This document shows, piece after piece, positions 1 through 64,000 of a DNA stretch of 64,000 nt. The stretch lies in the NCBI RefSeq assembly GCF_000585395.1, contig NZ_KK073875.1:633186-697185 (forward strand), given 5' to 3'. The notes below the pieces were generated by a model. It ran no database searches. It was not told the DNA's origin and saw only the letters and a list, made by a program, of their open reading frames with translations. Each line of letters opens with the position of its first letter. Positions within the stretch are counted from its first letter, which is position 1. This DNA is from Saccharibacillus sacchari DSM 19268 (GTDB lineage: Bacteria; Bacillota; Bacilli; Paenibacillales; Paenibacillaceae). The position numbers and the translations under genes are program-made.

Positions 1-882
1 GTGCGCGAACGCGTTGGCGCCGACGATTGCTTTGTTGCCTGGCACGTTCATGCCGGTCAGCTTGCTGACCAGGCGGCTGGTACGAGCAATCTCGCTCAGC
101 ACCAGTCCGGTTTTCGCGCCGAAGTAATCGCTGCGCGTTTCCAGTGCCATCGCAATTTCTTCGATCGCCGTATTGCCGGCGCGCTCGCCGATTCCGTTGA
201 TCGTGCCTTCGATCTGATCCGCGCCGTTCAAAATGGCTGCCAGCGTATTGGCGGTCGCCATGCCGAGGTCGTCGTGGCAGTGCGCGCTCAGTTGAACCTT
301 TTCGATGCCCGGCACGGTTTCTTTCAAATGACGGAAAATGGCGCCATACTCTTCGGGGTTCAAATAACCGACCGTATCCGGAATATTGACGACATAAGCC
401 CCTTCCCGAATCGCCATCGCTACCATCTCGGCACGGAAGTCCGCTTCGGTACGACCTGCATCCTCCAGCGAGAACTCGATCTTCGAGAAGTATTTTTTGG
501 CGTAACGAATCGCGGATTGAGCCGCTTCCAACACCTGATGCTTCTCCATCTTCAGCTTGTATTTTCGGTGGATCGGCGAAGTTGCCAGGAAAACGTGTAG
601 ACAAGGGTCTGCCGCGCCTTTCAGCGCTTCGCGCACCGCGTCGATATCGGCTTCGCGCGAGCGTGACAAGCCGACGACGCTGGCATTTTTCACAGCGCGC
701 GCAACCGCGTTGACTGCCGCCAAGTCGCCCGGAGAAGCGGCCGGGAATCCGGCTTCCATCCGATCCACGCCGAGTTTTTCCAATTGATGAGCAATCTCGA
801 CTTTTTCTCGCGTGTTCAGGTTGACGCCGGGCGACTGTTCGCCGTCGCGCAGCGTCGTGTCGAAGATATGAATTTTCCGCAC
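1..882 (-). CDS. leuA: 2-isopropylmalate synthase, N-terminal 294 codons (runs off window)
   Basis: Condenses acetyl-CoA with 2-oxoisovalerate, the first committed step of leucine synthesis, in the cytoplasm. Reading the minus strand from a GTG at 882 gives an open frame to base 1. It starts MRKIHIF and carries the HMGL-like motif [12 protein letters not shown] (residues 8-19) and the metal-binding HCHDD near residue 200. The GTG start is set by GAAGGAGG about 7 bases upstream. The 3' end lies outside the window. It is the fourth gene of the ilvB-ilvN-ilvC-leuA series, 156 bp after ilvC, and is presumably controlled by the same T-box. The family is about 510 residues, so roughly 40 percent is missing here only because of the window edge. 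Confidence 0.95.
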
Positions 883-1038
883 GGTTTGGCCTCCTTCATG
901 AAGTTCGAATGAATGCGCAAAGGGGCCACCCCGGACGCCGCATTTTTGCGGCGCGGGATAGGCCCCGTCCCGATACGCTGTCATCGCCTTGCGCCGTACT
1001 CACGACCTGGCGACAACAGGCATCAAGCTTCAGGTATC

Positions 1039-2275
<1,237 letters not shown>

Positions 2276-2365
2276 CTTTTCGAAAATTCACGGACTTTTG
2301 TAGGGAAAGTCGTAAAGACTGACTCCGTTCAGCTCCCCGCTTGTTCGGGGTATGTGTGCGGATGC

Positions 2366-2408
2366 CGGGAGCGATGGTGTATCGCTTCCGGCTTATCCAG
2401 GCATCCGT
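2366..2408. other. Long hairpin in the ilvN-ilvC spacer
   Basis: On the minus strand GGATGCC pairs with GGCATCC, and inside it GCCGGAAGCGAT pairs with ATCGCTCCCGGC around a five-base loop. There is no T-run after it, so it is not an ordinary terminator. It may stabilise or process the ilv-leu message (inference). Confidence 0.5.
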
Positions 2409-2481
2409 CGTGTGCGTCTTTTCTATTCTATAAATTCGATTCGCCAGTGAGGCTCGTTTTCCTGCTTGGGGACGGACTGCT

Positions 2482-2979
2482 TTAGGCGTTGCCGCGGATC
2501 ATGGCGGTCACGCCGGTGCGGGACAGCTCGCGGATGCCGTAAGGAGACAGCAGTTCGATCATCGCATCGATCTTTTCGGTGTCTCCGACAACTTGAACCA
2601 TCAGGCTGTGGGTGCCGATGTCGACGACCGCGGCGCGAAAGGTTTCGACCAATCCCATAATCTCCGGACGGGCGGTCGGCTCGGATTTGACTTTGATCAG
2701 CGCCAGTTCGCGGCCGACCATCGGATTCGCGCTCAGGTCGACGACTTTGATGACGTCAATGATTTTGTACAATTGCTTTTCGATCTGTTCAACGGTTTTG
2801 TCGTCGCCCGTGGTTACGATGACCATTCGGGAGAGCCCTTGCTCTTCCGATTGGCCCACTGTAATGCTCTCGATGTTGAATCCGCGGCGGCCGAACAATC
2901 CGGATACCCGTTGCAGCACGCCCGGTTGGTCATTCACCAGGATTGAAATCGTGTGTCTGGTCTGCGTCGTATTCGTCAT
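2482..2979 (-). CDS. ilvN: Acetolactate synthase small (regulatory) subunit
   Basis: Regulatory subunit of acetohydroxyacid synthase; binds the feedback inhibitor valine and raises activity of the IlvB subunit. The 165-residue product begins with an ACT domain (ISILVNDQPGVLQRVSGLF, residues 11-29) and has the usual C-terminal ALS domain. Translation starts at the ATG two bases after the ilvB stop (GAATAACGATG). The upstream GGGGGACG, inside the ilvB tail, serves as ribosome binding site, so the two subunits are probably translationally coupled. Confidence 0.96.
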   Translation of the reverse strand: MTNTTQTRHTISILVNDQPGVLQRVSGLFGRRGFNIESITVGQSEEQGLSRMVIVTTGDDKTVEQIEKQLYKIIDVIKVVDLSANPMVGRELALIKVKSEPTARPEIMGLVETFRAAVVDIGTHSLMVQVVGDTEKIDAMIELLSPYGIRELSRTGVTAMIRGNA

Positions 2980-2981
2980 CG

Positions 2982-4742
2982 TTATTCGTCCCCCATCAAC
3001 ATTTGATCCAGCGTCATGCCCTGCTGTACCATCGGATACACGTTCTCGCCTTTTTCGACTACAAAATCAATGACGACCGGTCCCGGCGTATCCATCGCTT
3101 CCTGCCAAACGGCTCTTGCTTCCGCTTTGGTCGATGCGCGCAGGCCCTTAACGCCGTAAGCTTCAGCCAGTTTTACGAAATCCGGGCTGCCCGCCAGATC
3201 GATATGGCTGTAGCGGTTTTCGTAAATCAATTCCTGCCATTGGCGAACCATGCCGAGCACCTGATTGTTGAGAATAACGATCTTGACCGGAATGTTGTTA
3301 ATCGCACAGATTGCAAGTTCTTGCGAACACATCTGGATGCCGCCGTCGCCGTTGATCGAAATGACCATACGGTCCGGCTGAGCCATTTGAGCGCCGATCG
3401 CAGACGGAAGTCCGAAGCCCATCGTGCCCAAACCGCCGGAAGTGATCCATGAACGCGGATGATTGAACTTGTAATACTGGGCGGCCCACATTTGGTGCTG
3501 ACCGACGTCCGTCGTGACGATGGCTTCGCCTTTGGTCGTCTCGTTGAGCAACTCGACCACCCATTGCGGCTTCAGGCCGATCTCGTCTTCCTTGTAATCG
3601 TCTTTGTAACGGAACGGCTTCTCCGCTTTCCATTGTTGAAGCTGCGAGCGCCATGCGTCCGCACGATCGGCGCGAGTCACGGTCTTGTTCAGCAACTCCA
3701 GTACCGTCTTTACGTCGCCTACGATCGGAATGTCCGTTTTTACGTTTTTGCCAATTTCCGCCGGATCGATATCGATGTGTGCGATTTTGGCTTTGGGCGC
3801 GAATCCGTTCAGCTTACCGGTTACCCGGTCGTCGAAGCGCGCTCCAATGCTGATCAGCAAGTCGGCATCCTGAATCGCCATGTTCGAAGTGAATGTTCCG
3901 TGCATACCCGGCATGCCGAGCCATTGTTCATGGCCGCTCGGGAAACCGCCCAGTCCAAGCAGCGTAGTCGTAATCGGAATGTCTGTTTTGTTGACCAGTT
4001 CCAGCAGTGCTTCATGCCCGCCGGAGTAGACCACGCCGCCACCCGCCAAGATCAGTGGACGCTCGGCTTGCGCAATCGCTTCTGCCAGACGATCCACCTG
4101 CAACTTGTTCGGAATCATACGCGGGTTGTATCCTCTCAAAGCTACAGGTTCGGTATGAGGCTGGAACAGCGTCATTGCCGCCGACACATCTTTTGGAATA
4201 TCGATCAGGACCGGACCTTTACGACCTGTGTTCGCGATATGGAACGCTTCATGGATAATTCGAGGAAGCTCGTCTACGCTGCGCACCAGGTAACTGTGCT
4301 TCGTGATCGGCAGTGTGATGCCAGTGATGTCGGCCTCTTGGAAAGCGTCGGTTCCGATCAGCGTGGAGGCCACGTTACCCGTAATGACCACGAGCGGCGT
4401 CGAGTCCATATAGGCTGTCGCAATCCCTGTTACCAGGTTGGTTGCTCCGGGACCTGAGGTCGCGATACAGACTCCGACTTCACCCGCTGCGCGAGCGTAA
4501 CCGTCCGCTGCGTGAATCGCGCCTTGTTCATGTCGGGTCAATACGTGGTGGAAATCTTTGAAGCCGTACATCGCATCGTAGATATACAACACCGCACCGC
4601 CCGGGTATCCGAACACGCATTTTACACCTTCAAGTACCAGGCTGCGGAGCAGGATATCCGAACCTGTCAGGACTTCTTGTTTATCCACCCATTTTTCTTT
4701 CAATTCTTCCGTCGATCTCGCTTCTGGCATTTGTGCGCTCAT
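2982..4742 (-). CDS. ilvB: Acetolactate synthase large (catalytic) subunit
   Basis: Thiamine-diphosphate- and FAD-dependent enzyme that condenses pyruvate with pyruvate or 2-oxobutyrate, the first common step of branched-chain amino acid synthesis. The 586 residues show the three expected domains: N-terminal TPP-binding (YPGGAV, TRHEQGA with the catalytic Glu), a central domain, and C-terminal TPP-binding with NGDGGIQM. The open frame extends to a TTG at 4760, but ATG 4742 (MSAQMPEA) is preferred because GGAAGGGGG precedes it at normal spacing. It is the first gene of ilvB-ilvN-ilvC-leuA, behind a T-box leader. Confidence 0.97.
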   Translation of the reverse strand: MSAQMPEARSTEELKEKWVDKQEVLTGSDILLRSLVLEGVKCVFGYPGGAVLYIYDAMYGFKDFHHVLTRHEQGAIHAADGYARAAGEVGVCIATSGPGATNLVTGIATAYMDSTPLVVITGNVASTLIGTDAFQEADITGITLPITKHSYLVRSVDELPRIIHEAFHIANTGRKGPVLIDIPKDVSAAMTLFQPHTEPVALRGYNPRMIPNKLQVDRLAEAIAQAERPLILAGGGVVYSGGHEALLELVNKTDIPITTTLLGLGGFPSGHEQWLGMPGMHGTFTSNMAIQDADLLISIGARFDDRVTGKLNGFAPKAKIAHIDIDPAEIGKNVKTDIPIVGDVKTVLELLNKTVTRADRADAWRSQLQQWKAEKPFRYKDDYKEDEIGLKPQWVVELLNETTKGEAIVTTDVGQHQMWAAQYYKFNHPRSWITSGGLGTMGFGLPSAIGAQMAQPDRMVISINGDGGIQMCSQELAICAINNIPVKIVILNNQVLGMVRQWQELIYENRYSHIDLAGSPDFVKLAEAYGVKGLRASTKAEARAVWQEAMDTPGPVVIDFVVEKGENVYPMVQQGMTLDQMLMGDE

Positions 4743-4875
4743 CGTTTTTCCCCCTTCCAAAGATTACATCAATCTCACATCGTCAGTTTGTAAAGGGCCT
4801 TCAAAACGAGCTTTTCCCGTTTATCGGCAACGTCTTTGCTATGCGGACTACGAATTTGTATAGGTCTGAAAAACC

Positions 4876-5220
4876 AAAAAACCTTTCGCTCCGCAAAGCA
4901 GACAATCTGCTTCGAGGGACGAAAGGTTATAATCCTCACGTGGTACCACCCAAATTTGCCGACGCCTCGCAGCGCACAGCCTCAAGCGGGTCTAAAATCG
5001 GGTTTCCGATTCCAAACTCGCGGTTCGTAACGCGAACCTCACGATTTTCCCTAATACCCGAATGACCGATTAAAACGGCACTTCATTCGCTTTTCAGGAA
5101 AACAGCTCCGAGGTGAGCTCGTATATAAGGGATTTTGGCGGTGGATTGCAGCATGTAGCTTCCCCGCTCTCTGGCAAAAGGGCCCTTAAAACTTCGTCCT
5201 CTTCATAGCCGATCAGTTAT
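4876..5220 (-). promoter_or_regulatory. T-box leader of the ilv-leu operon (probable leucine specifier)
   Basis: On the minus strand the T-box core GGGTGGTACCACG (4951-4939) is followed by a terminator hairpin whose arms are AACCTTTCGTCCC and GGAGCGAAAGGTT, then a T-run (4880-4876). Upstream is a stem-I-like region containing AGAGAGCGGGGAAGC. The triplet CTC in GAGCTCACCTC (5117-5115) sits where a specifier is expected and would read leucine, fitting the operon. The T-box call is certain from the core; the specifier assignment is an inference from position. Confidence 0.92.
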
Positions 5221-5252
5221 TCAAGTTCTGTTTGTTGCTGAATGTTAGGATT

Positions 5253-5282
5253 ATTATATGACTTAAGTTTTGGGGAAGTCAA
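5253..5282 (-). promoter_or_regulatory. Promoter of the ilv-leu operon
   Basis: Minus-strand TTGACT (5282-5277), an 18-base spacer and a perfect TATAAT (5258-5253), placed just upstream of the T-box leader. Confidence 0.8.
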
Positions 5283-5360
5283 CACCTATTTTCAACAAAA
5301 AATAAAAAGGTGATCGTTTACATACGCACCACGCATACTCCATGTCCGTTACAGGCGAAC

Positions 5361-5411
5361 AAAAAAATCGATTCCCCCTTTTGCTAAAGCAGTTTGGGAG
5401 AATCGATTTTT
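5361..5411 (-). terminator. Terminator after nupQ
   Basis: Hairpin with arms AATCGATTCTCCC and GGGGGAATCGATT followed on the minus strand by a run of seven T. It lies 66 bases beyond the nupQ stop and would also end transcripts before the ilv promoter. Confidence 0.8.
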
Positions 5412-5476
5412 CTACTTGTTCATGAGCGAAAGATGCTAAGGAAACGTTGAAAACCTTGAAAACCGTATACGTATCC

Positions 5477-6451
5477 TCAGCGTTTTCCGGGGTCGTACGC
5501 TTCCCCGAGCGCTGCCGGAGCTCTCGATTTGCCGATTGCGACAACAAGCACGATAACCGTCAGAACGTACGGCAGCATCAGGATGAAATCCTGCGGAATG
5601 CTGGCGGACCATTCGAACAGCTGGACGTAGTTGCGGATCGCTTGCGAGAAGCCGAAGAACAATGCCGCGCCCATAATGCCGAGCGGATTCCATTTACCGA
5701 AGATCAGAGCCGCAATCGCGATAAAACCTTGGCCGGAGACCGTTGTGTGCGAGAACAGGCCCGTGGTCGTCAGCGTGATTGTTGCACCGCCCAGACCTGC
5801 CAGCGCGCCGCTCAGCATAACGCCGATATAACGCATACGATTTACGTTGATGCCCATCGTGTCTGCTGCGCTTGGATGCTCGCCTACGGAACGCAGACGC
5901 AGACCGAATGTTGTTTTATTCAGGACATAATAAGTCACGAATACCAAAATGATCGCGATGAACGTTGTCGGATACGAATTCAAGATACCGGCGCCGAGAA
6001 TCGGGCCGATAACCGGAATCGAAGCGAAGTCAGGGAAGTTCAACTTCGCCAGGCGGTGCAGCAGAAGCGGAGTCTCGCCCGCGCCGTCGAACAGCAGCTT
6101 GACGAGATACAGCGTAATGCCTGTCGCCAGGAAGTTGATGACGACGCCGCTGATGGTCTGATCCGCTTTGAACGTAATGGTCGCGACCGCATGAATCAGC
6201 GAGCCCAGCACGCCGACCACGATTGCCGTAAGCAGGCCGACCCACGGCGAAGCTCCGCCCATTCCGGCTTGTTCCGCGTAATGCGTACCGACCGCTGCGG
6301 CGAACGCGCCGAACACCATCAAGCCTTCGATCCCGATATTTACGATACCCGAGCGCTCGGAGAACAATCCGCCGAGTGCCGCGAAGATCAAAGCCGTCGA
6401 AAAGACGAGCGTCGTGTTAAGCAGATTGCCGAAGATAAGAAGAGAATCCAT
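5477..6451 (-). CDS. nupQ: Nucleoside ABC transporter permease
   Basis: Integral membrane permease of a BmpA/NupOPQ-type (RbsC-like) nucleoside importer. The 324 residues form about eight to nine membrane segments and carry the family stretches SGIVNIGIEGLM near the N-terminus and a central LRLRSVGEHPSAADTMGI cytoplasmic loop. The ATG directly follows the nupP stop codon with no gap, indicating translational coupling. It is last in bmpA-nupO-nupP-nupQ and followed by a strong terminator. The substrate, probably guanosine and other nucleosides, is inferred from family and gene order. Confidence 0.9.
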   Translation of the reverse strand: MDSLLIFGNLLNTTLVFSTALIFAALGGLFSERSGIVNIGIEGLMVFGAFAAAVGTHYAEQAGMGGASPWVGLLTAIVVGVLGSLIHAVATITFKADQTISGVVINFLATGITLYLVKLLFDGAGETPLLLHRLAKLNFPDFASIPVIGPILGAGILNSYPTTFIAIILVFVTYYVLNKTTFGLRLRSVGEHPSAADTMGINVNRMRYIGVMLSGALAGLGGATITLTTTGLFSHTTVSGQGFIAIAALIFGKWNPLGIMGAALFFGFSQAIRNYVQLFEWSASIPQDFILMLPYVLTVIVLVVAIGKSRAPAALGEAYDPGKR

Positions 6452-7528
6452 TTACAACACCTTCTCTTTCTTGCGCTTATACACAGGCTTGAGGAGGAAG
6501 CGTACAATGCCCTGTGCCGCGATGAAGAAAATAATCGACCCGATTACGATTTGAATGATTTCCGGCGGAACGCCGGCATCGAAGCTCATGCCTGCCGATC
6601 CGTAAGTCAGCGAGCCGAACAATCCTGCGCCTGCCAATACGCCGAACGGGTGGGTCATACCGAGCAATGCGACGGCAATCCCGTTGAAGCCGTAGCCCGG
6701 CAATGACGAGTATACGCTTTGGTAGTGGAACACGCCCAAAGTCTCGAACGCACCCGCAAGTCCTGCGAACACACCACTGATAAACATCGCCTTCACAATG
6801 TTTTTGCTTACGTTGATACCTGCATAACGAGCAGCTTCAGGGTTGCTGCCGACTGCGCGCAGTTCGAAACCTTGTTTCGTTTTCCACAGGAAGTAATAGA
6901 AGAACGTCGAAGCCAGCATCGCAAGCAGAATCCCCCAGTGTACGCGAGCATTGCCCATCATCTGGGACAACCAGTCGATCGAAATCGAAGCGGAAGGCTG
7001 AATTTCTACCGAACGCTGGTTACCCGGCATCAGCAAGAACGTACGGACAATGTAGTTACATAGGAACAACGCCGTCCAGTTCAGCATGATCGTCGTGATA
7101 ACTTCGTTAACGCCGCGTTTGGCTTTGATATACCCTGCCAGAGCAGCCCAAAGGCCGCCGAACAATGCGCCTGCGATAATCGCAAGCGGCGCATGGATCA
7201 AAGCCGGAAGTCCCGTAAGCTTGATCCCGATCAGCGAAGCGCCAGTCATGCCCATAAGCACTTGACCTTCCGCACCGATGTTGAACATCCCCGCACGGAA
7301 AGCAAAAGCAACCGCCAGACCCGTCAGAACGAGCGGTGTCATCTCACGCAGCGCCTCACCGAAACCGTACCAATCGCCGAATACGCGCGAAATCAACGCA
7401 CCGTAAGCCGTGATGGGATTGTAGCCGCCAATCATCATGACGACCGCTCCCAGCAGCAGGCCCATTACGATAGCCGCCAACGAAACGATAAACGAATCGC
7501 TCGCGAACCATTTCAGAAATTTATTCAT
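6452..7528 (-). CDS. nupP: Nucleoside ABC transporter permease
   Basis: Second membrane subunit of the importer, 358 residues with about nine to ten hydrophobic segments. It resembles nupQ in layout, including FNIGAEGQVLMG and a central FELRAVGSNPEAARYAGI loop, consistent with a heterodimeric permease. The ATG overlaps the nupO stop by four bases (ATGA). A basic tail (KPVYKRKKEKVL) faces the cytoplasm. Confidence 0.9.
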   Translation of the reverse strand: MNKFLKWFASDSFIVSLAAIVMGLLLGAVVMMIGGYNPITAYGALISRVFGDWYGFGEALREMTPLVLTGLAVAFAFRAGMFNIGAEGQVLMGMTGASLIGIKLTGLPALIHAPLAIIAGALFGGLWAALAGYIKAKRGVNEVITTIMLNWTALFLCNYIVRTFLLMPGNQRSVEIQPSASISIDWLSQMMGNARVHWGILLAMLASTFFYYFLWKTKQGFELRAVGSNPEAARYAGINVSKNIVKAMFISGVFAGLAGAFETLGVFHYQSVYSSLPGYGFNGIAVALLGMTHPFGVLAGAGLFGSLTYGSAGMSFDAGVPPEIIQIVIGSIIFFIAAQGIVRFLLKPVYKRKKEKVL

Positions 7529-9060
7529 GCCTTTGTTCCTCCCTGCCGACTGCCCGCCATCATCAGGCCAAGCTCTTGGTCATTCGTCTCTTCCGGCCTT
7601 ACTTCACCGATGACTTTGCCTTCATAGACGACAATGATTCGGTCAGACACGTTCAGGATTTCGTCCAACTCGAACGAAACAAGCAGAACCGCTTTGCCCT
7701 GATCACGCTGTTGGATCAGTTGGGTCTGTACGAATTCAATCGCCCCGACATCAAGGCCGCGCGTTGGTTGAGCCGCAATCAGGAAGTCTGGGTTTTTGTT
7801 GATTTCGCGAGCGATAATCGCTTTTTGCTGGTTGCCGCCCGACAAGGAACGGGCTTTGGTCTGAATGCTTGGCGTGCGCACGTCGAAAGCATCGACCAAC
7901 CGCTTGGCGAGGTCATTGATCGCGCGGAAGTTCAGGAACCCGCGCTTTGTGTAAGGCTCTTTGTAGTAGCTCTCGAGCACCATGTTTTCGCTGACGGAGA
8001 AGTCCAGTACAAGGCCGTGTTTGTGACGGTCTTCCGGAATATGGCCGACGCCGGATTCGGAAATCTGGCGAGGCGTATGGTTGCCGATTTCTTTGCCGTT
8101 AAGCACGATCGATCCGCTGTCGATCTTGCGCAGTCCGGACAAAGCTTCGATGATCTGGGTTTGGCCGTTGCCGTCAACCCCCGCCACGCCGACGATTTCG
8201 CCGCGACGCACGTCGAAAGTCATGCCGTCAAGCAGCGTGATGCCTTCCTTGTTTTTGACGGAAACATCTTTCACTTCGATGACTTTTTCTCCCGGTTCGG
8301 CCGGCTTTTTGTCTACTTTGAAAGAGACGTTGCGACCAACCATTTTTTCGGCCAGTTCGAACGGGCTAGTCTCGCTCGTTTTGACGGTGTCGATGACTTT
8401 ACCGCGACGGATAATCGTCACGGTGTCGGAGACGGACATGATTTCTTTCAGTTTATGGGTAATCAAAATGATCGATTTGCCTTCGGCGACAAGCTTGCGC
8501 ATGATCTCGATCAGTTCCGATATTTCCTGCGGAGTCAATACGGCGGTCGGTTCGTCGAAAATCAGGATGTCCGCGCCGCGATAAAGCGTTTTGAGAATCT
8601 CGACACGCTGCTGCATGCCGACGGAGATATCTTCGATTTTAGCATTCGGATCGATACGGAACCCGTATTGGTCAGACAGCTTTTTGACCTTTTCCGTGGC
8701 TGTTTTATAGTCGATCTGTATACCGCCTTTGGAAGGCTCCATACCCAGGATGATGTTCTCGGTCACGCTGAATGACTGAACCAACTTGAAATGTTGATGC
8801 ACCATTCCGATTCCGAGTTCGATCGCTTTGTTGGGACTGTCGATCGCGACGGCTTCCCCATTCACTTCAATATGCCCTTCATCCGGCTGATAGAGCCCGA
8901 AAAGGATGTTCATCAGTGTCGATTTACCCGCGCCGTTCTCGCCGAGCAATGCGTGAATCTCGCCTTTTTGAAGCTTGATGCTGATCGCATCGTTGGCGAC
9001 GATCCCGGGAAAACGCTTCGTAATTTGCTTTAACTCGACTACGGGAGTTGCAGCAGCCAT
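7525..9060 (-). CDS. nupO: Nucleoside ABC transporter, duplicated ATP-binding protein
   Basis: Cytoplasmic ATPase with two fused ABC domains, typical of RbsA/NupO. The first domain has Walker A GENGAGKST (about residues 41-49) and a degenerate signature ISVGMQQRVE. The second has an altered Walker A region (GVDGNGQTQ) and signature LSGGNQQK. The frame stays open to 9153, but ATG 9060 (MAAATPVVEL) is chosen because AAGGGTG precedes it and families start near the VELKQITKRF strand. Length is 511 residues, normal for the family. It lies 168 bp after bmpA, with a hairpin between them. Confidence 0.93.
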   Translation of the reverse strand: MAAATPVVELKQITKRFPGIVANDAISIKLQKGEIHALLGENGAGKSTLMNILFGLYQPDEGHIEVNGEAVAIDSPNKAIELGIGMVHQHFKLVQSFSVTENIILGMEPSKGGIQIDYKTATEKVKKLSDQYGFRIDPNAKIEDISVGMQQRVEILKTLYRGADILIFDEPTAVLTPQEISELIEIMRKLVAEGKSIILITHKLKEIMSVSDTVTIIRRGKVIDTVKTSETSPFELAEKMVGRNVSFKVDKKPAEPGEKVIEVKDVSVKNKEGITLLDGMTFDVRRGEIVGVAGVDGNGQTQIIEALSGLRKIDSGSIVLNGKEIGNHTPRQISESGVGHIPEDRHKHGLVLDFSVSENMVLESYYKEPYTKRGFLNFRAINDLAKRLVDAFDVRTPSIQTKARSLSGGNQQKAIIAREINKNPDFLIAAQPTRGLDVGAIEFVQTQLIQQRDQGKAVLLVSFELDEILNVSDRIIVVYEGKVIGEVRPEETNDQELGLMMAGSRQGGTKA

Positions 9061-9170
9061 GGAATCACCCTTATCTATCATAGTAGTATGACGCAAAAGC
9101 GAAACGGGAAACGGTTCGTTTCGCGCGAGCAGTGTGTGGTATGCGTTTTTCATTTAGCCGTAAACGTAAC

Positions 9171-9202
9171 GACAAGGCCGGGTTCAAGGAACCGGCCTTG
9201 TC
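9171..9202 (-). other. Intercistronic hairpin between bmpA and nupO
   Basis: Perfect stem GACAAGGCCGG/CCGGCCTTGTC with a loop of about ten bases and no following T-run on the minus strand. This position and form are typical of hairpins that protect the upstream binding-protein message and reduce expression of the downstream ABC genes (inference). Confidence 0.6.
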
Positions 9203-9228
9203 ACTAGTATTATATCATCGCTCGGTGA

Positions 9229-10269
9229 TTATTCAGCAGGAACCTTGATTTCGCCGTTTACGATTTTTTCTTTATACGACTGAACTTCGTCCAGAACTTC
9301 TTGAGGCACGTTAACGTTCGAAGTATCCGCGATACCTACGCCATCGTCCTTAAGACCCAGAGTCGTGATCGTGCCGCCTTTGAATGTTCCGTCGATCACT
9401 TGTTGCGATACCGTCTTGATTGCAACGTCTACGCGTTTGATCATCGAAGTCAGAGTGATTTCTGTACCGAATTCGATCGATTGGTCTTTGTCTACGCCGA
9501 TAACCCATACTTCTTGACCTTGATTTTTGCGGTCGAGAGCTTCGTTGAAGACGCCTGTGCCTGTACCGCCGGCAGCTTGGAACACGATGTCCGCGCCGTC
9601 GTTGTACAGAGTTGCAGCAGCCGATTTGCCTTCGTCCGGCTTATCGAATCCGCTTGCGTATACAGCCGTGAATTGAGCATCAGGGTTTGCAGCTTCGATG
9701 CCGGCTTTGAAACCAACTTCGAATTTCTTGATTGTCGGGGAGTCCATGCCGCCTACGAAACCGATCTTGTTCGTTTTCGTCATTTTACCGGCAACCACGC
9801 CGACGAGGAACGCGCCTTCGTTCTCAGAGAACAGAACGGATTCAACGTTCGGCGCATCGACGGCAGCGTCGATGATCGCGAAGTTGGAATCCGGGTTTTG
9901 CTTGGCGATTTCGCCCAGCGCGCTTTCGAGCGCGAAGCCGATTCCCCAAGTCAGGTTATATCCATCTTTAACGAATTGGTTCAGGTTGGGCTGATAATCT
10001 GCTTCACTTTTACTTTGCAGGTACTTAACTGTAACACCTTGTTCTTTCTCAAGAGCTTGCAGAGCTTCCCAAGAAGTTTGGTTGAACGACTTGTCGTTTA
10101 CGCCGCCAGTATCGGTAACCATAGCGATTTTGATGTCGCTTGTTGCAGCGGTTCCTTCGCTGTCGCCGCCAGTTGTCGCAGCAGTGTTGCTGCTATTGTT
10201 GCCACAAGCAGCCAGAACGAGTGAGAAGGCCAGTAGCATGAAAAGCGATAGTTTTACAGCTTTCTTCAT
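9229..10269 (-). CDS. bmpA: Nucleoside-binding lipoprotein (Bmp/PnrA family)
   Basis: Extracellular substrate-binding component of the nucleoside importer, anchored as a lipoprotein. The 346-residue product begins MKKAVKLSLF with a signal peptide ending in LVLAAC (lipidated Cys near residue 22), then a Ser/Thr-rich linker, then the Bmp domain with the typical TDTGGVNDKSFNQ motif. The frame extends to 10407, but ATG 10269 has AAGGGGG about ten bases upstream and is the only start giving an N-terminal signal. It is first in its operon. Confidence 0.93.
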   Translation of the reverse strand: MKKAVKLSLFMLLAFSLVLAACGNNSSNTAATTGGDSEGTAATSDIKIAMVTDTGGVNDKSFNQTSWEALQALEKEQGVTVKYLQSKSEADYQPNLNQFVKDGYNLTWGIGFALESALGEIAKQNPDSNFAIIDAAVDAPNVESVLFSENEGAFLVGVVAGKMTKTNKIGFVGGMDSPTIKKFEVGFKAGIEAANPDAQFTAVYASGFDKPDEGKSAAATLYNDGADIVFQAAGGTGTGVFNEALDRKNQGQEVWVIGVDKDQSIEFGTEITLTSMIKRVDVAIKTVSQQVIDGTFKGGTITTLGLKDDGVGIADTSNVNVPQEVLDEVQSYKEKIVNGEIKVPAE

Positions 10270-10584
10270 TTTGGATAGTTCCCCCTTAGAATCTTTGCCT
10301 GCATAAGTCGAGCGCTTGTTGTATAGGTCTCGCGTTAACTCAACCCGAAGCGTCTCTCTCAACAGGATTGCTTTCGCTTTACAGATTATACATTCAGTAC
10401 GCCGCAAAATCTACTATTAAAAATCGATTTCCGAGACAAAATTCGTATTTTTTGCACTGAGATCGCTTACATCAGTCATAGTTAACATATGCTGTGACTT
10501 AATAACGAACAATCGCTTTTTTCGTTTAAGGAAACATCGCCTAAACGCTTTACCGTAATGAATCAAACCTATAATAGATGAAGA
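10270..10584. promoter_or_regulatory. bmpA upstream region
   Basis: About 315 bp without a credible gene. A minus-strand TATAAT lies at 10390-10385, but the -35 region is weak. No purine riboswitch core was recognised. The remaining AT-rich sequence toward 10584 shows no clear signal. Confidence 0.4.
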
Positions 10585-10632
10585 TAAAAAAAAGATCCCC
10601 CATTACGAAATTAGATTTCGAATGAAGGATCT
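10585..10632 (-). terminator. Terminator of infC-rpmI-rplT
   Basis: Minus-strand arms AAGATCCTTCATTCGAAA and TTTCGTAATGGGGGATCTT followed by a run of T, starting 15 bases after the rplT stop. Confidence 0.85.
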
Positions 10633-10646
10633 TGCCTACGCTTATA

Positions 10647-11006
10647 TTAAGCGTTGATTTTTTCTTTTGCTGCGGATGCCAGTGTGTTGAACGCCGTAAG
10701 GTCGTTAACAGCCAGCTCAGCCAGCATTTTACGGTTCACGTCGATACCCGCCAATTTCAGGCCGTGCATCATTTTGCTGTACGACAAACCGTTTTGACGT
10801 GCAGCCGCGTTGATACGAACGATCCACAGTTTGCGGAAGTTGCGTTTTGTCTGACGACGATCGCGGTAAGCATAGATCAGGGATTTGTTAACTTGCTCTT
10901 TTGCTGTTTTAAAAATGCGGTGTTTGGAACCGAAATAACCTTTTGCCAGCTTCAGTACTTTTTTATGACGACGACGCGTCACGAAACCGCCTTTAACTCT
11001 TGCCAT
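10647..11006 (-). CDS. rplT: 50S ribosomal protein L20
   Basis: 119-residue, strongly basic assembly protein of the large subunit. Starts [16 protein letters not shown] and contains the family stretch [17 protein letters not shown]. In Bacillus the protein represses its own operon by binding the infC leader; such a leader is present here. It follows rpmI by 32 bases and has a GGGAGG ribosome binding site. Confidence 0.98.
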
Positions 11007-11038
11007 ATCTAAAGACCTCCCAGTCGATTATGTTGAAA

Positions 11039-11239
11039 CTATTTGAGTTGCTTGAGTTGTTGTGCCAGACGTCTAACGTCGCCTTGAGCCATCAGATGAT
11101 CGGCTTTCAGGTTACGCTTAGCGCGCTTGGATTTGTGCGAGAGCAGGTGGTTTTTGTGCGAGCTGTAACGCGTCACTTTACCTGTACCTGTGATTTTGAA
11201 ACGGCCTTTCAGACTGCTGTGTGTTTTCATTTTAGGCAT
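11039..11239 (-). CDS. rpmI: 50S ribosomal protein L35
   Basis: 66-residue basic ribosomal protein starting MPKMKTHSSLKGRFK, with the conserved HLLSHKSKRAKRNL segment. It lies 12 bases downstream of infC and 32 upstream of rplT in the usual three-gene order. Confidence 0.98.
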   Translation of the reverse strand: MPKMKTHSSLKGRFKITGTGKVTRYSSHKNHLLSHKSKRAKRNLKADHLMAQGDVRRLAQQLKQLK

Positions 11240-11251
11240 TTTACTTTCCCC

Positions 11252-11764
11252 CTATTGGTTTTTCGGAGCCAAAATCATAATCATGCTGCGGCCTTCGAGC
11301 TTCGGTTGACGATCGACGATCGAAATTTCCGCAACTTCGTCCCGTACGCGTTCCAGCACTCTTTGACCAAGCGAAGCGTGCGTGATCTCGCGGCCGCGGA
11401 AACGCACGGAGCATTTCACTTTGTCGCCGGCTTCAAGGAACTTGACCACGTTACGCAATTTCGTGTGATAATCGTGTTCTTCGATGTTCGCGCTGAAGCG
11501 AACTTCTTTGAGCTCGACGATCTTTTGATTTTTGCGTGCTTCTTTGTCTTTCTTTTGTTGCTCGTAACGGAACTTGCCGTAATCCATGATCCGACAAACC
11601 GGCGGTTTTGCTTGTGGCGCCATGTTCACCAAATCTAAATTCAGGTCCGCTGCCATCTGAAGCGCTTCACGAATCGGCGTAATTCCGATTTGTTCGCCTT
11701 CCGCGCCTACCAGGCGTACTTCGCGCGCCCGGATTTCCTCATTGATCATATGGTCCTTACTAAT
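11252..11764 (-). CDS. infC: Translation initiation factor IF-3, rare ATT start
   Basis: Binds the 30S subunit, prevents premature joining with 50S and checks the initiator tRNA. An ATG-led frame begins at 11749 (MINEEIRAREV) but has no ribosome binding site. Five codons upstream is ATT AGT AAG GAC CAT (11764), preceded by GGAGGT with 8-base spacing. Read as fMet-S-K-D-H-M-I-N it matches the usual Bacillales IF-3 N-terminus. An ATT start is a known hallmark of infC, allowing IF-3 to limit its own translation. The product is 170 residues with both IF-3 domains. Confidence 0.93.
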   Translation of the reverse strand: MSKDHMINEEIRAREVRLVGAEGEQIGITPIREALQMAADLNLDLVNMAPQAKPPVCRIMDYGKFRYEQQKKDKEARKNQKIVELKEVRFSANIEEHDYHTKLRNVVKFLEAGDKVKCSVRFRGREITHASLGQRVLERVRDEVAEISIVDRQPKLEGRSMIMILAPKNQ

Positions 11765-11976
11765 AACCGTCCACCTCCGAATCGAGTTTGTTGCAAGGGC
11801 TTATTTGCCCATAATAAAAGGGATACGGACAAGCTGTCCGCATCCCGGTGATCTTCAATCTTCATGAGGAAAAACTCTTCATAAACGATCGGATCGGGAA
11901 CCAGCCGACATATACCGGACAGGTGAGAAGCGGAAGCTTCTGCTTTTGAATCCTAATAGTTAAACAACACTTGGAC
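11765..11976 (-). promoter_or_regulatory. L20-type autoregulatory leader with attenuator
   Basis: Untranslated leader of about 210 bases. It contains an AAAGCAGAAGCTTCCGCTTCTC hairpin region like those in known L20 leaders. Near its end is an intrinsic terminator: GGGATGCGGACAG pairs with a CTGTCCGTATCCC-type arm (11846-11820), followed by TTTTATTAT. By analogy with Bacillus, L20 binding would favour the terminator. Assignment is by position and hairpin similarity. Confidence 0.75.
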
Positions 11977-11977
11977 T

Positions 11978-12006
11978 ACTATACCGGATAACCGGAAGAT
12001 TGTAAA
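11978..12006 (-). promoter_or_regulatory. Promoter of infC-rpmI-rplT
   Basis: Minus-strand TTTACA (12006-12001), a 17-base spacer and TATAGT (11983-11978). Confidence 0.75.
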
Positions 12007-12039
12007 GTGTTTTTCGAAACTTTTTTTGCCGACTCCAGA

Positions 12040-13278
12040 TTAGCTTTGTTCGCTCTGCATCTCATCGATCCGAACGACGCGAGTATGCTTAGTGTGGCTC
12101 CATTGTTTGTTGTTCTGCGTGAAGAACGCATAGAACGTAATCGGGAACCACGACAGCAGATAGATCGGGAAGAGCAGCATGTACGCGTACACTTTCCACG
12201 ACTTCACGTTTTCCAAAATCATGGCTACGAAGAACACCGCAACCTGAGCCACAATCGCGACGGCAGCTACCCATAATGGAAGCAAGCTGTACATGGTCAC
12301 GATATGAGGTCCGTTAAACAACGCGATGTCGCCGTACAGAACGGCCGTAAGAAGAAGGGTCAACAGTACGATGTAGACGTTAACCGCGTACAGCGCCATA
12401 TCGAACTTCACGATGCTGCGATCACGGATACTCTGCCACAACAGCGGGAAGAAATATTTGCGCGCTACGGTAAAGTGTCCTTGCATCCAACGCAGGCGTT
12501 GTACGGAAGAAGCTTTGAACGTCAGCGGCTTCTCGTCGTAAATTTTAGCGTGGTAGTTGAACTTCGGGTACACGCCGCGTTTTACGCAACGCATCGTGAA
12601 CTCCAAGTCCTCAACCAAGCTTGTCGCGCCCCATCCCATATCCTTCAGCAACTTATTGTCGAAGCACATGCCCGTACCGCCAAGGAAGTTGGCCATGTTC
12701 AGGTTGTGACGGGACAACTGCCACAGACGGTTGATGTACCAATAGGAAATCCCGTAAGCGGCCGTGATCCAAGAGTCGTTCGGGTTCTTCGTGTCGATAT
12801 AACCTTGAATGACTTGCGCGCCCTTGCACAGATCATCGTTCATGCCGATCAGGAAGTCCGGGTGTGCCAGGTTGTCGGCATCCAGCATAACGATACCGTC
12901 ATACTCGCGATCCAGCTTCCACAGTTCCTCCAGCATCCACTCGATGGCATAACCTTTGCCTCGAAGATTCGGGTTGACCCGAACGCAAGCGTTCCAACCG
13001 TGCTCGCGCACGATATCGGCGGTCTTGTCGGTACAGTTATCGCAAATCACGAACACATCGTACAGTTCTTTCGGATAGCGCAGCTTTTTGAGGTTCTCCA
13101 TCAAAGCCCCGATCACTTCTTCTTCGTTATGCGCAGCGACCAAAATAGCGAAAGACTTTTGCGGCTCAAACGACTTTTCTTTTTTCTTTTTGTACAGTCC
13201 GAACAATGCAAATCCGAACTGGTACACTCCGATTACGGCCAGCAGCACCTGGAGCGTCATAAATATTCCTTGCAGCAT
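12040..13278 (-). CDS. Membrane glycosyltransferase family 2 (processive type)
   Basis: Probably polymerises or transfers a sugar at the cytoplasmic membrane face. The 412 residues have one N-terminal membrane segment (about 5-28), then a GT-A domain with ILVAAHNEEE, the DXD-type LDADN, the SLVEDLEF acidic motif, and QRLRWMQGH, which is the QxxRW motif of processive enzymes such as PgaC/IcaA. Three to four C-terminal membrane segments follow. The start at 13278 has AAAGGGGG upstream, with rather wide spacing. The gene stands alone, so the polymer made cannot be named; an exopolysaccharide or N-acetylglucosamine polymer is possible. Confidence 0.85.
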   Translation of the reverse strand: MLQGIFMTLQVLLAVIGVYQFGFALFGLYKKKKEKSFEPQKSFAILVAAHNEEEVIGALMENLKKLRYPKELYDVFVICDNCTDKTADIVREHGWNACVRVNPNLRGKGYAIEWMLEELWKLDREYDGIVMLDADNLAHPDFLIGMNDDLCKGAQVIQGYIDTKNPNDSWITAAYGISYWYINRLWQLSRHNLNMANFLGGTGMCFDNKLLKDMGWGATSLVEDLEFTMRCVKRGVYPKFNYHAKIYDEKPLTFKASSVQRLRWMQGHFTVARKYFFPLLWQSIRDRSIVKFDMALYAVNVYIVLLTLLLTAVLYGDIALFNGPHIVTMYSLLPLWVAAVAIVAQVAVFFVAMILENVKSWKVYAYMLLFPIYLLSWFPITFYAFFTQNNKQWSHTKHTRVVRIDEMQSEQS

Positions 13279-13891
13279 GGTTGGTTGAACCCCCTTTTTT
13301 TACCCCTATGTACACAGTAAGATTGTTTTTTATTTTTGTCTTCTGTGCCTTGTTTTCCTTAGCGACCTTGAATGACCCGTTTTTTGTGTTAGGCTTGGCG
13401 TAAATCGTTCTTTTCGATTCTGGCGATTTTGCGGACATTTGTCAAAACCGTGAAATCGCGATGCAGGGCAAAAAAAGAGCGCCTTGCCGTCAAATTCATC
13501 ACAGTGGCCTGCTGATTCGCTTCCGCATCCTTGTTTATCTGCGGTTTGCTCCGGCTTTTGCGCTTTTGGTCCCGTTTCAGCATTCTGAAATTCGGGGACC
13601 TGCCCACCTCCCGTTCTTCTCGCCCTTAATTAAACGCGAGAGCACTGATAAAAGTTGGGCAATTTCGGTTAATTTTTTTTAACCCTATTATAATTGCCTT
13701 GAATCATTGTATAATTCGGGGTTGATAGAGTCAAAGTTACAACCAGATGTGGAACTGCCGTTCGGCTTGACCGTAGCTCAGGCGTATTCAAAGAATAAGT
13801 AGCGTCTTGGGCAAGGGCAAGCTCCGGCAGCAAAAAAAGACAGCCCCGTCGCCTTCTCCAATCGCCCGGGCTCTTTATCCGGAGGGATGTT
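13279..13891. other. Gene-poor spacer
   Basis: About 610 bp between divergent genes. A minus-strand frame of 72 codons (13607-13389) rich in Lys/Arg begins with GTG but has no well-placed ribosome binding site, so it was not called. AT-rich stretches near 13670-13715 include TATTATAAT and TATAAT words that could serve the downstream PAP2 gene. No conserved RNA was recognised. Confidence 0.4.
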
Positions 13892-14419
13892 ATGCGTAGT
13901 TTGCTGATCAAGCTGAGCCAATTGGACCAGCGCATTTTCAAATGGGTCAACGGACGTCTGCACCATCGCGTTCTGAGTGTCCTACTCTACTATTTGACCC
14001 ACTTGGGCGGTGCCACGTTCACGATCACGGCAACCGTTCTCGCGTCGTGGCTCGCGCCGGCGCCGTGGAATTCCGCCGCCCTGCATTCGCTCGTCGCACT
14101 GGCTGTCAGCCACGTCCCCGTGGCCGTCGTCAAAAAGCTGTACCCGCGCGTTCGACCGCACCTGGCGTTGCCCGAGACGAACACATTCCGCAACCCGCTC
14201 GTGGATCATTCGTTCCCGTCGGGACATACGACCGCGATCTTCTCGGTCACGGTTCCGATCATGCTGCTCATTCCGTGGAGCACGGCCATACTGCTTCCGA
14301 TCGCCTTAATTGTAGGAACTTCCCGCATGTACCTCGGTTTGCACTATCCGTCCGATGTACTGGCCGGCGGCGTGATCGGTTCGTTGACCGCTTGGCTGAC
14401 GGTTGCATTATGGCCTTAA
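13892..14419 (+). CDS. PAP2-family membrane phosphatase
   Basis: Removes phosphate from a lipid phosphate such as phosphatidic acid or undecaprenyl diphosphate at the membrane. The 175 residues carry all three PAP2 signatures in order: KKLYPRVRP (about 82-90), HSFPSGHTT (about 109-117), and SRMYLGLHYPSDVLAG (about 143-158), with four to five membrane segments. GGAGGG lies six bases before the ATG. The next gene, a lipid-type glycosyltransferase 168 bp downstream, suggests a role in envelope lipid metabolism (inference). Confidence 0.9.
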   Translation: MRSLLIKLSQLDQRIFKWVNGRLHHRVLSVLLYYLTHLGGATFTITATVLASWLAPAPWNSAALHSLVALAVSHVPVAVVKKLYPRVRPHLALPETNTFRNPLVDHSFPSGHTTAIFSVTVPIMLLIPWSTAILLPIALIVGTSRMYLGLHYPSDVLAGGVIGSLTAWLTVALWP

Positions 14420-14587
14420 AGCGGCTATCGTAGAGGGGTATGAAGCTCGCTATTCGGCAGGTTTGCAAACCGCTCGAACGAACAGCCGAACCTGCCCGGG
14501 CGTTTGCCGGGCAGATCGAAAAATCGGCCCGTCTTCCGCGCTGCATGGCGTCGGCGACGGGCTTTTCCGAAAAAGGTGACGAAAAAC

Positions 14588-15730
14588 GTGTCCAAATACA
14601 GAGTCCTGATCCTGTCGGAAGGCTTCGGCGCCGGACATACGCGGGCCGCCTACGCCTTGTCCGGCAGCCTTCGCAGGCTTTGCCCCGACGTTCAGACCCG
14701 CGTGCTCGAACTCGGAAGCTTTCTGAACCCCAAGGTCGCTCCTCTGTTCATCAATGCTTACAAAAAAACGGTGGTAACCCAACCTCGTTTCGTGAGCATG
14801 GTGTACAAACAGCAGTATAAAAAGTCGCTCAATCGTCTGACTACGCTGGCTCTTCATCGATTGTTTTACGCACATGCAAGAGAAGTCATCGAGCAGCTCA
14901 GGCCGGATTTGATCGTGTGTACGCATCCGATTCCGAGCGCGGTGATTTCTCGCCTCAAGCGCCTGGGCCTGCGAGTGCCTCTCTGCACGGTCGTAACGGA
15001 TTACGATGTCCACGGAACCTGGATCAGCTCGGGCGTGGATCATTATCTGGTCTCTACGCAAGAAGTGAAAAACAAAGTTCTGCAGCGCGGCGTATCGCCT
15101 TTTCGGATCGACGTGACCGGCATTCCGGTGGATCCGAGCTTCTGGGAACATCCGGTCAAAGCAAGCATCTTGCAGGAAATGGGTCTTAAAGCCATGCCGA
15201 CCGTGCTCGTGATGAGCGGCGGTTGGGGCCTGATGAACGGTGATGTACTGAATCCCTATCTGACCCGTTGGCGGCAAGACATCCAATTGGTCTTCTGCGT
15301 CGGAAGCAACGAAAAAGCGATGCGCAAGTTAAAAAAAGACCCCCGTTTCCAGCATGAAAACATTCATGTGATCGGGTATACGAAAGAAATCGACAAGCTG
15401 ATGGAAGCTTCCGATCTGTTGATTACAAAGCCCGGCGGGATGACCTGCACCGAAGGCTTGGCCAAAGCCCTCCCGATGTTATTCCACAATCCGCTGCCCG
15501 GCCAGGAAGAAGAGAACTGCGAATACTTTACCAGCAAAGGCTGGGGAGAACGCTTGTCTTCGCTCGAAGTCGTCGGCAAATGGATGACCCGTCTGACGGA
15601 CGAAGAACAATACGCGGAACTCGCGAGCAGACGCGCCGAGAGCCGCCGCAACATCGAAAAGCTCCGCCCAATGCAAAGCGCCAAGCGCATCATCGAAATC
15701 CTGGAAACGACAAACAAGGTGCCCCAATAA
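14588..15730 (+). CDS. MGDG-synthase/UgtP-like glycosyltransferase
   Basis: Family 28-type glycosyltransferase that transfers sugar to a lipid, such as diacylglycerol. The 380 residues have the N-terminal MGDG-synthase motif SEGFGAGHTRAA right after the start, VVTDYDVHGTW mid-protein, and the C-terminal nucleotide-sugar site ITKPGGMTCTEGLAKALPM. An upstream ATG (14504) extends the frame, but GTG 14588 (followed by SKYRVLILSEG) fits the family start and has AAAAAGGTG upstream. Exact acceptor and sugar are not readable from sequence. Confidence 0.85.
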   Translation: MSKYRVLILSEGFGAGHTRAAYALSGSLRRLCPDVQTRVLELGSFLNPKVAPLFINAYKKTVVTQPRFVSMVYKQQYKKSLNRLTTLALHRLFYAHAREVIEQLRPDLIVCTHPIPSAVISRLKRLGLRVPLCTVVTDYDVHGTWISSGVDHYLVSTQEVKNKVLQRGVSPFRIDVTGIPVDPSFWEHPVKASILQEMGLKAMPTVLVMSGGWGLMNGDVLNPYLTRWRQDIQLVFCVGSNEKAMRKLKKDPRFQHENIHVIGYTKEIDKLMEASDLLITKPGGMTCTEGLAKALPMLFHNPLPGQEEENCEYFTSKGWGERLSSLEVVGKWMTRLTDEEQYAELASRRAESRRNIEKLRPMQSAKRIIEILETTNKVPQ

Positions 15731-15760
15731 GCGTATTCGCTTGGGGGCGCCTTTCTTTAT
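15719..15760 (+). terminator. Terminator overlapping the glycosyltransferase stop
   Basis: Arms AAGGTGCCCCAATAAGCG and CGCTTGGGGGCGCCTTT. The stop codon TAA lies inside the left arm, and TTTCTTT follows. Confidence 0.8.
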
Positions 15761-15761
15761 T

Positions 15762-16002
15762 GAGTTCCTGTTCGTTTTTTTGTGGGGAAGACCTGGGGGC
15801 GGCTCCGGGGGTGTTTCGTTTCGGTCGCGTGTTGAACTGGGGAAGCTGGATTGGAATTTTACAAGGAGGCTTCCCCAGTTCAAAGGCGAACGCTTATAGC
15901 ATAGGCTTCCGAAGTGCATTTCTTCGAAATGCTTCAGCTCCTACACTGAAACACCCCCTCCGCCTCTCGGCCTTCCTTTTTTTCAAAAAAAAGAACGAAC
16001 TC
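15762..16002. repeat. Palindromic repeat family 1, copy B (long subtype)
   Basis: 241 bp of near-complete dyad symmetry. Outer arms are GAGTTCCTGTTCG and CGAACTC-type sequence, the core stem is GGGGGTGTTTC/GAAACACCCCC, and the inner stem is AACTGGGGAAGC/GCTTCCCCAGTT. An extra hairpin GCATTTCTTCGAAATGC sits at 15931-15947. It lies between two convergent terminators. Copy E is the same subtype in opposite orientation. Confidence 0.85.
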
Positions 16003-16005
16003 CAT

Positions 16006-16036
16006 AAAAAAAGACGACCCCGCTCATGGGGTCGTG
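16006..16036 (-). terminator. Terminator serving trmB
   Basis: Minus-strand GACGACCCC/GGGGTCGTC hairpin followed by seven T. It is separated from the trmB stop by repeat copy C. Confidence 0.8.
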
Positions 16037-16043
16037 AAAGGAT

Positions 16044-16228
16044 AAAATCTTCTTTTGAGGGTAAGGTACGCGACGAAGCGGAGGGAGAAATTCAGTTCGA
16101 GACGCCTTTGAACTTGGAAAACTTCCTTATCCAATTTAAATCCAGTTTTCCAAGAGAGACAGCGGCCTCGAACGAATTTCTCCCGCAGCGGCTCAAGCGC
16201 AACTCAACCCCTCGAAGAAGAAGATTTT
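16044..16228. repeat. Palindromic repeat family 1, copy C (inverted orientation)
   Basis: Outer arms AAAATCTTCTT and AAGAAGATTTT, core stem GGGAGAAATTC/GAATTTCTCCC, inner stem CTTGGAAAAC/GTTTTCCAAG. It lies exactly between the trmB stop codon (which it overlaps) and the trmB terminator, so it forms the 3' untranslated region. Confidence 0.85.
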
Positions 16229-16988
16229 ATTCTTCTCCGGCCTCTTCAGCGGCCAAGGCGGCCCGTTCATCGGAGGAGATCCGGTACGGCTCCATTCGGA
16301 TTTCGTCGTAGCGTTCCAACGCGCGCTCGCCGATCACGACTTCGCAGCGGTGGATGTTCATGCCTTTGCCCATGAATTTATGCTCATACTCGGTCATGAC
16401 GTGTTCTTCGTTGATTCCGTCACGGTGCAGGTTCAGGCTGATATTGGTCATTTGCAGCCCCGAGTCCGCGAACGAGTTCAACGAGAATTCGAACAAGGTC
16501 TCCGAGTCGGTCTTGAAATGAATTTGTCCGTCGGTGTTCAGCACGCGCTTGTACATCTCCAAGAAACGCGGGTGCGTCAGGCGACGGCGGGCGTGCTTTT
16601 TCTTCGGCCACGGATCGCTGAAGTTCAAGTAAATGCGATCCAGTTCTCCAGGCGCGAAAATATCTTCGAGCTTTTCCACATTGGCGCGCGCCAGCATCAG
16701 GCTCGGCGGCGTCTCGTGGCCTTGCTCTTCCCAAGCCGCTCTTGCTTTATCGCTTGCACGGCGAACGAGTTCGTCGTACATGTCGATGCCGATAAAGTTG
16801 GCTTCCGGCATGCGTACGCTGGTTCCGCTGATAAAGCGGCCTTTGCCCATGCCCAATTCTACAAAGATCGGATGGTCGTTGCCGAACAACTCGGCCCAAC
16901 GTCCCTTATACTGTTCCGGTTCGAGGACAACCAATTCCGGCTGTGCCTGCAGGTTTTCCAGGATTCCTTTTCTTCCGCGTAAACGCAT
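16227..16988 (-). CDS. trmB: tRNA (guanine-N7)-methyltransferase
   Basis: SAM-dependent enzyme that methylates G46 in the variable loop of tRNA. The 253 residues contain the SAM site VELGMGKGRF (about residues 43-52), GIDMYDEL, and the family motif NFSDPWPKKKHARRRL. GCGGAGG precedes the ATG at 16988. The C-terminal 25 residues are acidic and extend past the usual end of about 215-240. The stop codon TAA falls at the edge of repeat copy C. Confidence 0.95.
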   Translation of the reverse strand: MRLRGRKGILENLQAQPELVVLEPEQYKGRWAELFGNDHPIFVELGMGKGRFISGTSVRMPEANFIGIDMYDELVRRASDKARAAWEEQGHETPPSLMLARANVEKLEDIFAPGELDRIYLNFSDPWPKKKHARRRLTHPRFLEMYKRVLNTDGQIHFKTDSETLFEFSLNSFADSGLQMTNISLNLHRDGINEEHVMTEYEHKFMGKGMNIHRCEVVIGERALERYDEIRMEPYRISSDERAALAAEEAGEE

Positions 16989-17153
16989 GTCATTCCTCCG
17001 CTATAAAAATCTCGGCCCGGTGATCTAGGTATCGTCTTGCTTTCGGCCCAATAGTACGCCGATACGTCCTGGATCTGAAAAGATGCCGTAGCCTCCGCCT
17101 TATTGTGCCGAACTTCCCGCTAAAAGTAAAGATAAAAGCAAGCTGCATCCATG

Positions 17154-17186
17154 AAAAAGAAGCCCTTCGCGAAAGAAGGACTTCGT
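17154..17186 (-). terminator. Terminator after the 61-residue protein gene
   Basis: Minus-strand GAAGTCCTTC/GAAGGGCTTC hairpin followed by TTTTTC, about 90 bases beyond the stop at 17278. Confidence 0.7.
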
Positions 17187-17277
17187 GGGACGACCCGCTG
17201 TTCCGAGCAAGCCGTCGATCTATGCCGGGATAATGATCCGGTTAACCGAAAAGGGGCTGACAGCTCCCTGTCCTCGT

Positions 17278-17463
17278 TTACTCCGTGCGATCCGCGGCAA
17301 TATCGAATGTCTTTTCAAAAGCAGTACGAATTTTCTTGCGGGCATCAATTTCGATCTTATGACCGCTATGGAAACGTACACCGGTCAGTGCCAGCGCTTC
17401 TTCGCGAGTCAGCTCAACCGAGATTCTTTCTTCCGAATGATCCGGTGCAAATTGAGTCGTCAT
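17278..17463 (-). CDS. Small hypothetical protein (61 residues)
   Basis: Not recognised as a named family. The product begins MTTQFAPDHSEERIS, is mixed charged, and has no membrane segment or signal peptide. ATG 17463 is chosen over an in-frame TTG at 17469 because GAGGTG lies seven bases before the ATG. It has its own downstream terminator, which supports a real monocistronic gene. Function unknown. Confidence 0.7.
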   Translation of the reverse strand: MTTQFAPDHSEERISVELTREEALALTGVRFHSGHKIEIDARKKIRTAFEKTFDIAADRTE

Positions 17464-17748
17464 TGTCAATCACCTCTTCATTTCTATAGAATAATCGGCC
17501 TGTGCCGGGATAAAAAGAGAGCGTTACCATCGTTGATGCGACGCTGCTTTCCCGTCTTCCGATCTTGAGATAAATATAACACATCCATGTAATATTTATC
17601 AAGCGCAAAATTTATTTTTTTATCACTATTTTTAACGTTTCAAATTATTGTTCACGGAATCAACCTTTTTTACCGTACGCAATTTTGCTAAAATTAAAGA
17701 TTGACTGATAGAACGTGTTTCCATATTGAAAGGAGTTCGACTTTTATT

Positions 17749-18717
17749 ATGAGCATCTCTTCACCTACTTCGACTCTTGAACCGCAATCGCCCCTTTTAT
17801 GGAGCGATAAAAGATTCCATACCTGGAACACCGAAATGCACGATCAATTCGGTGATAAAGTCTTCAAAGTCATGCTCGACGCCGGCTTCTCGTGCCCCAA
17901 CCGCGACGGCTCCGTCGCCAAAGGCGGCTGCACGTTTTGCAGCGCGCGCGGATCGGGCGACTTCGCCGGAAGCCGTCGCGACGATCTGGTGACGCAGTTC
18001 AACAATATCCGCGACCGCCAACATCTGAAGTGGCCGAGCGCCAAATATATCGGGTATTTCCAAGCGTATACCAATACGTATGCCCCGCTCGAGACGCTGC
18101 GCGAATACTATGAAGAGATTTTGAAGCAGCCCGGCGTGGTCGGTCTTGCCATCGCTACACGCCCGGACTGCCTGCCCGACGACGTCGTGGATTATTTGGC
18201 CGAGCTGAACGAGCGAACTTATCTGTGGGTCGAGATGGGTCTGCAAACGATCCACGAATCCACGTCGAAGCTCATCAACCGCGCGCACGATACCGCCTGC
18301 TACGAAGAAGCGGTTGCCAAACTGCGCGCGCGCGGCATTCGGGTCTGCGCCCATATCATTTACGGTCTCCCGCAGGAAACGCACGAGATGATGCTGGACA
18401 CCGGGCGCGCCGTAGCGAACATGGACGTGCAGGGAATCAAAATTCATCTGCTCCACCTGATGCGCAAAACGCCGATGGTCAAACAATATGAAGCCGGACT
18501 GCTCCGTTTCCTGGAACGCGACGAATATATTAAACTGATTGTCGATACGTTGGAAATTTTGCCGCCGGAAATGATCGTGCACCGGCTGACCGGAGACGCG
18601 CCGCGCGACCTGTTGGTCGGACCGATGTGGAGTTTGAAAAAGTGGGAAGTGTTGAACGGAATCGACGACGAACTGAAAAACCGCAATACCTGGCAGGGTA
18701 AATACTGGAGGGGCTGA
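17749..18717 (+). CDS. ytqA: Radical SAM protein, YtqA type
   Basis: Radical SAM enzyme of the TIGR01212/YtqA family. The 322 residues have an Elp3-like cluster motif SCPNRDGSVAKGGCTFC (three cysteines for the 4Fe-4S cluster, near residues 45-61) and a TIM-barrel core. A longer frame starts at 17701, but ATG 17749 (MSISSPTS) has AAAGGAG upstream, although 13 bases away. The stop is four bases before ytqB. Since ytqB modifies tRNA, a tRNA-linked role for ytqA is a reasonable guess but is not shown by the sequence. Confidence 0.88.
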   Translation: MSISSPTSTLEPQSPLLWSDKRFHTWNTEMHDQFGDKVFKVMLDAGFSCPNRDGSVAKGGCTFCSARGSGDFAGSRRDDLVTQFNNIRDRQHLKWPSAKYIGYFQAYTNTYAPLETLREYYEEILKQPGVVGLAIATRPDCLPDDVVDYLAELNERTYLWVEMGLQTIHESTSKLINRAHDTACYEEAVAKLRARGIRVCAHIIYGLPQETHEMMLDTGRAVANMDVQGIKIHLLHLMRKTPMVKQYEAGLLRFLERDEYIKLIVDTLEILPPEMIVHRLTGDAPRDLLVGPMWSLKKWEVLNGIDDELKNRNTWQGKYWRG

Positions 18718-18721
18718 CGTC

Positions 18722-19306
18722 ATGGGATTTGTATCGGTACTCAATTTTGCCCAACAGTTGATTCAAAAAAGGCTGCAACCCGGCGAAATCGCCATCGATG
18801 CGACAGTGGGCACGGGAGCGGATACGTTATACCTCGCTCGAACAGTCGGCGCGCGCGGAACGGTCTACGGGTTTGATATTCAACAAGCCGCATTGGACCA
18901 GGCACGAGCACGGTTGGAAAAAGAACAGGAAGCCGGGACGCGCCTTGCGGCTACGGAACTGGTACTGCGCAGCCACTCGGAAATGGCGGAAGTTCTGCCT
19001 GCCGAGCAGCAGGGCAAGATTGGCGCCGTGATGTTCAATCTTGGCTATTTGCCGGGTGCCGAGGACTTGAGCGTGATGACCGTTCCGGACTCGACATTGC
19101 CGGCTCTCCACGCAGCTCTGTCCCTGTTGCGTCCCAAAGGCATTTTGACTGCGATCCTGTATCCCGGGCATGAAGGCGGCGGCGCCGAAGCTTCGGCTGT
19201 CGAGCAATGGGCCGGCGAATTGCCTGTCACGACCGCACGGGTGATTCTGTACCGCCAGCCGCAAAGACCGGATGCGCCCTACCTGATGGCCGTAGAGAAG
19301 ATATAA
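18722..19306 (+). CDS. ytqB: tRNA methyltransferase, YtqB/MnmM family
   Basis: SAM-dependent class I methyltransferase. In Bacillus subtilis YtqB (MnmM) methylates the aminomethyl group of nm5s2U at the tRNA wobble position. The 194 residues show AIDATVGTGADTLYLA (about residues 24-39, SAM site), YGFDIQQAALDQA, and FNLGYLPGAED. It is coupled to ytqA (GGAGG overlaps the ytqA end). A terminator follows. Function is transferred from the family. Confidence 0.88.
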   Translation: MGFVSVLNFAQQLIQKRLQPGEIAIDATVGTGADTLYLARTVGARGTVYGFDIQQAALDQARARLEKEQEAGTRLAATELVLRSHSEMAEVLPAEQQGKIGAVMFNLGYLPGAEDLSVMTVPDSTLPALHAALSLLRPKGILTAILYPGHEGGGAEASAVEQWAGELPVTTARVILYRQPQRPDAPYLMAVEKI

Positions 19307-19347
19307 AAATTCACGCATGCCCTGACCGCATCGAAAAGTCGGGGTCA

Positions 19348-19390
19348 TAGTCGGAAGTACGGGATCATCCCCGTACTTCCGGCTTTTTCT
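19348..19390 (+). terminator. Terminator of ytqA-ytqB
   Basis: Arms GTCGGAAGTACGGG and CCCGTACTTCCGGC followed by TTTTTCT. Confidence 0.85.
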
Positions 19391-19579
19391 CCGTTTTTCG
19401 ATCGTTGGACGGGCGTGCCCAAGTTACCTGATTGAAGCCCTGCCCCAGGATCAAATCCTCATTCCGATCCGATCAATCTGCTCAAAAGCGGGTATAGATC
19501 ACCTAAAGGCATTAATTTCGAAACACTTGATCTCCAGCAAAAATCGGACCTATTCGAACTCAGGGAGGGACGACATGTT

Positions 19580-20716
19580 ATGTTATTCAACCGATCGCCA
19601 TTACAGTCACCTTCGGCTCGTCTCGAGCCCAAGCGCAAAAAAATAACGGCACCTCTCAAACCCAGACGTCAGCCCGTTAATCGCTCTCACCCCCATGAAA
19701 CGGAAATGGAACGAACTTCATTTTTCATGCTGAGCGGTACAGACGAAGTCTCCATTTGCGTAAACGTCTGGCCGATCTCCAACCCCAAAGCCATCGTTCA
19801 GATCTCTCACGGCATGGGCGAAAACGGCGCAAGATATGCCGCACTCGCCCAAACTTTAAATGCTGCCGGGTACGCGGTATATGCGGGCGACCATCGGGGA
19901 CATGGACGTACAACGGGCAACACGCCAGCCGGCCCGCTGCGTCAAGGTTACGCCGGTCCCGATGCGCTAAACGGAATGTGCCGCGATCTACTGACGATTG
20001 CCAAAGAAATCTCTCAACGCCATCCGGGCATTCCGATTATTTTGTTCGGGCACAGCATGGGCTCGTTTTTGACGCAGAAGCTCATGACCGACAACCCGTT
20101 CATGTATGCGGGGTTCATTCTGACCGGCAGCAGCGGACCTCGTGCGGAAATGCCTCTTCGACTCGGCCGCGCTCTGGCAGCGGCCGAAGCTCAGGTGCTG
20201 TCGCCTGCTTTTGCTTCACCGGCCTTGAATGCCCTCGTATTCGGTCCGTTTGGACGAGGACTCGGTCCGCGCCGCACATTCTTTGACTGGTTATCCCGCG
20301 ATGCGGAAGCCGTGGATGACTTTATTCGCCGCTATGGACGAACCTTATTCAGTTGCGGATTCTTTCGTGACTTTTTCCGACTTCTGCTGGAGATTCAAAG
20401 GCCGGAACACGCTGAGCGTCTCGACCGATCCAAACCCGTATTGCTTTGCTCGGGCGAACATGATCCGGTTGGCGGCGCGGAAGGTCTGGCTAGTTTAAAA
20501 GAATTCTACGAGTCCGCGGGGATCGATGATCTGGAATGCCGACTGTATCGCGAAGCCCGGCACGAACTGGCTTTTGAGACGAATCGCGGTGAAGTGACCG
20601 AAGACTGGATCCGTTGGTTGGATCGCCGCTTTTCCCAGCCCAAACAACGACATTCCACATCGAAAGATGCGCAAGCTTCCAGCCACCAATCAGCACCGCT
20701 TGAAGCAGAACAGTAA
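19580..20716 (+). CDS. Alpha/beta hydrolase, lysophospholipase/monoacylglycerol lipase type
   Basis: Serine hydrolase of the Hydrolase_4 family. The 378 residues have VQISHGMGENGARY (oxyanion region), GDHRGHGRT, and the nucleophile elbow FGHSMGSFLTQ with the catalytic Ser. The acid is likely in CSGEHDPVGGAEG and the His in REARHELAFE. About 40 basic N-terminal residues precede the fold and do not look like a signal peptide. GGGAGGG lies 11 bases before ATG 19580; a later start at 19706 lacks a site. Substrate is probably an acylglycerol or lysolipid, but this is family inference. Confidence 0.85.
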   Translation: MLFNRSPLQSPSARLEPKRKKITAPLKPRRQPVNRSHPHETEMERTSFFMLSGTDEVSICVNVWPISNPKAIVQISHGMGENGARYAALAQTLNAAGYAVYAGDHRGHGRTTGNTPAGPLRQGYAGPDALNGMCRDLLTIAKEISQRHPGIPIILFGHSMGSFLTQKLMTDNPFMYAGFILTGSSGPRAEMPLRLGRALAAAEAQVLSPAFASPALNALVFGPFGRGLGPRRTFFDWLSRDAEAVDDFIRRYGRTLFSCGFFRDFFRLLLEIQRPEHAERLDRSKPVLLCSGEHDPVGGAEGLASLKEFYESAGIDDLECRLYREARHELAFETNRGEVTEDWIRWLDRRFSQPKQRHSTSKDAQASSHQSAPLEAEQ

Positions 20717-20738
20717 TCGCGACCTATTTTTCTAAATC

Positions 20739-20785
20739 AAAAAGACCTCAACGTTCGCTTTTACGCGGACACTGAGGTCTTCTTT
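20739..20785. terminator. Bidirectional terminator, hydrolase and recQ
   Basis: Arms AAAAAGACCTCA and TGAGGTCTTCTTT around a long loop, between the converging hydrolase and recQ genes. Confidence 0.75.
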
Positions 20786-20800
20786 GTATAGATAGATTAA

Positions 20801-22744
20801 TTACGTCTCGTAATCTTCATAGTAAGCAAATAGATTCGAATCGTCCTCGGGCGGCGCCTCCATCTCATAATATCCGTCATCCGAGCCTCCGCCGCTTTCG
20901 GCATCGCCTTCGCGATTTTGGAAAAACTCCAGGAACGGCTGACCGTATTTCCGATATTTGACTTCGCCCACGCCTTTGATCCGCAGCATTTCAAACTCCG
21001 TTTTCGGCTTATGGACACTCATTTCGCTCAAAGTCGCATCGTTGAAAATGATATACGACGGCACATGCTCTTTGGAAGCCAGTTCCCGACGGATCAGACG
21101 AAGCTGCTCGAAAATGGTCACTTCCGTCGCCGAGAGTTTCACTTCCGCGCGCGGACGGCTGCTGCGCGATCCGGACGACGCGGCGAACGACGCTTTGCGC
21201 GCTTCGCGCTGGAACACCTGGCGGCCGCCTTTGAGCACTTCCGTGGCGAGCGGACGCAGCTTCACGACCGGATACTGCCCTTCGGTCAGCTCCAAATAGC
21301 CTTCCGACGCCAACACGTTAATCATATCGACGATTTCTTTTTCCGTTTTGCCGTTCAGCATGCCGTACGTCGAGAGTTGGTCGAATTTGTATTGCAGCAC
21401 TTTTTTGTTGCGCGATCCCTTCAGCACGCCTGCAACCATCGAAGCGCCGAACCGCTCGCGCATCCGGTAAATGCAGGAAAAGATTTTTTGCGCGTCCACG
21501 GTAATATCAATGATCTCCCTGTCGTCGCGGCACGAGCTGCACGTTCCGCACGGCTCGTCGCCATGCTCTTCCCCGAAATAATCGAGTTGGGCGCTGCGCA
21601 GGCACCTTGTCGTATAGCAGTAATCGACCATCAGTTGCAGCTTGCGGTATTCGTTGTGACGCCGTTCTTCTTCTTGTCCGTTTTGCTCGATCAGGAACTT
21701 TTGCACGACGATATCCTGCGCGCTGAACAACAAGATACATTCGCTCGGCTCGCCGTCGCGGCCCGCGCGGCCGGCTTCCTGTACATAGGCTTCCATGTTT
21801 TTCGGCATGTTGTAGTGGATGACGTAGCGGACGTTGGACTTGTCGATCCCCATCCCGAAGGCATTGGTCGCGACCATGACCTGCACGTCGTCATATAAAA
21901 AGGCTTCCTGCGCGCTTTCGCGTTCATCGTCGGTCATGCCCGCATGGTAACGCCCGGCGGCAAGTCCTTTCATCGACAATTGGGAATACAGCTCGTCGAC
22001 TTCCTTGCGCGTAGCGGCGTAGACGATCCCCGCTTCGCTGGCGTGCGTTTTGGCATAGTCGTAAATGTATTCTTTTTTGTTCTCGCCACGCAGCACGGAA
22101 AATGCCAAATTGTCGCGGCCGAGTCCGGTAACGAACATCTTTGCTTCCTGAAGCGCAAGCAGCCGGACGATATCGTCCATGACCTGCGGCGTCGCGGTCG
22201 CGGTAAACGCGGCTACGGTCGGACGGAGCGGCAGCGAATCGACGAACGGCGCGACGGAGAGATAACTGGTACGGAAATCGTGGCCCCATTGCGATACGCA
22301 GTGGGCTTCGTCGACCGCGACGCAATCGATGCGCAGATTCGCCATCTCGTCTCTGAACCAGTCCAGCTCCAGACGCTCCGGCGCGACATACAGCAGCTTC
22401 AGCTCGCCGCGCTGCGCCGCGCGGATGCGTTCGTTCACTTCGCGGCCGCTGAGCGTGCTGTTGATGTACGCCGCCGCGATTCCGTTCGTCACGAGCGCGT
22501 CCACCTGGTCCTTCATCAGCGAGATCAGCGGCGAGATGACCAGCGTCAACCCGTCCATCATGAGCGCCGGAATCTGGTAACAGATCGATTTACCGCCGCC
22601 TGTCGGCATGATGCCGAGCGTATCGCTGCGCGTCAACAGGCTTTCGACGATTTTCTTTTGCCCTTCGCGAAAATCCGGGTACCCGTAGTATTTCTGCAAA
22701 AGCTCGCCGGCCTGCTCCATCAGTTTGTTTTCTTCGATAGCCAT
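20801..22744 (-). CDS. recQ: ATP-dependent DNA helicase RecQ
   Basis: 3'-5' DNA helicase for recombination and fork repair. The 647 residues contain Walker A PTGGGKS (about 47-53), DEAH box VDEAHCVSQWGHDFR, helicase motif VI (EAGRAGRDGEP), the zinc-binding module (CYTTRC, then CGTCSSC), a winged helix, and a C-terminal HRDC domain (about 535-605). The last 40 residues are acidic and rich in Gly/Ser/Asp. AAGGAG sits eight bases before the ATG. The length fits the longer RecQ-type paralogues. Confidence 0.96.
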   Translation of the reverse strand: MAIEENKLMEQAGELLQKYYGYPDFREGQKKIVESLLTRSDTLGIMPTGGGKSICYQIPALMMDGLTLVISPLISLMKDQVDALVTNGIAAAYINSTLSGREVNERIRAAQRGELKLLYVAPERLELDWFRDEMANLRIDCVAVDEAHCVSQWGHDFRTSYLSVAPFVDSLPLRPTVAAFTATATPQVMDDIVRLLALQEAKMFVTGLGRDNLAFSVLRGENKKEYIYDYAKTHASEAGIVYAATRKEVDELYSQLSMKGLAAGRYHAGMTDDERESAQEAFLYDDVQVMVATNAFGMGIDKSNVRYVIHYNMPKNMEAYVQEAGRAGRDGEPSECILLFSAQDIVVQKFLIEQNGQEEERRHNEYRKLQLMVDYCYTTRCLRSAQLDYFGEEHGDEPCGTCSSCRDDREIIDITVDAQKIFSCIYRMRERFGASMVAGVLKGSRNKKVLQYKFDQLSTYGMLNGKTEKEIVDMINVLASEGYLELTEGQYPVVKLRPLATEVLKGGRQVFQREARKASFAASSGSRSSRPRAEVKLSATEVTIFEQLRLIRRELASKEHVPSYIIFNDATLSEMSVHKPKTEFEMLRIKGVGEVKYRKYGQPFLEFFQNREGDAESGGGSDDGYYEMEAPPEDDSNLFAYYEDYET

Positions 22745-22807
22745 TATGCAAAACTCCTTAAAGGGAATGCCGCAGTCGACATCCCCGTGTATTCGTTGCT
22801 TTCCAAG

Positions 22808-22908
22808 TGGCTTGTCTCACTTTAATAGCAGGTTTACGTTCGGCTGAAACGCACACGGTTCTAGTGCGATTCAGACGGGCGTAACCTTACATCTACTTGA
22901 GACAGGCC
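22808..22908. repeat. Palindromic repeat family 2, copy 1
   Basis: Outer stem GGCTTGTCTCA/TGAGACAGGCC and inner stem GGCTGAAACGCAC/GTGCGATTCAGAC. A 95-base stretch aligns with 45331-45425 almost without gaps. It lies upstream of recQ. Confidence 0.75.
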
Positions 22909-23227
22909 CTAAGCGCCCGGCTGGAAGTCCGTCTCAATGTGGAAGCTTCGGCAAGGGTGGCGCGGATCAAGATGCTTGCCCGATCGGCGCGCGGGACGCG
23001 TTCTTTCTATATTTTACCGGGCATCGGGGATTGGGGCAACCGCTGAATGCGAACGAATATTCTTTTTTGAAAAAGTGGTCACAAATAAGAAGGCGGGTTT
23101 GTCTTATTGATCGACAAGGGACAAAAGTTCCTGTTCGTTGGGGAAGCTGGGCGGCTGCGCTGAAGGACAGAACTTTTTGAAATGTCGATCGATTCGACAA
23201 ATTTTAGGATAAGGGAGATTAAAAGAT
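22909..23227. other. Spacer between recQ and the AhpD-like gene
   Basis: No gene called. It contains a probable remnant of repeat family 1 (see 23112-23192); the rest shows no clear structure. Confidence 0.4.
23112..23192. repeat. Probable remnant of palindromic repeat family 1
   Basis: AAAAGTTCCTGTTCGTTGGG resembles the left ends of copies A and B and is followed by GCGGCTGCG. Here it folds back on GGACAGAACTTTTT, with none of the usual core. It looks like an end or an internal deletion product. Confidence 0.45.
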
Positions 23228-23665
23228 ATGGAACAGCGAATGAACATGCAGCAGGTGCTGCCGGATGTGTATAAGAAAATGATGGAACTTGAAATGGAGA
23301 TCAAGGCTACGGGGATCGATCCTACGATTTTGGAGCTGGTCAAGATTCGGGCTTCGCAGATGAACGGGTGCGCGTTTTGTTTGAATATGCATACGCAGGA
23401 TGCGCGCAAGCTTGGGGAGACCGAGCAGCGGATTTATGTGCTTCACGCATGGCGCGAGGCGCCTTTTTTCAACGATGAGGAACGGGCGGCGTTGGCATTG
23501 GCCGAAGCGGTTACCCGGTTGGACGGTCACGGCGTGCCGGATGGCGTGTACGACGAAGCGATTCGGCAATTCGGGCGCGAAGGTACGGCGAAGCTGATCA
23601 TGGCGTTGGTCGCGATTAACGGTTGGAACCGGATCGCGGTATCGACCCGGCTGATGCCGGTTTAA
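23228..23665 (+). CDS. Carboxymuconolactone decarboxylase/AhpD-family protein
   Basis: 145-residue all-helical CMD-family protein with the redox pair CAFC and downstream His (NGCAFCLNMHTQDARK, residues about 46-61), the AhpD-like active-site signature. Such proteins act as peroxidase-system reductases or general alkylhydroperoxidase-like enzymes; the substrate is unknown. AGGGAG lies nine bases upstream of ATG. It is monocistronic. Confidence 0.88.
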   Translation: MEQRMNMQQVLPDVYKKMMELEMEIKATGIDPTILELVKIRASQMNGCAFCLNMHTQDARKLGETEQRIYVLHAWREAPFFNDEERAALALAEAVTRLDGHGVPDGVYDEAIRQFGREGTAKLIMALVAINGWNRIAVSTRLMPV

Positions 23666-23880
23666 CGGACGCATTAAAGAAAGATACCTTAATACAGGAT
23701 CAAGTTTCGTTGCGCGGACAGCCTATCCAATTGGAAAGGGTTGTCCGTTTTCGTTATTCCTAGCCTTTTGGCGGCGGCTCTGGTATAGTGGACTCGGCGA
23801 ATCGCGGCTATGCAAAAGGTTTTTGTGCATCGCCCGCGCTTGCGCCGAGATCCTTTTCCCAGAATGGAGTTCATCCGATC

Positions 23881-24861
23881 ATGGCTTATACGAATAAACG
23901 GCCGGGCGGCAAAAAGCGCCCTCCCGGCGTCGCGAAAGATACGTCCTACGCTGCACGCGAACAAGCAAGAAAAGAAAAAGCGGACGCTCAATCCCGCAGT
24001 TTTACCGTCAAAGAATCTGCCGAACTGCTCGCTTTCCTGCTGGAAGCCATGAGCGGCACGGGCCGCAACTCGGTCAAGTCGATGTTGTCGCACGGTCAGG
24101 TTCGCGTAGACGGCGTAGCCGTTACGCGACACAACCACGAACTGCAACCCGGACAAACGGTGGTCGTGGGCAAAGAGCGCGCGAAGCCGAAAGCGAGACT
24201 CACCGGACTGCGCATTTTGCATGAAGACGATGACGTGATCGTGATCCGCAAAGAAGCGGGACTGCTGTCGATGTCCGCATCCCGCGAAGAAGACAATACG
24301 GTCTACCGCCAACTGATGGGACATATCCGCTTAACGGATGCGCACGGTCGCCTGTTTGCTCTGCAATTGCTGGAAAAAGACGCTTCAGGCGTGATGCTGC
24401 TGGCCAAAAATGAAGCGGCCAAAGAAGCGATCCTCGAACAATGGAGCAACGGAATCGCCAAACAAGCCTACACCGTGCTGGTTGAAGGCAAAGTGAAACG
24501 CGAAGCGGATACCGTCACGTCCTGGTTACGCGAAACGAAAACGCTCAAAATGTACGCCAGCCGCAAGGAAGGCGACGGCTTGCACGCGGTGCTTCATTAC
24601 AAGCTCCTTAAAGCCGCCAGCCAAGTCTCCTTGCTCGAAGTCACGACCGACACCAACCGCAAAAACCAGATTCGTGCCCAATTCGAAGACATCGGCCATC
24701 CGATCGTCGGCGACAAAAAATACGGATCGACGCTGCGCAACATGGGTCGTCTGGGTCTGCACGTGCATGAGCTGACGTTCGTTCACCCGACCAGCGGCCG
24801 CACGACTAAGTTCGAGACTGAAGTACCGAAGACGTTCTTGGCGTTGTTCCAGGAAAACTAG
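23881..24861 (+). CDS. RluA-family pseudouridine synthase-like protein with altered catalytic motif
   Basis: 326 residues: a Lys/Arg-rich N-terminus, an S4 RNA-binding domain (about 35-100, SFTVKESAELLAFLLEAMS onward), then an RluA-type synthase fold. In active RluA enzymes the catalytic Asp lies in HRLDxxTSG. The aligned sequence here is QLLEKDASG, so Asp is replaced by Glu and the conserved Arg is lost, while the flanking GVMLLAKN is intact. The second family motif is TNRKNQIRAQFEDIGHP in place of the more usual TGRTHQIR. It may be inactive as a synthase but still bind RNA. ATG 23881 has GGAG eleven bases upstream; an upstream frame from 23788 has no site. Confidence 0.82.
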   Translation: MAYTNKRPGGKKRPPGVAKDTSYAAREQARKEKADAQSRSFTVKESAELLAFLLEAMSGTGRNSVKSMLSHGQVRVDGVAVTRHNHELQPGQTVVVGKERAKPKARLTGLRILHEDDDVIVIRKEAGLLSMSASREEDNTVYRQLMGHIRLTDAHGRLFALQLLEKDASGVMLLAKNEAAKEAILEQWSNGIAKQAYTVLVEGKVKREADTVTSWLRETKTLKMYASRKEGDGLHAVLHYKLLKAASQVSLLEVTTDTNRKNQIRAQFEDIGHPIVGDKKYGSTLRNMGRLGLHVHELTFVHPTSGRTTKFETEVPKTFLALFQEN

Positions 24862-24878
24862 AACCGCTATGGATAGAC

Positions 24879-24929
24879 CAAAGCCCCCGACCTCTGCGAA
24901 AAAGCATAGGGATCGGGGGTTTTATTTTT
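24879..24929. terminator. Terminator between converging genes
   Basis: AAGCCCCCGACC pairs with GGATCGGGGGTT, followed by TTATTTTT on the plus strand. It mainly serves the pseudouridine-synthase-like gene. Confidence 0.8.
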
Positions 24930-24998
24930 CACAACGACTTTACGCCGGATATAGACAGGGATGAAAATCGCGTCCAGACTGTATCGGGTCTTGCTTTT

Positions 24999-26642
24999 TT
25001 AAACGACGTAATCCCCGAATCCAACCGCTTGCCCGTCGATCCGCGCCAGCGTCGTGCCGTCTTCGCCTCCAGCCAACTCCAGTCGACGGCTGTGCAGGCT
25101 TCGATAACTCGCGTTGCCTCCGTCTTCACCGAAAATCGGGGCACGCTCACGCATAAGCTCGGCAAAGCCTTCCAGATCTTCAACGTCAAGGCTCTCCGCT
25201 TCTTCCACGCTTGCCGCTTCGATCACGACTGCGTTGGATACGCCCGTGCTGCGCACGTTCATCCGGTCTTCTTGCTCTTCCGCTTCATAGGCATGTCGCA
25301 GGAACACTGCCAGATAGACACCGCCGACCAACCCGAACAAGGCTTGCTCGTCTCTTATCCATTCTCCTTTGGGCAGAACGCCGACGATACTCGGATCTTC
25401 TCTTTCCGGGACCGGATACAACGCCATGACCACGCTGCGATCCGGCAAAATGCGCGCATACGGACTTTCGTGTCGCGGATCGCCTTCGCTGTATCCTTCG
25501 CCCGGATGGAAGAAATACGCCTGGTTAACGCTGCTGCCCAACTCGTAGGACAGCGGAAGCGTCACGTCCCAGCGATGCTGTTCGTTATCGAATTCTTCCG
25601 ATCGCTCCCACATCCCGCCTGCCGCATACGCATCGGTCAGATACGTGTAACTATGCAGTTCGCGGTCCGATCCGTCTTCAAGCGGCTTGAGCACTTTCTT
25701 TTTAACCTCGACGGGCACGAGACGATCCATCGCCGCGACCCGTGCTTCTTCCGGTGCTTCATAAAACAGGAATCCGGCGTATTCGGCGCGAACCAGCTGC
25801 GGCGGCAAACGAAAATCTCCGTATTGCAAATAATCGAACGCGACATTGCCGTCTTTGGGCGCGTCCGCGGACAAACCTCGCGCATGCGGTCCGGCCCAAG
25901 CGCCTCCGATATAGTGCAGCGAGCGCTCGCTCCATAAATAATCAAGCATGCTGTTCAGATCGGCCGTAATGTCCGCATCGTCCAGCAGCAGCCGAGCGCA
26001 TGTAAAGGCCTGTACCCAGTGCCAGAACCAGGGCTGCGAACCGTATTCGTGCATGCCCCGTTCGCGAACGCGCGCAAGCAAAGCTTTAAGCGAACGCCGT
26101 CCGTCCTCCAGCAGCTCGTCATCTCCGTAAAACGACCCGAACAACAGCTTGGCCGCCGTGTATTTCGCTTCGTGATGTCCGTATTCCCGCAGCGGTTTGT
26201 CATAAAAACGACTATCGTACACGGCTTTAAGAGCCACTTCGAAAGCTGTTCGAAGATCTTCCGGCAAGGTCTCCCCGCTCCGTTCGGCAAAGTAAAGCAT
26301 CAAACTGCCCATCAGCTCGACCGGAAGCGGGTGCGGCGATGCCTGCTTCGGATCTTCACCGAGTCCCAACGGCCAATGACCGTGCATCTCGCTTCCTTCC
26401 CCTCGGTCTTGCAGCTCCAAAACGAGGCTCAGCACTTCCTCCGCCGTAGCTTTTGCTTGCTCGCGATCAAAACGAACCCGAATATCCGGGTCGAGCGAAG
26501 CGGCGTGCAGATACGAGGCATAATAAAAATTGTTGCGGATATCGTCGTGGAACCATAGTCCGCTCGGCAGACGCTCGCGCGAAGCGGCCTGCGCCGCGAC
26601 CTTCCCGACAAGTTGACGACTTCTTTTTTCCAGACTCAGCAT
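24999..26642 (-). CDS. Large conserved-looking protein of unknown function (547 residues)
   Basis: Not recognised as a named family. No signal peptide or membrane segment. The N-terminal 270 residues are helix-rich with many Trp/Tyr/His (FHDDIRNNFYYASYLHAA, WFWHWVQAFTCARLLLDD), which resembles the alpha/alpha-barrel shape of glycan-processing enzymes. The C-terminal part looks beta-rich. A sugar or polysaccharide enzyme is only a shape-based guess. It starts at ATG 26642, 27 bases downstream of the next gene upstream, and probably belongs with the two genes 26670-27925. Confidence 0.75.
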   Translation of the reverse strand: MLSLEKRSRQLVGKVAAQAASRERLPSGLWFHDDIRNNFYYASYLHAASLDPDIRVRFDREQAKATAEEVLSLVLELQDRGEGSEMHGHWPLGLGEDPKQASPHPLPVELMGSLMLYFAERSGETLPEDLRTAFEVALKAVYDSRFYDKPLREYGHHEAKYTAAKLLFGSFYGDDELLEDGRRSLKALLARVRERGMHEYGSQPWFWHWVQAFTCARLLLDDADITADLNSMLDYLWSERSLHYIGGAWAGPHARGLSADAPKDGNVAFDYLQYGDFRLPPQLVRAEYAGFLFYEAPEEARVAAMDRLVPVEVKKKVLKPLEDGSDRELHSYTYLTDAYAAGGMWERSEEFDNEQHRWDVTLPLSYELGSSVNQAYFFHPGEGYSEGDPRHESPYARILPDRSVVMALYPVPEREDPSIVGVLPKGEWIRDEQALFGLVGGVYLAVFLRHAYEAEEQEDRMNVRSTGVSNAVVIEAASVEEAESLDVEDLEGFAELMRERAPIFGEDGGNASYRSLHSRRLELAGGEDGTTLARIDGQAVGFGDYVV

Positions 26643-26669
26643 ATTACCGATTCCAACTCCTTTTCCGTA

Positions 26670-27152
26670 CTAACGGCTGCTTCGTTTCGGCTTGAAGTCC
26701 CGTGCGCATGTTTCCAACAAAAAGCAAAACGAACGATTCTGTCCCAGCATAAACGAAGATAGATCATAACGATGATGGGCAGGCTCGTAGGCAACAAGCA
26801 GCCGACGCCCCATCCGTTGCGTTGCATATTCAATAAACTTCCTTGCGGATTCATTTTCCAACAAAATTACGTACGCATATAAGGAATGTTCTTCCGGCTC
26901 GTCGAGCGGGCTTACGCCTGCGCAGGAAAATTCGGTGACGATGCCGGCTTCGTTTAATAGCGCTAAAGCTTCCAATAACTCGATATCTACCTCAACACCA
27001 TCCAGCAGACCGACCTTTTTCGGGAAACGGCGAATCTTTTCGCGTTCCGCCCAGCGCCCTAGTTCTGCTCTGCGCCGCTTCCATTGTTCGGCGGTCTGAC
27101 TGCTGATGATCATTTCTTCCGGAATCGCTTGATCCGGTTGTCTGCCTTCCAT
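26670..27152 (-). CDS. Hypothetical protein (160 residues)
   Basis: No family recognised. ATG 27152 is chosen over a TTG at 27284 because AAGGAG lies eight bases upstream. The product starts MEGRQPDQAIPEE, has a basic helical part (EQWKRRRAELGRWAEREKIRR), a hydrophobic segment LLEALALLNEAGIVTEFSCAG, and a basic tail. The GIVTEFSCAGVSP region looks like a domain that handles an active-site Cys, but this is speculative. It lies between the cyclodeaminase-like gene and the 547-residue gene. Confidence 0.7.
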   Translation of the reverse strand: MEGRQPDQAIPEEMIISSQTAEQWKRRRAELGRWAEREKIRRFPKKVGLLDGVEVDIELLEALALLNEAGIVTEFSCAGVSPLDEPEEHSLYAYVILLENESARKFIEYATQRMGRRLLVAYEPAHHRYDLSSFMLGQNRSFCFLLETCARDFKPKRSSR

Positions 27153-27280
27153 GACGCTCGCTCCTTCCGCAACCCGAAGACCGGCAGGCCCGATCACTCC
27201 AACCTCCGGTCCGATCTTTCCATTATGCCATTCCTGAAGCGGCGGCGCCATCGTCCCAGGTACAAGAGACCCGATCTTCT

Positions 27281-27925
27281 TCAAGACTCCGATTGCTGCT
27301 GCGCCTCCTTTTCCATCGCCTGCATAACCTCGTTCAAAGCCAGCTCTTTCAATCGCTCGGCTTGAAGCATCAACCGATCCGCCCGATCGCCGTAATCTTC
27401 GCGCGCACGCTTATCGCTGCACGCGGGCAGATTGATCCGGACGGTCAAGTAGGCCGAACGAACCGCAGCTTCGAACATGACCACTCCGATTCCCAGATCC
27501 GACAGCACATGTTCGCGGGTGGCTTCGGCGATTCCTCGGGCGCTTCGAAGACCGCGCACGCCGACCTCCATCAGCTCCAGCGGAACTTCGATCGTCTTTT
27601 TGACGGCATGGACCAGCGATTCGTCTTGTTTCGACTCCGCTTGTTCGCTGACCTCGATGTATTCGGCGAAACCGCGTATGTCCGCCTTCATCAATCGCTC
27701 GCACTCAGCCGCGATTTCTTTCATTTCCCGCTCCGCGTCGTCGATGCTTTCGCGCTGCTCGGACGTGCGCTGACGATGCGACAACTGCGCGGCCATCGAT
27801 GTCATCGCGGAACCCAGGGCGGCCGCAAGCGCCGATGTGCTGCCTCCGCCCGGCGTGGCTTTCGCGCTTCCGGCGCGTTCGGTAAATTCTCGGATCGATA
27901 GATCCCAAGGGGATTGTTCCTGCAT
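27281..27925 (-). CDS. Cyclodeaminase/cyclohydrolase (FTCD C-terminal domain) family protein
   Basis: 214-residue all-helical protein of the family that holds formimidotetrahydrofolate cyclodeaminase and methenyl-THF cyclohydrolase FchA. It shows the signature TPGGGSTSALAAALGSAM at residues 24-41 and a C-terminal helix bundle. It would interconvert one-carbon tetrahydrofolate forms, but no histidine-degradation genes are near, so the exact reaction is unknown. It is upstream in a probable three-gene unit. Confidence 0.82.
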   Translation of the reverse strand: MQEQSPWDLSIREFTERAGSAKATPGGGSTSALAAALGSAMTSMAAQLSHRQRTSEQRESIDDAEREMKEIAAECERLMKADIRGFAEYIEVSEQAESKQDESLVHAVKKTIEVPLELMEVGVRGLRSARGIAEATREHVLSDLGIGVVMFEAAVRSAYLTVRINLPACSDKRAREDYGDRADRLMLQAERLKELALNEVMQAMEKEAQQQSES

Positions 27926-27993
27926 GATCGTTCTCTCCTTTTCGGCCTGAATGACTTTCTCGATTTTATTCTCTTCTTATTACCCCGCTCCGA

Positions 27994-28435
27994 TCATCGA
28001 CGTCGCAGCTGAACCACGGTAATCGCTCCCAATACGACCGCGATCGCAACCCATTGATAAGCATCGAATATCTGCCCGAATAAAAGAACTTCAAGCAGCG
28101 CAATCTCGACTAACATAAGGTTATTGATCAAGCTATTGTCGGCTGCGGCCAGAAAGCGTTGACTCCAGGTCCAAAGCAGAAAAGCCGCAGCTCCGTTTAC
28201 GATGCCCAAGCATAGTACGATCCCTACAAGCCCTGCACTTAAAATAGGCCTCTCTTCAAACATTAGGCCGGCTGCCAACAATATGGAGCCTCCGATTGCC
28301 ATCGGAATCAAGGTTAGCCAAAAAGGATCGGCACGATCTTCAAGCAGCACTTTCCGATTTAGCGTAAGGTGCAGGGCGTAACCGATCGAAGACAGTCCCA
28401 CAAATGCAATTCCGGGAAAAGGTGACCCTAATGGT
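27994..28435 (-). pseudogene. C-terminal remnant of an EamA/DMT-family transporter
   Basis: The stretch encodes one EamA domain: about four to five membrane segments ending LGAITVVQLRRR. Normal DMT carriers have two such domains (about 300 residues); only the second remains. The frame is open upstream for about 12 codons past the GTG at 28401 and hits a TAA at 28436-28434. No ribosome binding site is present. It was probably cut by a deletion, leaving unrelated sequence at its 5' side. Confidence 0.75.
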
Positions 28436-28528
28436 TACAAGCCCCGATATCGCGGAAGCGTTGGGGGCGAAATCGGCTTACGCTGAAACGTATCTCTCCC
28501 GCTTCAATAAGCGGAGAAGAATTGCATG
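28422..28528 (+). pseudogene. Possible gene remnant (C-terminal tail)
   Basis: A plus-strand frame reads ...SPDIAEALGAKSAYAETYL..., then a basic tail NKRRRIA and stop. It looks like the helical C-terminal end of a longer protein and has no start of its own. Family not recognised. Confidence 0.4.
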
Positions 28529-28722
28529 ACAATCTCAATCCCGAATGCGTTTCGCTGACTTTTTCGTCTTACAATACGCCTTTGCATGCCGACGACTTGC
28601 AATGGATGAGCCAACGGTTAGTCGGATCGGGAATCGACTGTACGTCCATCGTTCTTCCTTATGAACAATGGATTCTATTTTCGGAACCTGCGGATCTATG
28701 GCTGGGCAAAGCTACGCGATAA
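28522..28722 (+). pseudogene. Short orphan ORF, possible remnant (66 codons)
   Basis: A TTG-led frame that is also open for several codons upstream; it begins HDNLNPECVSLTFSSYN and ends DLWLGKATR. It has no recognised relatives, no membrane part and no clear ribosome binding site at the TTG. It lies in a patch of decayed genes. Confidence 0.35.
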
Positions 28723-28964
28723 TCGCATCTGGGTTCCTCTCTATACTACATTTCAACGAACTCAATACGATAACTGCCTTAAAGGGGTTCGGTTAAGCGC
28801 GTACGCGTTTCCCGAATACCCGAATATATGGATGCACGCCTAAACCAAAGAATTCAAATTGCAAATAAGTAGCCAAAAAATGAATGCTAACTTGACCGTT
28901 CATGTTATGATGGACTGGAATATTATCGGATTTTTCAATACGTGGACTGGGAGTGGATTTATTC

Positions 28965-29966
28965 ATGATTCGATTCGGAATGATCGGCACGAATTTTATT
29001 ACGGAACGCTTTATCGATGCGGCGCAGCAGGCAGAAGGACTGGAACTGACTGCGGTGTACTCGCGCACGGAAGATCGCGCGCAGGAGTTTGCGAACCGTT
29101 ACGGGATCGGGCTTACTTTTACGGACCTGGATGAAATGGCCGCTTCGGACCGGATCGATGCCGTTTATATCGCCAGCCCTAACTCGCTCCACGCCGAGCA
29201 GGCGATCTTGTTCCTGAAGCAAGGCAAACACGTGCTGTGCGAAAAGCCCATGGCCTCCAACGCTCAGGAAGTACGCGACATGTTTGCCGCGGCTCAAGCA
29301 AGCGGCGCCGTGCTCATGGAAGCGGTTAAGACGACGCTGCTGCCTTCTTTTGCGCTACTGCGGGAAAACCTGCATAAGATCGGCACGGTTCGGCGTTATT
29401 TTGCCAATTACGGCCAGTATTCGTCCCGTTACGACGCGTATAAGGAAGGCATGGTGCTGAACGCGTTCCGTCCGGAATTCTCCAACGGCGCGCTGATGGA
29501 TCTGGGCTTGTACTGCATCTATCCGATGGTGCTTCTGTTCGGCAAACCGGAAGAGGTCAAAGCAAGCGCTTATATGTTGGAGTCCGGCGTTGACGGCGAA
29601 GGCAGCCTGCTCGCGCGCTACCCGGACATGGAGGGCGTCGTGACCTTTTCCAAAATTACCGATTCGCATGTGCCGTCCGAAATCCAGGGCGAGCTGGGCA
29701 GCATCCTGATCGACAAGATCAGCGAACCGCGCAGCGTGCAGATCCGTTATCGGGACGGCAGCGTGGAAGATCTCAGCGAACCGGCCGGCAAACCCGTGAT
29801 GACCTACGAAATTCAGGAGTTTGTCGACGTCATTCGCGCGGGCGCAAGCGAGTCTTCGGTCAATTCGCACGCGTGCTCGTTGGCCGCAGCCGAAGTCATG
29901 GAAGAAGCGCGCAAACAGTTCGGTCTCGTCTTCCCCGCCGACCAAAAATACTCGCAACAAAAATAA
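28965..29966 (+). CDS. Gfo/Idh/MocA-family oxidoreductase
   Basis: NAD(P)-dependent sugar or related dehydrogenase, 333 residues. The N-terminal Rossmann fold shows FGMIGTNFI (a GxxG variant) and AVYIASPNSLHAEQA; EKPMASN is the conserved catalytic EKP motif (near residue 92). ATG 28965 is chosen because GGGAGTGG lies eight bases before it; an upstream GTG (28953) is less well placed. It stands alone, so the substrate cannot be inferred. Confidence 0.88.
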   Translation: MIRFGMIGTNFITERFIDAAQQAEGLELTAVYSRTEDRAQEFANRYGIGLTFTDLDEMAASDRIDAVYIASPNSLHAEQAILFLKQGKHVLCEKPMASNAQEVRDMFAAAQASGAVLMEAVKTTLLPSFALLRENLHKIGTVRRYFANYGQYSSRYDAYKEGMVLNAFRPEFSNGALMDLGLYCIYPMVLLFGKPEEVKASAYMLESGVDGEGSLLARYPDMEGVVTFSKITDSHVPSEIQGELGSILIDKISEPRSVQIRYRDGSVEDLSEPAGKPVMTYEIQEFVDVIRAGASESSVNSHACSLAAAEVMEEARKQFGLVFPADQKYSQQK

Positions 29967-30100
29967 TCAAAAATTTGACTAATTTTCGCAGGATGTCGCA
30001 TCGCTTCTTGGGGTATGATGAATGTGAGGACTTTCACGTACTTTTTTCCGGAAAAGGTACATTGATGAAAGCTCTATTCTAACAGGACGGTGACTTCACG

Positions 30101-31177
30101 ATGCGGAAGCATGCAGGCAAGACGATGAAAGCAGCAGCGGCAATTCTGACCCTCGCGGCTGTACTTAGCGGATGCGGACCAGCCAAAGACGGAGCAGCGA
30201 CGGCGGCACAGCCAAATTCCGATCCAATCTCGGCAACTTTCTATGTATATGATACGGTGGCAACGATCAAGATCTATGACGAGAAGGCAACGGAGCAAAA
30301 CATAGACGAAATCCGTGATCTGTTAAGCAAAATCGACCTGGAACTGAGCCGGACGAATAAGGACAGCGATCTGTACAAGGTTAACGCGGCCTCCGGCAAA
30401 GAAGCGGTCAAGGTCTCGCAAGGAACTTTCGACGTGGTGAAACTTGCGTTAGCCTATGCCAATGAAACGGACGGATTGCTCGATCCTTCGATCGGGCCGC
30501 TGATTAACCTGTGGGATATCGGACACGAAGGCGCGAAAGTACCCGATAAAGATGAACTGGAAACGGCTCGCAAGCTGACCGACTATCGCAAGGTCGCCCT
30601 CGACGAAGCCAACTTGACGATCAAACTTGAAGAACCGGGCATGGTGCTCGACCTGGGTTCGATCGGCAAAGGATATGCGGCCGACCAAGTATCTAAGTAT
30701 ATGCACGATCACGATCTGAACAGCGCTTTGATCAACCTCGGCGGCAGCAGCATCAATGCGGTCGGCGGCAAGCCGGGCGGCGCGGATTGGAACGTCGGCC
30801 TGCAAGATCCGGTCAAAAGCCGCGGCAGCCAGCTGGGAACCGTGAAGATTAACAACGAGACGATCGACTCCTCAGGCGTCTATGAACGATTCTTCATAGA
30901 GGACGGCGTCCGGTACCATCATATTCTGGATCCCCGTACCGGCTATCCGACACAAAACGGCCTGATGAGCATTACGATCGTCAGCGACAACGCAACGGAC
31001 GCCGATGCGCTCTCCACCGCTGCTTTCGTAATGGGGCTGGAAGACGGAATGGCGTATATCGAAAAACAACCCGGCGTCGAAGCCTTTTTCATCATGGACG
31101 ACAGCAGTATTCATGCCACGAGCGGCTTGAAGGATCGAATCAACCTGACGTCTGACTTGTATCATGTTGCTGACTGA
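30101..31177 (+). CDS. apbE: FAD:protein FMN transferase (lipoprotein)
   Basis: Attaches FMN covalently to Thr/Ser of extracytoplasmic flavoproteins. The 358 residues start with a signal peptide and lipobox AVLSGC (Cys near residue 25), then the ApbE domain with MVLDLGSIGKGYAADQVS and ALINLGGSS. HHILDPRTGYP and SDNATDADALSTAAFVMG include metal- and FAD-binding residues. No Rnf/Nqr or other flavoprotein gene is adjacent. It is monocistronic and followed by a strong terminator. Confidence 0.92.
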   Translation: MRKHAGKTMKAAAAILTLAAVLSGCGPAKDGAATAAQPNSDPISATFYVYDTVATIKIYDEKATEQNIDEIRDLLSKIDLELSRTNKDSDLYKVNAASGKEAVKVSQGTFDVVKLALAYANETDGLLDPSIGPLINLWDIGHEGAKVPDKDELETARKLTDYRKVALDEANLTIKLEEPGMVLDLGSIGKGYAADQVSKYMHDHDLNSALINLGGSSINAVGGKPGGADWNVGLQDPVKSRGSQLGTVKINNETIDSSGVYERFFIEDGVRYHHILDPRTGYPTQNGLMSITIVSDNATDADALSTAAFVMGLEDGMAYIEKQPGVEAFFIMDDSSIHATSGLKDRINLTSDLYHVAD

Positions 31178-31196
31178 TAAGCGGGCTACACGCGAA

Positions 31197-31241
31197 AAAG
31201 GCTGCCTACATCGTTTTTTCGATGCTAGGCAGCCTTTTTAT
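31197..31241 (+). terminator. Terminator of apbE
   Basis: AAAAGGCTGCCTA pairs with TAGGCAGCCTTTTT. Confidence 0.85.
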
Positions 31242-31329
31242 AATAGACAAGAAAATGATTGGATTGAATACATTTGAAAGTTAGCCGCTCAGCACGATTC
31301 AACGTTTTTGAAGCGGGGCTATTTTGACT

Positions 31330-33207
31330 TTATTCCGCTTCTTGAGCCGTAAATTCAATCTCAAACCGCGCAAAACCGCCTTCTGCCATTCCGCTGAAGC
31401 TCACGCCTGCCGGAACGCCCGCTTCTCGCGCGTCCGGCGAAGACAGCAGCTCTACCTTCATCCCTGCCGGAATTCCGACCACCTGCCAGTTGCCGTCCGC
31501 CTTCGGCGTCAACATACCCGAATTGCGGATGTAGTCGGTAAGAATCTGTCTATTCTCATCCGGCGAATCCAGCACGACCCGTTGACCGTCCGGATTGGCA
31601 ATCGGCGTTGAAAACGCACGATAGTTGTTGGTAGCGATCACGAACTTCTCTTCGGCTTTAACCAAGCGACCTTCATAACGCAGATCGCCGATTCGCTCCG
31701 ATTGCGGATTCAGCAGTTCGCAAGAAGATGAATATTTAGCCGGCTGCGTCACATTGATCGTATACGTCACGCCGTCGATGATATCGAAGTTGAATGAAGG
31801 GAAGTCCGGATCGATCAGGCTTTGACCGTTACCTCCTTCAGGATTAACAGTCAAAAATAAGCCTGCCGCCCATTCCAGCCATTCTTTCAATTCGGCTCCC
31901 GTCAATAACACCGCGCATAACGTATTCGGATAATTATACAAATCCGCGATATGTTTCACTGCCAGCGGGCCAGCAGGAATGTTCGTATAGTACGAGGGAC
32001 CGTAACGTCCGCCGGTTTTGAACGGCGCGCCCGCAGCCAGCATCGGAAGATCCGCGTAAGGCGTGCCTTGAAGTTCTTTTTTCAAATACCAACGCTGTGC
32101 GTCATTCACGATCTGCACCGAAGCACTGTCTTGAATCAAGGCAAAGAAACTATCGATCGGTTCGGTTGTCTCGCCTACCGCGGTTCGGATATACGTCAGC
32201 GTGCCTTCGTGTCCTTCGCGCACGGCTTCTGCGGTCTCGGCATCTGTTCGCACAAGCGATACGGCTTTGGAAGCATCAAATACCGGACGTGCTTCCGCAT
32301 GAAAATCAGCTACGCGCCATCCCTCTTCGCTCAAAATCAACTCCAAATCGACGACTCCCAGATGGTCGCCCGCATATCCCGCTTCAACAGCCGGAATTCC
32401 GTTGATCGAACCTCGCTTGAGATCGATACCCGTTTTCCCTTCAAAAGCCGCACTCGGAAATACTTTATGCGCATGGCCGAACAAAATGACGTCGACGCCC
32501 GGAATTCGACTGAGATGCAGCACGGCATTTTCCGTCATCGGCGCTTCGGCTACCTCTTCGTAACCGCAATGGGCCAAGAGAACAATCAAGTCGGCTCCTT
32601 CGGCTTTCAATTTCGGCACAAAGGCTTTGGTTGTTTCGACCATGTCTTCGGCTCGAAGTCTGCCTTCCAGATTGGCTTTATCCCAGCTCATGATCTGCGG
32701 GGTGACCAATCCGATCACGCCGACTTTGATAGGGTGCGAGTTACCGTTTTCGTCCTCGATCATACGTTCCAGCAGCAGATACGGCGGAAGATAATGCGAT
32801 CCTTTCGGCACATGTTCACCGTCGAGATACAGATTGGCATTCGTGTAAGGAAAAGAAGCCCCTTCAAGCACCTTATCCAAATACTCCAATCCGTAGTTGA
32901 ACTCATGATTGCCCAAAGTCCCGGCGTCATAACCGAGGGCATTCATCGCTTGGTACGCCGCATGAATACCTCCGCTCGCGTCAAGCCCCCCCGAAGCCAT
33001 ATAGTCGCCCATGGGATTGCCTTGCAGCAGATCGCCGTTATCGAACAACAGAACGTTCTTTTTTTCCGCTTTCGCCTGGCGAATTAAGGTTGCCGTCTGG
33101 GCGAAACCGTACTCCAATACCGGACGATCTCCGTAATAATCATAATTCATCATATGGACGTGAAGATCCGTTGTTTCCAATACTCGCAGATTTGCTTTAA
33201 TATTCAG
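31330..33207 (-). CDS. 2',3'-cyclic-nucleotide phosphodiesterase/nucleotidase (CpdB/YfkN type), probable CTG start
   Basis: Metallophosphoesterase that releases phosphate from nucleotides or cyclic nucleotides. The 625 residues carry the metal motifs LETTDLHVHM, FDNGDLLQGNP, LGNHEFNYG, LLAHCGYEE and LFGHAHKVF, followed by a 5'-nucleotidase C-terminal domain. There is no signal peptide, so it may be cytoplasmic. The first ATG/TTG-type codon (33180) has no site, and would begin inside the conserved LETTD strand. CTG 33207 has GGAGGA seven bases upstream and gives an N-terminus of LNIKANLRVLETTD, so it is preferred. It is divergent from phnD. Confidence 0.85.
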   Translation of the reverse strand: MNIKANLRVLETTDLHVHMMNYDYYGDRPVLEYGFAQTATLIRQAKAEKKNVLLFDNGDLLQGNPMGDYMASGGLDASGGIHAAYQAMNALGYDAGTLGNHEFNYGLEYLDKVLEGASFPYTNANLYLDGEHVPKGSHYLPPYLLLERMIEDENGNSHPIKVGVIGLVTPQIMSWDKANLEGRLRAEDMVETTKAFVPKLKAEGADLIVLLAHCGYEEVAEAPMTENAVLHLSRIPGVDVILFGHAHKVFPSAAFEGKTGIDLKRGSINGIPAVEAGYAGDHLGVVDLELILSEEGWRVADFHAEARPVFDASKAVSLVRTDAETAEAVREGHEGTLTYIRTAVGETTEPIDSFFALIQDSASVQIVNDAQRWYLKKELQGTPYADLPMLAAGAPFKTGGRYGPSYYTNIPAGPLAVKHIADLYNYPNTLCAVLLTGAELKEWLEWAAGLFLTVNPEGGNGQSLIDPDFPSFNFDIIDGVTYTINVTQPAKYSSSCELLNPQSERIGDLRYEGRLVKAEEKFVIATNNYRAFSTPIANPDGQRVVLDSPDENRQILTDYIRNSGMLTPKADGNWQVVGIPAGMKVELLSSPDAREAGVPAGVSFSGMAEGGFARFEIEFTAQEAE

Positions 33208-33630
33208 TTTACTCTCCTCCAGTATGTAAGCTAAGATAACGCAGTTTCTTTATCGAACGTTTTTAACATTTTTTTCCGTGACTTTTTCAGATAAAACTCG
33301 TGCAATTTTCGTTTTTTGTGGTACTATCTTTTATGAAGATTAATTCACCAGTGGTAGTTAGTGAAAAAACAAAAACATTAACTAACATGTGGCGCTCAAA
33401 TGTTCGCTTCTCGAAACGTTCATCAGGAGCGTGCCCGTCGTTTCCGACTTGATTAGAATGACATTTAACCATGTTTTTCGCAAGAGTGGGGCTTTGAATT
33501 TTACGTAGGTTTAACAAAAATCGTCCTCCCACTTTACTCAGTCTCAGGAAAATGCTGGTACACTTCTTTTTGTCGGCTTCGAGCCGCGGAGATTGCAAAA
33601 ACAACATACCTACTCAAGGGGGAAATGATT
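33208..33630. other. Divergent regulatory region between the nucleotidase and phnD
   Basis: About 420 bp. An inverted repeat GTTAGT...ACTAAC (about 33357-33387) and the nearby AACATTAACTAACATG are possible operator sequence. AT-rich, with weak promoter-like words only. No RNA motif recognised. Confidence 0.4.
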
Positions 33631-34596
33631 TTGTTTAAGAAAGTACTTACGATCTGCATGTCTCTTGCCGTAACGGCGAGCCTGGCAGCTTGCGGAAGCA
33701 GCAGCAACAACGCATCGGGCGGCACGTCCACGGATGCGGGTACCGCTCCGGCGGCCGAAGGCTACGCGCCTAAGGAATTGACGGTACAATTCGTCCCTTC
33801 GCAGAACGCGGAAACACTCGAAGCCAAAGCGAAACCGCTTGAGAAACTTCTCGGCGACGAGCTCGGCATTCCGGTAAAAGTCAGCGTATCTCCTAACTAT
33901 AACACGATCATCGAAGCGATGTCCGCGAAGCAAGTCGACGTAGGCTTCCTGCCTCCGAACGCGTACGTTCTGGCTCACGACGTAAGAAAATCGGCTGACC
34001 TGCTTCTGCAAGCCCAACGTTACGGCGTTGAAGAAGCAACAGGCCAACCAACCGAAGAAAAAGTCGACTTCTACAAATCCCTGATCCTCGTGAAAAAGGA
34101 TTCCGGCATCAAGAGCCTGGAAGACCTGAAAGGCAAGAAAATGGGATGGCAGGACGTTACGTCTTCCGCAGGTTACGTATTCCCGGCCGCTGCCATGGTC
34201 AAAGCAGGCATGGACCCGGGTACGGACGTTCAAGGCGTAACGCTGAAAGGCCACGACCAAGCGGTACTGGCTCTGCTGAACGGACAAGTTGACGCAGTTG
34301 CGGTCTTCCAAGACGCTCGCAACACCGTTAAAGGCGACATTCCGGACGTATTCGACCAAACCGAAATCCTGTTCTCGACTGATCCGATCCCGAACGACAC
34401 GATCAGCGTACGCAGCGATATGACGGACGAGTGGAAAACAAAGATCTCCGACGCATTCATCGCTCTGGGTAACGATCCGGAAGGTCAAAAAATCATTAAC
34501 GACGTGTACACGCACGTTGGTTATGAAAAAGGCGACGATGCCAACTTCGCAATCGTGCGCGAGTCGGCTGAAGCTGTCGGTCAAAAGATCGAATAG
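33631..34596 (+). CDS. phnD: Phosphonate/phosphate-ester ABC transporter substrate-binding lipoprotein
   Basis: Extracellular ligand-binding component, 321 residues, with signal peptide and lipobox SLAAC followed by a Ser/Asn/Gly linker. It has the PhnD signatures TVQFVPSQNAE and MSAKQVDVGFLPPNAYVLA, and KKMGWQDVTSSAGYVFPAA, where SSAGY aligns with the phosphonate-binding serines. TTG 33631 is chosen because GGGGG lies eight bases upstream; ATG 33625 would leave only two. Four genes phnD-C-E-E follow in order. The ligand (phosphonate, phosphite or phosphate ester) is not determined. Confidence 0.9.
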   Translation: MFKKVLTICMSLAVTASLAACGSSSNNASGGTSTDAGTAPAAEGYAPKELTVQFVPSQNAETLEAKAKPLEKLLGDELGIPVKVSVSPNYNTIIEAMSAKQVDVGFLPPNAYVLAHDVRKSADLLLQAQRYGVEEATGQPTEEKVDFYKSLILVKKDSGIKSLEDLKGKKMGWQDVTSSAGYVFPAAAMVKAGMDPGTDVQGVTLKGHDQAVLALLNGQVDAVAVFQDARNTVKGDIPDVFDQTEILFSTDPIPNDTISVRSDMTDEWKTKISDAFIALGNDPEGQKIINDVYTHVGYEKGDDANFAIVRESAEAVGQKIE

Positions 34597-34674
34597 TCAT
34601 CTTCACCAGTTAAGGGGCTTTATGGTATAGTTTTGACAAAACCATTTCTTGTGCGCCCTCTTCCATTTTTCCAT

Positions 34675-34714
34675 GCAGCGCCGCTTGCGGTTTTTACAGC
34701 CGCAAGCGGCGCTG
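34675..34714 (+). other. Intercistronic hairpin between phnD and phnC
   Basis: CAGCGCCGCTTGCGG pairs perfectly with CCGCAAGCGGCGCTG around TTTTTACAG, with no following T-run. It probably stabilises the phnD message and lowers downstream expression (inference). Confidence 0.65.
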
Positions 34715-34794
34715 TGCGGCGTTTGGAGACGGGACGAATCTGACCGGTTCCTCTCTGACACACAGAGAAGGCAAGCCGGAGAAAGCGGGCAACG

Positions 34795-35586
34795 ATGATT
34801 GAATTTAAAAATGTAGTCAAGCAATATCCGAACGGTACCATCGGTCTCAATAACATCAACCTGACGATTAACGAAGGCGAGTTTGTCGTCATCGTGGGTC
34901 TATCCGGCGCGGGTAAATCGACACTGCTGCGTTCCGTCAACCGCCTGCATGACATCAGTTCGGGCGAAATCCTGATCGACGGAAAATCGGTAACCAAGGC
35001 TAGCGGCAAGCAGCTCCGCCGCATTCGACGCGATATCGGCATGATCTTCCAAAGCTTCAACCTGGTTAAGCGCGCAACCGTTATTCGCAATGTATTGTCC
35101 GGCCGCGTCGGTTATCACTCCACGTTCACGACCATGTTCGGTTATTTCCCTAAAGAAGACCATGACATCGCGTTGGACGCACTCAACCGCGTCAACATCC
35201 GCGAGAAAGCCTATACGCGCGCCGACCAACTCTCCGGCGGCCAACAGCAGCGCGTCTCGATCGCGCGCGCGCTGGCGCAAAAGCCTAAAGTCATTTTGGC
35301 CGACGAACCTGTCGCTTCCCTTGACCCGTTGACGACCCGCCAAGTTATGGATGACTTGCAGCGCATCAACCGCGAATTGAAAATTACGACCATCGTCAAC
35401 CTGCACTTTATTGACCTGGCTCGCGAATATGCCACGCGCATTATCGGTCTGCGCGCAGGCGAAGTCGTATTCGACGGTCCCGTGTCCGAAGCGACGGATG
35501 CCAAATTCTCCGAAATCTACGGACGCCCGATCAACGAAGACGAGCTGCTGGCAGCCGACGCTCCGAAAGGAGGAGTTACGGTATGA
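34795..35586 (+). CDS. phnC: Phosphonate ABC transporter ATP-binding protein
   Basis: Cytoplasmic ATPase of the importer, 263 residues. Walker [10 protein letters not shown] (about 35-43), Q-loop FQSFNLV, signature [15 protein letters not shown], and Walker B VILADEP are all intact. It lies about 200 bp after phnD and overlaps phnE by four bases (ATGA). Confidence 0.95.
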
Positions 35587-36437
35587 CACCCGCTCCTACG
35601 CCGGAAGCGGCGGCGAGCGGGGCACCGACTCCTCCGCCGTCCAAAAAGCCGGCGCCTACTCTGGATTCCAAAGGACCTCAGCGCTACAAAATGCTGGCGA
35701 CTTGGCTATTATTCATCGTTGTGCTGTTCGTCTGCTTCGTCGGAGTAGATGCTGATTTCCTGGCTCTCTTCAGTGAAGGCGCCCGTGAAAATATGGGCCG
35801 CATCCTCGGCGAAATGCTTCGTCCGGATTGGAGCTATGCTTCGCATATCTGGAAGCCGATGGTTGAAACCGTGCAGATCGCGATCGCGGGCACGATCATC
35901 GGTGCGGTTCTTGCCGTTCCGGTAGCTCTTCTTTGCGCAGTCAACATCATGCCCAAGAAAATCGTTTCGATTCCGGCTCGCATGGTGCTTAACCTGGTTC
36001 GTACCGTACCCGACCTGCTGTTCGCCGCAATTTTCGTTGCCGTGTTCGGTATCGGCGCGTTCGCGGGTATGTTGGCCCTTGTGTTCTTCTCCTTCGGTCT
36101 CGTAGCCAAGCTGACGTACGAAGCGATCGAAGCGATCGATCCGGGCCCGCTTGAAGCCATGACGGCGTCCGGCGCCAACAAAATTCAATTGATCGTATTC
36201 GGCGTTATTCCGCAAGCCCTGCCTTACTTCTTCTCGTACGTGCTGTACACCTTCGAGGTTAACGTTCGGGCAGCTGCCGTGCTCGGTTTCGTTGGCGCGG
36301 GCGGTATCGGTCTTCACCTCGATCAACAGCTCAACTCGCTGCGCTACGACCGCGCTTCGACGATCATCCTGTTGACGCTGGTCATCGTGCTTCTGATCGA
36401 CTATGCGAGTACTTACTTACGGAGGAAATTGCTATGA
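35583..36437 (+). CDS. phnE: Phosphonate ABC transporter permease, first copy
   Basis: Membrane subunit of 284 residues. About 40 Pro/Ala-rich residues precede the first of roughly six membrane segments. The ABC-permease EAA loop reads [21 protein letters not shown]. The region [18 protein letters not shown] is characteristic of PhnE. ATGA overlaps at both ends couple it to phnC and the second phnE. Confidence 0.93.
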
Positions 36438-37231
36438 ACCAATCCGTTCCTTCCAAATCCCGCACTGCTTTGATTCGTAACTGGATCGTCGGCGCAGGTA
36501 TTATCGTATTGTTCATTTGGTCGCTGTCTTCGCTGCAATTCGACGGCATTCAAGAATACGGCGTTCAGGTTATGAAGTCGATCTGGGAAGGCTTCACTCA
36601 CCCGGACTGGGATTACGTCTACATGCCGGAAGGCGAAGATCTGCTGCGCGGCCTGCTGGAGACGCTGGTCATCTCGATTCTGGGTACCTTCATCTCGGCA
36701 TTCCTGTGTATCCCGTTCGCATTCTGGGCTTCCAATAATATGAGCCGTCTGGGCATCGTATCGGGCAGCGGCAAGTTTGTTCTGACCGTGATTCGCGTAT
36801 TCCCTGAAATCATCATGGCGATCCTGTTCATCGTTGCCGTAGGCCCTGGCGCATTCGCCGGCGTATTGGCACTCGGCGTCCACTCGATCGGCATGTTGGC
36901 TAAACTGTATTCGGAAACGATCGAAGCCGTGGATAACGGTCCTCGCGAAGCGCTGATCGCCAGCGGCGCAAGCAAGCTGCAAGTGCTGCGATTCGCGGTA
37001 CTTCCGCAGGTTATCCCGCAATTCATCTCGTACGCCCTGTACCGCTTCGAGATCAACATCCGTTCCGCAACCGTCCTCGGCCTCGTCGGCGCAGGCGGTA
37101 TCGGTACCCCGCTGATCTTCGCCCTGCAAACCCGCAACTGGAGTCGGGTCGGGATTATTCTGCTCGGTATTGTGGTGTTGGTCATTATTATTGACCTTAT
37201 TTCCGGGTGGTTGCGTCGTCGGATCATCTGA
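36434..37231 (+). CDS. phnE: Phosphonate ABC transporter permease, second copy
   Basis: Second membrane subunit, 265 residues, about six membrane segments. EAA loop is ETIEAVDNGPREALIASGASK and ATVLGLVGAGGIGTPL is conserved. With the first copy it forms a heterodimeric permease. The stop is followed immediately by repeat copy D and then a terminator. Confidence 0.93.
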   Translation: MNQSVPSKSRTALIRNWIVGAGIIVLFIWSLSSLQFDGIQEYGVQVMKSIWEGFTHPDWDYVYMPEGEDLLRGLLETLVISILGTFISAFLCIPFAFWASNNMSRLGIVSGSGKFVLTVIRVFPEIIMAILFIVAVGPGAFAGVLALGVHSIGMLAKLYSETIEAVDNGPREALIASGASKLQVLRFAVLPQVIPQFISYALYRFEINIRSATVLGLVGAGGIGTPLIFALQTRNWSRVGIILLGIVVLVIIIDLISGWLRRRII

Positions 37232-37233
37232 CC

Positions 37234-37386
37234 GTTTGTTCGCTGGGGGGCGGTGGCTACGGGAGGGATTCGTTCAAGACGCTGTCTCACCCGGAAAGTG
37301 GAATTGGATTTAAATAAGGAAACTTTCCGGGTTCAAAGGCGTCTTTCACTGAATCCCTCCCTCCGCCGCTGCTTCGCAGCAAATCT
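37234..37386. repeat. Palindromic repeat family 1, copy D
   Basis: Core stem GGGAGGGATTC/GAATCCCTCCC, second stem AAGACGC/GCGTCTT, inner stem CCCGGAAAGT/ACTTTCCGGG. It lies between the phnE stop and the operon terminator, so it makes up most of the 3' untranslated region. Confidence 0.85.
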
Positions 37387-37402
37387 TATTTTTAGGTAAA
37401 GA

Positions 37403-37436
37403 GAGCCGAATCTTAATTGGATTCGGCTTTTTCTTT
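37403..37436 (+). terminator. Terminator of the phn operon
   Basis: AGCCGAATC pairs with GGATTCGGCT, followed by TTTTCTTTT. Confidence 0.85.
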
Positions 37437-37550
37437 TGTTATTTTTCCTGTATTCCTTATTCCGAGTGTACTTTCGTCTATTATTTGCATCGTATCTTTT
37501 GTACGTTATGTTTTGTCTTTCTCTTTTCTCTTTTGTTCTCCCTGCCCCTA

Positions 37551-37583
37551 CCCCTCAAAACGTTCCTTTTTGAGGGGCTTTTG
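37551..37583 (+). terminator. Unassigned plus-strand terminator
   Basis: CCCCTCAAAA pairs with TTTTTGAGGGG, followed by CTTTTG. No gene ends just upstream; the phn terminator is already 115 bases earlier. It could end a short untranslated RNA from 37437 onward, or act as a backup. Confidence 0.6.
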
Positions 37584-37832
37584 TTGTCGATGAAATCCGA
37601 CAACCAGGAAAAGGCGGTGCGGCAGAGGGGGATGTTCAGTGAAGGAGCTGAAGCATTTCGAAGAAATGCACTTCGGAAGCATATGCTGTGTTCGCCTTTG
37701 CCTTTGGGAAGCTTCCTTCAAATCCAATTCCAGCTTCCCAAAGGCAACACGCGACCGAAACGAACATCCCCCGCAGCCGCACCTCCCAGCCTTTTCCCCC
37801 GCACCAAGGTTGTCGTATTGAGTCCAACAAAA
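37580..37832. repeat. Palindromic repeat family 1, copy E (long subtype, inverted)
   Basis: Outer arms TTTGTTG...CGACAACC and GGTTGTCG...CCAACAAA, core stem GGGGGATGTTC/GAACATCCCCC, inner stem GCCTTTGGGAAGC/GCTTCCCAAAGGC, and the extra hairpin GCATTTCGAAGAAATGC at 37653-37669. It is flanked on both sides by terminators. It matches copy B in layout. Confidence 0.85.
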
Positions 37833-37866
37833 AAAGCGCCCCGAAATGCTCGGAACGCTTTTTTTC
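37832..37866 (-). terminator. Terminator of rtcB-AAA
   Basis: Minus-strand AGCGTTCCGA pairs with TCGGGGCGCT, followed by seven T, five bases after the AAA gene stop. Confidence 0.8.
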
Positions 37867-37871
37867 TTCTA

Positions 37872-39203
37872 TTATAATTGGAAGCCGATCCCGCCGCTTT
37901 TGACGTCCATCCAGCTGCCCTTTTTCTCTTTGTTCATCTCGCCGCCCATGGAACGGACGATGGCGGCGATATCGACTTCGCCCTGCTCGTTCCATTCCAG
38001 AGCCGCCGAGACATACAGTTCGCCGAGCTGGGCCATGCTGAAGCCCTGGGTCAGCGCAATCGCGCCTTCGAATGCTTCCGCGGATACAAAGTCCGTCAGT
38101 CCGCGGCGTTCCAGGAAGATCCGACGCATGTCTTTGTCGGGCAGCGTGATTTCATAGGAACGATCGAAGCGTCCGGCGCGGTTCATCAGGCCCGGGTCGA
38201 TCTTTTCCGGATAATTGGTCGTGCCGATCAAGAAGATGCCTTCTTTCGACGTCGCGCCGTCCAGCGTATTCAGGAAGAAGGAACGCACGCCCTGCGGCAT
38301 GGAATCGATATCCTCGATTACCAGTACCATCGGCGCCAGACGCGCGGCGGTCTCGAAGACTTCCTGCACCGAGCCGCTGGACGTGTATTCCGTGATCTGC
38401 CAGTAAGCGGCAGGACCCGGCACGCTGCCCGCGATCGACTTCACCAGCGTCGTTTTCCCGTTACCCGGGCGGCCGTAGAGCAGAATGCCTCGTTTGAACG
38501 GAAGATTATGTTTGCGGTAAAAGCTGCGGTCGGAGGCAAAGAACTGATCCAGCGAGCGGTAGATTTCTTTTTTCAGCGGCTCGGGAAGAATGACGTCGTC
38601 ACGCGATACGGCGCGCGTGATCGGCTCGCTTTCCCGCTGCATGCCGTTATTCGTGTCGGTGAACACCGTGATCCGATCCTGTTCCCGATTGCGCTGGCGA
38701 ATGCGGACGCTGCGCAGGAACTCGCTGATCGCTTCGTCCCCTGTCGCAAACACAAAGTCTTCGCTATAGATGCCGTGTTGGCGGAACATCGGAATCCGAG
38801 CCAAAGCCACGCCCTGACCGGCATACACGAATACGTTGTTACGAATCGCCGGATGGATCGTATATTCCGGCGTGAGGCTGTCTTCGTCGTAGGCAAACGT
38901 ACGGCCTTCGATCCCTTCGTAGATGCGACCTGCGCATTCGACGTCGGGCGAGCCTTTTTTCACGTCTTCCTCAAGCAGATCCCAATAATCGTTATTTCCG
39001 TCATCGCTCGCATACAGCGTATAGGTCACGCCGTATCTCTCTTCCAGCATCGCTTCGATTCCCCGCGTTACGCGGGCATAAGATTCGTATTCCGCCATGT
39101 TCACATTGCCCGGCTCATACGCCACGATGGTTCGTTCTTCATTAGCCGGCATATCGATTCCCGCGATGCGCAGGCCTTGATCCGGTTGCACGTTTCGTTC
39201 CAT
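37872..39203 (-). CDS. AAA+ ATPase co-transcribed with rtcB
   Basis: 443 residues. The N-terminal half (about 1-210) is not recognised. The C-terminal AAA+ module has Walker A LLYGRPGNGKTTLVKS, Walker B MVLVIEDIDS, sensor 1 GTTNYPEKID and arginine-finger region MNRAGRFDR, as in FtsH/BCS1-like ATPases. The ATG overlaps the rtcB stop (TAATG) with AAGGGG upstream, so translation is coupled and the products probably work together. It may remodel RNA ligase complexes or a damaged-RNA substrate (inference). It ends with a strong terminator. Confidence 0.85.
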   Translation of the reverse strand: MERNVQPDQGLRIAGIDMPANEERTIVAYEPGNVNMAEYESYARVTRGIEAMLEERYGVTYTLYASDDGNNDYWDLLEEDVKKGSPDVECAGRIYEGIEGRTFAYDEDSLTPEYTIHPAIRNNVFVYAGQGVALARIPMFRQHGIYSEDFVFATGDEAISEFLRSVRIRQRNREQDRITVFTDTNNGMQRESEPITRAVSRDDVILPEPLKKEIYRSLDQFFASDRSFYRKHNLPFKRGILLYGRPGNGKTTLVKSIAGSVPGPAAYWQITEYTSSGSVQEVFETAARLAPMVLVIEDIDSMPQGVRSFFLNTLDGATSKEGIFLIGTTNYPEKIDPGLMNRAGRFDRSYEITLPDKDMRRIFLERRGLTDFVSAEAFEGAIALTQGFSMAQLGELYVSAALEWNEQGEVDIAAIVRSMGGEMNKEKKGSWMDVKSGGIGFQL

Positions 39204-40675
39204 TAGGATTTCGCCCCTTTCACTGCCGCAAGCGGCTTGCATTTGGCTACGACGGAAGCAAGTCCCGCCCCCGTCACGCTGTTGATAATGCGATCTACGT
39301 CTTTATAAGCTTGAGGCGATTCATCTAAAATAACGCCCAGCGAATTATGGTTGACGATGACTTCTTCTTCCGTTCCGACCTTGAGCGCAGCTGCAAACTC
39401 GTCTACCGTCACCAATTTCTTGGTCGCGGTCCGCGAACGGGCGCGTCCTGCTCCATGGCAGATCGAATGATAATTGTCTGCGCCGCTCGGCTCTCCGACC
39501 ATAATATAGGAAGACGTGCCCATGGAGCCGGGAATGAGCGCCGGGTGACCGGTTTCCCTATAAACGTCGGGGTTGTCGAGGTGGCCTGCCGGAAGCGCGC
39601 GAGTTGCTCCTTTTCGATGCACGAACCAATCTTGCCCGCCGTGATGTTCATCCCAAGCGTAATTGTGCATCAGGTCGTATAAAATCTTCATTTCGAATTT
39701 GGAGCCGAATACGTCGAGAAAAGCTTCGCGAATCGCGAAAGCGATCAGATGCCGGTTCACCACCGCCACGTTCAACGCCGAAGCCATCATATTGACGTAT
39801 CGCTCGCCTTCTGGAGAATCAAGCGGCGCAAAAATAAGTTTAGGATCGGCTGTGCCGAGACCCAAACGCGTCATCGCCCGGGCAGCCATCGACGTATAAT
39901 GCTGACTCACCATCGCTCCCCAAGCACGGGAACCCGAATGGATCATCACCGCCACCTGACCGTCGTACATGCCCCATTTCTCCGCGAGCTCCCGGTTTTC
40001 TTCGGCGATCTCCAAATACTGAATTTCCGCAAAATGATTGCCGCCGCCGAGCGTACCCAGCTGACGTAATCCTTTTACCCAATAATTATCGGCTACCGCG
40101 TTCAACTCTTCGGGATCGAAGTCGAAGCGCGCACGCTCCACATGGGTCAACGAAGGGGAACGTTTGGCGGACACGCCGTCGGGCAAGTATTTGTTGGGTA
40201 GTCCTTTAAGACCTTTTTGCACGATATTTTCCATCTTCAAATCGGAGAACGGACTGCGTTTATGAGCTTCCATCGGCAAATATTTTTCGATCCGGTTCAC
40301 CAGCTTGTGACGCAAACGCAAATCCTGGACATCGCTGCGATGCAGATTCGTCAAATGCACGCGCATGCCGCAACCGATATCGCTGCCTACGATCGACGGG
40401 GACACGATTCCGCCGTCTTTGTTCCAGACCGCCGTTGTACCGATGCAAGTGCCGACTCCGACATGCACGTCCGGCGTATAGCCCATGTAACGGATATCGG
40501 GAATTTGCAGATTGCGTTCGGCCATATCGAAAATTCTCGGGTCCAGCTGCGCAAACATTTCTTCGTCGGTATACACATGAACATGACCGGAAGCAAGCTG
40601 CACTTGGCGATAAAAAGAGGAGTTCGTTGATGTTGGGTTCATTGGGTTTACATTCGACATAAAGTAAAAATCCAT
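39203..40675 (-). CDS. rtcB: RtcB-family RNA ligase
   Basis: GTP- and Mn-dependent ligase joining 2',3'-cyclic phosphate or 3'-phosphate ends to 5'-OH ends of RNA. The 490 residues contain the metal/active-site motifs GSDIGCGM (Asp, Cys), LGGGNHFAEI (His), MIHSGSR (His), and the guanylylated-His region SICHGAGRARSR. ATG 40675 has AGGA at five bases; an internal ATG at 40660 has wider spacing, so the exact start is uncertain. No archease or RtcA gene is nearby; the partner is instead an AAA+ ATPase. Confidence 0.92.
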   Translation of the reverse strand: MDFYFMSNVNPMNPTSTNSSFYRQVQLASGHVHVYTDEEMFAQLDPRIFDMAERNLQIPDIRYMGYTPDVHVGVGTCIGTTAVWNKDGGIVSPSIVGSDIGCGMRVHLTNLHRSDVQDLRLRHKLVNRIEKYLPMEAHKRSPFSDLKMENIVQKGLKGLPNKYLPDGVSAKRSPSLTHVERARFDFDPEELNAVADNYWVKGLRQLGTLGGGNHFAEIQYLEIAEENRELAEKWGMYDGQVAVMIHSGSRAWGAMVSQHYTSMAARAMTRLGLGTADPKLIFAPLDSPEGERYVNMMASALNVAVVNRHLIAFAIREAFLDVFGSKFEMKILYDLMHNYAWDEHHGGQDWFVHRKGATRALPAGHLDNPDVYRETGHPALIPGSMGTSSYIMVGEPSGADNYHSICHGAGRARSRTATKKLVTVDEFAAALKVGTEEEVIVNHNSLGVILDESPQAYKDVDRIINSVTGAGLASVVAKCKPLAAVKGAKS

Positions 40676-40719
40676 TCCTTCCTATAGGGCAAATCGAGTA
40701 TTTTTGAAAAAAAGCATAA

Positions 40720-40749
40720 CAAAAAACCGCGAACTTTCCGTCCGCGGTT
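40720..40749 (-). terminator. Intrinsic terminator in the rtcB leader
   Basis: Minus-strand AACCGCGGACG / CGCGGTT hairpin followed by TTTTTTG, about 45 bases before the rtcB start and 95 bases after the 29-codon ORF. Transcripts from the promoter at 40997 must pass through it to reach rtcB. Confidence 0.8.
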
Positions 40750-40844
40750 ATGCCGGCATAGATGGATGGAAATCAAAGCCGCGCATACGCCATCCGTCGC
40801 GAAAGTGAGAATTCCGCAAAGATGGACTGCGCCGCCAGAACCAT

Positions 40845-40934
40845 TCAAGCCAAACCGTACCCGTCGAGGACAGGCAGAACGAAAGACGTCTGTTCAGTTT
40901 TCAAATGAGCCTTCAAACGATTAACAACCATCAT
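40845..40934 (-). CDS. 29-residue peptide ORF in the rtcB leader
   Basis: Begins MMVVNRLKAHLKTEQ and ends VLDGYGLA. AAAGGAGG lies nine bases before the ATG, one of the strongest sites in the window, and a near-consensus promoter starts about 30 bases upstream. A terminator follows before rtcB. It could be a leader peptide controlling read-through into rtcB, or an independent small protein. It has one weakly hydrophobic segment and no signal peptide. No relatives recognised. Confidence 0.6.
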   Translation of the reverse strand: MMVVNRLKAHLKTEQTSFVLPVLDGYGLA

Positions 40935-40967
40935 TGCTGCCATCCTCCTTTGCCAAATAGTAAACTT

Positions 40968-40997
40968 ATCATAGCCTTTTCTTTTGATCGCTGTCAA
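40968..40997 (-). promoter_or_regulatory. Promoter of the leader ORF-rtcB-AAA unit
   Basis: Minus-strand TTGACA (40997-40992), an 18-base spacer and TATGAT (40973-40968). Confidence 0.8.
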
Positions 40998-41026
40998 CCC
41001 TAATACTGGAAGCCGTTCTTCTTTTT

Positions 41027-41056
41027 TTGGCCGATGGCTGAATAATAGACTATAAT
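41027..41056 (+). promoter_or_regulatory. Promoter of the Xaa-Pro peptidase gene
   Basis: TTGGCC, an 18-base spacer and TATAAT, about 66 bases before the start codon. It is back-to-back with the rtcB-unit promoter. Confidence 0.65.
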
Positions 41057-41122
41057 AGACAGCGTAAAGGTTGCGAAGCGGAAGCTAAATACGATGCAAA
41101 AACGAACAGGAGTGAACCCTTC

Positions 41123-42220
41123 ATGAACGATCAACGTTGGAACAAAATCAGAAATCATATGGACGAACACAAGCTCGACTGCCTGCTGATCACGGAGCCG
41201 AAGCATGTAGGCTACCTGACCGGTTTTTTCTCGAATCCGCATGAACGTTTCCTCGGACTCGCCGTTCCGAAAAACGATGAGCCGTTCCTCGTCGTGCCTG
41301 CCTTGGATCTGGAAGCGGCCAAAGCCGCATCATCGGTATCCACAATCCGCACGCACAGCGATACCGATGATGCATATTCGCTGCTTCAAGGTTGGCTCGG
41401 CGGCGGAAAAGGCATCGTGGGAATCGAAAAAGACCATTTGTCCGTATCGCGTTTCGAACGTTTGAATGCGGTACTCGGCGCATCAAGCTACGCGGACGTC
41501 GGCGGCGTGCTGACTGCGCTTCGTGCCGCCAAAACGCCGGAAGAGATCGAGAAGCTGCGCCGCGCCGCACGCCTGATCGAAGCAGTTCTGACCGAAGGTT
41601 TGAAGCATGTGCGCGTAGGCGCGACGGAGATCGAGATCGTGGCCGAGCTGGAGTACCAAATGAAAAAGCTGGGCGCGGAAGGTCCTTCTTTTGATACGAT
41701 GGTGCTCACGGGCGACAAAACGGCTTTGCCGCACGGCAATCCGGGTAATCGCAAAATTCAATCCGGCGATATGCTGATGTTCGATATGGGCGTGTATTTG
41801 GACGGTTATGCTTCGGATATTACGCGCACTTTCGCGGTAGGCGAACGCCCAAGCGACGAGTCGGCCAAGATTTACGAAACGGTGTTGGCGGCGAATCTGG
41901 CGGCCATCGCGCAGATCCGTCCGGGCGTCACGCTGGCTTCGGTCGATGCGGCGGCGCGTGAAGTGATTACGGAAGCGGGTTACGGCCCGTACTTCATGCA
42001 CCGTCTGGGTCATGGACTCGGCATGGACGTGCATGAATATCCGTCGGTACACGGAGCCAACGAAGAGCTGATTACCGAAGGCCTGTGCTTCACGGTAGAG
42101 CCGGGCGTATATGTCGCGGGCGAATGCGGCGTGCGGATCGAGGACGATATTATCGTAACCGCGGACGGCGTCGACGTGCTGACCACGTTCCCGAAGGAAC
42201 TCACGGTGATCGGCGGATAA
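41123..42220 (+). CDS. Xaa-Pro peptidase (M24 family)
   Basis: Cytoplasmic metallopeptidase that cleaves N-terminal residues before proline or Xaa-Pro dipeptides. The 365 residues comprise a creatinase-like N-domain and an M24 domain with the five metal ligands visible in order: FDMGVYLDGYASDITRT (two Asp), HRLGHGLGMD (His), TVEPGVY (Glu), and RIEDDI (Glu). AGGAGTG precedes the ATG. It is monocistronic. Confidence 0.93.
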   Translation: MNDQRWNKIRNHMDEHKLDCLLITEPKHVGYLTGFFSNPHERFLGLAVPKNDEPFLVVPALDLEAAKAASSVSTIRTHSDTDDAYSLLQGWLGGGKGIVGIEKDHLSVSRFERLNAVLGASSYADVGGVLTALRAAKTPEEIEKLRRAARLIEAVLTEGLKHVRVGATEIEIVAELEYQMKKLGAEGPSFDTMVLTGDKTALPHGNPGNRKIQSGDMLMFDMGVYLDGYASDITRTFAVGERPSDESAKIYETVLAANLAAIAQIRPGVTLASVDAAAREVITEAGYGPYFMHRLGHGLGMDVHEYPSVHGANEELITEGLCFTVEPGVYVAGECGVRIEDDIIVTADGVDVLTTFPKELTVIGG

Positions 42221-42239
42221 TTCTTTTTTCAAAAGCGCA

Positions 42240-42277
42240 AAAAAGCCAGTCTCCGATCGCTCGGGAACTGGCTTTTT
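42240..42277. terminator. Bidirectional terminator
   Basis: AAAAAAGCCAGT pairs with ACTGGCTTTTT; T-runs on both strands, between converging genes. Confidence 0.8.
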
Positions 42278-42307
42278 GCGTATTCTCATATCTGATTCTT
42301 CTCGTTA

Positions 42308-42610
42308 TTACTCGTACTCGACCAGATCGGTTTCTTGGAAGCTGCTTACTTTGGACTCCCAAATTTCGGCGACGTATTTCGCGTGTACCGGGTGAACGTT
42401 GTACGCTTCAAAAGCCGCTCGATCCGTGAAGTTCATCGAGAATCCGTAATCATGATCGTTTTTGGCGCTGACTTGGCGAAGCACCTTGAAATCTTGCACA
42501 CCGGGAATAACGGCCAACAGCTCTTTGCTTTCCCGCAAAAAAGCTTCCGATTCCTCGTTATCCTTGCCCGCGTGCAGGGTGAACGTCACCATGTGGATGA
42601 ATGCACTCAT
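42308..42610 (-). CDS. Dabb (stress-responsive A/B barrel) domain protein
   Basis: 100-residue dimeric alpha-beta barrel protein. It shows the family N-terminal FIHMVTFTLHAG and the DYGFSMNFTDRAAFEAYNVHP core. Function in this lineage is unknown. A strong GGAGG site precedes ATG 42610. Confidence 0.85.
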   Translation of the reverse strand: MSAFIHMVTFTLHAGKDNEESEAFLRESKELLAVIPGVQDFKVLRQVSAKNDHDYGFSMNFTDRAAFEAYNVHPVHAKYVAEIWESKVSSFQETDLVEYE

Positions 42611-42768
42611 TGACCAATTGCCTCCTTCGATCGATTAGATGGAATACTGACGCATCGCCGCGGCGATACGCGCATGTCTCCATTTTACCACAATCGACAG
42701 GGAAGCCCTACCGCTGTCGGCAAATCGAATTCGTCAACCTGCATGAACACGAGACAAATCGCGAGTCT

Positions 42769-43491
42769 TTATTTGGATGCAATGGTCGGTAGACCCGAAT
42801 CCGCTTCGACAGCAGGTACTTTGAATCCACGCGCCCAATAGAGCACCGGCGTGCCGGCTGCGGTGAGAATAAATTTGAACAGATACGTCGAGATAAACAG
42901 TTGGATCCAGACGGAGAAGCCTCCATATTCCGGTCCGGTGAACGCGATCGCGCAGAAGATCAACGTATCGATAAAGGAACTGACGACCCCGCTCCCGTTG
43001 TTGCGAATCCACAGTTGATTGGCCGAAGCGAAACGGCGGCGGATGCCGGCATACAGATAGACGTCGAGCAGTTGGCTGACCAGATAAGCCGTCAGGCTTC
43101 CGAGCGCCAATCTAGGCAGCAGACCGAACAAAGCTTGCAGCGGTTCTTGGGCAAAATCGACTTCCGACGGACGGAAAGCCAGAACCATTTGCATGATGAC
43201 TGTAGTCATGATCAGCATAAAAAAGCCGAACCAAACGGCTTTGCGCGCGGCTTTGACGCCGTACCGTTCGTTGAGCAGATCGGTTGCCATATAGATGCTG
43301 ACGTACATCGTATTGCCGAGCGTCATGGTGATGCCGAGCATGTCGATCGTTTTGGCGACCTGAAGATTGGCGACGACCGTTGCGACGCCGACCCAGGCAT
43401 ACAGCCCTTTTTTGCCGAAAAACTTGAAACAGAGCAGGAAAAACGCAAAATTGACCAGGACGAAAAAGACGCCCCACGTGAAATTGAACAA
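42769..43491 (-). CDS. yhhQ: Queuosine precursor transporter (YhhQ family)
   Basis: Membrane carrier for preQ0/preQ1, precursors of the tRNA wobble base queuosine. The 240 residues have about six membrane segments with the family motifs ATDLLNERYG and GSLTAYLVSQLLDVYLY, and GVVSSFIDTLIF. The start is TTG 43491, seven bases after GGGGG, which is itself part of a preQ1 riboswitch. This regulatory link supports the function directly. Confidence 0.93.
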   Translation of the reverse strand: MFNFTWGVFFVLVNFAFFLLCFKFFGKKGLYAWVGVATVVANLQVAKTIDMLGITMTLGNTMYVSIYMATDLLNERYGVKAARKAVWFGFFMLIMTTVIMQMVLAFRPSEVDFAQEPLQALFGLLPRLALGSLTAYLVSQLLDVYLYAGIRRRFASANQLWIRNNGSGVVSSFIDTLIFCAIAFTGPEYGGFSVWIQLFISTYLFKFILTAAGTPVLYWARGFKVPAVEADSGLPTIASK

Positions 43492-43497
43492 GGTGAA

Positions 43498-43540
43498 TCC
43501 CCCTAGTTTTGGTATCGCGGGATGGTTACGAACCGCGTAA
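43498..43540 (-). promoter_or_regulatory. preQ1-I riboswitch controlling yhhQ translation
   Basis: Minus-strand stem CGCGG/CCGCG encloses TTCGTAACCATC and is followed by ATACCAAAACTAGGGGG. This matches the class I preQ1 aptamer layout (compact hairpin, A-rich tail, pseudoknot with the tail). The GGGGG is the ribosome binding site of yhhQ, so ligand binding would hide it. Confidence 0.88.
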
Positions 43541-43583
43541 TGGACGTTTTAGTCTACCATGAGGAAGAAGGTTTGGAAAGATT

Positions 43584-43754
43584 GGATTTTTTTTAACCGC
43601 CGAAAGATTGGGCTACGGGAGAAATTCGTTCAAGGCGCTGTCTCACTCGGAAAAGTTGAATTGGATTTAAATAAGGAATTTTCCGAGTTCAAAGGCGCCT
43701 TTCACTGAATTTCTCCCTCCGCCCAATCGGCTGGGGTAAAACAAAAAGGATTAT
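43584..43754. repeat. Palindromic repeat family 1, copy F
   Basis: Core stem GGGAGAAATTC/GAATTTCTCCC, second stem CAAGGCGC/GCGCCTTT, inner stem CTCGGAAAA/TTTTCCGAG, and outer arms GATTGGGC/GCCCAATC. It lies between yhhQ and the tcyP terminator, close to where the yhhQ promoter must be. Confidence 0.85.
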
Positions 43755-43784
43755 ATAAGGGCAAGGTTGTATGCCAACAACTGC

Positions 43785-43830
43785 AAAAAAGCAGGATCTG
43801 TATCCTTCCATACAGATCCTGCTTTTATTT
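43785..43830 (-). terminator. Terminator of tcyP
   Basis: AAAAAAGCAGGATCTGTAT pairs with ATACAGATCCTGCTTTTATTT; symmetrical and possibly used both ways. Confidence 0.85.
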
Positions 43831-43883
43831 AACCTCATCGTATGCAACTCATACTGTGCACACGGCTTTTCGCTTCATTCAGA

Positions 43884-45278
43884 TTAAGCTTGCGCGGTTT
43901 CGAGTTCCGGGGTGTCGTCGGAGTCGTAGACGTCTTTGTCGAGTTCGCCCGTGACTTTGCCGGTTACGACGCCTGCGACCATGGAGTCGTTGACGTTCAG
44001 GGCTGTACGGCCCATGTCGATCAGAGGCTCGACGGCGATCAGAAGGCCGGCGAGGGCTACAGGCAGGTTCATCGTAGACAGAACGATCAAGGCCGCGAAC
44101 GTCGCGCCGCCGCCGACTCCGGCTACGCCGAAGGAGCTGATCGCGACAACGCCGATCAAAGTGAGAATGAACGGCAGATCGATAGGCACGCCTGCTACCG
44201 GAGCGATCATGACAGCCAGCATGGCCGGATAGATGCCTGCGCAGCCGTTTTGGCCGATCGTGGCGCCGAAGCTTGCCGACAGGTTGGCTACGCCTTCGGA
44301 TACGCCGAGTTTTTTACGCTGCGTTTCGATGTTCAAAGGAATCGTGGCTGCGCTCGAACGCGACGTGAAAGCGAACACGAGCGGAGACACGACTTTTTTC
44401 AGATAGGTTACCGGATTCAGGCCGAAGGCCAACAGGATCACCAAATGAATGATGAACATGACGATCAGAGCCACATAGGACGCGATGACGAATTCGCCGA
44501 GACGAATGATTCCGGCCGGCTCGGTCGTTGCCATCATTTTGGCAATCAACGCCAGGATGCCGTACGGCGTAATTCGCAGAATCATCGTCACGATCCGCAT
44601 GACGATGCCATGTACGGCATTGACGATACCGCGGAACGTCTCGGCTTGCTGCGCGTTTTTGCGATCGAGACTCAGCACCGCCAGTCCGATAAAGGCCGAG
44701 AAAATGACCACCGCCAGCGTCGACGAAGGACGGGCGCCCGTCATGTCTTCGAACGGGTTCGTCGGGATAAAGGACAGGATTTGTTGCGGCAGCGTCAGAC
44801 CTTCGACGTCGCCCAGACGGGATTCCAAAGCTTCGCCGCGAGCTTGTTCCGCTTCGCCGTTCAACAGATCATTCGCATTCAAGCCGAATGCCGTTGCCGA
44901 AGCGATACCGACTGCCGCGGCGATCGCCGTCGTCAACACGAGGGTAAGCAGGACGGATACGCTGATCTTGCCGAGCTTTTTTCCGCCTTTGATATTCATG
45001 ATTGCCGTAATGATCGAGACCATGACGAGCGGGATTACGATCATTTGAAGCAGACGGACGTATCCGCTTCCGAGCAGACTGTACCAATCCATGGACTTGG
45101 AAACGACTTCCGAGTCGGCGGCATAAATCCATTGCAGCGCGATGCCCAGCAAAATGCCCAGGCCAAGTGCCGTAAACACGCGTTTGCTGAACGAGACATG
45201 GCGCTTTTGCATCACATAGAGCAAAAAGGCCAAGCCGGCCAAAACGGCGATGTTTAAAATGACGAAAAAGGTTTCCAA
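43884..45278 (-). CDS. tcyP: L-cystine symporter (DAACS family)
   Basis: Sodium- or proton-coupled cystine importer in the membrane. The 464 residues have about eight to nine membrane segments and family motifs FTSRSSAATIPLNIET (serine-rich hairpin) and ASFGATIGQNGCAGIYPAM. The start is TTG 45278 preceded by GAGGGAG. It is monocistronic and likely responds to sulfur state, although no binding site was identified. Confidence 0.92.
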   Translation of the reverse strand: METFFVILNIAVLAGLAFLLYVMQKRHVSFSKRVFTALGLGILLGIALQWIYAADSEVVSKSMDWYSLLGSGYVRLLQMIVIPLVMVSIITAIMNIKGGKKLGKISVSVLLTLVLTTAIAAAVGIASATAFGLNANDLLNGEAEQARGEALESRLGDVEGLTLPQQILSFIPTNPFEDMTGARPSSTLAVVIFSAFIGLAVLSLDRKNAQQAETFRGIVNAVHGIVMRIVTMILRITPYGILALIAKMMATTEPAGIIRLGEFVIASYVALIVMFIIHLVILLAFGLNPVTYLKKVVSPLVFAFTSRSSAATIPLNIETQRKKLGVSEGVANLSASFGATIGQNGCAGIYPAMLAVMIAPVAGVPIDLPFILTLIGVVAISSFGVAGVGGGATFAALIVLSTMNLPVALAGLLIAVEPLIDMGRTALNVNDSMVAGVVTGKVTGELDKDVYDSDDTPELETAQA

Positions 45279-45322
45279 AATTTACTCCCTCTTTTCTCTT
45301 TGTTTTTCGAACAGTGGTCAAC

Positions 45323-45431
45323 CTAATACGTTGTCAATTCTTAATCAGAGTTTATATTCGACTGAAATGCACGCGCTTTAGGTGCGTTTCAGTCGAATAT
45401 AAATTTACTTTTAGCGTTGACAAGGTACTAA
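45323..45431. repeat. Palindromic repeat family 2, copy 2
   Basis: Outer stem TTGTCAA/TTGACAA with compensatory change relative to copy 1. Inner stem is TATATTCGACTGAAATGCAC paired with GTGCGTTTCAGTCGAATATA. It lies upstream of tcyP. Confidence 0.75.
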
Positions 45432-45833
45432 TACTTTGGTTAATCTGCCTGCCCCATGATATGTAAGGCTTTTTTAAATTCGTGAATCATAATACCATTA
45501 TTCCGATCATTTTGATAGACTTATTTTTTGAATTTATAATCGGTTTCGGTAAATGTCGGAAAATCAACGAAAATATTCGTAAATTAATAAAAGAGCTTAC
45601 ATGAATCTGGTCAAATTTGGCTATATTCATGTATGATATGGATTAGCCAAGCATAACTTCCGAACGTTCCACCTGCTTTTTTCATTCTTCGGCCCTATTT
45701 CGCTTCACGTTGTCACGAACTTTGGTCCCGGTTTCTCTCTTACATAACAGTAATACCCGGTTCCGTTCGAACGTAAGCCAAGCGCCACGTTCAGGATTGC
45801 ATTTTGCTTTTCATAACGAAGGGAGAGCCTATT
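45432..45833. other. Spacer before the chemoreceptor gene
   Basis: About 400 bp, AT-rich at 45450-45650. No gene, riboswitch or convincing promoter was identified. Confidence 0.4.
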
Positions 45834-47522
45834 ATGTTAAACCGTTCCATCAGCCGCAAAATCATTGTTTTGTCTGGAGCCATTATCCTTGTCGCGAGCC
45901 TGCTGCTGTGCGGGAGTTTTTTCGTCATATTCAATAATACCCTGCACAGCCGAATCATACCGGAATTCAGCAAAACGATGGATCTCAGCGTTTCCGAGAT
46001 TCAAAGCGGGGTCGATCCGACCCAAGCCGGCATGGCTGCCAAAGCCAATGCGGCCGCGTCGATGAAAATGCAAACGTATCTGAATGATTCGGCGGCGGAA
46101 TATCGTCTCGACAACGTCTACATCTTGAATGTTCAAGACAACGAAGCTACGGTCGTACTCGCGAGCAAGGGAGCCGCGATCAAAACCGGGGACAAACTGC
46201 CTGTCAATCCGCAGATGCAGCAAGCGCTCAAAAGCACGAAAGAAGCTGTAGTCACGCCGCTGAATCAAAATAACGGCAAGGCTCAGCTTGAAGGTTACCT
46301 GGCTATATCCGGGAGCACCATGCTTGTAGCGGGCACGATGGATGCCACGTTCGTGACTGAAGTGACTCAAGCCATTCTGTGGACCAGCGTCGCAATCACG
46401 ATCGTGGTTATCATCATCGGCGCACTCGTTGCAGCAGCGGTTAGCCGTCAGATGACGAAGCCGCTCGGCCGACTGGTCAAGCATGCGCGCCTCGTGGCCG
46501 AAGGCGATCTTCAGGAAAATATCGAAGTGAAAGGCCGCGACGAAATCGCCCAACTGGCTTCGGCTTTCCAACAGATGACCAGCAATCTTCGCGGCATGAT
46601 CGGCCAAGTGCTTGAAGCGACGGATCGGGTTAAAAGCGATTCGCTCGAATTGTCGCGCGGAATCGGGTTGCTGTACGAAATCGGGGGCCAAACTTCTTCG
46701 TCGGCAGTCGAAATTGCGCAAAACAGCGAATCTGTAGCCGCCAGCGCTGCTGAAAACGCCAAAGCAATGGAAGAGATCAGCGGCGGTATTCAACATATCG
46801 CCGAGTCCGCTGCCGAAGTCAATGAACAGATCGCCCGCGCTTCCGAGCAGGCGGTATCCGGCAACATGCTGGCCCAGCAAGCCGTAGGTCAAATGAACCG
46901 CGTTCAAGAGATTACGATTGAAGCCCGTTCGTACATCGAAACGATGGGTACGCGCTCCGACGAAATCACGGAAGTGCTTCAAGCCATCACCAGCATCTCC
47001 AAGCAAATTCAAATGTTGTCGCTGAATGCTTCGATCGAAGCAGCGCGTGCCGGCGAGCATGGGCGAGGCTTCGCCGTAGTCGCCGATGAAGTGCGCAAGC
47101 TATCGGATCAGTCACGTGAAGCAACGGGGCAGATCGAACACTCATTATCCGCATTGCGCGAAAATTCCGAACGTTCGGTCGAGGCGATCGGTGCGGTACA
47201 TCACGAGATCATGTCCGGCGCAGAAGCGGTACGCAGTGCCGGAGGCGCATTCGATGAATTGATGAGTCTGATGCAGCAATTCAACCAATCCGTGCAGGAA
47301 GTATCGGCTTCGACCGAACAGGTCTCCGCCGGCAGTCAGCAGGTCACGGCCTCCGTGGAAGAAACAGCCCGGATTACCGAACGCGTGCAGATCCGCGTAC
47401 TGGAAGTATCCGAAGGCAGCACGCGCCAAGTCGAAGAAATGGAAAACTATGCGCGTACCGTAGGCGAACTTACGCATCAGGCAGACGAGTTGCAAGAAAC
47501 GGTCAGACGCTTTAAAATCTGA
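45834..47522 (+). CDS. Methyl-accepting chemotaxis protein
   Basis: Transmembrane chemoreceptor, 562 residues. It has an N-terminal membrane segment (about 10-32), an extracellular sensor domain (about 33-180), a second segment (about 185-208), a HAMP domain ([23 protein letters not shown]), and a long cytoplasmic coiled coil. The signalling tip is [31 protein letters not shown] (positions 46,994 to 47,106, with sequence [16 protein letters not shown] recognisable). ATG 45834 is preferred over an upstream ATG at 45804 because AAGGGAG lies eight bases before it. The ligand is unknown. Confidence 0.95.
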
Positions 47523-47577
47523 CCGTTCGATCATAATATCCTTCATGAATGTACCTATCGTATTGGATATCGCATAA

Positions 47578-47613
47578 CAAAAAGCCGGGGAAAGGGAGCC
47601 CCGGCTTTTTGTT
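47578..47613 (+). terminator. Terminator of the chemoreceptor gene
   Basis: AAAAAGCCGGGG pairs with CCCCGGCTTTTTG; symmetrical. Confidence 0.85.
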
Positions 47614-47655
47614 ATTCCGAATAATAGGGACATGGCATAGACTAGACGCAGGCGC

Positions 47656-48531
47656 TTACTTGGGGTAGCGGCGAGGATCGGAACGGGCACGAAACAACAT
47701 CTGCGGTGCCCCGATCTCCTCATGCACGACTCGGATCGGCGGCATCACCTCGTACAAGGCGCCGACAACTTCAGGCGTCAGCACTTCTTCGGGCGTGCCT
47801 TCCGCTGCATGCCTGCCCTCGCGAAGCAATAACAATCGCTGCGCATACTGCGAGGCCAAATTCAGGTCATGCAGCACGGCGACGACAGTCAGTCCTTCTT
47901 CTGCCCGCCATTCCTGTACCAACTCCATAATATCCAGTTGATAATGAATATCCAGATATGCGGTCGGCTCATCCAACAGCAATATTTTGGGCTGCTGCGC
48001 CATAACCTGACCGATCGCTACCCGTTGACGCTGCCCTCCGCTCAATTCGTCCAGACGACGCGACAATAACCCGGTCAATGCAAGCCGTTCCGCAATACGC
48101 ATCAACAGCTCCTTCGCAGCCGCCGAATCCGGTTCGCGTCCAAAACGGTTCCGGTAAGGAAAACGTCCCATTTCTAGCGCATCCCGAACCGTGATACCAA
48201 GCGGCGGAAGTCCCTCTTGAGGCAGCACGGCCAATTCGCGGGCCAACTCCCGTCGAGTATATTCCGGCAAAAGTCGTCCATGTACCATGACGCTGCCTGC
48301 CGAAGCACGCTCTGCCCCCGAAATCAGCCCCAGCAAACTGGATTTCCCGCTTCCGTTAGGCCCCAGCACCCCCCAAAACTCCCCGGGCTGAACAATCCAG
48401 CTCAACGGTTCAATAGCTTGATGTCCGTCGTAGGCGCAAGCTGCTCCATGCAGCGCAATGACAGGCGAAGCTTCAGTTGAAGGCGCGTTCTGCCGCTGAC
48501 GACGCTTCCCTATTTTTTTCATCCAGTCCAT
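47656..48531 (-). CDS. btuD: Cobalamin ABC transporter ATP-binding protein
   Basis: ATPase of a FecCD/BtuCD-type importer, 291 residues. Walker A GPNGSGKSS, signature LSGGQRQRVAIGQ, Walker B ILLLDEPTAYLDI. ATG 48531 (MDWMKKIG) has GGGAGG nine bases upstream and overlaps the btuC end by 13 bases. The last gene of btuF-btuC-btuD. Vitamin B12 as substrate is inferred from the upstream cobalamin riboswitch rather than from the protein itself. Confidence 0.9.
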   Translation of the reverse strand: MDWMKKIGKRRQRQNAPSTEASPVIALHGAACAYDGHQAIEPLSWIVQPGEFWGVLGPNGSGKSSLLGLISGAERASAGSVMVHGRLLPEYTRRELARELAVLPQEGLPPLGITVRDALEMGRFPYRNRFGREPDSAAAKELLMRIAERLALTGLLSRRLDELSGGQRQRVAIGQVMAQQPKILLLDEPTAYLDIHYQLDIMELVQEWRAEEGLTVVAVLHDLNLASQYAQRLLLLREGRHAAEGTPEEVLTPEVVGALYEVMPPIRVVHEEIGAPQMLFRARSDPRRYPK

Positions 48532-49574
48532 GATCCGCTTCCTCCCTTCCCGCGCTTGCTTCGTTGCAGCAATAACGCAAAGAACGGCGCTCCGGCAAAA
48601 GCCGTAATTACGCCAAGCGGGATTTCCGTCCCCCCAAATAGGGAGCGAGCCAGCGTATCCGCCCACATCAGGAACAAGGCTCCGCCCAGTGCAGACAAGG
48701 GAACAAGCAGTCTATAATCGGGTCCGGCAATCAATCGAAGCATATGCGGAACGATCAACCCGACGAAACCGATGACGCCCGATACGGATACCGCCGCAGC
48801 CGTGACGAGCGTAGCCACCAGCAATACCGTCATTTTGGTTCGTTCCGTGTTCAAGCCCAATTGCCCGGCGCGACGCTCTCCCAAAGCGAAAAGATTCATA
48901 GCCCCCGCGTTTGCCCACAAGAATACTCCGCCGATCAGCACATAGGGCAACAACACCAATGAATAACCCCAACCTCTAAGGTTCAAGCTGCCCATCGTCC
49001 AAAACAAAATTTCGTTAACCGGGCGATCCGACAGGGCCGACAGAAAGGTCACGATTGCGCCGAGAAAAGATTGCATGACTACGCCGGCCAAAAGCAATCC
49101 GTAAATCGGCAGCTTCCCCCGGTCCCTGGCTAGCGCCAACACGACGGTCAGCGTCAACGCTCCAGTGACGAATGCGGTCAAAGGCAATGTCCACTGCCCG
49201 ATCCAAGCTGTTCGCAGACCAAAAAAGATAATCAATGCCGCACCCAGCGAAGATCCCGAAGAGACGCCCAACGTAAAAGGATCGGCAAGCGGATTCCGCA
49301 GCACGCCCTGAAAAGCAGCTCCGGCTACCGCCAACGCCGCGCCGACCAACGCTGCCAGCACGATACGCGGCAGCCTGACTTTTAACACGATCTGCGCTTC
49401 TCCCGCATCCCAGATCTGAGGAAACCATTTCCCGACTCCGGGCAGTTCATGCATCAGAATGGCAAAAATCCGCCCGGCAGGCAGCTCTACCGATCCGATC
49501 CGAAGCGTGAGCACCAGACTGACGAGGAGCAGCAACACTCCCGCTCCTCCGTAACCGCCCAGTCTGCGAGTCAT
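48519..49574 (-). CDS. btuC: Cobalamin ABC transporter permease (FecCD family)
   Basis: Membrane subunit with about nine to ten segments in 351 residues. It shows RLPRIVLAALVGAALAVAG, GVLRNPLADPFTLGVSSGS and VIGFVGLIVPHMLRL, all diagnostic of the FecCD family. The start overlaps the btuF stop by four bases. Confidence 0.92.
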   Translation of the reverse strand: MTRRLGGYGGAGVLLLLVSLVLTLRIGSVELPAGRIFAILMHELPGVGKWFPQIWDAGEAQIVLKVRLPRIVLAALVGAALAVAGAAFQGVLRNPLADPFTLGVSSGSSLGAALIIFFGLRTAWIGQWTLPLTAFVTGALTLTVVLALARDRGKLPIYGLLLAGVVMQSFLGAIVTFLSALSDRPVNEILFWTMGSLNLRGWGYSLVLLPYVLIGGVFLWANAGAMNLFALGERRAGQLGLNTERTKMTVLLVATLVTAAAVSVSGVIGFVGLIVPHMLRLIAGPDYRLLVPLSALGGALFLMWADTLARSLFGGTEIPLGVITAFAGAPFFALLLQRSKRGKGGSGSWTG

Positions 49575-50680
49575 TGCAACGTGTCAGGGTAGATCGCGCC
49601 AAACACCTCGACCAACCCTTCCGACAACCGCGGACCCGGACGGCTGACCAAATTATCGTCGATCGCGAACAACTGGTTCTTTTTCACGGCCTCGATCGCT
49701 GCCCAACCGCTGCGATCCTTGATCGTCTGCGGATCAACGGACAATTGGCTGTACAAGATCACGTCCGGATTGGCCTGAATGATCGCTTCCGCGTCCACTT
49801 CGCTCCATCCTGTCGTTGCATTCGCTGCGTTGACCGCCCCGGAAGTAGCGATCAGCTCATCCATGAACTCCCCTTTGCCGACGGTCCAGCCCGGCGAAAA
49901 TTCCAGGTATGCCGTTTTGCGGTCCGCTTCGTCGATCGAAGCCGCTGCGGTACGAACCTTTTCGATATCGGCACGCATTTTGTCCGTTACGTCTTTCGCT
50001 TCCGTTTGCCGATCCGTAATCTCGCCGTATGTCGTCACGTCGCCGATCACGTCTTCCAGCGTATCCGGATTGAATTTGAACACGTTCAGCCCCAAACCTC
50101 GCAGAGACTCGACTGTCGCATCGTCCGTGACGTCGGCGACGAATACGATATCCGGCTGCGCCGCAACGATCGCTTCCGTATTCAGTTCAAACCCGCCCAT
50201 CTTCGGCTTGGACTTGGCGGCTTCCGGGTAGTCGTCGTTATCCGATACGCCCACGATCTGCTCATCCAATCCCAATGCGAACAAAGCTTCCGTCTCCGAC
50301 GGCGCCAGCGAGACGATCTTGGCAGGAGCGGCGTCAAACGTCACCTCGGTTCCGGTCGCATCGGTTAACGTCAACGGATAAACGGTTTGGCTGGCAGCTT
50401 CGACGGATTCCGTCGTGTCAACCGCCTCTGCCGGAGCCTGTTCGGCAGTTTGCGTTTCGACTTCGGTCGGCTCCGGAGCCACGACCGATTGGCTTTGTCC
50501 GCATGCCGCAAGACTCAATGTCAGCAGCAAAGCTGCCGTGCCCGTCAACAGCGTTCGGCCGAATGGTGACGCCGATGCCCTATGTTTGCCGGCATGCAAA
50601 TTTCCGGCCTGTACGGGATCTGCTTTTTCCGGCCCTGCAACTTCGTTTCCGTTTTCTTCTACACTCGTCTTCATCTTCAC
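49571..50680 (-). CDS. btuF: Cobalamin-binding lipoprotein (BtuF/FepB-like)
   Basis: Extracellular binding component, 369 residues. The signal peptide is unusually far from the start: about 42 charged residues precede LLTGTAALLLTLSLAAC, with the lipidated Cys near residue 60. A Pro/Glu/Thr linker follows, then the periplasmic-binding fold (KIVSLAPSETEALFALG, AAQPDIVFV). GTG 50680 or ATG 50674 may be the start; GGGGG is four and ten bases away respectively. No start nearer the signal peptide has a ribosome binding site. Confidence 0.88.
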   Translation of the reverse strand: MKMKTSVEENGNEVAGPEKADPVQAGNLHAGKHRASASPFGRTLLTGTAALLLTLSLAACGQSQSVVAPEPTEVETQTAEQAPAEAVDTTESVEAASQTVYPLTLTDATGTEVTFDAAPAKIVSLAPSETEALFALGLDEQIVGVSDNDDYPEAAKSKPKMGGFELNTEAIVAAQPDIVFVADVTDDATVESLRGLGLNVFKFNPDTLEDVIGDVTTYGEITDRQTEAKDVTDKMRADIEKVRTAAASIDEADRKTAYLEFSPGWTVGKGEFMDELIATSGAVNAANATTGWSEVDAEAIIQANPDVILYSQLSVDPQTIKDRSGWAAIEAVKKNQLFAIDDNLVSRPGPRLSEGLVEVFGAIYPDTLQ

Positions 50681-50758
50681 GTTTCCCCCTTTTGATTCGA
50701 CTTCGGGTACAGCCTTCGTTTTCCGTCTGACTCAGCGTCTGTCCCCGCCAATCGAAAC

Positions 50759-50779
50759 AAAAAAGCCCTTTCCGGGCCG
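50759..50779 (-). terminator. Terminator controlled by the cobalamin riboswitch
   Basis: Minus-strand GGCCCGGAAAGGGC followed by six T, between the aptamer and btuF. Confidence 0.7.
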
Positions 50780-50889
50780 CAGCCTGCAAAAAGAGCTTCA
50801 TTCGGACGCACGCCAACAAAAGCCCATACCCTGCTTCAAAAAGCGGGCGGGCCAAACATCGGCGTACGTGCATGGAGCGTTCTTTCCGC

Positions 50890-51140
50890 GAAGAACCGGA
50901 CCGGCAACGGGTCTGCGAGGCAGGTCTCCTGACTCACGGGCCGATCGGCACCCCCGTTGATGCGCGGATTGCTCGCACGCTATACGATGATGGATCAGAT
51001 GAATCGGAATCCGCCTTCTCGCACGCTTTCGGCGCACAATGGCTCGTTGGATTCCACCCGTGTTACAGTGGCGGGACCGTGCCGGACTTGCACCGGCTTC
51101 CCTTTTAACCCCAGCAGTGATCCGGACTTCGGTTATTGAC
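50890..51140 (-). promoter_or_regulatory. Cobalamin riboswitch
   Basis: Minus-strand sequence has the conserved core AAGCCGGTGCAAGTCCGGC followed by ACGGTCCCGCCACTGTAA, and near the 3' end the B12 box GAGTCAGGAGACCTGCC (50935-50919). It controls btuF-btuC-btuD, most likely by transcription termination at 50759-50779. Confidence 0.95.
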
Positions 51141-51226
51141 CTAAAGTTCGGTTCAGCCGCTTGGGACCTCGACAGCTGTACATCTATGAAATCGTGAAGG
51201 TCCGTTTATCGGAACCTCGTCCCCCG

Positions 51227-51255
51227 ATTATAGAGGATTGCCGGCACGCGCACAA
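51227..51255 (-). promoter_or_regulatory. Promoter of the btu operon
   Basis: TTGTGC (51255-51250), a 17-base spacer and TATAAT (51232-51227), upstream of the riboswitch. Confidence 0.7.
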
Positions 51256-51281
51256 TATGGATAACTGGGCGTAAACCACAT

Positions 51282-51336
51282 AAAAAACCGCTTTGCGCCT
51301 CTCCTTCTTTTCGGAGTCCCGCAAAACGGTTTTTGT
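51282..51336 (-). terminator. Terminator after the 62-residue gene
   Basis: AACCGTTTTGCGGGACTCCG pairs with a CGGAGAGGCGCAAAGCGGTT-type arm, with A/T runs on both sides. Confidence 0.8.
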
Positions 51337-51377
51337 TCAAAAGATTAAAATCGGGTCACAGCGTCCGCTCCATGTTG

Positions 51378-51566
51378 CTACTTGCGCATATTTTGAGTAT
51401 CTTTGAGCCTGTTTTGCTGATCGAGCATTTGGTCCTTGGTGGCTTCGATTCCTTCCGGAACCGTTTTTCCCGTTCCTTCCACCTGGTTCTCCACAAAATT
51501 TCTCAACTGTCCGCCATGCTCGCTTTCCTTTTTCCGGTCAAGCAGTGCTTTGGCTTTTTCGTCCAT
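51378..51566 (-). CDS. Small hydrophilic protein (62 residues), unknown function
   Basis: Begins MDEKAKALLDRKKESEHGG and is rich in Gln, Glu and Lys with no hydrophobic segment. Predicted helical. AGGAGG precedes the ATG and its own terminator follows, so it is probably expressed. Family not recognised. Confidence 0.7.
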   Translation of the reverse strand: MDEKAKALLDRKKESEHGGQLRNFVENQVEGTGKTVPEGIEATKDQMLDQQNRLKDTQNMRK

Positions 51567-51841
51567 GATGTGTTCAACCTCCTATGCGCTGTCCGCTTCT
51601 CGCGTCCGTCGCCTATTGGTGTTGGGTGAAGATAGTTATGTATTACCCTCTTGCGTCGTCTCAAACCAATAACATCCAAATTTCCGGCATAACTCTGCAA
51701 CACGCATAAAAAAGTCCGGTTTTCCGCCCCGTAATCTTTCTCCGGTACTGGTCTTCCCCGATTTGTATGGTTTACAATGATAGAGGCGAATCAGTATGTA
51801 CACCGAACGCTTACCACTCTGTCAAAACGGGAGGCCATACC

Positions 51842-52846
51842 ATGCTTTTTATCGACAATCAGGGCATTAACGATCCGCGGATCAACCTGGCCATCGAAGA
51901 ATTCGTGCTGCGTCATCTACCGATGGACGGCGACAGCTACTTGCTGTTCTACATCAACGAACCGTCGATCATCATCGGCAAGCATCAGAACACGGTCGAA
52001 GAGATCAATGCGGAGTACGTAAAAGAAAACGGGATCCACGTCGTGCGTCGTTTGTCCGGCGGCGGCGCGGTCTATCACGATCTGGGCAACCTGAACTTCA
52101 GTTTCCTGACCCAAGATGACGGCCAGTCGTTCCACAATTTCCGCAAGTTCACGCTGCCGATGACCGAAGCGCTGCGCGAGCTGGGCGTCGAAGCCGAGCT
52201 GTCCGGCCGTAACGATCTTCAAGTCGGGGAAAAGAAAATCTCGGGCAACGCCCAGTTTTCCACGCGCGGACGCATGTTCAGCCACGGCACGCTCATGTTC
52301 GACTCCGAGCTGGACAACGTGCATTCGGCATTGAAAGCGAACCCGGAGAAATTCAAGTCCAAAAGCACGAAATCGGTCCGCAGCCGCGTTGCCAACATCT
52401 CGGAGTTCATGAACGAGAAGCTGACGATGCAGGAGTTCAAGGACAACATCCTGCGCCATATTTTCAAAGTTGAGCCGAATGAAGTCCCGCAATACGTGCT
52501 GACCGAAGAGGATTGGAAAAAGATCCATGAGATTTCGGAAGAACGCTACCGGAATTGGGATTGGAACTACGGCCAGTCGCCGGAATATAACGTCAAGCAC
52601 GCGAAAAAATTCCCGGTAGGCATTATCGATCTGCGCATGGACGTGAAAAACGGCCATATCGAGGACATCACGATCTTCGGCGATTTCTTCGGCGTGGGCG
52701 ATGCGTCCGAAGTGTCGGATCTGCTTCGCGGCAAGCGCTACGAGGAATCCGAAATCCGCGCCGCGCTTGAAGGCGTGAACCTGAAACATTATTTCGGCAA
52801 CATCGAGACGGAAGACTTTATCGGACTGGTGTTCTTGGAAGACTAA
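51842..52846 (+). CDS. lplJ: Lipoate-protein ligase
   Basis: Activates lipoate with ATP and attaches it to lipoyl domains of 2-oxoacid dehydrogenases or GcvH. The 334 residues have RRLSGGGAVYHDLGNLNFS (about residues 68-86, lipoyl-AMP site), SGRNDLQVGEKKISGNAQ with the catalytic Lys, and the C-terminal accessory domain. ATG 51842 has GGGAGG about seven bases upstream; the frame extends to 51767 without a site. A HAD phosphatase gene follows 30 bp later. Confidence 0.95.
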   Translation: MLFIDNQGINDPRINLAIEEFVLRHLPMDGDSYLLFYINEPSIIIGKHQNTVEEINAEYVKENGIHVVRRLSGGGAVYHDLGNLNFSFLTQDDGQSFHNFRKFTLPMTEALRELGVEAELSGRNDLQVGEKKISGNAQFSTRGRMFSHGTLMFDSELDNVHSALKANPEKFKSKSTKSVRSRVANISEFMNEKLTMQEFKDNILRHIFKVEPNEVPQYVLTEEDWKKIHEISEERYRNWDWNYGQSPEYNVKHAKKFPVGIIDLRMDVKNGHIEDITIFGDFFGVGDASEVSDLLRGKRYEESEIRAALEGVNLKHYFGNIETEDFIGLVFLED

Positions 52847-52876
52847 AAAAATACAGATCGAAACAGGAGAGAAACC

Positions 52877-53677
52877 ATGACTTACAAATTGATTGCAATC
52901 GACATCGACGACACGCTGATTAACGACGACAAACAGGTGACGCCCGCGACTCAAGCCGCTCTGGAGCAAGCGGTCGAAGCAGGCGTTGTGGTGACGCTGG
53001 CAACCGGACGCGCTTACGCTTCCGCGAAGCAGCTTGCCGCTCAGACCGGATTGAATGTGCCGATCATCACGTATCAAGGCGCATTGGTGAAAAACCTGCT
53101 AGACGGCAAAGTGCTGCTGGAACGTCACGTTCCGGTCGAAGCCGCGCTCAAACTGGGCAAATACTGCCTGGAAAACAATCTTCATTTGCAAACGTATATC
53201 GACGACAAGCTGTACGCGCGCGAAGAAAACGAAAAGCTGGTCGCTTACGCCCAGTTGAACAATACGCAATTCTACTTGGAACCTGATTTCGAGAAGCTGT
53301 TCTCGCAGCCGACGCCGAAAATGCTGATCATCGACGATCCGGCGTTCCTGGACGAATTGGCACCGAAGCTGCACGAATTGCTCGGCGACCAGGTGCATAT
53401 CACGAAGTCGAAGCCGCATTTCCTCGAAATCATGCACCATGAAGGCACGAAAGGACATGCTTTGGCTTTCCTGGCCGACTACTTCGGCTGCACGTTGGAA
53501 GAATGCATCGCGATCGGCGACTCGTGGAACGACCACGAGATGCTGGAAGCCGCAGGTCTCGGCGTAGCGATGGGCAATGCGATCGAGCCGCTGAAAGCGA
53601 TCGCCGATTTCATTTCCGCAAGCAACAACGAAGACGGCGTGAAAGTCGTGATCGATAAATTCGTGCTGAATAAATAG
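52877..53677 (+). CDS. HAD-superfamily Cof-type phosphatase
   Basis: Cytoplasmic sugar- or cofactor-phosphate phosphatase, 266 residues. Catalytic motif I is IAIDIDDTLIN (both Asp), motif II is LATGRAYASA, and motif IV is IAIGDSWNDHEML; a Cof-type IIB cap lies between. AGGAGAG precedes ATG. Substrate unknown. Confidence 0.92.
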   Translation: MTYKLIAIDIDDTLINDDKQVTPATQAALEQAVEAGVVVTLATGRAYASAKQLAAQTGLNVPIITYQGALVKNLLDGKVLLERHVPVEAALKLGKYCLENNLHLQTYIDDKLYAREENEKLVAYAQLNNTQFYLEPDFEKLFSQPTPKMLIIDDPAFLDELAPKLHELLGDQVHITKSKPHFLEIMHHEGTKGHALAFLADYFGCTLEECIAIGDSWNDHEMLEAAGLGVAMGNAIEPLKAIADFISASNNEDGVKVVIDKFVLNK

Positions 53678-53683
53678 ACCTGA

Positions 53684-53719
53684 CAAAGCCCGGAAGCGAT
53701 ATGCTTCCGGGCTTTTTTT
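53684..53719 (+). terminator. Terminator of lplJ-HAD
   Basis: AAAGCCCGGAAGC pairs with GCTTCCGGGCTTTTTTT. Confidence 0.85.
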
Positions 53720-53755
53720 CGTTTCTGACGATTCTCAACTGTCTAGGGCATGTTT

Positions 53756-54940
53756 TCAATAAATGCTGAACGAATGAATCGGTTCCCCGTCGTATTCGTA
53801 GCGGAACACGAGCAAAGCGCTTTTCCAGTGGTAGATCATCACGTAACCGCCTTCCAATTCATCCTCGTATTCTTCTTGCGGGGTTCCCAGCCATTCTTTC
53901 ACTTGATGAGTTCGCATGAACGTTCCGTTCAACTGGGTAGTCAGCTCTCCGACCCGTGCATGGGCAGGAATTTTGCCTTGATACATGTAATCGTTAAAGC
54001 CGACCCACAAGTTTCCGTAACCGAAATAACCGCCCCATTCACCGTTTTCGACTTTTTTGGGACTGCCCATGATCGAACGGACTTGTTTTTCCGTCATGCC
54101 GATCTTTACCTGGGGTTGGCCGTGCAGCACGTGCTTTAAGGCGGACTGCTTGATCGAATCAAGCAGCGCATGCGCACCCTGTCCGGTCGGCCAGGCATTG
54201 GACGGCGCATACAAATCGTCGACGTGCCGCAGCTTCAATTGCTTGAGATCCAGCTTATAGATATCGAACCGGTAACGGCCCGAAGAATTGTCGTAAACCC
54301 GTGTCTGAATCCGATCGCCGTTTAATCCCCTCATCGCGTTTTTCGGAGCAGCCGCAATTTCCTTGCCCCAAATGCTGCCGTTGCCGTCGGTAACACCGAG
54401 AGAATGCAATATTCCTCCGGTAATCGCGAATCCTTGGATCAGGTTTACGTTGGAGCTTGCGGCTTCGGACAGAAACAGCAGATCCGGCCGATTCTTGCCG
54501 TCTCCCGGCAACCGGAAGCTTTCATTGCGAGTGGCGTTGAACGAATAGAAGTTCAGGTTGATATTTTGCACGGTTCCCGTCTTTTGCCCGTTTTTCAACA
54601 ATGCCGCTCGGTACGTGCCGGAATAAATGACATCTCCTGCGTTCGCTCCGGCCCAGGCTTCGTTCTGCGTCGTTACCGTTTTTTTCTCGTCGGTTGCGAA
54701 CAGGTATAGCGTATATAACTGCTTTTTTTCATCCCGCATCGGAAAATACAAACGGCTGATCGATTTCAGCTTAGTCGCATCGATCGTCGCGCCTGCCGCT
54801 TCCGCCTGCGCGGCAGGCCAGAACGCAACAGCGGACAACACGAGAATCAAGCTCAATAACAGTGCAAGCCCCCGTGTTGTTTTCAGATTTTTCCCACTCC
54901 TTGAATACAACGCGTACGTTGCTTTTCGGTCTTTCGTCAT
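53756..54940 (-). CDS. Secreted or membrane-anchored protein of unknown function
   Basis: 394 residues. A basic N-terminus and hydrophobic stretch (about 23-40) end in PAAQAEAAGA, a likely signal peptidase I site. The C-terminal part contains KIGMTEKQVRSIMGSPKKV and EWLGTPQEEYEDELEGG, reminiscent of the beta-lactamase-inhibitor-like/BamE or YjgB (DUF4309) fold. The middle part has no recognised relatives. GGAGATG precedes the ATG. Extracellular location is likely; function unknown. Confidence 0.75.
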   Translation of the reverse strand: MTKDRKATYALYSRSGKNLKTTRGLALLLSLILVLSAVAFWPAAQAEAAGATIDATKLKSISRLYFPMRDEKKQLYTLYLFATDEKKTVTTQNEAWAGANAGDVIYSGTYRAALLKNGQKTGTVQNINLNFYSFNATRNESFRLPGDGKNRPDLLFLSEAASSNVNLIQGFAITGGILHSLGVTDGNGSIWGKEIAAAPKNAMRGLNGDRIQTRVYDNSSGRYRFDIYKLDLKQLKLRHVDDLYAPSNAWPTGQGAHALLDSIKQSALKHVLHGQPQVKIGMTEKQVRSIMGSPKKVENGEWGGYFGYGNLWVGFNDYMYQGKIPAHARVGELTTQLNGTFMRTHQVKEWLGTPQEEYEDELEGGYVMIYHWKSALLVFRYEYDGEPIHSFSIY

Positions 54941-55031
54941 TCTGTTTCATCTCCTCTATTATGTATGCTCGCGATCTTCCTCTAACGTACCAGCTTACCA
55001 TATTCGTACAAATCAGAGGTACATATTTATG

Positions 55032-55066
55032 CAAAAAAAGCCCGAAAGCGATTAGGCTTCCGGACT
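55032..55066 (-). terminator. Terminator of the small membrane-protein gene
   Basis: Minus-strand GTCCGGAAGC pairs with GCTTTCGGGC, followed by TTTTTTT. Confidence 0.8.
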
Positions 55067-55112
55067 CGATTCATCTATTCCATATCGCTCATCCCGATCA
55101 ACAACGCCCGCA

Positions 55113-55451
55113 TTACGAGGACACGGAACTGCTTTTGCCTTTTCGTCCACCGTACAAACGCATTGCCCAAGCCACAATGGCCCAGCCCAGACTTACGGCC
55201 ATCAACGGGAACATCACCAGTAACGGAATATCGATCATCGCTCCGATATAATCGGGATTGAATAACTGATAGATCCATCCCGGTAAAGTGGCCAAAAGGC
55301 CGACCGCGAGCAATACTCCGCAGCTGATCCAAGCCCGGCGCGAGAAACGCATCGCTGCGGCGATCAGAGCCAGCAAAATGAGCAGCTCAGCTATCCAGAT
55401 TAAACGAAACAACGGATCGGGAAATGCTTCGGCAGGGTTAATTAACCACAT
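55113..55451 (-). CDS. Small membrane protein (112 residues)
   Basis: Three to four hydrophobic helices (LFRLIWIAELLILLALIAAA, AWISCGVLLAVGLLATLPG, IPLLVMFPLMAVSLGWAIVA). A basic/serine tail follows. GGGGAGAAG lies upstream of the ATG and a terminator follows. No family recognised. Confidence 0.7.
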   Translation of the reverse strand: MWLINPAEAFPDPLFRLIWIAELLILLALIAAAMRFSRRAWISCGVLLAVGLLATLPGWIYQLFNPDYIGAMIDIPLLVMFPLMAVSLGWAIVAWAMRLYGGRKGKSSSVSS

Positions 55452-55572
55452 GGCCTCTTCTCCCCTTCCTTATTCAAATGCCCGTTCATGCCACGCAGCC
55501 TTACTTCTTCTCAACGTCCAAAAGCTGCATGTACGAATACTTACCCGCATACAGACCGCCGACACTTCCACC

Positions 55573-56814
55573 CTACTCCGTCTTCTCAAAGAGTCCCGGG
55601 TATCCGCGAAGCTTCGCCAATGCCTCCGCAAAGAAATAATCGCCATAAATAATCGGAACGTTCAGGTGGCGGCGCTCCGGGTAATGCACCGTGCCTTTCA
55701 CCAACAGACCCTCTTCGTGATCCGGCGTTGAGAAGTTCTGATGCAAACCGTGCAGCAAGCTGGACGCGCTCTCCCGGAAAAAAGCTCCGCGGGACGAATG
55801 ACGTGCCAGCTCCAACAAGCCGCTTGCCGCAATGGCCGCTGCGGACGAATCCCAAGCGACGCGATGGTCTTTCGTCGCGCGGAAATCCCAAACGGGAACG
55901 ATATCCTGACCGAGCTGCTCCAAGAAGAAGTCAGCGATGCCTTCGGCAGCCGCCAAATACTGAGGCTTTCCCGTATAGCCGTAAGAAAGAGCAAACCCGT
56001 GCAGCGCCCAAGCGGTACCGCGTGCCCAAGCCGATCCTTCCGCAAAGCCCTGACCGCCATGCTCCTTCAGCTTCATCCCCGTCTCCGGATCGAATTCGAT
56101 AGCATGGCAAACGGAATGATCATGCCGCACAAAATACTTCAGCACCATATCCGCATGCAGCATCGCGACTTGTTTGAAGCGCGGATCATTCGTTTCTTCC
56201 GACGCCCAATACAGCAGCGGCAGGTTCATCATGCAGTCGATAATCGCAACGCCGCGCGTGTCCATATTTCGTCCTTCAAAGTTCCAGGCACGGATATAAT
56301 GGCCTTGAACATTGAAGCGTGCCAGAAGCAAATTCGCAGCCAGCAGCCCGCGACGGCGCGATTCGCGATCGGCGTTCAATTTGTAATTGGCGACGCCTGT
56401 CGGCAGCCATAAAAAACCGAGATCATGATCGACCTGTTCCGGATCGCGCAGCACCTGCTCCAACTGCCGCTCGCATTCATCGGCAATTCGGCTCAGCCGT
56501 TCGTCCGCCCTATCCTGTTCGATCAGGCGCAGAATGCCCGGCCAAAATCCGGCGGTCCACCAACCGGGCGACTCTTGATCGTAACGACCGTTCGGCGCCG
56601 CGTGCGGGAAGGAAGCTCCGATTCGCTCGGCCAACTTTTGCGTCTTTTGCAGCATATGTTCCCAGGCTTCGTTTACCCACGGGTCTTTTGATGAAGCAGA
56701 AGAAAGAGCCGCTTCGAATTGGGAATCCCTTGATCGGCCGGCCATGCGCGGGTCCACTTCTCCGATCGTCGTACCGATATGGGCGTCAGGCCGCTCTTGT
56801 TCGTCTTTGCCCAT
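55573..56814 (-). CDS. GH88-family unsaturated glucuronyl hydrolase with unusual N-terminus
   Basis: Hydrolyses unsaturated uronic acid from oligosaccharides made by polysaccharide lyases; no signal peptide, so cytoplasmic. The 413 residues form the alpha/alpha barrel, with GWWTAGFWPG, DHDLGFLWLPTGVANYKL (with the catalytic Asp region), and WDFRATKDHRVAWDSSAAAIAASG. The first 25 residues contain ERPDAHIGTTIGEVDPRM, almost the same as a segment in the neighbouring 94-residue protein. GGAG lies nine bases before ATG 56814. It follows the small gene by five bases. Confidence 0.85.
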   Translation of the reverse strand: MGKDEQERPDAHIGTTIGEVDPRMAGRSRDSQFEAALSSASSKDPWVNEAWEHMLQKTQKLAERIGASFPHAAPNGRYDQESPGWWTAGFWPGILRLIEQDRADERLSRIADECERQLEQVLRDPEQVDHDLGFLWLPTGVANYKLNADRESRRRGLLAANLLLARFNVQGHYIRAWNFEGRNMDTRGVAIIDCMMNLPLLYWASEETNDPRFKQVAMLHADMVLKYFVRHDHSVCHAIEFDPETGMKLKEHGGQGFAEGSAWARGTAWALHGFALSYGYTGKPQYLAAAEGIADFFLEQLGQDIVPVWDFRATKDHRVAWDSSAAAIAASGLLELARHSSRGAFFRESASSLLHGLHQNFSTPDHEEGLLVKGTVHYPERRHLNVPIIYGDYFFAEALAKLRGYPGLFEKTE

Positions 56815-56819
56815 CCCGC

Positions 56820-57104
56820 TTACTCCGTATCTTCGGTCGGCCGATCGAACGGTTTCCGGCTTGCGTCTTCTTCGTCATGCTCCTTTTTGAAAGCTGAAGC
56901 CGCTTCCGCCATGCGGGGATCGACTTTTCCCGGCGTCGTGCCTTCATGGAAGTCCGGTCGTTCGCCGAGAGGCGTTTCTTCTTCGGCATGCGTAGGATGC
57001 ATGGAGCTGTCGTCTCTGAGGTTGGTAGGATCGTCTTCCGTCGGATCGAGTCTTTCTTCCAAAGGATCACTGTTGTGCGGATTCTTCTTTTCGTATTCGG
57101 TCAT
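56820..57104 (-). CDS. Small acidic protein (94 residues) sharing a motif with the GH88 enzyme
   Basis: Starts MTEYEKKNPHNSDP, very rich in Asp, Glu, Pro and Thr, probably disordered. It contains ERPDFHEGTTPGKVDPRM, matching ERPDAHIGTTIGEVDPRM in the next gene, while the DNA differs at many third positions. ATG 57104 has GGAGGG eight bases upstream (an ATG at 57110 has only two). Function unknown. Confidence 0.7.
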   Translation of the reverse strand: MTEYEKKNPHNSDPLEERLDPTEDDPTNLRDDSSMHPTHAEEETPLGERPDFHEGTTPGKVDPRMAEAASAFKKEHDEEDASRKPFDRPTEDTE

Positions 57105-57141
57105 GTTCATATCCCTCCGTCAATCGAATTGAGTTGCTGTT

Positions 57142-57921
57142 TCATGTTCCCAACTTTACGCGAAGTCCGGTTCTGGCTGCCGATACGCGCTCGGGAAGAT
57201 CGGATAATCGATTCAGGTCGACGTCATGCGACATATGGGTATAAATGGTCTGCTTCGGCCGAACTTCCTGCAATAACTCTGCCGCTTCGCGCATATCGTA
57301 TACCGAACGCGTCGAATATTCTGCGTCTTCTTGGACGAAGCTCGTTCCAAGCACCAGCAGATCGGCGCTTCGCATAGGCTGAATCTCCTCTGCGGACAGC
57401 CCGATCGAGTCGGGACAGTACACCCAGGAGAAGGTTTCTTTTTCTAACCTATATGCATACGAATACCCGTTCTTGCCGTGATTGACCCTCCAACCTGCAA
57501 TCGACCAGCCGCCCAGCATCAACCCGGGCTCGACCCGGATCAGCTCCAAATTGCGCTCCAGCCACGGATATCGCTCCGCAATCGCTTCCAACACTTCGCC
57601 GGGAGCGTAAAGTTTGCCTTGCGTTCCCGTCCAACGACATTGATCCGCCCACTCGGGCAGCCCGCCGATATGATCGAAATGCGGATGCGTGACCAAGATC
57701 GTATCCACCGTCCGAATGCTTCCGGCCTCCATCTGCACCCGCCAATCCGGACCGCAGTCGATCAAAAACCGCCGTTCCCCGTCTTCTACCGACACTAACG
57801 AACGCAGCCGCCGATTAACTCCGGTTGTTCTCGCCTCCTCGCATACGATGCACTCGCAATACACCCGAGGAACCCCCATCGCGTCTCCCGTCCCCCAAAA
57901 AACCAATTCGTCTTCCGCCAT
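57142..57921 (-). CDS. MBL-fold metallo-hydrolase, PhnP/RNase Z-like
   Basis: Metal-dependent phosphodiesterase-type fold, 259 residues. N-terminal VFWGTGDAMGVPRVYCECIVC resembles PhnP; HPHFDHIGG gives the HxHxDH metal motif; later TIYTHMSHDVD supplies another His. The early Cys pair could bind a structural zinc, as in PhnP. No C-P lyase genes are present, so a cyclic-phosphate substrate is only a possibility. ATG 57921 has AAAGG eight bases upstream; a GTG at 57930 overlaps it. Confidence 0.85.
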   Translation of the reverse strand: MAEDELVFWGTGDAMGVPRVYCECIVCEEARTTGVNRRLRSLVSVEDGERRFLIDCGPDWRVQMEAGSIRTVDTILVTHPHFDHIGGLPEWADQCRWTGTQGKLYAPGEVLEAIAERYPWLERNLELIRVEPGLMLGGWSIAGWRVNHGKNGYSYAYRLEKETFSWVYCPDSIGLSAEEIQPMRSADLLVLGTSFVQEDAEYSTRSVYDMREAAELLQEVRPKQTIYTHMSHDVDLNRLSDLPERVSAARTGLRVKLGT

Positions 57922-58020
57922 TGCTCTCACCTTTCCGTTGCATGCTGTCTGATATTCTTCAAATTATAACCCAAATTCTCCTCTGTAAAAAAGTTCGCGA
58001 TCTTTTAAGATCCTATTCGT

Positions 58021-58147
58021 TGAACGAACAAAAGGGCTGCGGGAAAAATTCGTTCGCGACGCTGTCTCACGCAGAAAGCTTACGCTTTCCGCGTTCAAAG
58101 GCGTCGCTCACTGAATTTCTCCATCCGCCTCCGGTGGTTTGTTCTGA
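58021..58147. repeat. Palindromic repeat family 1, copy G (short)
   Basis: Core stem GGGAAAAATTC with GAATTTCTCC, second stem GCGACGC/GCGTCGC, inner stem ACGCAGAAAGC/GCTTTCCGCGT, and outer arms GAACAAA/TTTGTTC. The loop present in other copies is shortened to four bases (TTAC). It lies upstream of the MBL-fold gene. Confidence 0.85.
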
Positions 58148-58201
58148 AAAAGTATAGGACGTTTTTTGGGTACTAAAAAAAATTCAGTAAGTTAAAGATA
58201 C

Positions 58202-58247
58202 AAAAAACGTCGGATTTGCAGTATAAGTGCAAACCCGACGTTTTTAA
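58202..58247. terminator. Symmetric terminator
   Basis: AAAAAACGTCGGATTTGCA pairs with TGCAAACCCGACGTTTTT. It could stop transcripts coming from either direction, mainly read-through of sbp. Confidence 0.75.
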
Positions 58248-58339
58248 AATATCGTTTAACATACGGTTGTAGAATCGTATCTGCTTATACCTCATTCAAA
58301 TTAAAAAAATAGGACAACTACTACTCTCTTTTCCCTTCC

Positions 58340-58447
58340 CTAAAAAAAACGCGGACGATCGAACACGGCGCGGTGATTTCGAATTGAGCGACTTTCGGCT
58401 TTCCGCCAGGAAAACGAGCATAAGCGAAAGTCGAAATCACCGCGCCG
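58340..58447 (-). terminator. Long palindrome with T-run after sbp
   Basis: Arms CGGCGCGGTGATTTCGA and TCGAAATCACCGCGCCG with an inner GACTTTCG/CGAAAGTC stem, starting ten bases after the sbp stop. The minus strand then has TTTTTTTT (58349-58342), separated from the hairpin by about 17 bases, so it is an atypical terminator. Confidence 0.6.
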
Positions 58448-58457
58448 CGCCCCCCGT

Positions 58458-59561
58458 TCAGATCCCCGCCAACACCTGATACCATATTCCCCGTTTCGAA
58501 TAAAGCGTTTCTCGAACTTCGTTCCAACCGCCCAAATATTTGATGTCGAACAACCCCGGCGGAACGGGATAGTCCTGTTCAAACTTCGCATAGACAGCCG
58601 GATCAGTCGGTCGGAATCCGTTTTCCGCGAAAACTTGTTGGGCTTCCGCCGACCACAGGAAATCCAGAAACGCTTCCGCGACTTCGCGGGTGCCGTGTTT
58701 GTCCACGTTGGCATCGACGACAGCGGCCGGATTTTCGATCAGGATCGTGTCGTCCGGCACGACGACTTCATACTTGGCGCCCTGTTTGATCCGCGCGACC
58801 AACTCGTTCTCATAAGTGACAAGCGCGTCGCCTACGCCGTATTCGAACGCCGCCATCGACGCGCGTCCGCTTTTATCCAAAGACTCGATATTGGCGTGTA
58901 CGGATTCCAGAAATTTTTTAGCGAATGCAGGGTCTTTTTCTCCCGTTTCCCGTTCCGATTCTTTCAGGCCGGCTCCGTAAATCGCGTTGATATCCCATTG
59001 CGCGCCGCCCGACGTTTTCGGATTCGGATAAAGCACTTTGACGCCCGGCTTCGCCAGATCCGCAAAGCTTTTGATACCAAGCGGATTGCCTTCGCGCGTG
59101 CCGATCACGGCGACCGAACGGGTAATCATTCCGCCTTCGGGCTTTTCTTTCCAATTCTCGTTGACCAATCCGGCTTTGGTCAACTTGTCGATATCGCCTT
59201 CAAGCGACAGCAGCGTCACGTCGGCTTCAAAGCCTCCGACGATCGCCCTGGCTTGAGTGCCCGACGCTTCGTATGATTCCTCGAAAGTCACGGTTTGGCC
59301 GGTTTCTTCTTTCCACTTTTTCTGAAAAAGCGGGATGATGTCCTGCACCGAATCTTTGACCACGCTGTAGGCGCCGATGACCAACGTCACGTCGCCCTGC
59401 TGAGCCGTTCCTCCGGCGCTTTCCGCCGTGCTTTCGCCCGAGCTGCAACCGGCCAGCAGGGAACCGAGCAAGGCCAAAGAAGCCGCGACGGCCGGCCAAC
59501 GCTTGAACTTGCCCAATCGTCGCTTCTCGGCCTTTTCGCCATATTCGTATCCGTGTTGCAT
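58458..59561 (-). CDS. sbp: Sulfate-binding lipoprotein
   Basis: Extracellular binding protein of a sulfate/thiosulfate importer, 367 residues. A basic N-terminus is followed by SLALLGSLLAGC (lipidated Cys near residue 39), then the fold with GAYSVVKDSVQDIIP, ESYEASGTQARAI and PNPKTSGGAQW, typical of Sbp/CysP. ATG 59561 (MQHGYEYG) has GAGGGTG seven bases before it. It is the last gene of cysT-cysW-cysA-sbp; in many operons it is first. Confidence 0.93.
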   Translation of the reverse strand: MQHGYEYGEKAEKRRLGKFKRWPAVAASLALLGSLLAGCSSGESTAESAGGTAQQGDVTLVIGAYSVVKDSVQDIIPLFQKKWKEETGQTVTFEESYEASGTQARAIVGGFEADVTLLSLEGDIDKLTKAGLVNENWKEKPEGGMITRSVAVIGTREGNPLGIKSFADLAKPGVKVLYPNPKTSGGAQWDINAIYGAGLKESERETGEKDPAFAKKFLESVHANIESLDKSGRASMAAFEYGVGDALVTYENELVARIKQGAKYEVVVPDDTILIENPAAVVDANVDKHGTREVAEAFLDFLWSAEAQQVFAENGFRPTDPAVYAKFEQDYPVPPGLFDIKYLGGWNEVRETLYSKRGIWYQVLAGI

Positions 59562-59597
59562 CTTTTCACACCCTCGCCTAATGAGTTGCTGCCGCAA

Positions 59598-60665
59598 TCA
59601 GATCATCATGGACATCGGATCGACTTTGAAGCGGTTTTCCGCGATCCAGCTGCGTTGTTCGTTATACAAATAAGCACGATGCACCATCACGCGAACCGGA
59701 TCACCGACTTGCAAAGGCTCTTTTTCGAGCGAACGGTACGTAATCAATTTTTGATCGCCGACTTGCACCTCGACCAGCCACTGGCTCCCGCGAAAATGCA
59801 GATGCTGCACGACGCCTTCTTCGGTAGCGGAGAGCAACGGGAACTCGATCGGACGCCCAACCTCTACGTATTCCGGACGAATCAGCGCTCTTGTCCCCGC
59901 CGTTTCGGCAGCGCGATCGAATCCGTGCAGTTTCACCGCGTGCTCCACTTGAGTCGATTCCCCGATAAACGAAGCCACGAACGGCGTAGCCGGTTCTTTG
60001 TAGATATCCCACGGCGTGCCTTTCTGCTCGACTTGTCCCTGACTGATGACCATGATCTCGTCGGCTACCTCGATCGCTTCGTCCTGGTCGTGCGTGACGA
60101 AAATCGACGTGATGCCCACGCGCTCGATCAATTCCCGCAGCCATGAACGAAGCTCCTGCCGAATTTTGGCGTCGATCGCCGCGAACGGTTCGTCGAGCAG
60201 CAGCAATTGCGGCTCCGGCGCAAGCGCTCGGGCAAAGGCCACGCGCTGACGCTGACCGCCGGACAACTGCTGCGGATAACGCTGTTCAAAGCCTTTTAAC
60301 CCGGTCAGCTCGACCAGTTCCATGACGCGTTCGCGCACTTGCGCTTTCGGCGTTTTTTGGACTTTCAAGCCGTACGCGATATTTTCGAATACTGTCATAT
60401 GCTTGAACAATGCGTAATTTTGGAAAACGAATCCGATACCCCGCTCCTGCGGCGGCAGCTCGTTCACCCGTTTGCCGTGAAAAAGAATCTCGCCGGCATC
60501 CGGACTTTCCAGTCCAGCCAGCATGCGCAGAATCGATGTTTTGCCGCCGCCGCTCGGGCCGAGCAGGCCGATCAGATGTCCTTTTTGAATATTGAACGAG
60601 ACGTCTTTTACCGCATGGAAACTGCCGAAATGTTTATCAAGTCCGCGGACCTCCACATGCTGCAT
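59598..60665 (-). CDS. cysA: Sulfate ABC transporter ATP-binding protein
   Basis: ATPase subunit of 355 residues. Walker A GPSGGGKTS, signature LSGGQRQRVAFARAL, Walker B LLLLDEPFAAID, then a TOBE-like C-terminal domain as in CysA. It follows cysW by one base, and sbp follows after 36 bases. Confidence 0.95.
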   Translation of the reverse strand: MQHVEVRGLDKHFGSFHAVKDVSFNIQKGHLIGLLGPSGGGKTSILRMLAGLESPDAGEILFHGKRVNELPPQERGIGFVFQNYALFKHMTVFENIAYGLKVQKTPKAQVRERVMELVELTGLKGFEQRYPQQLSGGQRQRVAFARALAPEPQLLLLDEPFAAIDAKIRQELRSWLRELIERVGITSIFVTHDQDEAIEVADEIMVISQGQVEQKGTPWDIYKEPATPFVASFIGESTQVEHAVKLHGFDRAAETAGTRALIRPEYVEVGRPIEFPLLSATEEGVVQHLHFRGSQWLVEVQVGDQKLITYRSLEKEPLQVGDPVRVMVHRAYLYNEQRSWIAENRFKVDPMSMMI

Positions 60666-60666
60666 A

Positions 60667-61464
60667 TCAGTGCACTTCCCTTCTCTTCTTCGTCCATTCC
60701 ATCAACAACAGCAATCCCGCCGAGAACGCAGCCAATACCAGCGCAATCCCGCCTGCTGCCGCGATGTTGAAGTTTTCCACGTCCTGATACACAAGGGTTG
60801 TCGCGGTCTGCGTTCGGTTGATGATATTGCCCGATACGACGAGCACCGCTCCGAATTCGCCCATCGAGCGCGCTATGGTCAGTACCGCCCCGTAAGCCAC
60901 GCCCCAGCGGATCGACGGCCAGGTCACGCGGCGGAACGTCGTCCACCCGTAAGCGCCGAGCGTCGCGGAAGCCTGCTCCTGATCGTCGCCGATCTCTTCG
61001 AGCACCGGCATGATCTCGCGCACCATCAGCGGGAACGTTACGAACAGCGTCGCGATGACCATTCCCGGGAACGCATAGACGATATTGACTCCGATTTTTT
61101 CGAAAAAGGCTCCGATTGCCGTATCCGGTCCCACCAGCAGCACGATCATGAGACCGCCGATGACGGGAGACACGGCGTACGGCAGATCAACGATGCTGTT
61201 CATGACGCTGCGAAGTCTGCGGCCGAGCCATTTTCCGCGCACGAGATACAGCGCCGTCATGATGCCGAACACCCCGTTCAGCACGGTGACGCACAGTACG
61301 ACCAAACCGGTCATCATCAAGGCGTGCAGCGCTTCCGGCCGGCTGATCGATTCGACGAAGCCCGACCAACCGTCAGCGAACGCGCTTTGCGTCATTTTGA
61401 CCAGCGGAGCAACGAGCAGGATCGCGAATACGAGATAAGTGAGGATAATCCATAATTTTTTCAT
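60667..61464 (-). CDS. cysW: Sulfate ABC transporter permease
   Basis: 265-residue membrane subunit with about six segments. EAA loop EQASATLGAYGWTTFRRV. SMGEFGAVLVVSGNI is typical for CysW/CysT. It lies three bases after cysT. Confidence 0.93.
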   Translation of the reverse strand: MKKLWIILTYLVFAILLVAPLVKMTQSAFADGWSGFVESISRPEALHALMMTGLVVLCVTVLNGVFGIMTALYLVRGKWLGRRLRSVMNSIVDLPYAVSPVIGGLMIVLLVGPDTAIGAFFEKIGVNIVYAFPGMVIATLFVTFPLMVREIMPVLEEIGDDQEQASATLGAYGWTTFRRVTWPSIRWGVAYGAVLTIARSMGEFGAVLVVSGNIINRTQTATTLVYQDVENFNIAAAGGIALVLAAFSAGLLLLMEWTKKRREVH

Positions 61465-61467
61465 TCG

Positions 61468-62286
61468 TTATGCTCTCCCTCCCCGCCGCTGTACCCGGTT
61501 AATGAACCAAAGAATGAGAAGCGATAAGGTCAGCAGCAATACCGATACGGCAGCCGCGCCCAGATTGTTGTCGCTCTCGACTTCGCCGTAAATGAAAACG
61601 GAGGCAGTGAGCGTTTTGGCCGGAATATTGCCTGCGACCAGCACGACTGCGCCGAACTCCGCCAACGCACGGGAGAAGGCCAGCATCGCGCCTCCGGCGA
61701 TACCCGGCGCAATCTGCGGCAGAATGACCCGGAAAAAGGTCGCCGCACGCGATGCCCCCAGCGTGTACGAAGCTTCTTCGGCGGACGCGTCCATCTCTTC
61801 GAGCAGCGGCTGGATCGCGCGGATCACGAACGGAAACGTGACGAACACCATCGCGATCACGATGGCCGGCTGATGGAACACGATATCGAAACCGAGCTTT
61901 TCCGCGATCCCACCTACCCAGCTATTCGGCCCGAGCAGCAGCAGGATCATCAATCCGCCTACCGCGGTCGGCAGCGCGAACGGCAGATCCACCAGGCTGT
62001 TGAGTACCGTTCGCCCGTAAAAGCGGTAACGCACCAGCACCCAGGCGATCATTGTTCCGATCAGCACGTTGATGACGGTCGCGATCAGCGCCAGCTTGAG
62101 CGTAAGCAGCACTGCTTTCCAGGCGATCGGGTCGGAGATGCTTTCCCAAAACGGCGCCCAGCCGTCGGTGAAAGCATAAACGTAAACGCCCGCGATCGGA
62201 AGGACAATCAATACAACGAAATACAACAGGACCGTCGTGCGAAAACCGTAGGTCCAACCTTTGTGACGCAGCCATGACGTTTGCAC
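61468..62286 (-). CDS. cysT: Sulfate ABC transporter permease
   Basis: Partner permease, 272 residues, about six segments; EAA loop EEASYTLGASRAATFFRV and ALAEFGAVVLVAGNI. An ATG at 62355 gives a longer product but has a weak site. GTG 62286 follows TTGGAGG by eight bases and starts QTSWLRHKGWTYG, giving the usual family length, so it is preferred. First gene of the operon. Confidence 0.9.
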   Translation of the reverse strand: MQTSWLRHKGWTYGFRTTVLLYFVVLIVLPIAGVYVYAFTDGWAPFWESISDPIAWKAVLLTLKLALIATVINVLIGTMIAWVLVRYRFYGRTVLNSLVDLPFALPTAVGGLMILLLLGPNSWVGGIAEKLGFDIVFHQPAIVIAMVFVTFPFVIRAIQPLLEEMDASAEEASYTLGASRAATFFRVILPQIAPGIAGGAMLAFSRALAEFGAVVLVAGNIPAKTLTASVFIYGEVESDNNLGAAAVSVLLLTLSLLILWFINRVQRRGGRA

Positions 62287-62396
62287 CGGATCTTCCTCCA
62301 ATTTGGAGACTTGCACGAAGGATAACGTTTGCGTTATTTTCGCCGGAAGTCTCATCGCATTATTCCCATTAGTCTAGTCGGTTTAACTTACTGCAT

Positions 62397-62425
62397 AATG
62401 TATCAGGGTTAACGAACAGCGTCAA
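62397..62425 (-). promoter_or_regulatory. Promoter of the sulfate transport operon
   Basis: TTGACG (62425-62420), a 17-base spacer and TACATT (62402-62397). CGACTAGACTAATGGG just downstream could be a sulfur-responsive operator (inference). Confidence 0.6.
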
Positions 62426-62474
62426 TATGCTTTTTTTCAAAACGGAATAAATGGTGGGGGAACGATTGCGCGGC

Positions 62475-62523
62475 GCCGGGAGCGTGTTTCGACCTGCGCT
62501 TCGGTTCGAAATACGCTCCCGGC
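62475..62523. other. Strong hairpin between cysT and yjbQ
   Basis: GCCGGGAGCGTGTTTCGA pairs with TCGAAATACGCTCCCGGC around a 13-base loop. No T-run on either side. It lies upstream of both divergent genes. Confidence 0.5.
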
Positions 62524-62602
62524 TGGGGGAATCGGGGAGGTGGGTGGGTAATATAAAGAAAGGAGCAACAAAGAAAAAAATCACAAAAATCGGGAGGAAA
62601 AT

Positions 62603-63004
62603 ATGCTACATACGCTAAAATTGTCGACGTCGAAACGGGACGAGATTGTGGACATTACGCCGCAGGTACGGGAGGTGGTGCGGCAGAGCGGGGTTGAGAA
62701 CGGGATTGTGATGGTGTATTGTCCGCATACGACGGCCGGGATTGCGATTAACGAGAATGCGGATCCGGATGTGAAAAAGGATATTTTGATGATTCTCGAT
62801 AAGGTATATCCGTGGGAGCATCCGAAGTATCGGCATGCGGAAGGCAACACGGCTGCGCATCTCAAAGCGATTACTTGCGGATCTTCGCAGACGATTATTA
62901 TCGATGGCGGACGGTTGGTGTTGGGAACTTGGCAGGGCGTTTACTTTTGTGAGTTTGACGGGCCTCGTTCTCGAACGTTCAAGGTGAAGATTATGCAGGG
63001 ATAG
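62603..63004 (+). CDS. yjbQ: YjbQ family (UPF0047) protein, thiamin-phosphate-synthase-like
   Basis: 133-residue trimeric fold. Conserved [20 protein letters not shown] and the C-terminal [15 protein letters not shown] are clear. Members can weakly form thiamin phosphate; the true role is unknown. GGGAGG lies five bases before ATG. Confidence 0.92.
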
Positions 63005-63006
63005 AC

Positions 63007-63059
63007 GAAAAAACGCTACTGTTCAAGCCTTGCGGAAGCTTGATCGGCGGCGTTTTTTT
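63007..63059 (+). terminator. Terminator of yjbQ, overlapping a gene remnant
   Basis: AAAAAACGCT pairs with GGCGTTTTTTT, with an inner CAAGC/GCTTG stem. The same bases code for the end of the opposite-strand remnant. Confidence 0.7.
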
Positions 63060-63165
63060 GAAGCACGAAAGATCCTCCGCGCACTTCAGCGAAGTAGCCG
63101 TTTCTCCCGTCTTTATAGCTATGCTCGGTTTGATTGTTCAACAAAAAGCGGGTTTGGATGTCCGA
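63016..63165 (-). pseudogene. C-terminal remnant of a gene cut by the IS element
   Basis: The last 49 codons of a minus-strand gene end at TAG 63016. The reading frame starts inside the IS end and carries SDIQTRFLLNNQTEHS and NGYFAEVRGGSFVLQKN. The rest of the gene should lie beyond the IS, outside the window. Family not recognised. Confidence 0.6.
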
Positions 63166-63207
63166 GGCTGCTGAAAAAGTCCTTACGTTCAAGAAAAAGT
63201 GTACGCC

Positions 63208-63252
63208 AAGCACGATCCGGTCAGGTTTTGGACCGGGTCGTGCTTCTTTTTT
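63208..63252 (+). terminator. Terminator inside the IS end, facing inward
   Basis: AAGCACGATCCGGTC pairs with GACCGGGTCGTGCTT, then TTTTTT on the plus strand only. It would block plus-strand transcription entering the transposase gene from outside. Confidence 0.75.
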
Positions 63253-64000
63253 ACTTCGTTTCGTTCTTTTGTTCCTCCATCAGCTTCAGAATTCGCTTCA
63301 TATTCACTGCAAAGATCGCCATCGCGCCTTGGATCTGCATGCCTTTTAGACCCGAGTACGACGAGACATCGTACCCGTGTCGGTTCTTTAATTCGCTATT
63401 TTTGGCTTCAATCTTGTACCGTTCCTTCGCTTTTTCTCGAAATTCTTCAGTGTCTTGAAAGGCGATTTGCGCCTCGTGTTCGCCGCTTTTAATCGTCACG
63501 GAGTACGTCTTGCTTTTCGCGCCTTCCTTGTAACATCCCGCTTTAAACGGACAGACTTGGCACGTCTCGACTTCGAAATAATACGTATCCTGCTGGTTCT
63601 TTCCCTGGTTTTTCTTTCCTTGTCTGGCTTTTCGAATCGCTAAATGTCCGGCTTTGCATACGTACATCCCCGCATCTTTGTTAAACTCAAACTCGTCTTC
63701 TTTCACTCGACTGCCTTGCGTCACGGACGGATTTAATCGAGAAACCAGCTGGAATTTGGGCTCCTGACTCGCGGCGATCAAATTGTCTTTTTCCGAATAC
63801 GCCATGTCGCCGACGACCGTTTCAACTTCCATTCCGGCTATCCGGCTTTTTTGAATCAACTCTTGAAGCTGTTTGCCGTCATTTTTTTCACCTGTGGTTA
63901 CCACCGCCGCTGTAATCAAACGCTCTTCGCTCATCGCCAGATGCGTTTTGTAGCCGAAAAAGGCGGAGTCTGCGCTCTTGTGTCCCACTTTCGCATCGGG
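63251..64000 (-). CDS. IS1182-family DDE transposase, C-terminal 249 residues
   Basis: The visible part begins PDAKVGHKSADSAFFGYKTHLAM, which is the catalytic-core region (FGYKTH); GDMAYS follows. Zinc-like cysteines CQVCPFKAGC and the C-terminal YKIEAKNSELKNRHG, with the catalytic Glu, come next. It is complete at the C-terminus and open at the right edge. The DDE residues visible look intact, so the element could be active (inference). Confidence 0.92.
   Translation of the reverse strand, partial: PDAKVGHKSADSAFFGYKTHLAMSEERLITAAVVTTGEKNDGKQLQELIQKSRIAGMEVETVVGDMAYSEKDNLIAASQEPKFQLVSRLNPSVTQGSRVKEDEFEFNKDAGMYVCKAGHLAIRKARQGKKNQGKNQQDTYYFEVETCQVCPFKAGCYKEGAKSKTYSVTIKSGEHEAQIAFQDTEEFREKAKERYKIEAKNSELKNRHGYDVSSYSGLKGMQIQGAMAIFAVNMKRILKLMEEQKNETK

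Follow-up and report, generated by a model that had tools for sequence, protein, structure and literature searches.

A putative ribosome-mediated attenuator leader of the rtcB RNA-repair operon in Paenibacillales

Described systems and layout of the locus

Among the closest described counterparts of the leader reported here is that of Bacillus subtilis vmlR, in which antibiotic-stalled ribosomes bring about read-through (PMC9226507). Both leaders combine a uORF, an anti-antiterminator, an antiterminator and an intrinsic terminator as rival helices (PMC9226507). The vmlR uORF encodes Met-Ile-Asn and its Shine-Dalgarno sequence (SD) is single-stranded, whereas the uORFs of the present leader type span 18-41 codons, reaching 49 where RlaP comes first in the operon, and their ends pair with their own SD; the output is an ABCF resistance factor in the former and RNA repair in the latter (PMC9226507, in part). 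The toiL uORF of Escherichia coli topAI, as presented in PMC12121999, answers several kinds of translation stress, as is proposed for the rtcB leader, but acts on the topAI ribosome-binding site and on Rho-dependent termination, whereas the rtcB leader has an intrinsic terminator. The Salmonella rtcBA operon is likewise an inducible RtcB repair operon, inducibility being proposed for the rtcB leader; it is controlled by the sigma-54 activator RtcR, whose CARF domain binds tRNA fragments (PMC7790460, in part). This operon type is not supported in the relatives searched: RtcR and RtcA were each found in 0 of 39 genomes, with a positive E. coli control. Archease was likewise found in 0 of the 39, which fits the proposal of the preliminary description that what is seen here may substitute for archease or RtcR/RtcA.

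The window, that is, the whole 64,000-nucleotide stretch of Saccharibacillus sacchari DNA analysed, carries on its minus strand a sigma-A-like promoter followed by an ORF of 29 codons, an intrinsic terminator, rtcB and finally an AAA+ gene (Table 1), and all five parts could be located in the order initially described. The promoter is the best of five promoter-like sites found by consensus scan in 6.5 kb; because five sites are no excess over the shuffle average of 4.7, its weight rests on the similar promoters of relatives. A second promoter between terminator and rtcB, named beforehand as evidence against read-through control, was not seen, the scan finding no minus-strand promoter-like site in that interval.

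Table 1. Features of the rtcB leader and operon in the window
Feature	Position	Strand	Details	Basis
Sigma-A-like promoter, TTGACA-18-TATGAT	40968..40997	-	11/12 consensus matches	Consensus; similar promoters in relatives by eye
Leader SD AAAGGAGG (40951-40944) and segment 1 (GAGGA-U-GGCAG, 40947-40937)	40937..40951	-		Sequence, covariation
Leader ORF	40845..40934	-	29 codons, MMVVNRLKAHLKTEQTSFVLPVLDGYGLA	ORF list, relatives
Mid-ORF motif, consensus ACAAYYGMAYA	40891..40901	-	Here AAAACTGAACA; 36 nt before segment 2 end	Comparison of leaders
Segment 2 (CTGCC-TG-TCCTC), ORF end	40866..40877	-	Pairs with leader SD or terminator 5' arm	Covariation, pairing tests
Segment 3	40738..40749	-	Terminator 5' arm (40749-40740) and first loop bases	Pairing
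Intrinsic terminator	40719..40749	-	Hairpin 40749-40725 and U-run; 10 pairs, 6 G-C	Sequence
rtcB, 3'-phosphate/5'-OH RNA ligase	39203..40675	-	Start ATG 40675 or 40660	Pfam PF01139, 390 bits
YjoB-type AAA+ ATPase gene	37872..39203	-	443 aa from ATG 39203	

The assignment of rtcB to the RtcB ligase family passes the Pfam cut-off over residues 57-482. An AAA+ start at ATG 39203 has a single base in common with the stop codon of rtcB (TAATG); an alternative in-frame start, ATG 39242 inside rtcB, would yield 456 aa. Residues 36-435 of the AAA+ protein, comprising an N-domain and the AAA+ domain, match B. subtilis YjoB with an E-value of 2.4e-153. The N-terminal region of about 210 residues, at first taken to be unrecognised, is therefore recognised as a YjoB-type domain, the protein being a homologue of YjoB, for which structures have been solved (PDB 7w42/7w46; N-domain, 7w43). 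In B. subtilis, YjoB is listed as a core member of the sigma-W regulon in PMC3498285. The linkage of rtcB with the AAA+ gene, on which the preliminary description depended, holds for 27 of the 33 RtcB genes of the window type in 98 relatives; a YjoB-type gene is absent next to the other six. RtcB and the ATPase may act together. In a draw of genomes from the class we found 14 YjoB homologues outside the family, and the eight loci read among them, unlike the window, had neither a comparable leader (by eye) nor an rtcB match within ~1.5 kb on either side. Work on RNA repair systems by Burroughs and Aravind in 2016 reportedly may already describe RtcB-AAA+ or RlaP linkage, and for this reason the gene linkage itself is not claimed as new.

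Conservation of the leader and its rival helices

The leader is conserved across Paenibacillales and tied to the rtcB/YjoB operon type. It precedes 32 of the 33 RtcB genes of the window type in the 98 relatives, a count in which many leaders had gone into building the search model, and the remaining gene starts at a contig end; it precedes none of seven genes of a second RtcB type. Outside the order, leader-model matches of 22-28 bits were obtained in 19 genomes (11 + 8); these were rejected as leaders, the loci of 12 of the genomes having been read and found to lack RtcB or YjoB. The sole exception among these 12 was one 26-residue match (E 0.08). No Rfam family matched the leader at its gathering score, so that a T-box or other Rfam leader was rejected; comparison of four leader loci with Rfam under a relaxed cut-off yielded no more than four matches, all far below the gathering score.

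Four segments would take part in the proposed switch: the leader SD (segment 1), the ORF end (segment 2) and the two terminator arms (segments 3 and 4). As in attenuators of the vmlR type, a short uORF with an SD lies between the promoter and the structural gene, and an intrinsic terminator between the uORF and the gene. The conservation anticipated for this region proved partial: leader, open ORF and terminator are kept in relatives, the peptide is not. Specifically, in all 108 parsed leaders the ORF continues uninterrupted across segment 2, and a terminator-like hairpin occurs within ~420 nt in 101/108, against 6% in shuffles. Segment 2 falls in three different ORF frames among leaders, and ORF substitutions are spread evenly over codon positions and are mostly nonsynonymous. 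On these grounds a conserved leader peptide was rejected, as was an amino-acid-specific attenuator of the trp/his type, the peptides differing and segment 2 lying in three frames. Since the ORF invariably spans segment 2 while its frame varies and its peptide is unconserved, the position of the ribosome, not the peptide product, seems to matter. ORF lengths differ only by multiples of 3 in three length-variable genera (g1, g7 and g12). Constancy of frame within genera was rejected, frames being mixed in g13 (1/22), g30, g35, g37 and g51.

The helix between the SD and segment 2 (1:2) covaries, as would befit an anti-antiterminator of the vmlR type. In 17 leaders 97.8% of cells are paired, with nine double-change cells, and none of 500 shuffles scored as high. 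In 48 leaders 95.1% are paired, with 13 double-change cells (0/500 shuffles), two of the five measures being reached by 17/500 shuffles. The same helix was the best stack in a column-by-column covariation scan of the leader core. It is preserved with other letters in a diverged leader of an RlaP-first operon (GAGGUUGGAAA:UUUCCAACCUC) and in a pair of YjoB operons from a different genus (GGCGGGUACAG:CUGUACCUGCC); in a close relative (L009/L037) a base change disrupts one pair.

Segment 2 is also complementary to segment 3; in the window, GGACGG at 40743-40738 is the complement of 40873-40868. When a single Saccharibacillus is kept, the first test of this 2:3 pairing gives 122/20000 permutations, weak after 12 comparisons. 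In 30 dissimilar leaders, segment 2 paired with its own terminator 5' arm and loop better than with those of swapped leaders (mean -13.85 vs -12.18 kcal/mol; 8/20000 permutations). The 11 other combinations of segment and arm were null. Nine further leaders gave -13.58 vs -10.90 (207/20000), and 35 pooled leaders 0/20000, or 10/20000 with the strongest removed. Among the first 30 leaders, for which a sign test reached only 0.05, 10 paired no better than expected from swapped pairs, L074 and L075 of these being clearly worse; the same lack of advantage was seen in L153, L164 and L173 of the further set. Terminator arms without the loop gave no lineage-specific signal with any leader segment, and bases 3' of segment 2 gave none with either arm. 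A putative antiterminator is present in the leaders as a set, not seen in several single lineages and invisible in equilibrium folds.

Proposed mechanism and alternative readings

Judged by sequence comparison, the leader is probably a ribosome-mediated transcription attenuator of an RNA-repair operon comprising rtcB and the YjoB-type AAA+ gene. The read-through control of rtcB by a putatively translated leader put forward in the preliminary description thus gains comparative support from a Paenibacillales-wide leader, its tie to the operon and covarying rival helices; this support extends to the ORF, helix 1:2, the terminator, helix 2:3 in many lineages and the operon linkage. We infer the direction of the switch and its inducing signal as follows. 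When no ribosome is loaded, 1:2 would close, the SD would be locked and the terminator would form (OFF). In normal translation the ribosome would sweep across segment 2 to the stop, and the terminator would again form (OFF). A ribosome on the SD but held up before segment 2 would keep 1:2 open, so that 2:3 could pair and pre-empt the terminator (ON), and RNA polymerase would continue into rtcB and the AAA+ gene. In 64/108 leaders the stop codon lies 12 nt past segment 2, and a terminating ribosome may therefore leave part of segment 2 uncovered. Given a variable peptide and no set frame for segment 2, the sensor would be expected to respond whenever early elongation fails, be it through damaged tRNA, a damaged decoding centre or elongation inhibitors, and not to one amino acid; the leader may in this way be linked to ribosome stalling or RNA damage.

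Alternatively, the SD-locked ORF could report the loss of SD-dependent initiation, e.g. by 16S rRNA lacking its anti-SD tail, with unloaded leaders locking 1:2 and in some way promoting transcription into rtcB; the ligase so produced could then rejoin 16S rRNA. The SD is indeed strong and segment 1 is the SD itself; moreover, the RtcB2-PrfH module, or plasmid rtcB2 alone, protects E. coli from the 16S-rRNA-cutting colicin E3 (PMC9223846), and the title of a reference states that RtcB reverses MazF-induced ribosome heterogeneity. However, closed 1:2 withholds segment 2 from segment 3, so that the terminator should form and the geometry predicts OFF for unloaded leaders; we regard an initiation sensor as unlikely.

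Folding calculations bear on the proposed attenuation and on a further alternative. A classical switch by equilibrium folding, tried first in 39 leaders, failed: the terminator probability was 0.71-1.00 in free RNA, hardly shifted when ORF or stop was covered, and was clearly reduced by blocking the SD only in L006 (0.51). The switch would consequently need to be kinetic. In the window, L029 and L116, helix 1:2 hardly forms at equilibrium (probability ~0), although it is the co-transcriptional fold of the nascent window leader (-26.5); in the window the 2:3 duplex has -17.4 vs -15.9 for the terminator. A terminator folding largely independently of the leader at equilibrium would also suit a stand-alone small mRNA or small RNA made up of promoter, ORF and terminator, with rtcB on constitutive read-through. 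The linkage of the leader to RtcB/YjoB operons, the 2:3 complementarity and the unconserved peptide speak against this, and we consider it quite improbable.

Equally improbable is a leader whose mid motif is bound by RtcB, the ATPase or another protein, with feedback on termination. The motif is carried by 42 of 47 leaders examined, starts in ORF frames 0, 1 and 2 in 26, 6 and 10 of them and lies 30-37 nt before the segment 2 end in 40/42, a frame-independent placement that favours such binding, but the openness of the ORF through segment 2 would be left unexplained. Least credible of all, and very unlikely, is that the leader is an RNA fuse, its motif being cleaved by the very RNases that inflict the breaks RtcB repairs. 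Cleavage would part segment 2 from the SD and following ribosomes, allowing it to pre-empt the terminator, so that RNA breakage would turn the ligase on and RtcB would turn it off by sealing the leader again.

Significance for RNA repair

Within the open-licence literature, judged by titles and abstract openings, we found no description of such a leader ahead of rtcB, and the main text of PMC8632094, a structured-RNA survey of 26 genomes, contains no mention of rtcB, Paenibacillus, RNA ligase, AAA or yjoB. As far as these searches show, the attenuator proposed here would be an undescribed cis-regulatory RNA of one bacterial order, whose design is marked by a self-locking uORF. It suggests that RNA repair is switched on in these bacteria when ribosomes are in trouble. 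A conserved ribosome-reading switch of this kind would couple RNA repair to translation failure, and the leader would provide a ready reporter for identifying the damaging agents.

The leader and its operon

The window spans G000:C1:633186-697185. Here the preliminary description had placed a promoter, an SD, a short ORF, an intrinsic terminator, rtcB and an AAA+ gene in this order on the minus strand, and the coordinates bear this out (see the table). It had also named a second promoter between the terminator and rtcB as counter-evidence; a promoter scan found no promoter-like site there on the minus strand. RtcB of the window is a plain member of its family and the AAA+ protein is a homologue of YjoB. 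Of eight rtcB relatives on named contigs, seven belong to Saccharibacillus (84-96% identical) and one to Paenibacillus ottowii.

Features of the locus, and a cobalamin riboswitch, in window coordinates
Feature	Position	Strand	Remark
Promoter	40997-40968	minus	
Leader SD	40951-40944	minus	
Leader ORF	40934-40845	minus	
Terminator	40749-40725	minus	
rtcB	ends 39203	minus	
AAA+ gene	39203-37872	minus	
Cobalamin riboswitch	50902-51146	minus	RF00174, 79.8 bits

Among 98 relatives there are 33 copies of this RtcB type, defined by E below 1e-200 against the protein of the window, and the leader, i.e. the conserved RNA between promoter and rtcB, lies upstream of 32 of them. The 33rd gene begins 146 bases into its contig, and in the same genome another contig carries a leader 500 bases from its end. 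At loci L010-L012 the leader is visible only in a longer stretch (L153-L155), because an RlaP gene stands between. In a close relative (G015:C11:663800-665252) rtcB is present as two overlapping pieces, as if its frame were broken, together with the leader and the AAA+ gene.

Sequence models R1 and R2 were built from 17 and 48 leaders, respectively, so that many leader matches are by construction; the leaders of L009, L021, L151-L158 and L164 are among those outside model building. R1 matched 221 of the 344 genomes of the order Paenibacillales at E up to 0.1, weak matches counted. Sixty match loci were fetched, picked from the strongest among the matches listed, and in 54 of them (16/20 and 38/40) rtcB follows the leader within the 3.2-4.2 kb available. 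At L071 and L074 the AAA+ gene follows the leader directly, with no rtcB behind. At L112 only a remnant of the AAA+ gene is left, which matches a YjoB-type protein towards its end (residues 362-432), and L124 has neither gene within 3.6 kb; these two leaders seem to have outlived their operon. Second leader copies, without the rtcB operon, are found in genomes G070 (L072, followed by genes for a nucleotidyltransferase and a Cap15-type cyclic-dinucleotide receptor) and G132 (L073, followed by TetR and MFS genes, with a one-base difference that shifts the frame of the leader ORF). In draws from the class and the phylum (398 and 299 genomes), strong leader matches were confined to the family of the window; this family makes up nearly all of the order in these draws. 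Nineteen genomes outside the order had leader matches of 22-28 bits; at the 12 loci read there was no RtcB or YjoB.

Of 34 full-length YjoB-type proteins in the 98 relatives, 27 adjoin this rtcB type by coordinates. For five further genes (G014, G071, G056, G019, G037) the model matches a leader ahead of the AAA+ gene; for the other two (G017, G035) the leader has diverged, escaped the model and was recognised by eye. Conversely, 6/33 rtcB genes (G038, G056, G070, G078, G089, G096) have no full YjoB-type neighbour and still carry the leader. Another RtcB type, with about 55-60% identity, is found at L159-L163 and as the first copy in L157, where a Band_7/SPFH gene follows. The leader model matched none of its seven loci with at least about 2 kb upstream, a count that could hide diverged leaders of the kind to which the model is blind (L171 and L172 were missed). 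A third, shorter RtcB-like gene (~32-39% identity, roughly residues 198-461) is present in the window's genome at G000:C1:1070921-1071637 and in many relatives.

Two alternative helices

The leader can be divided into segment 1 (the SD of the ORF), segment 2 (the ORF end), segment 3 (the 5' arm of the terminator with its loop) and segment 4 (the 3' arm). In helix 1:2 the SD and the next bases pair with the ORF end; in the window, 40947-40943 pair with 40866-40870 and 40941-40937 with 40873-40877. Across 17 leaders 97.8% of the helix cells are paired, with double changes in 5/8 pairs, which 0/500 shuffles reach. Across 48 leaders, in an alignment with some rows off by one base, 95.1% are paired; there are 13 double-change cells (0/500 shuffles) and 4/8 pairs have double changes (equalled by 17/500 shuffles). 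Shifting the partner by 1-3 columns reduces pairing to 27-58% and 13-59%, respectively. Since kinship alone can beat shuffles without structure, stronger evidence is that diverged leaders retain the helix in different letters; exchanging segments among leaders weakens it (0/20000 permutations). In the nascent leader of the window helix 1:2 is the minimum-energy fold (-26.5); folding at full length displaces it (P 0.01).

For helix 2:3, the terminator arms without the loop gave no signal against the leader segments. With the loop included, duplexes could be read, such as UCGUCU:AGACGA (L038), UUGUCUA:UAGACAA (L090) and AUUGGCCU:AGGCUAAU (L112, segment 2:segment 3). Among 12 segment/arm combinations tested in 30 leaders less than 70% alike, segment 2 with the 5' arm and loop was the sole standout (z -3.5; 8/20000 permutations; 122/20000 when limited to one Saccharibacillus). 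Because the idea of this helix arose from the first data set, nine previously unused leaders were tested, giving 207/20000 in a test not fully blind, as hairpins were marked by eye after the sequences had been read, the stretch compared was made 4 bases wider, and L154-L156 and L172, which nearly duplicate other leaders, were omitted from the permutation. One match among the nine is AUUAUUUUCC:GGGAAAUAAU (L151). Pooling both sets gave 0/20000, and as the leaders share kinship, the permutation counts are inexact probabilities. The signal is absent in L153, L164, L173, L074 and L075.

A readable ORF with a variable peptide

Of 110 parsed leaders, 108 were retained after exclusion of L128 (misparsed) and L073 (the frame-shifted copy); L099, L118 and L127 escaped the parsing pattern. 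In all 108 the ORF, of 18-41 codons, stays open as far as the end of segment 2, and its stop lies 8-47 nt past that segment (12 nt in 64/108). The end of segment 2 falls in frame 0 in 82 leaders, in frame 1 in 9 and in frame 2 in 17. The length from start to segment 2 varies at constant frame in genera g1 (60, 69), g12 (70, 73, 76) and g7 (42, 75, 78, 81, 87, 90, 93); the frame is uniform in 21/22 leaders of g13 and mixed in g30, g35, g37 and g51. The three codon positions have even shares of the variable sites (Saccharibacillus 9/12/13, g7 24/22/24, and g13 14/20/15 leaving out L086, which has a different frame), and the majority of variable codons alter the residue. By these comparisons it is the readability of the leader that is conserved, not the peptide.

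A mid motif, ACAAYYGMAYA, is present within the ORF (at least 9/11 positions) in 42/47 leaders versus 16% of shuffled ORFs, a count favoured by the derivation of the consensus from the same 47 leaders. It usually lies ~36 nt ahead of the segment 2 end. A ribosome covers roughly 15 nt either side of its P site; therefore, a ribosome on the mid motif would stop just short of covering segment 2.

Putative attenuation of an RNA-repair operon

Helix 1:2, helix 2:3 and the terminator match the anti-antiterminator, antiterminator and terminator of the vmlR leader (PMC9226507). By vmlR logic, a ribosome stalled past SD engagement and before segment 2 would lead to read-through into rtcB; we infer both the ON/OFF logic and the inducing signal. 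The switch is not visible in equilibrium folding of the leaders. At L030 a scan found no terminator behind the leader, and the ORF, longer here at 41 codons, has its stop at the rtcB ribosome-binding site, which suggests a translational version of the switch. By eye, the terminators of L001, L006, L018, L020 and L027 often have a second U-run 5-10 bases past the first and sometimes an outer stem enclosing the first U-run.

RlaP precedes rtcB in some relatives, recognised by Pfam in L151 and from sequence alone in L157 and others, and there is KptA behind in L157 and a TatD-type gene in L085; on account of these additions we regard the operon as one for RNA repair. None of archease, RtcR and RtcA turned up in the 39 genomes searched, and the positive controls worked. 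Rfam searches returned no family for the leader, which is apparently undescribed. The leader RNA is real and order-wide, and would represent a new form of ribosome-mediated attenuation in front of genes for RNA repair.
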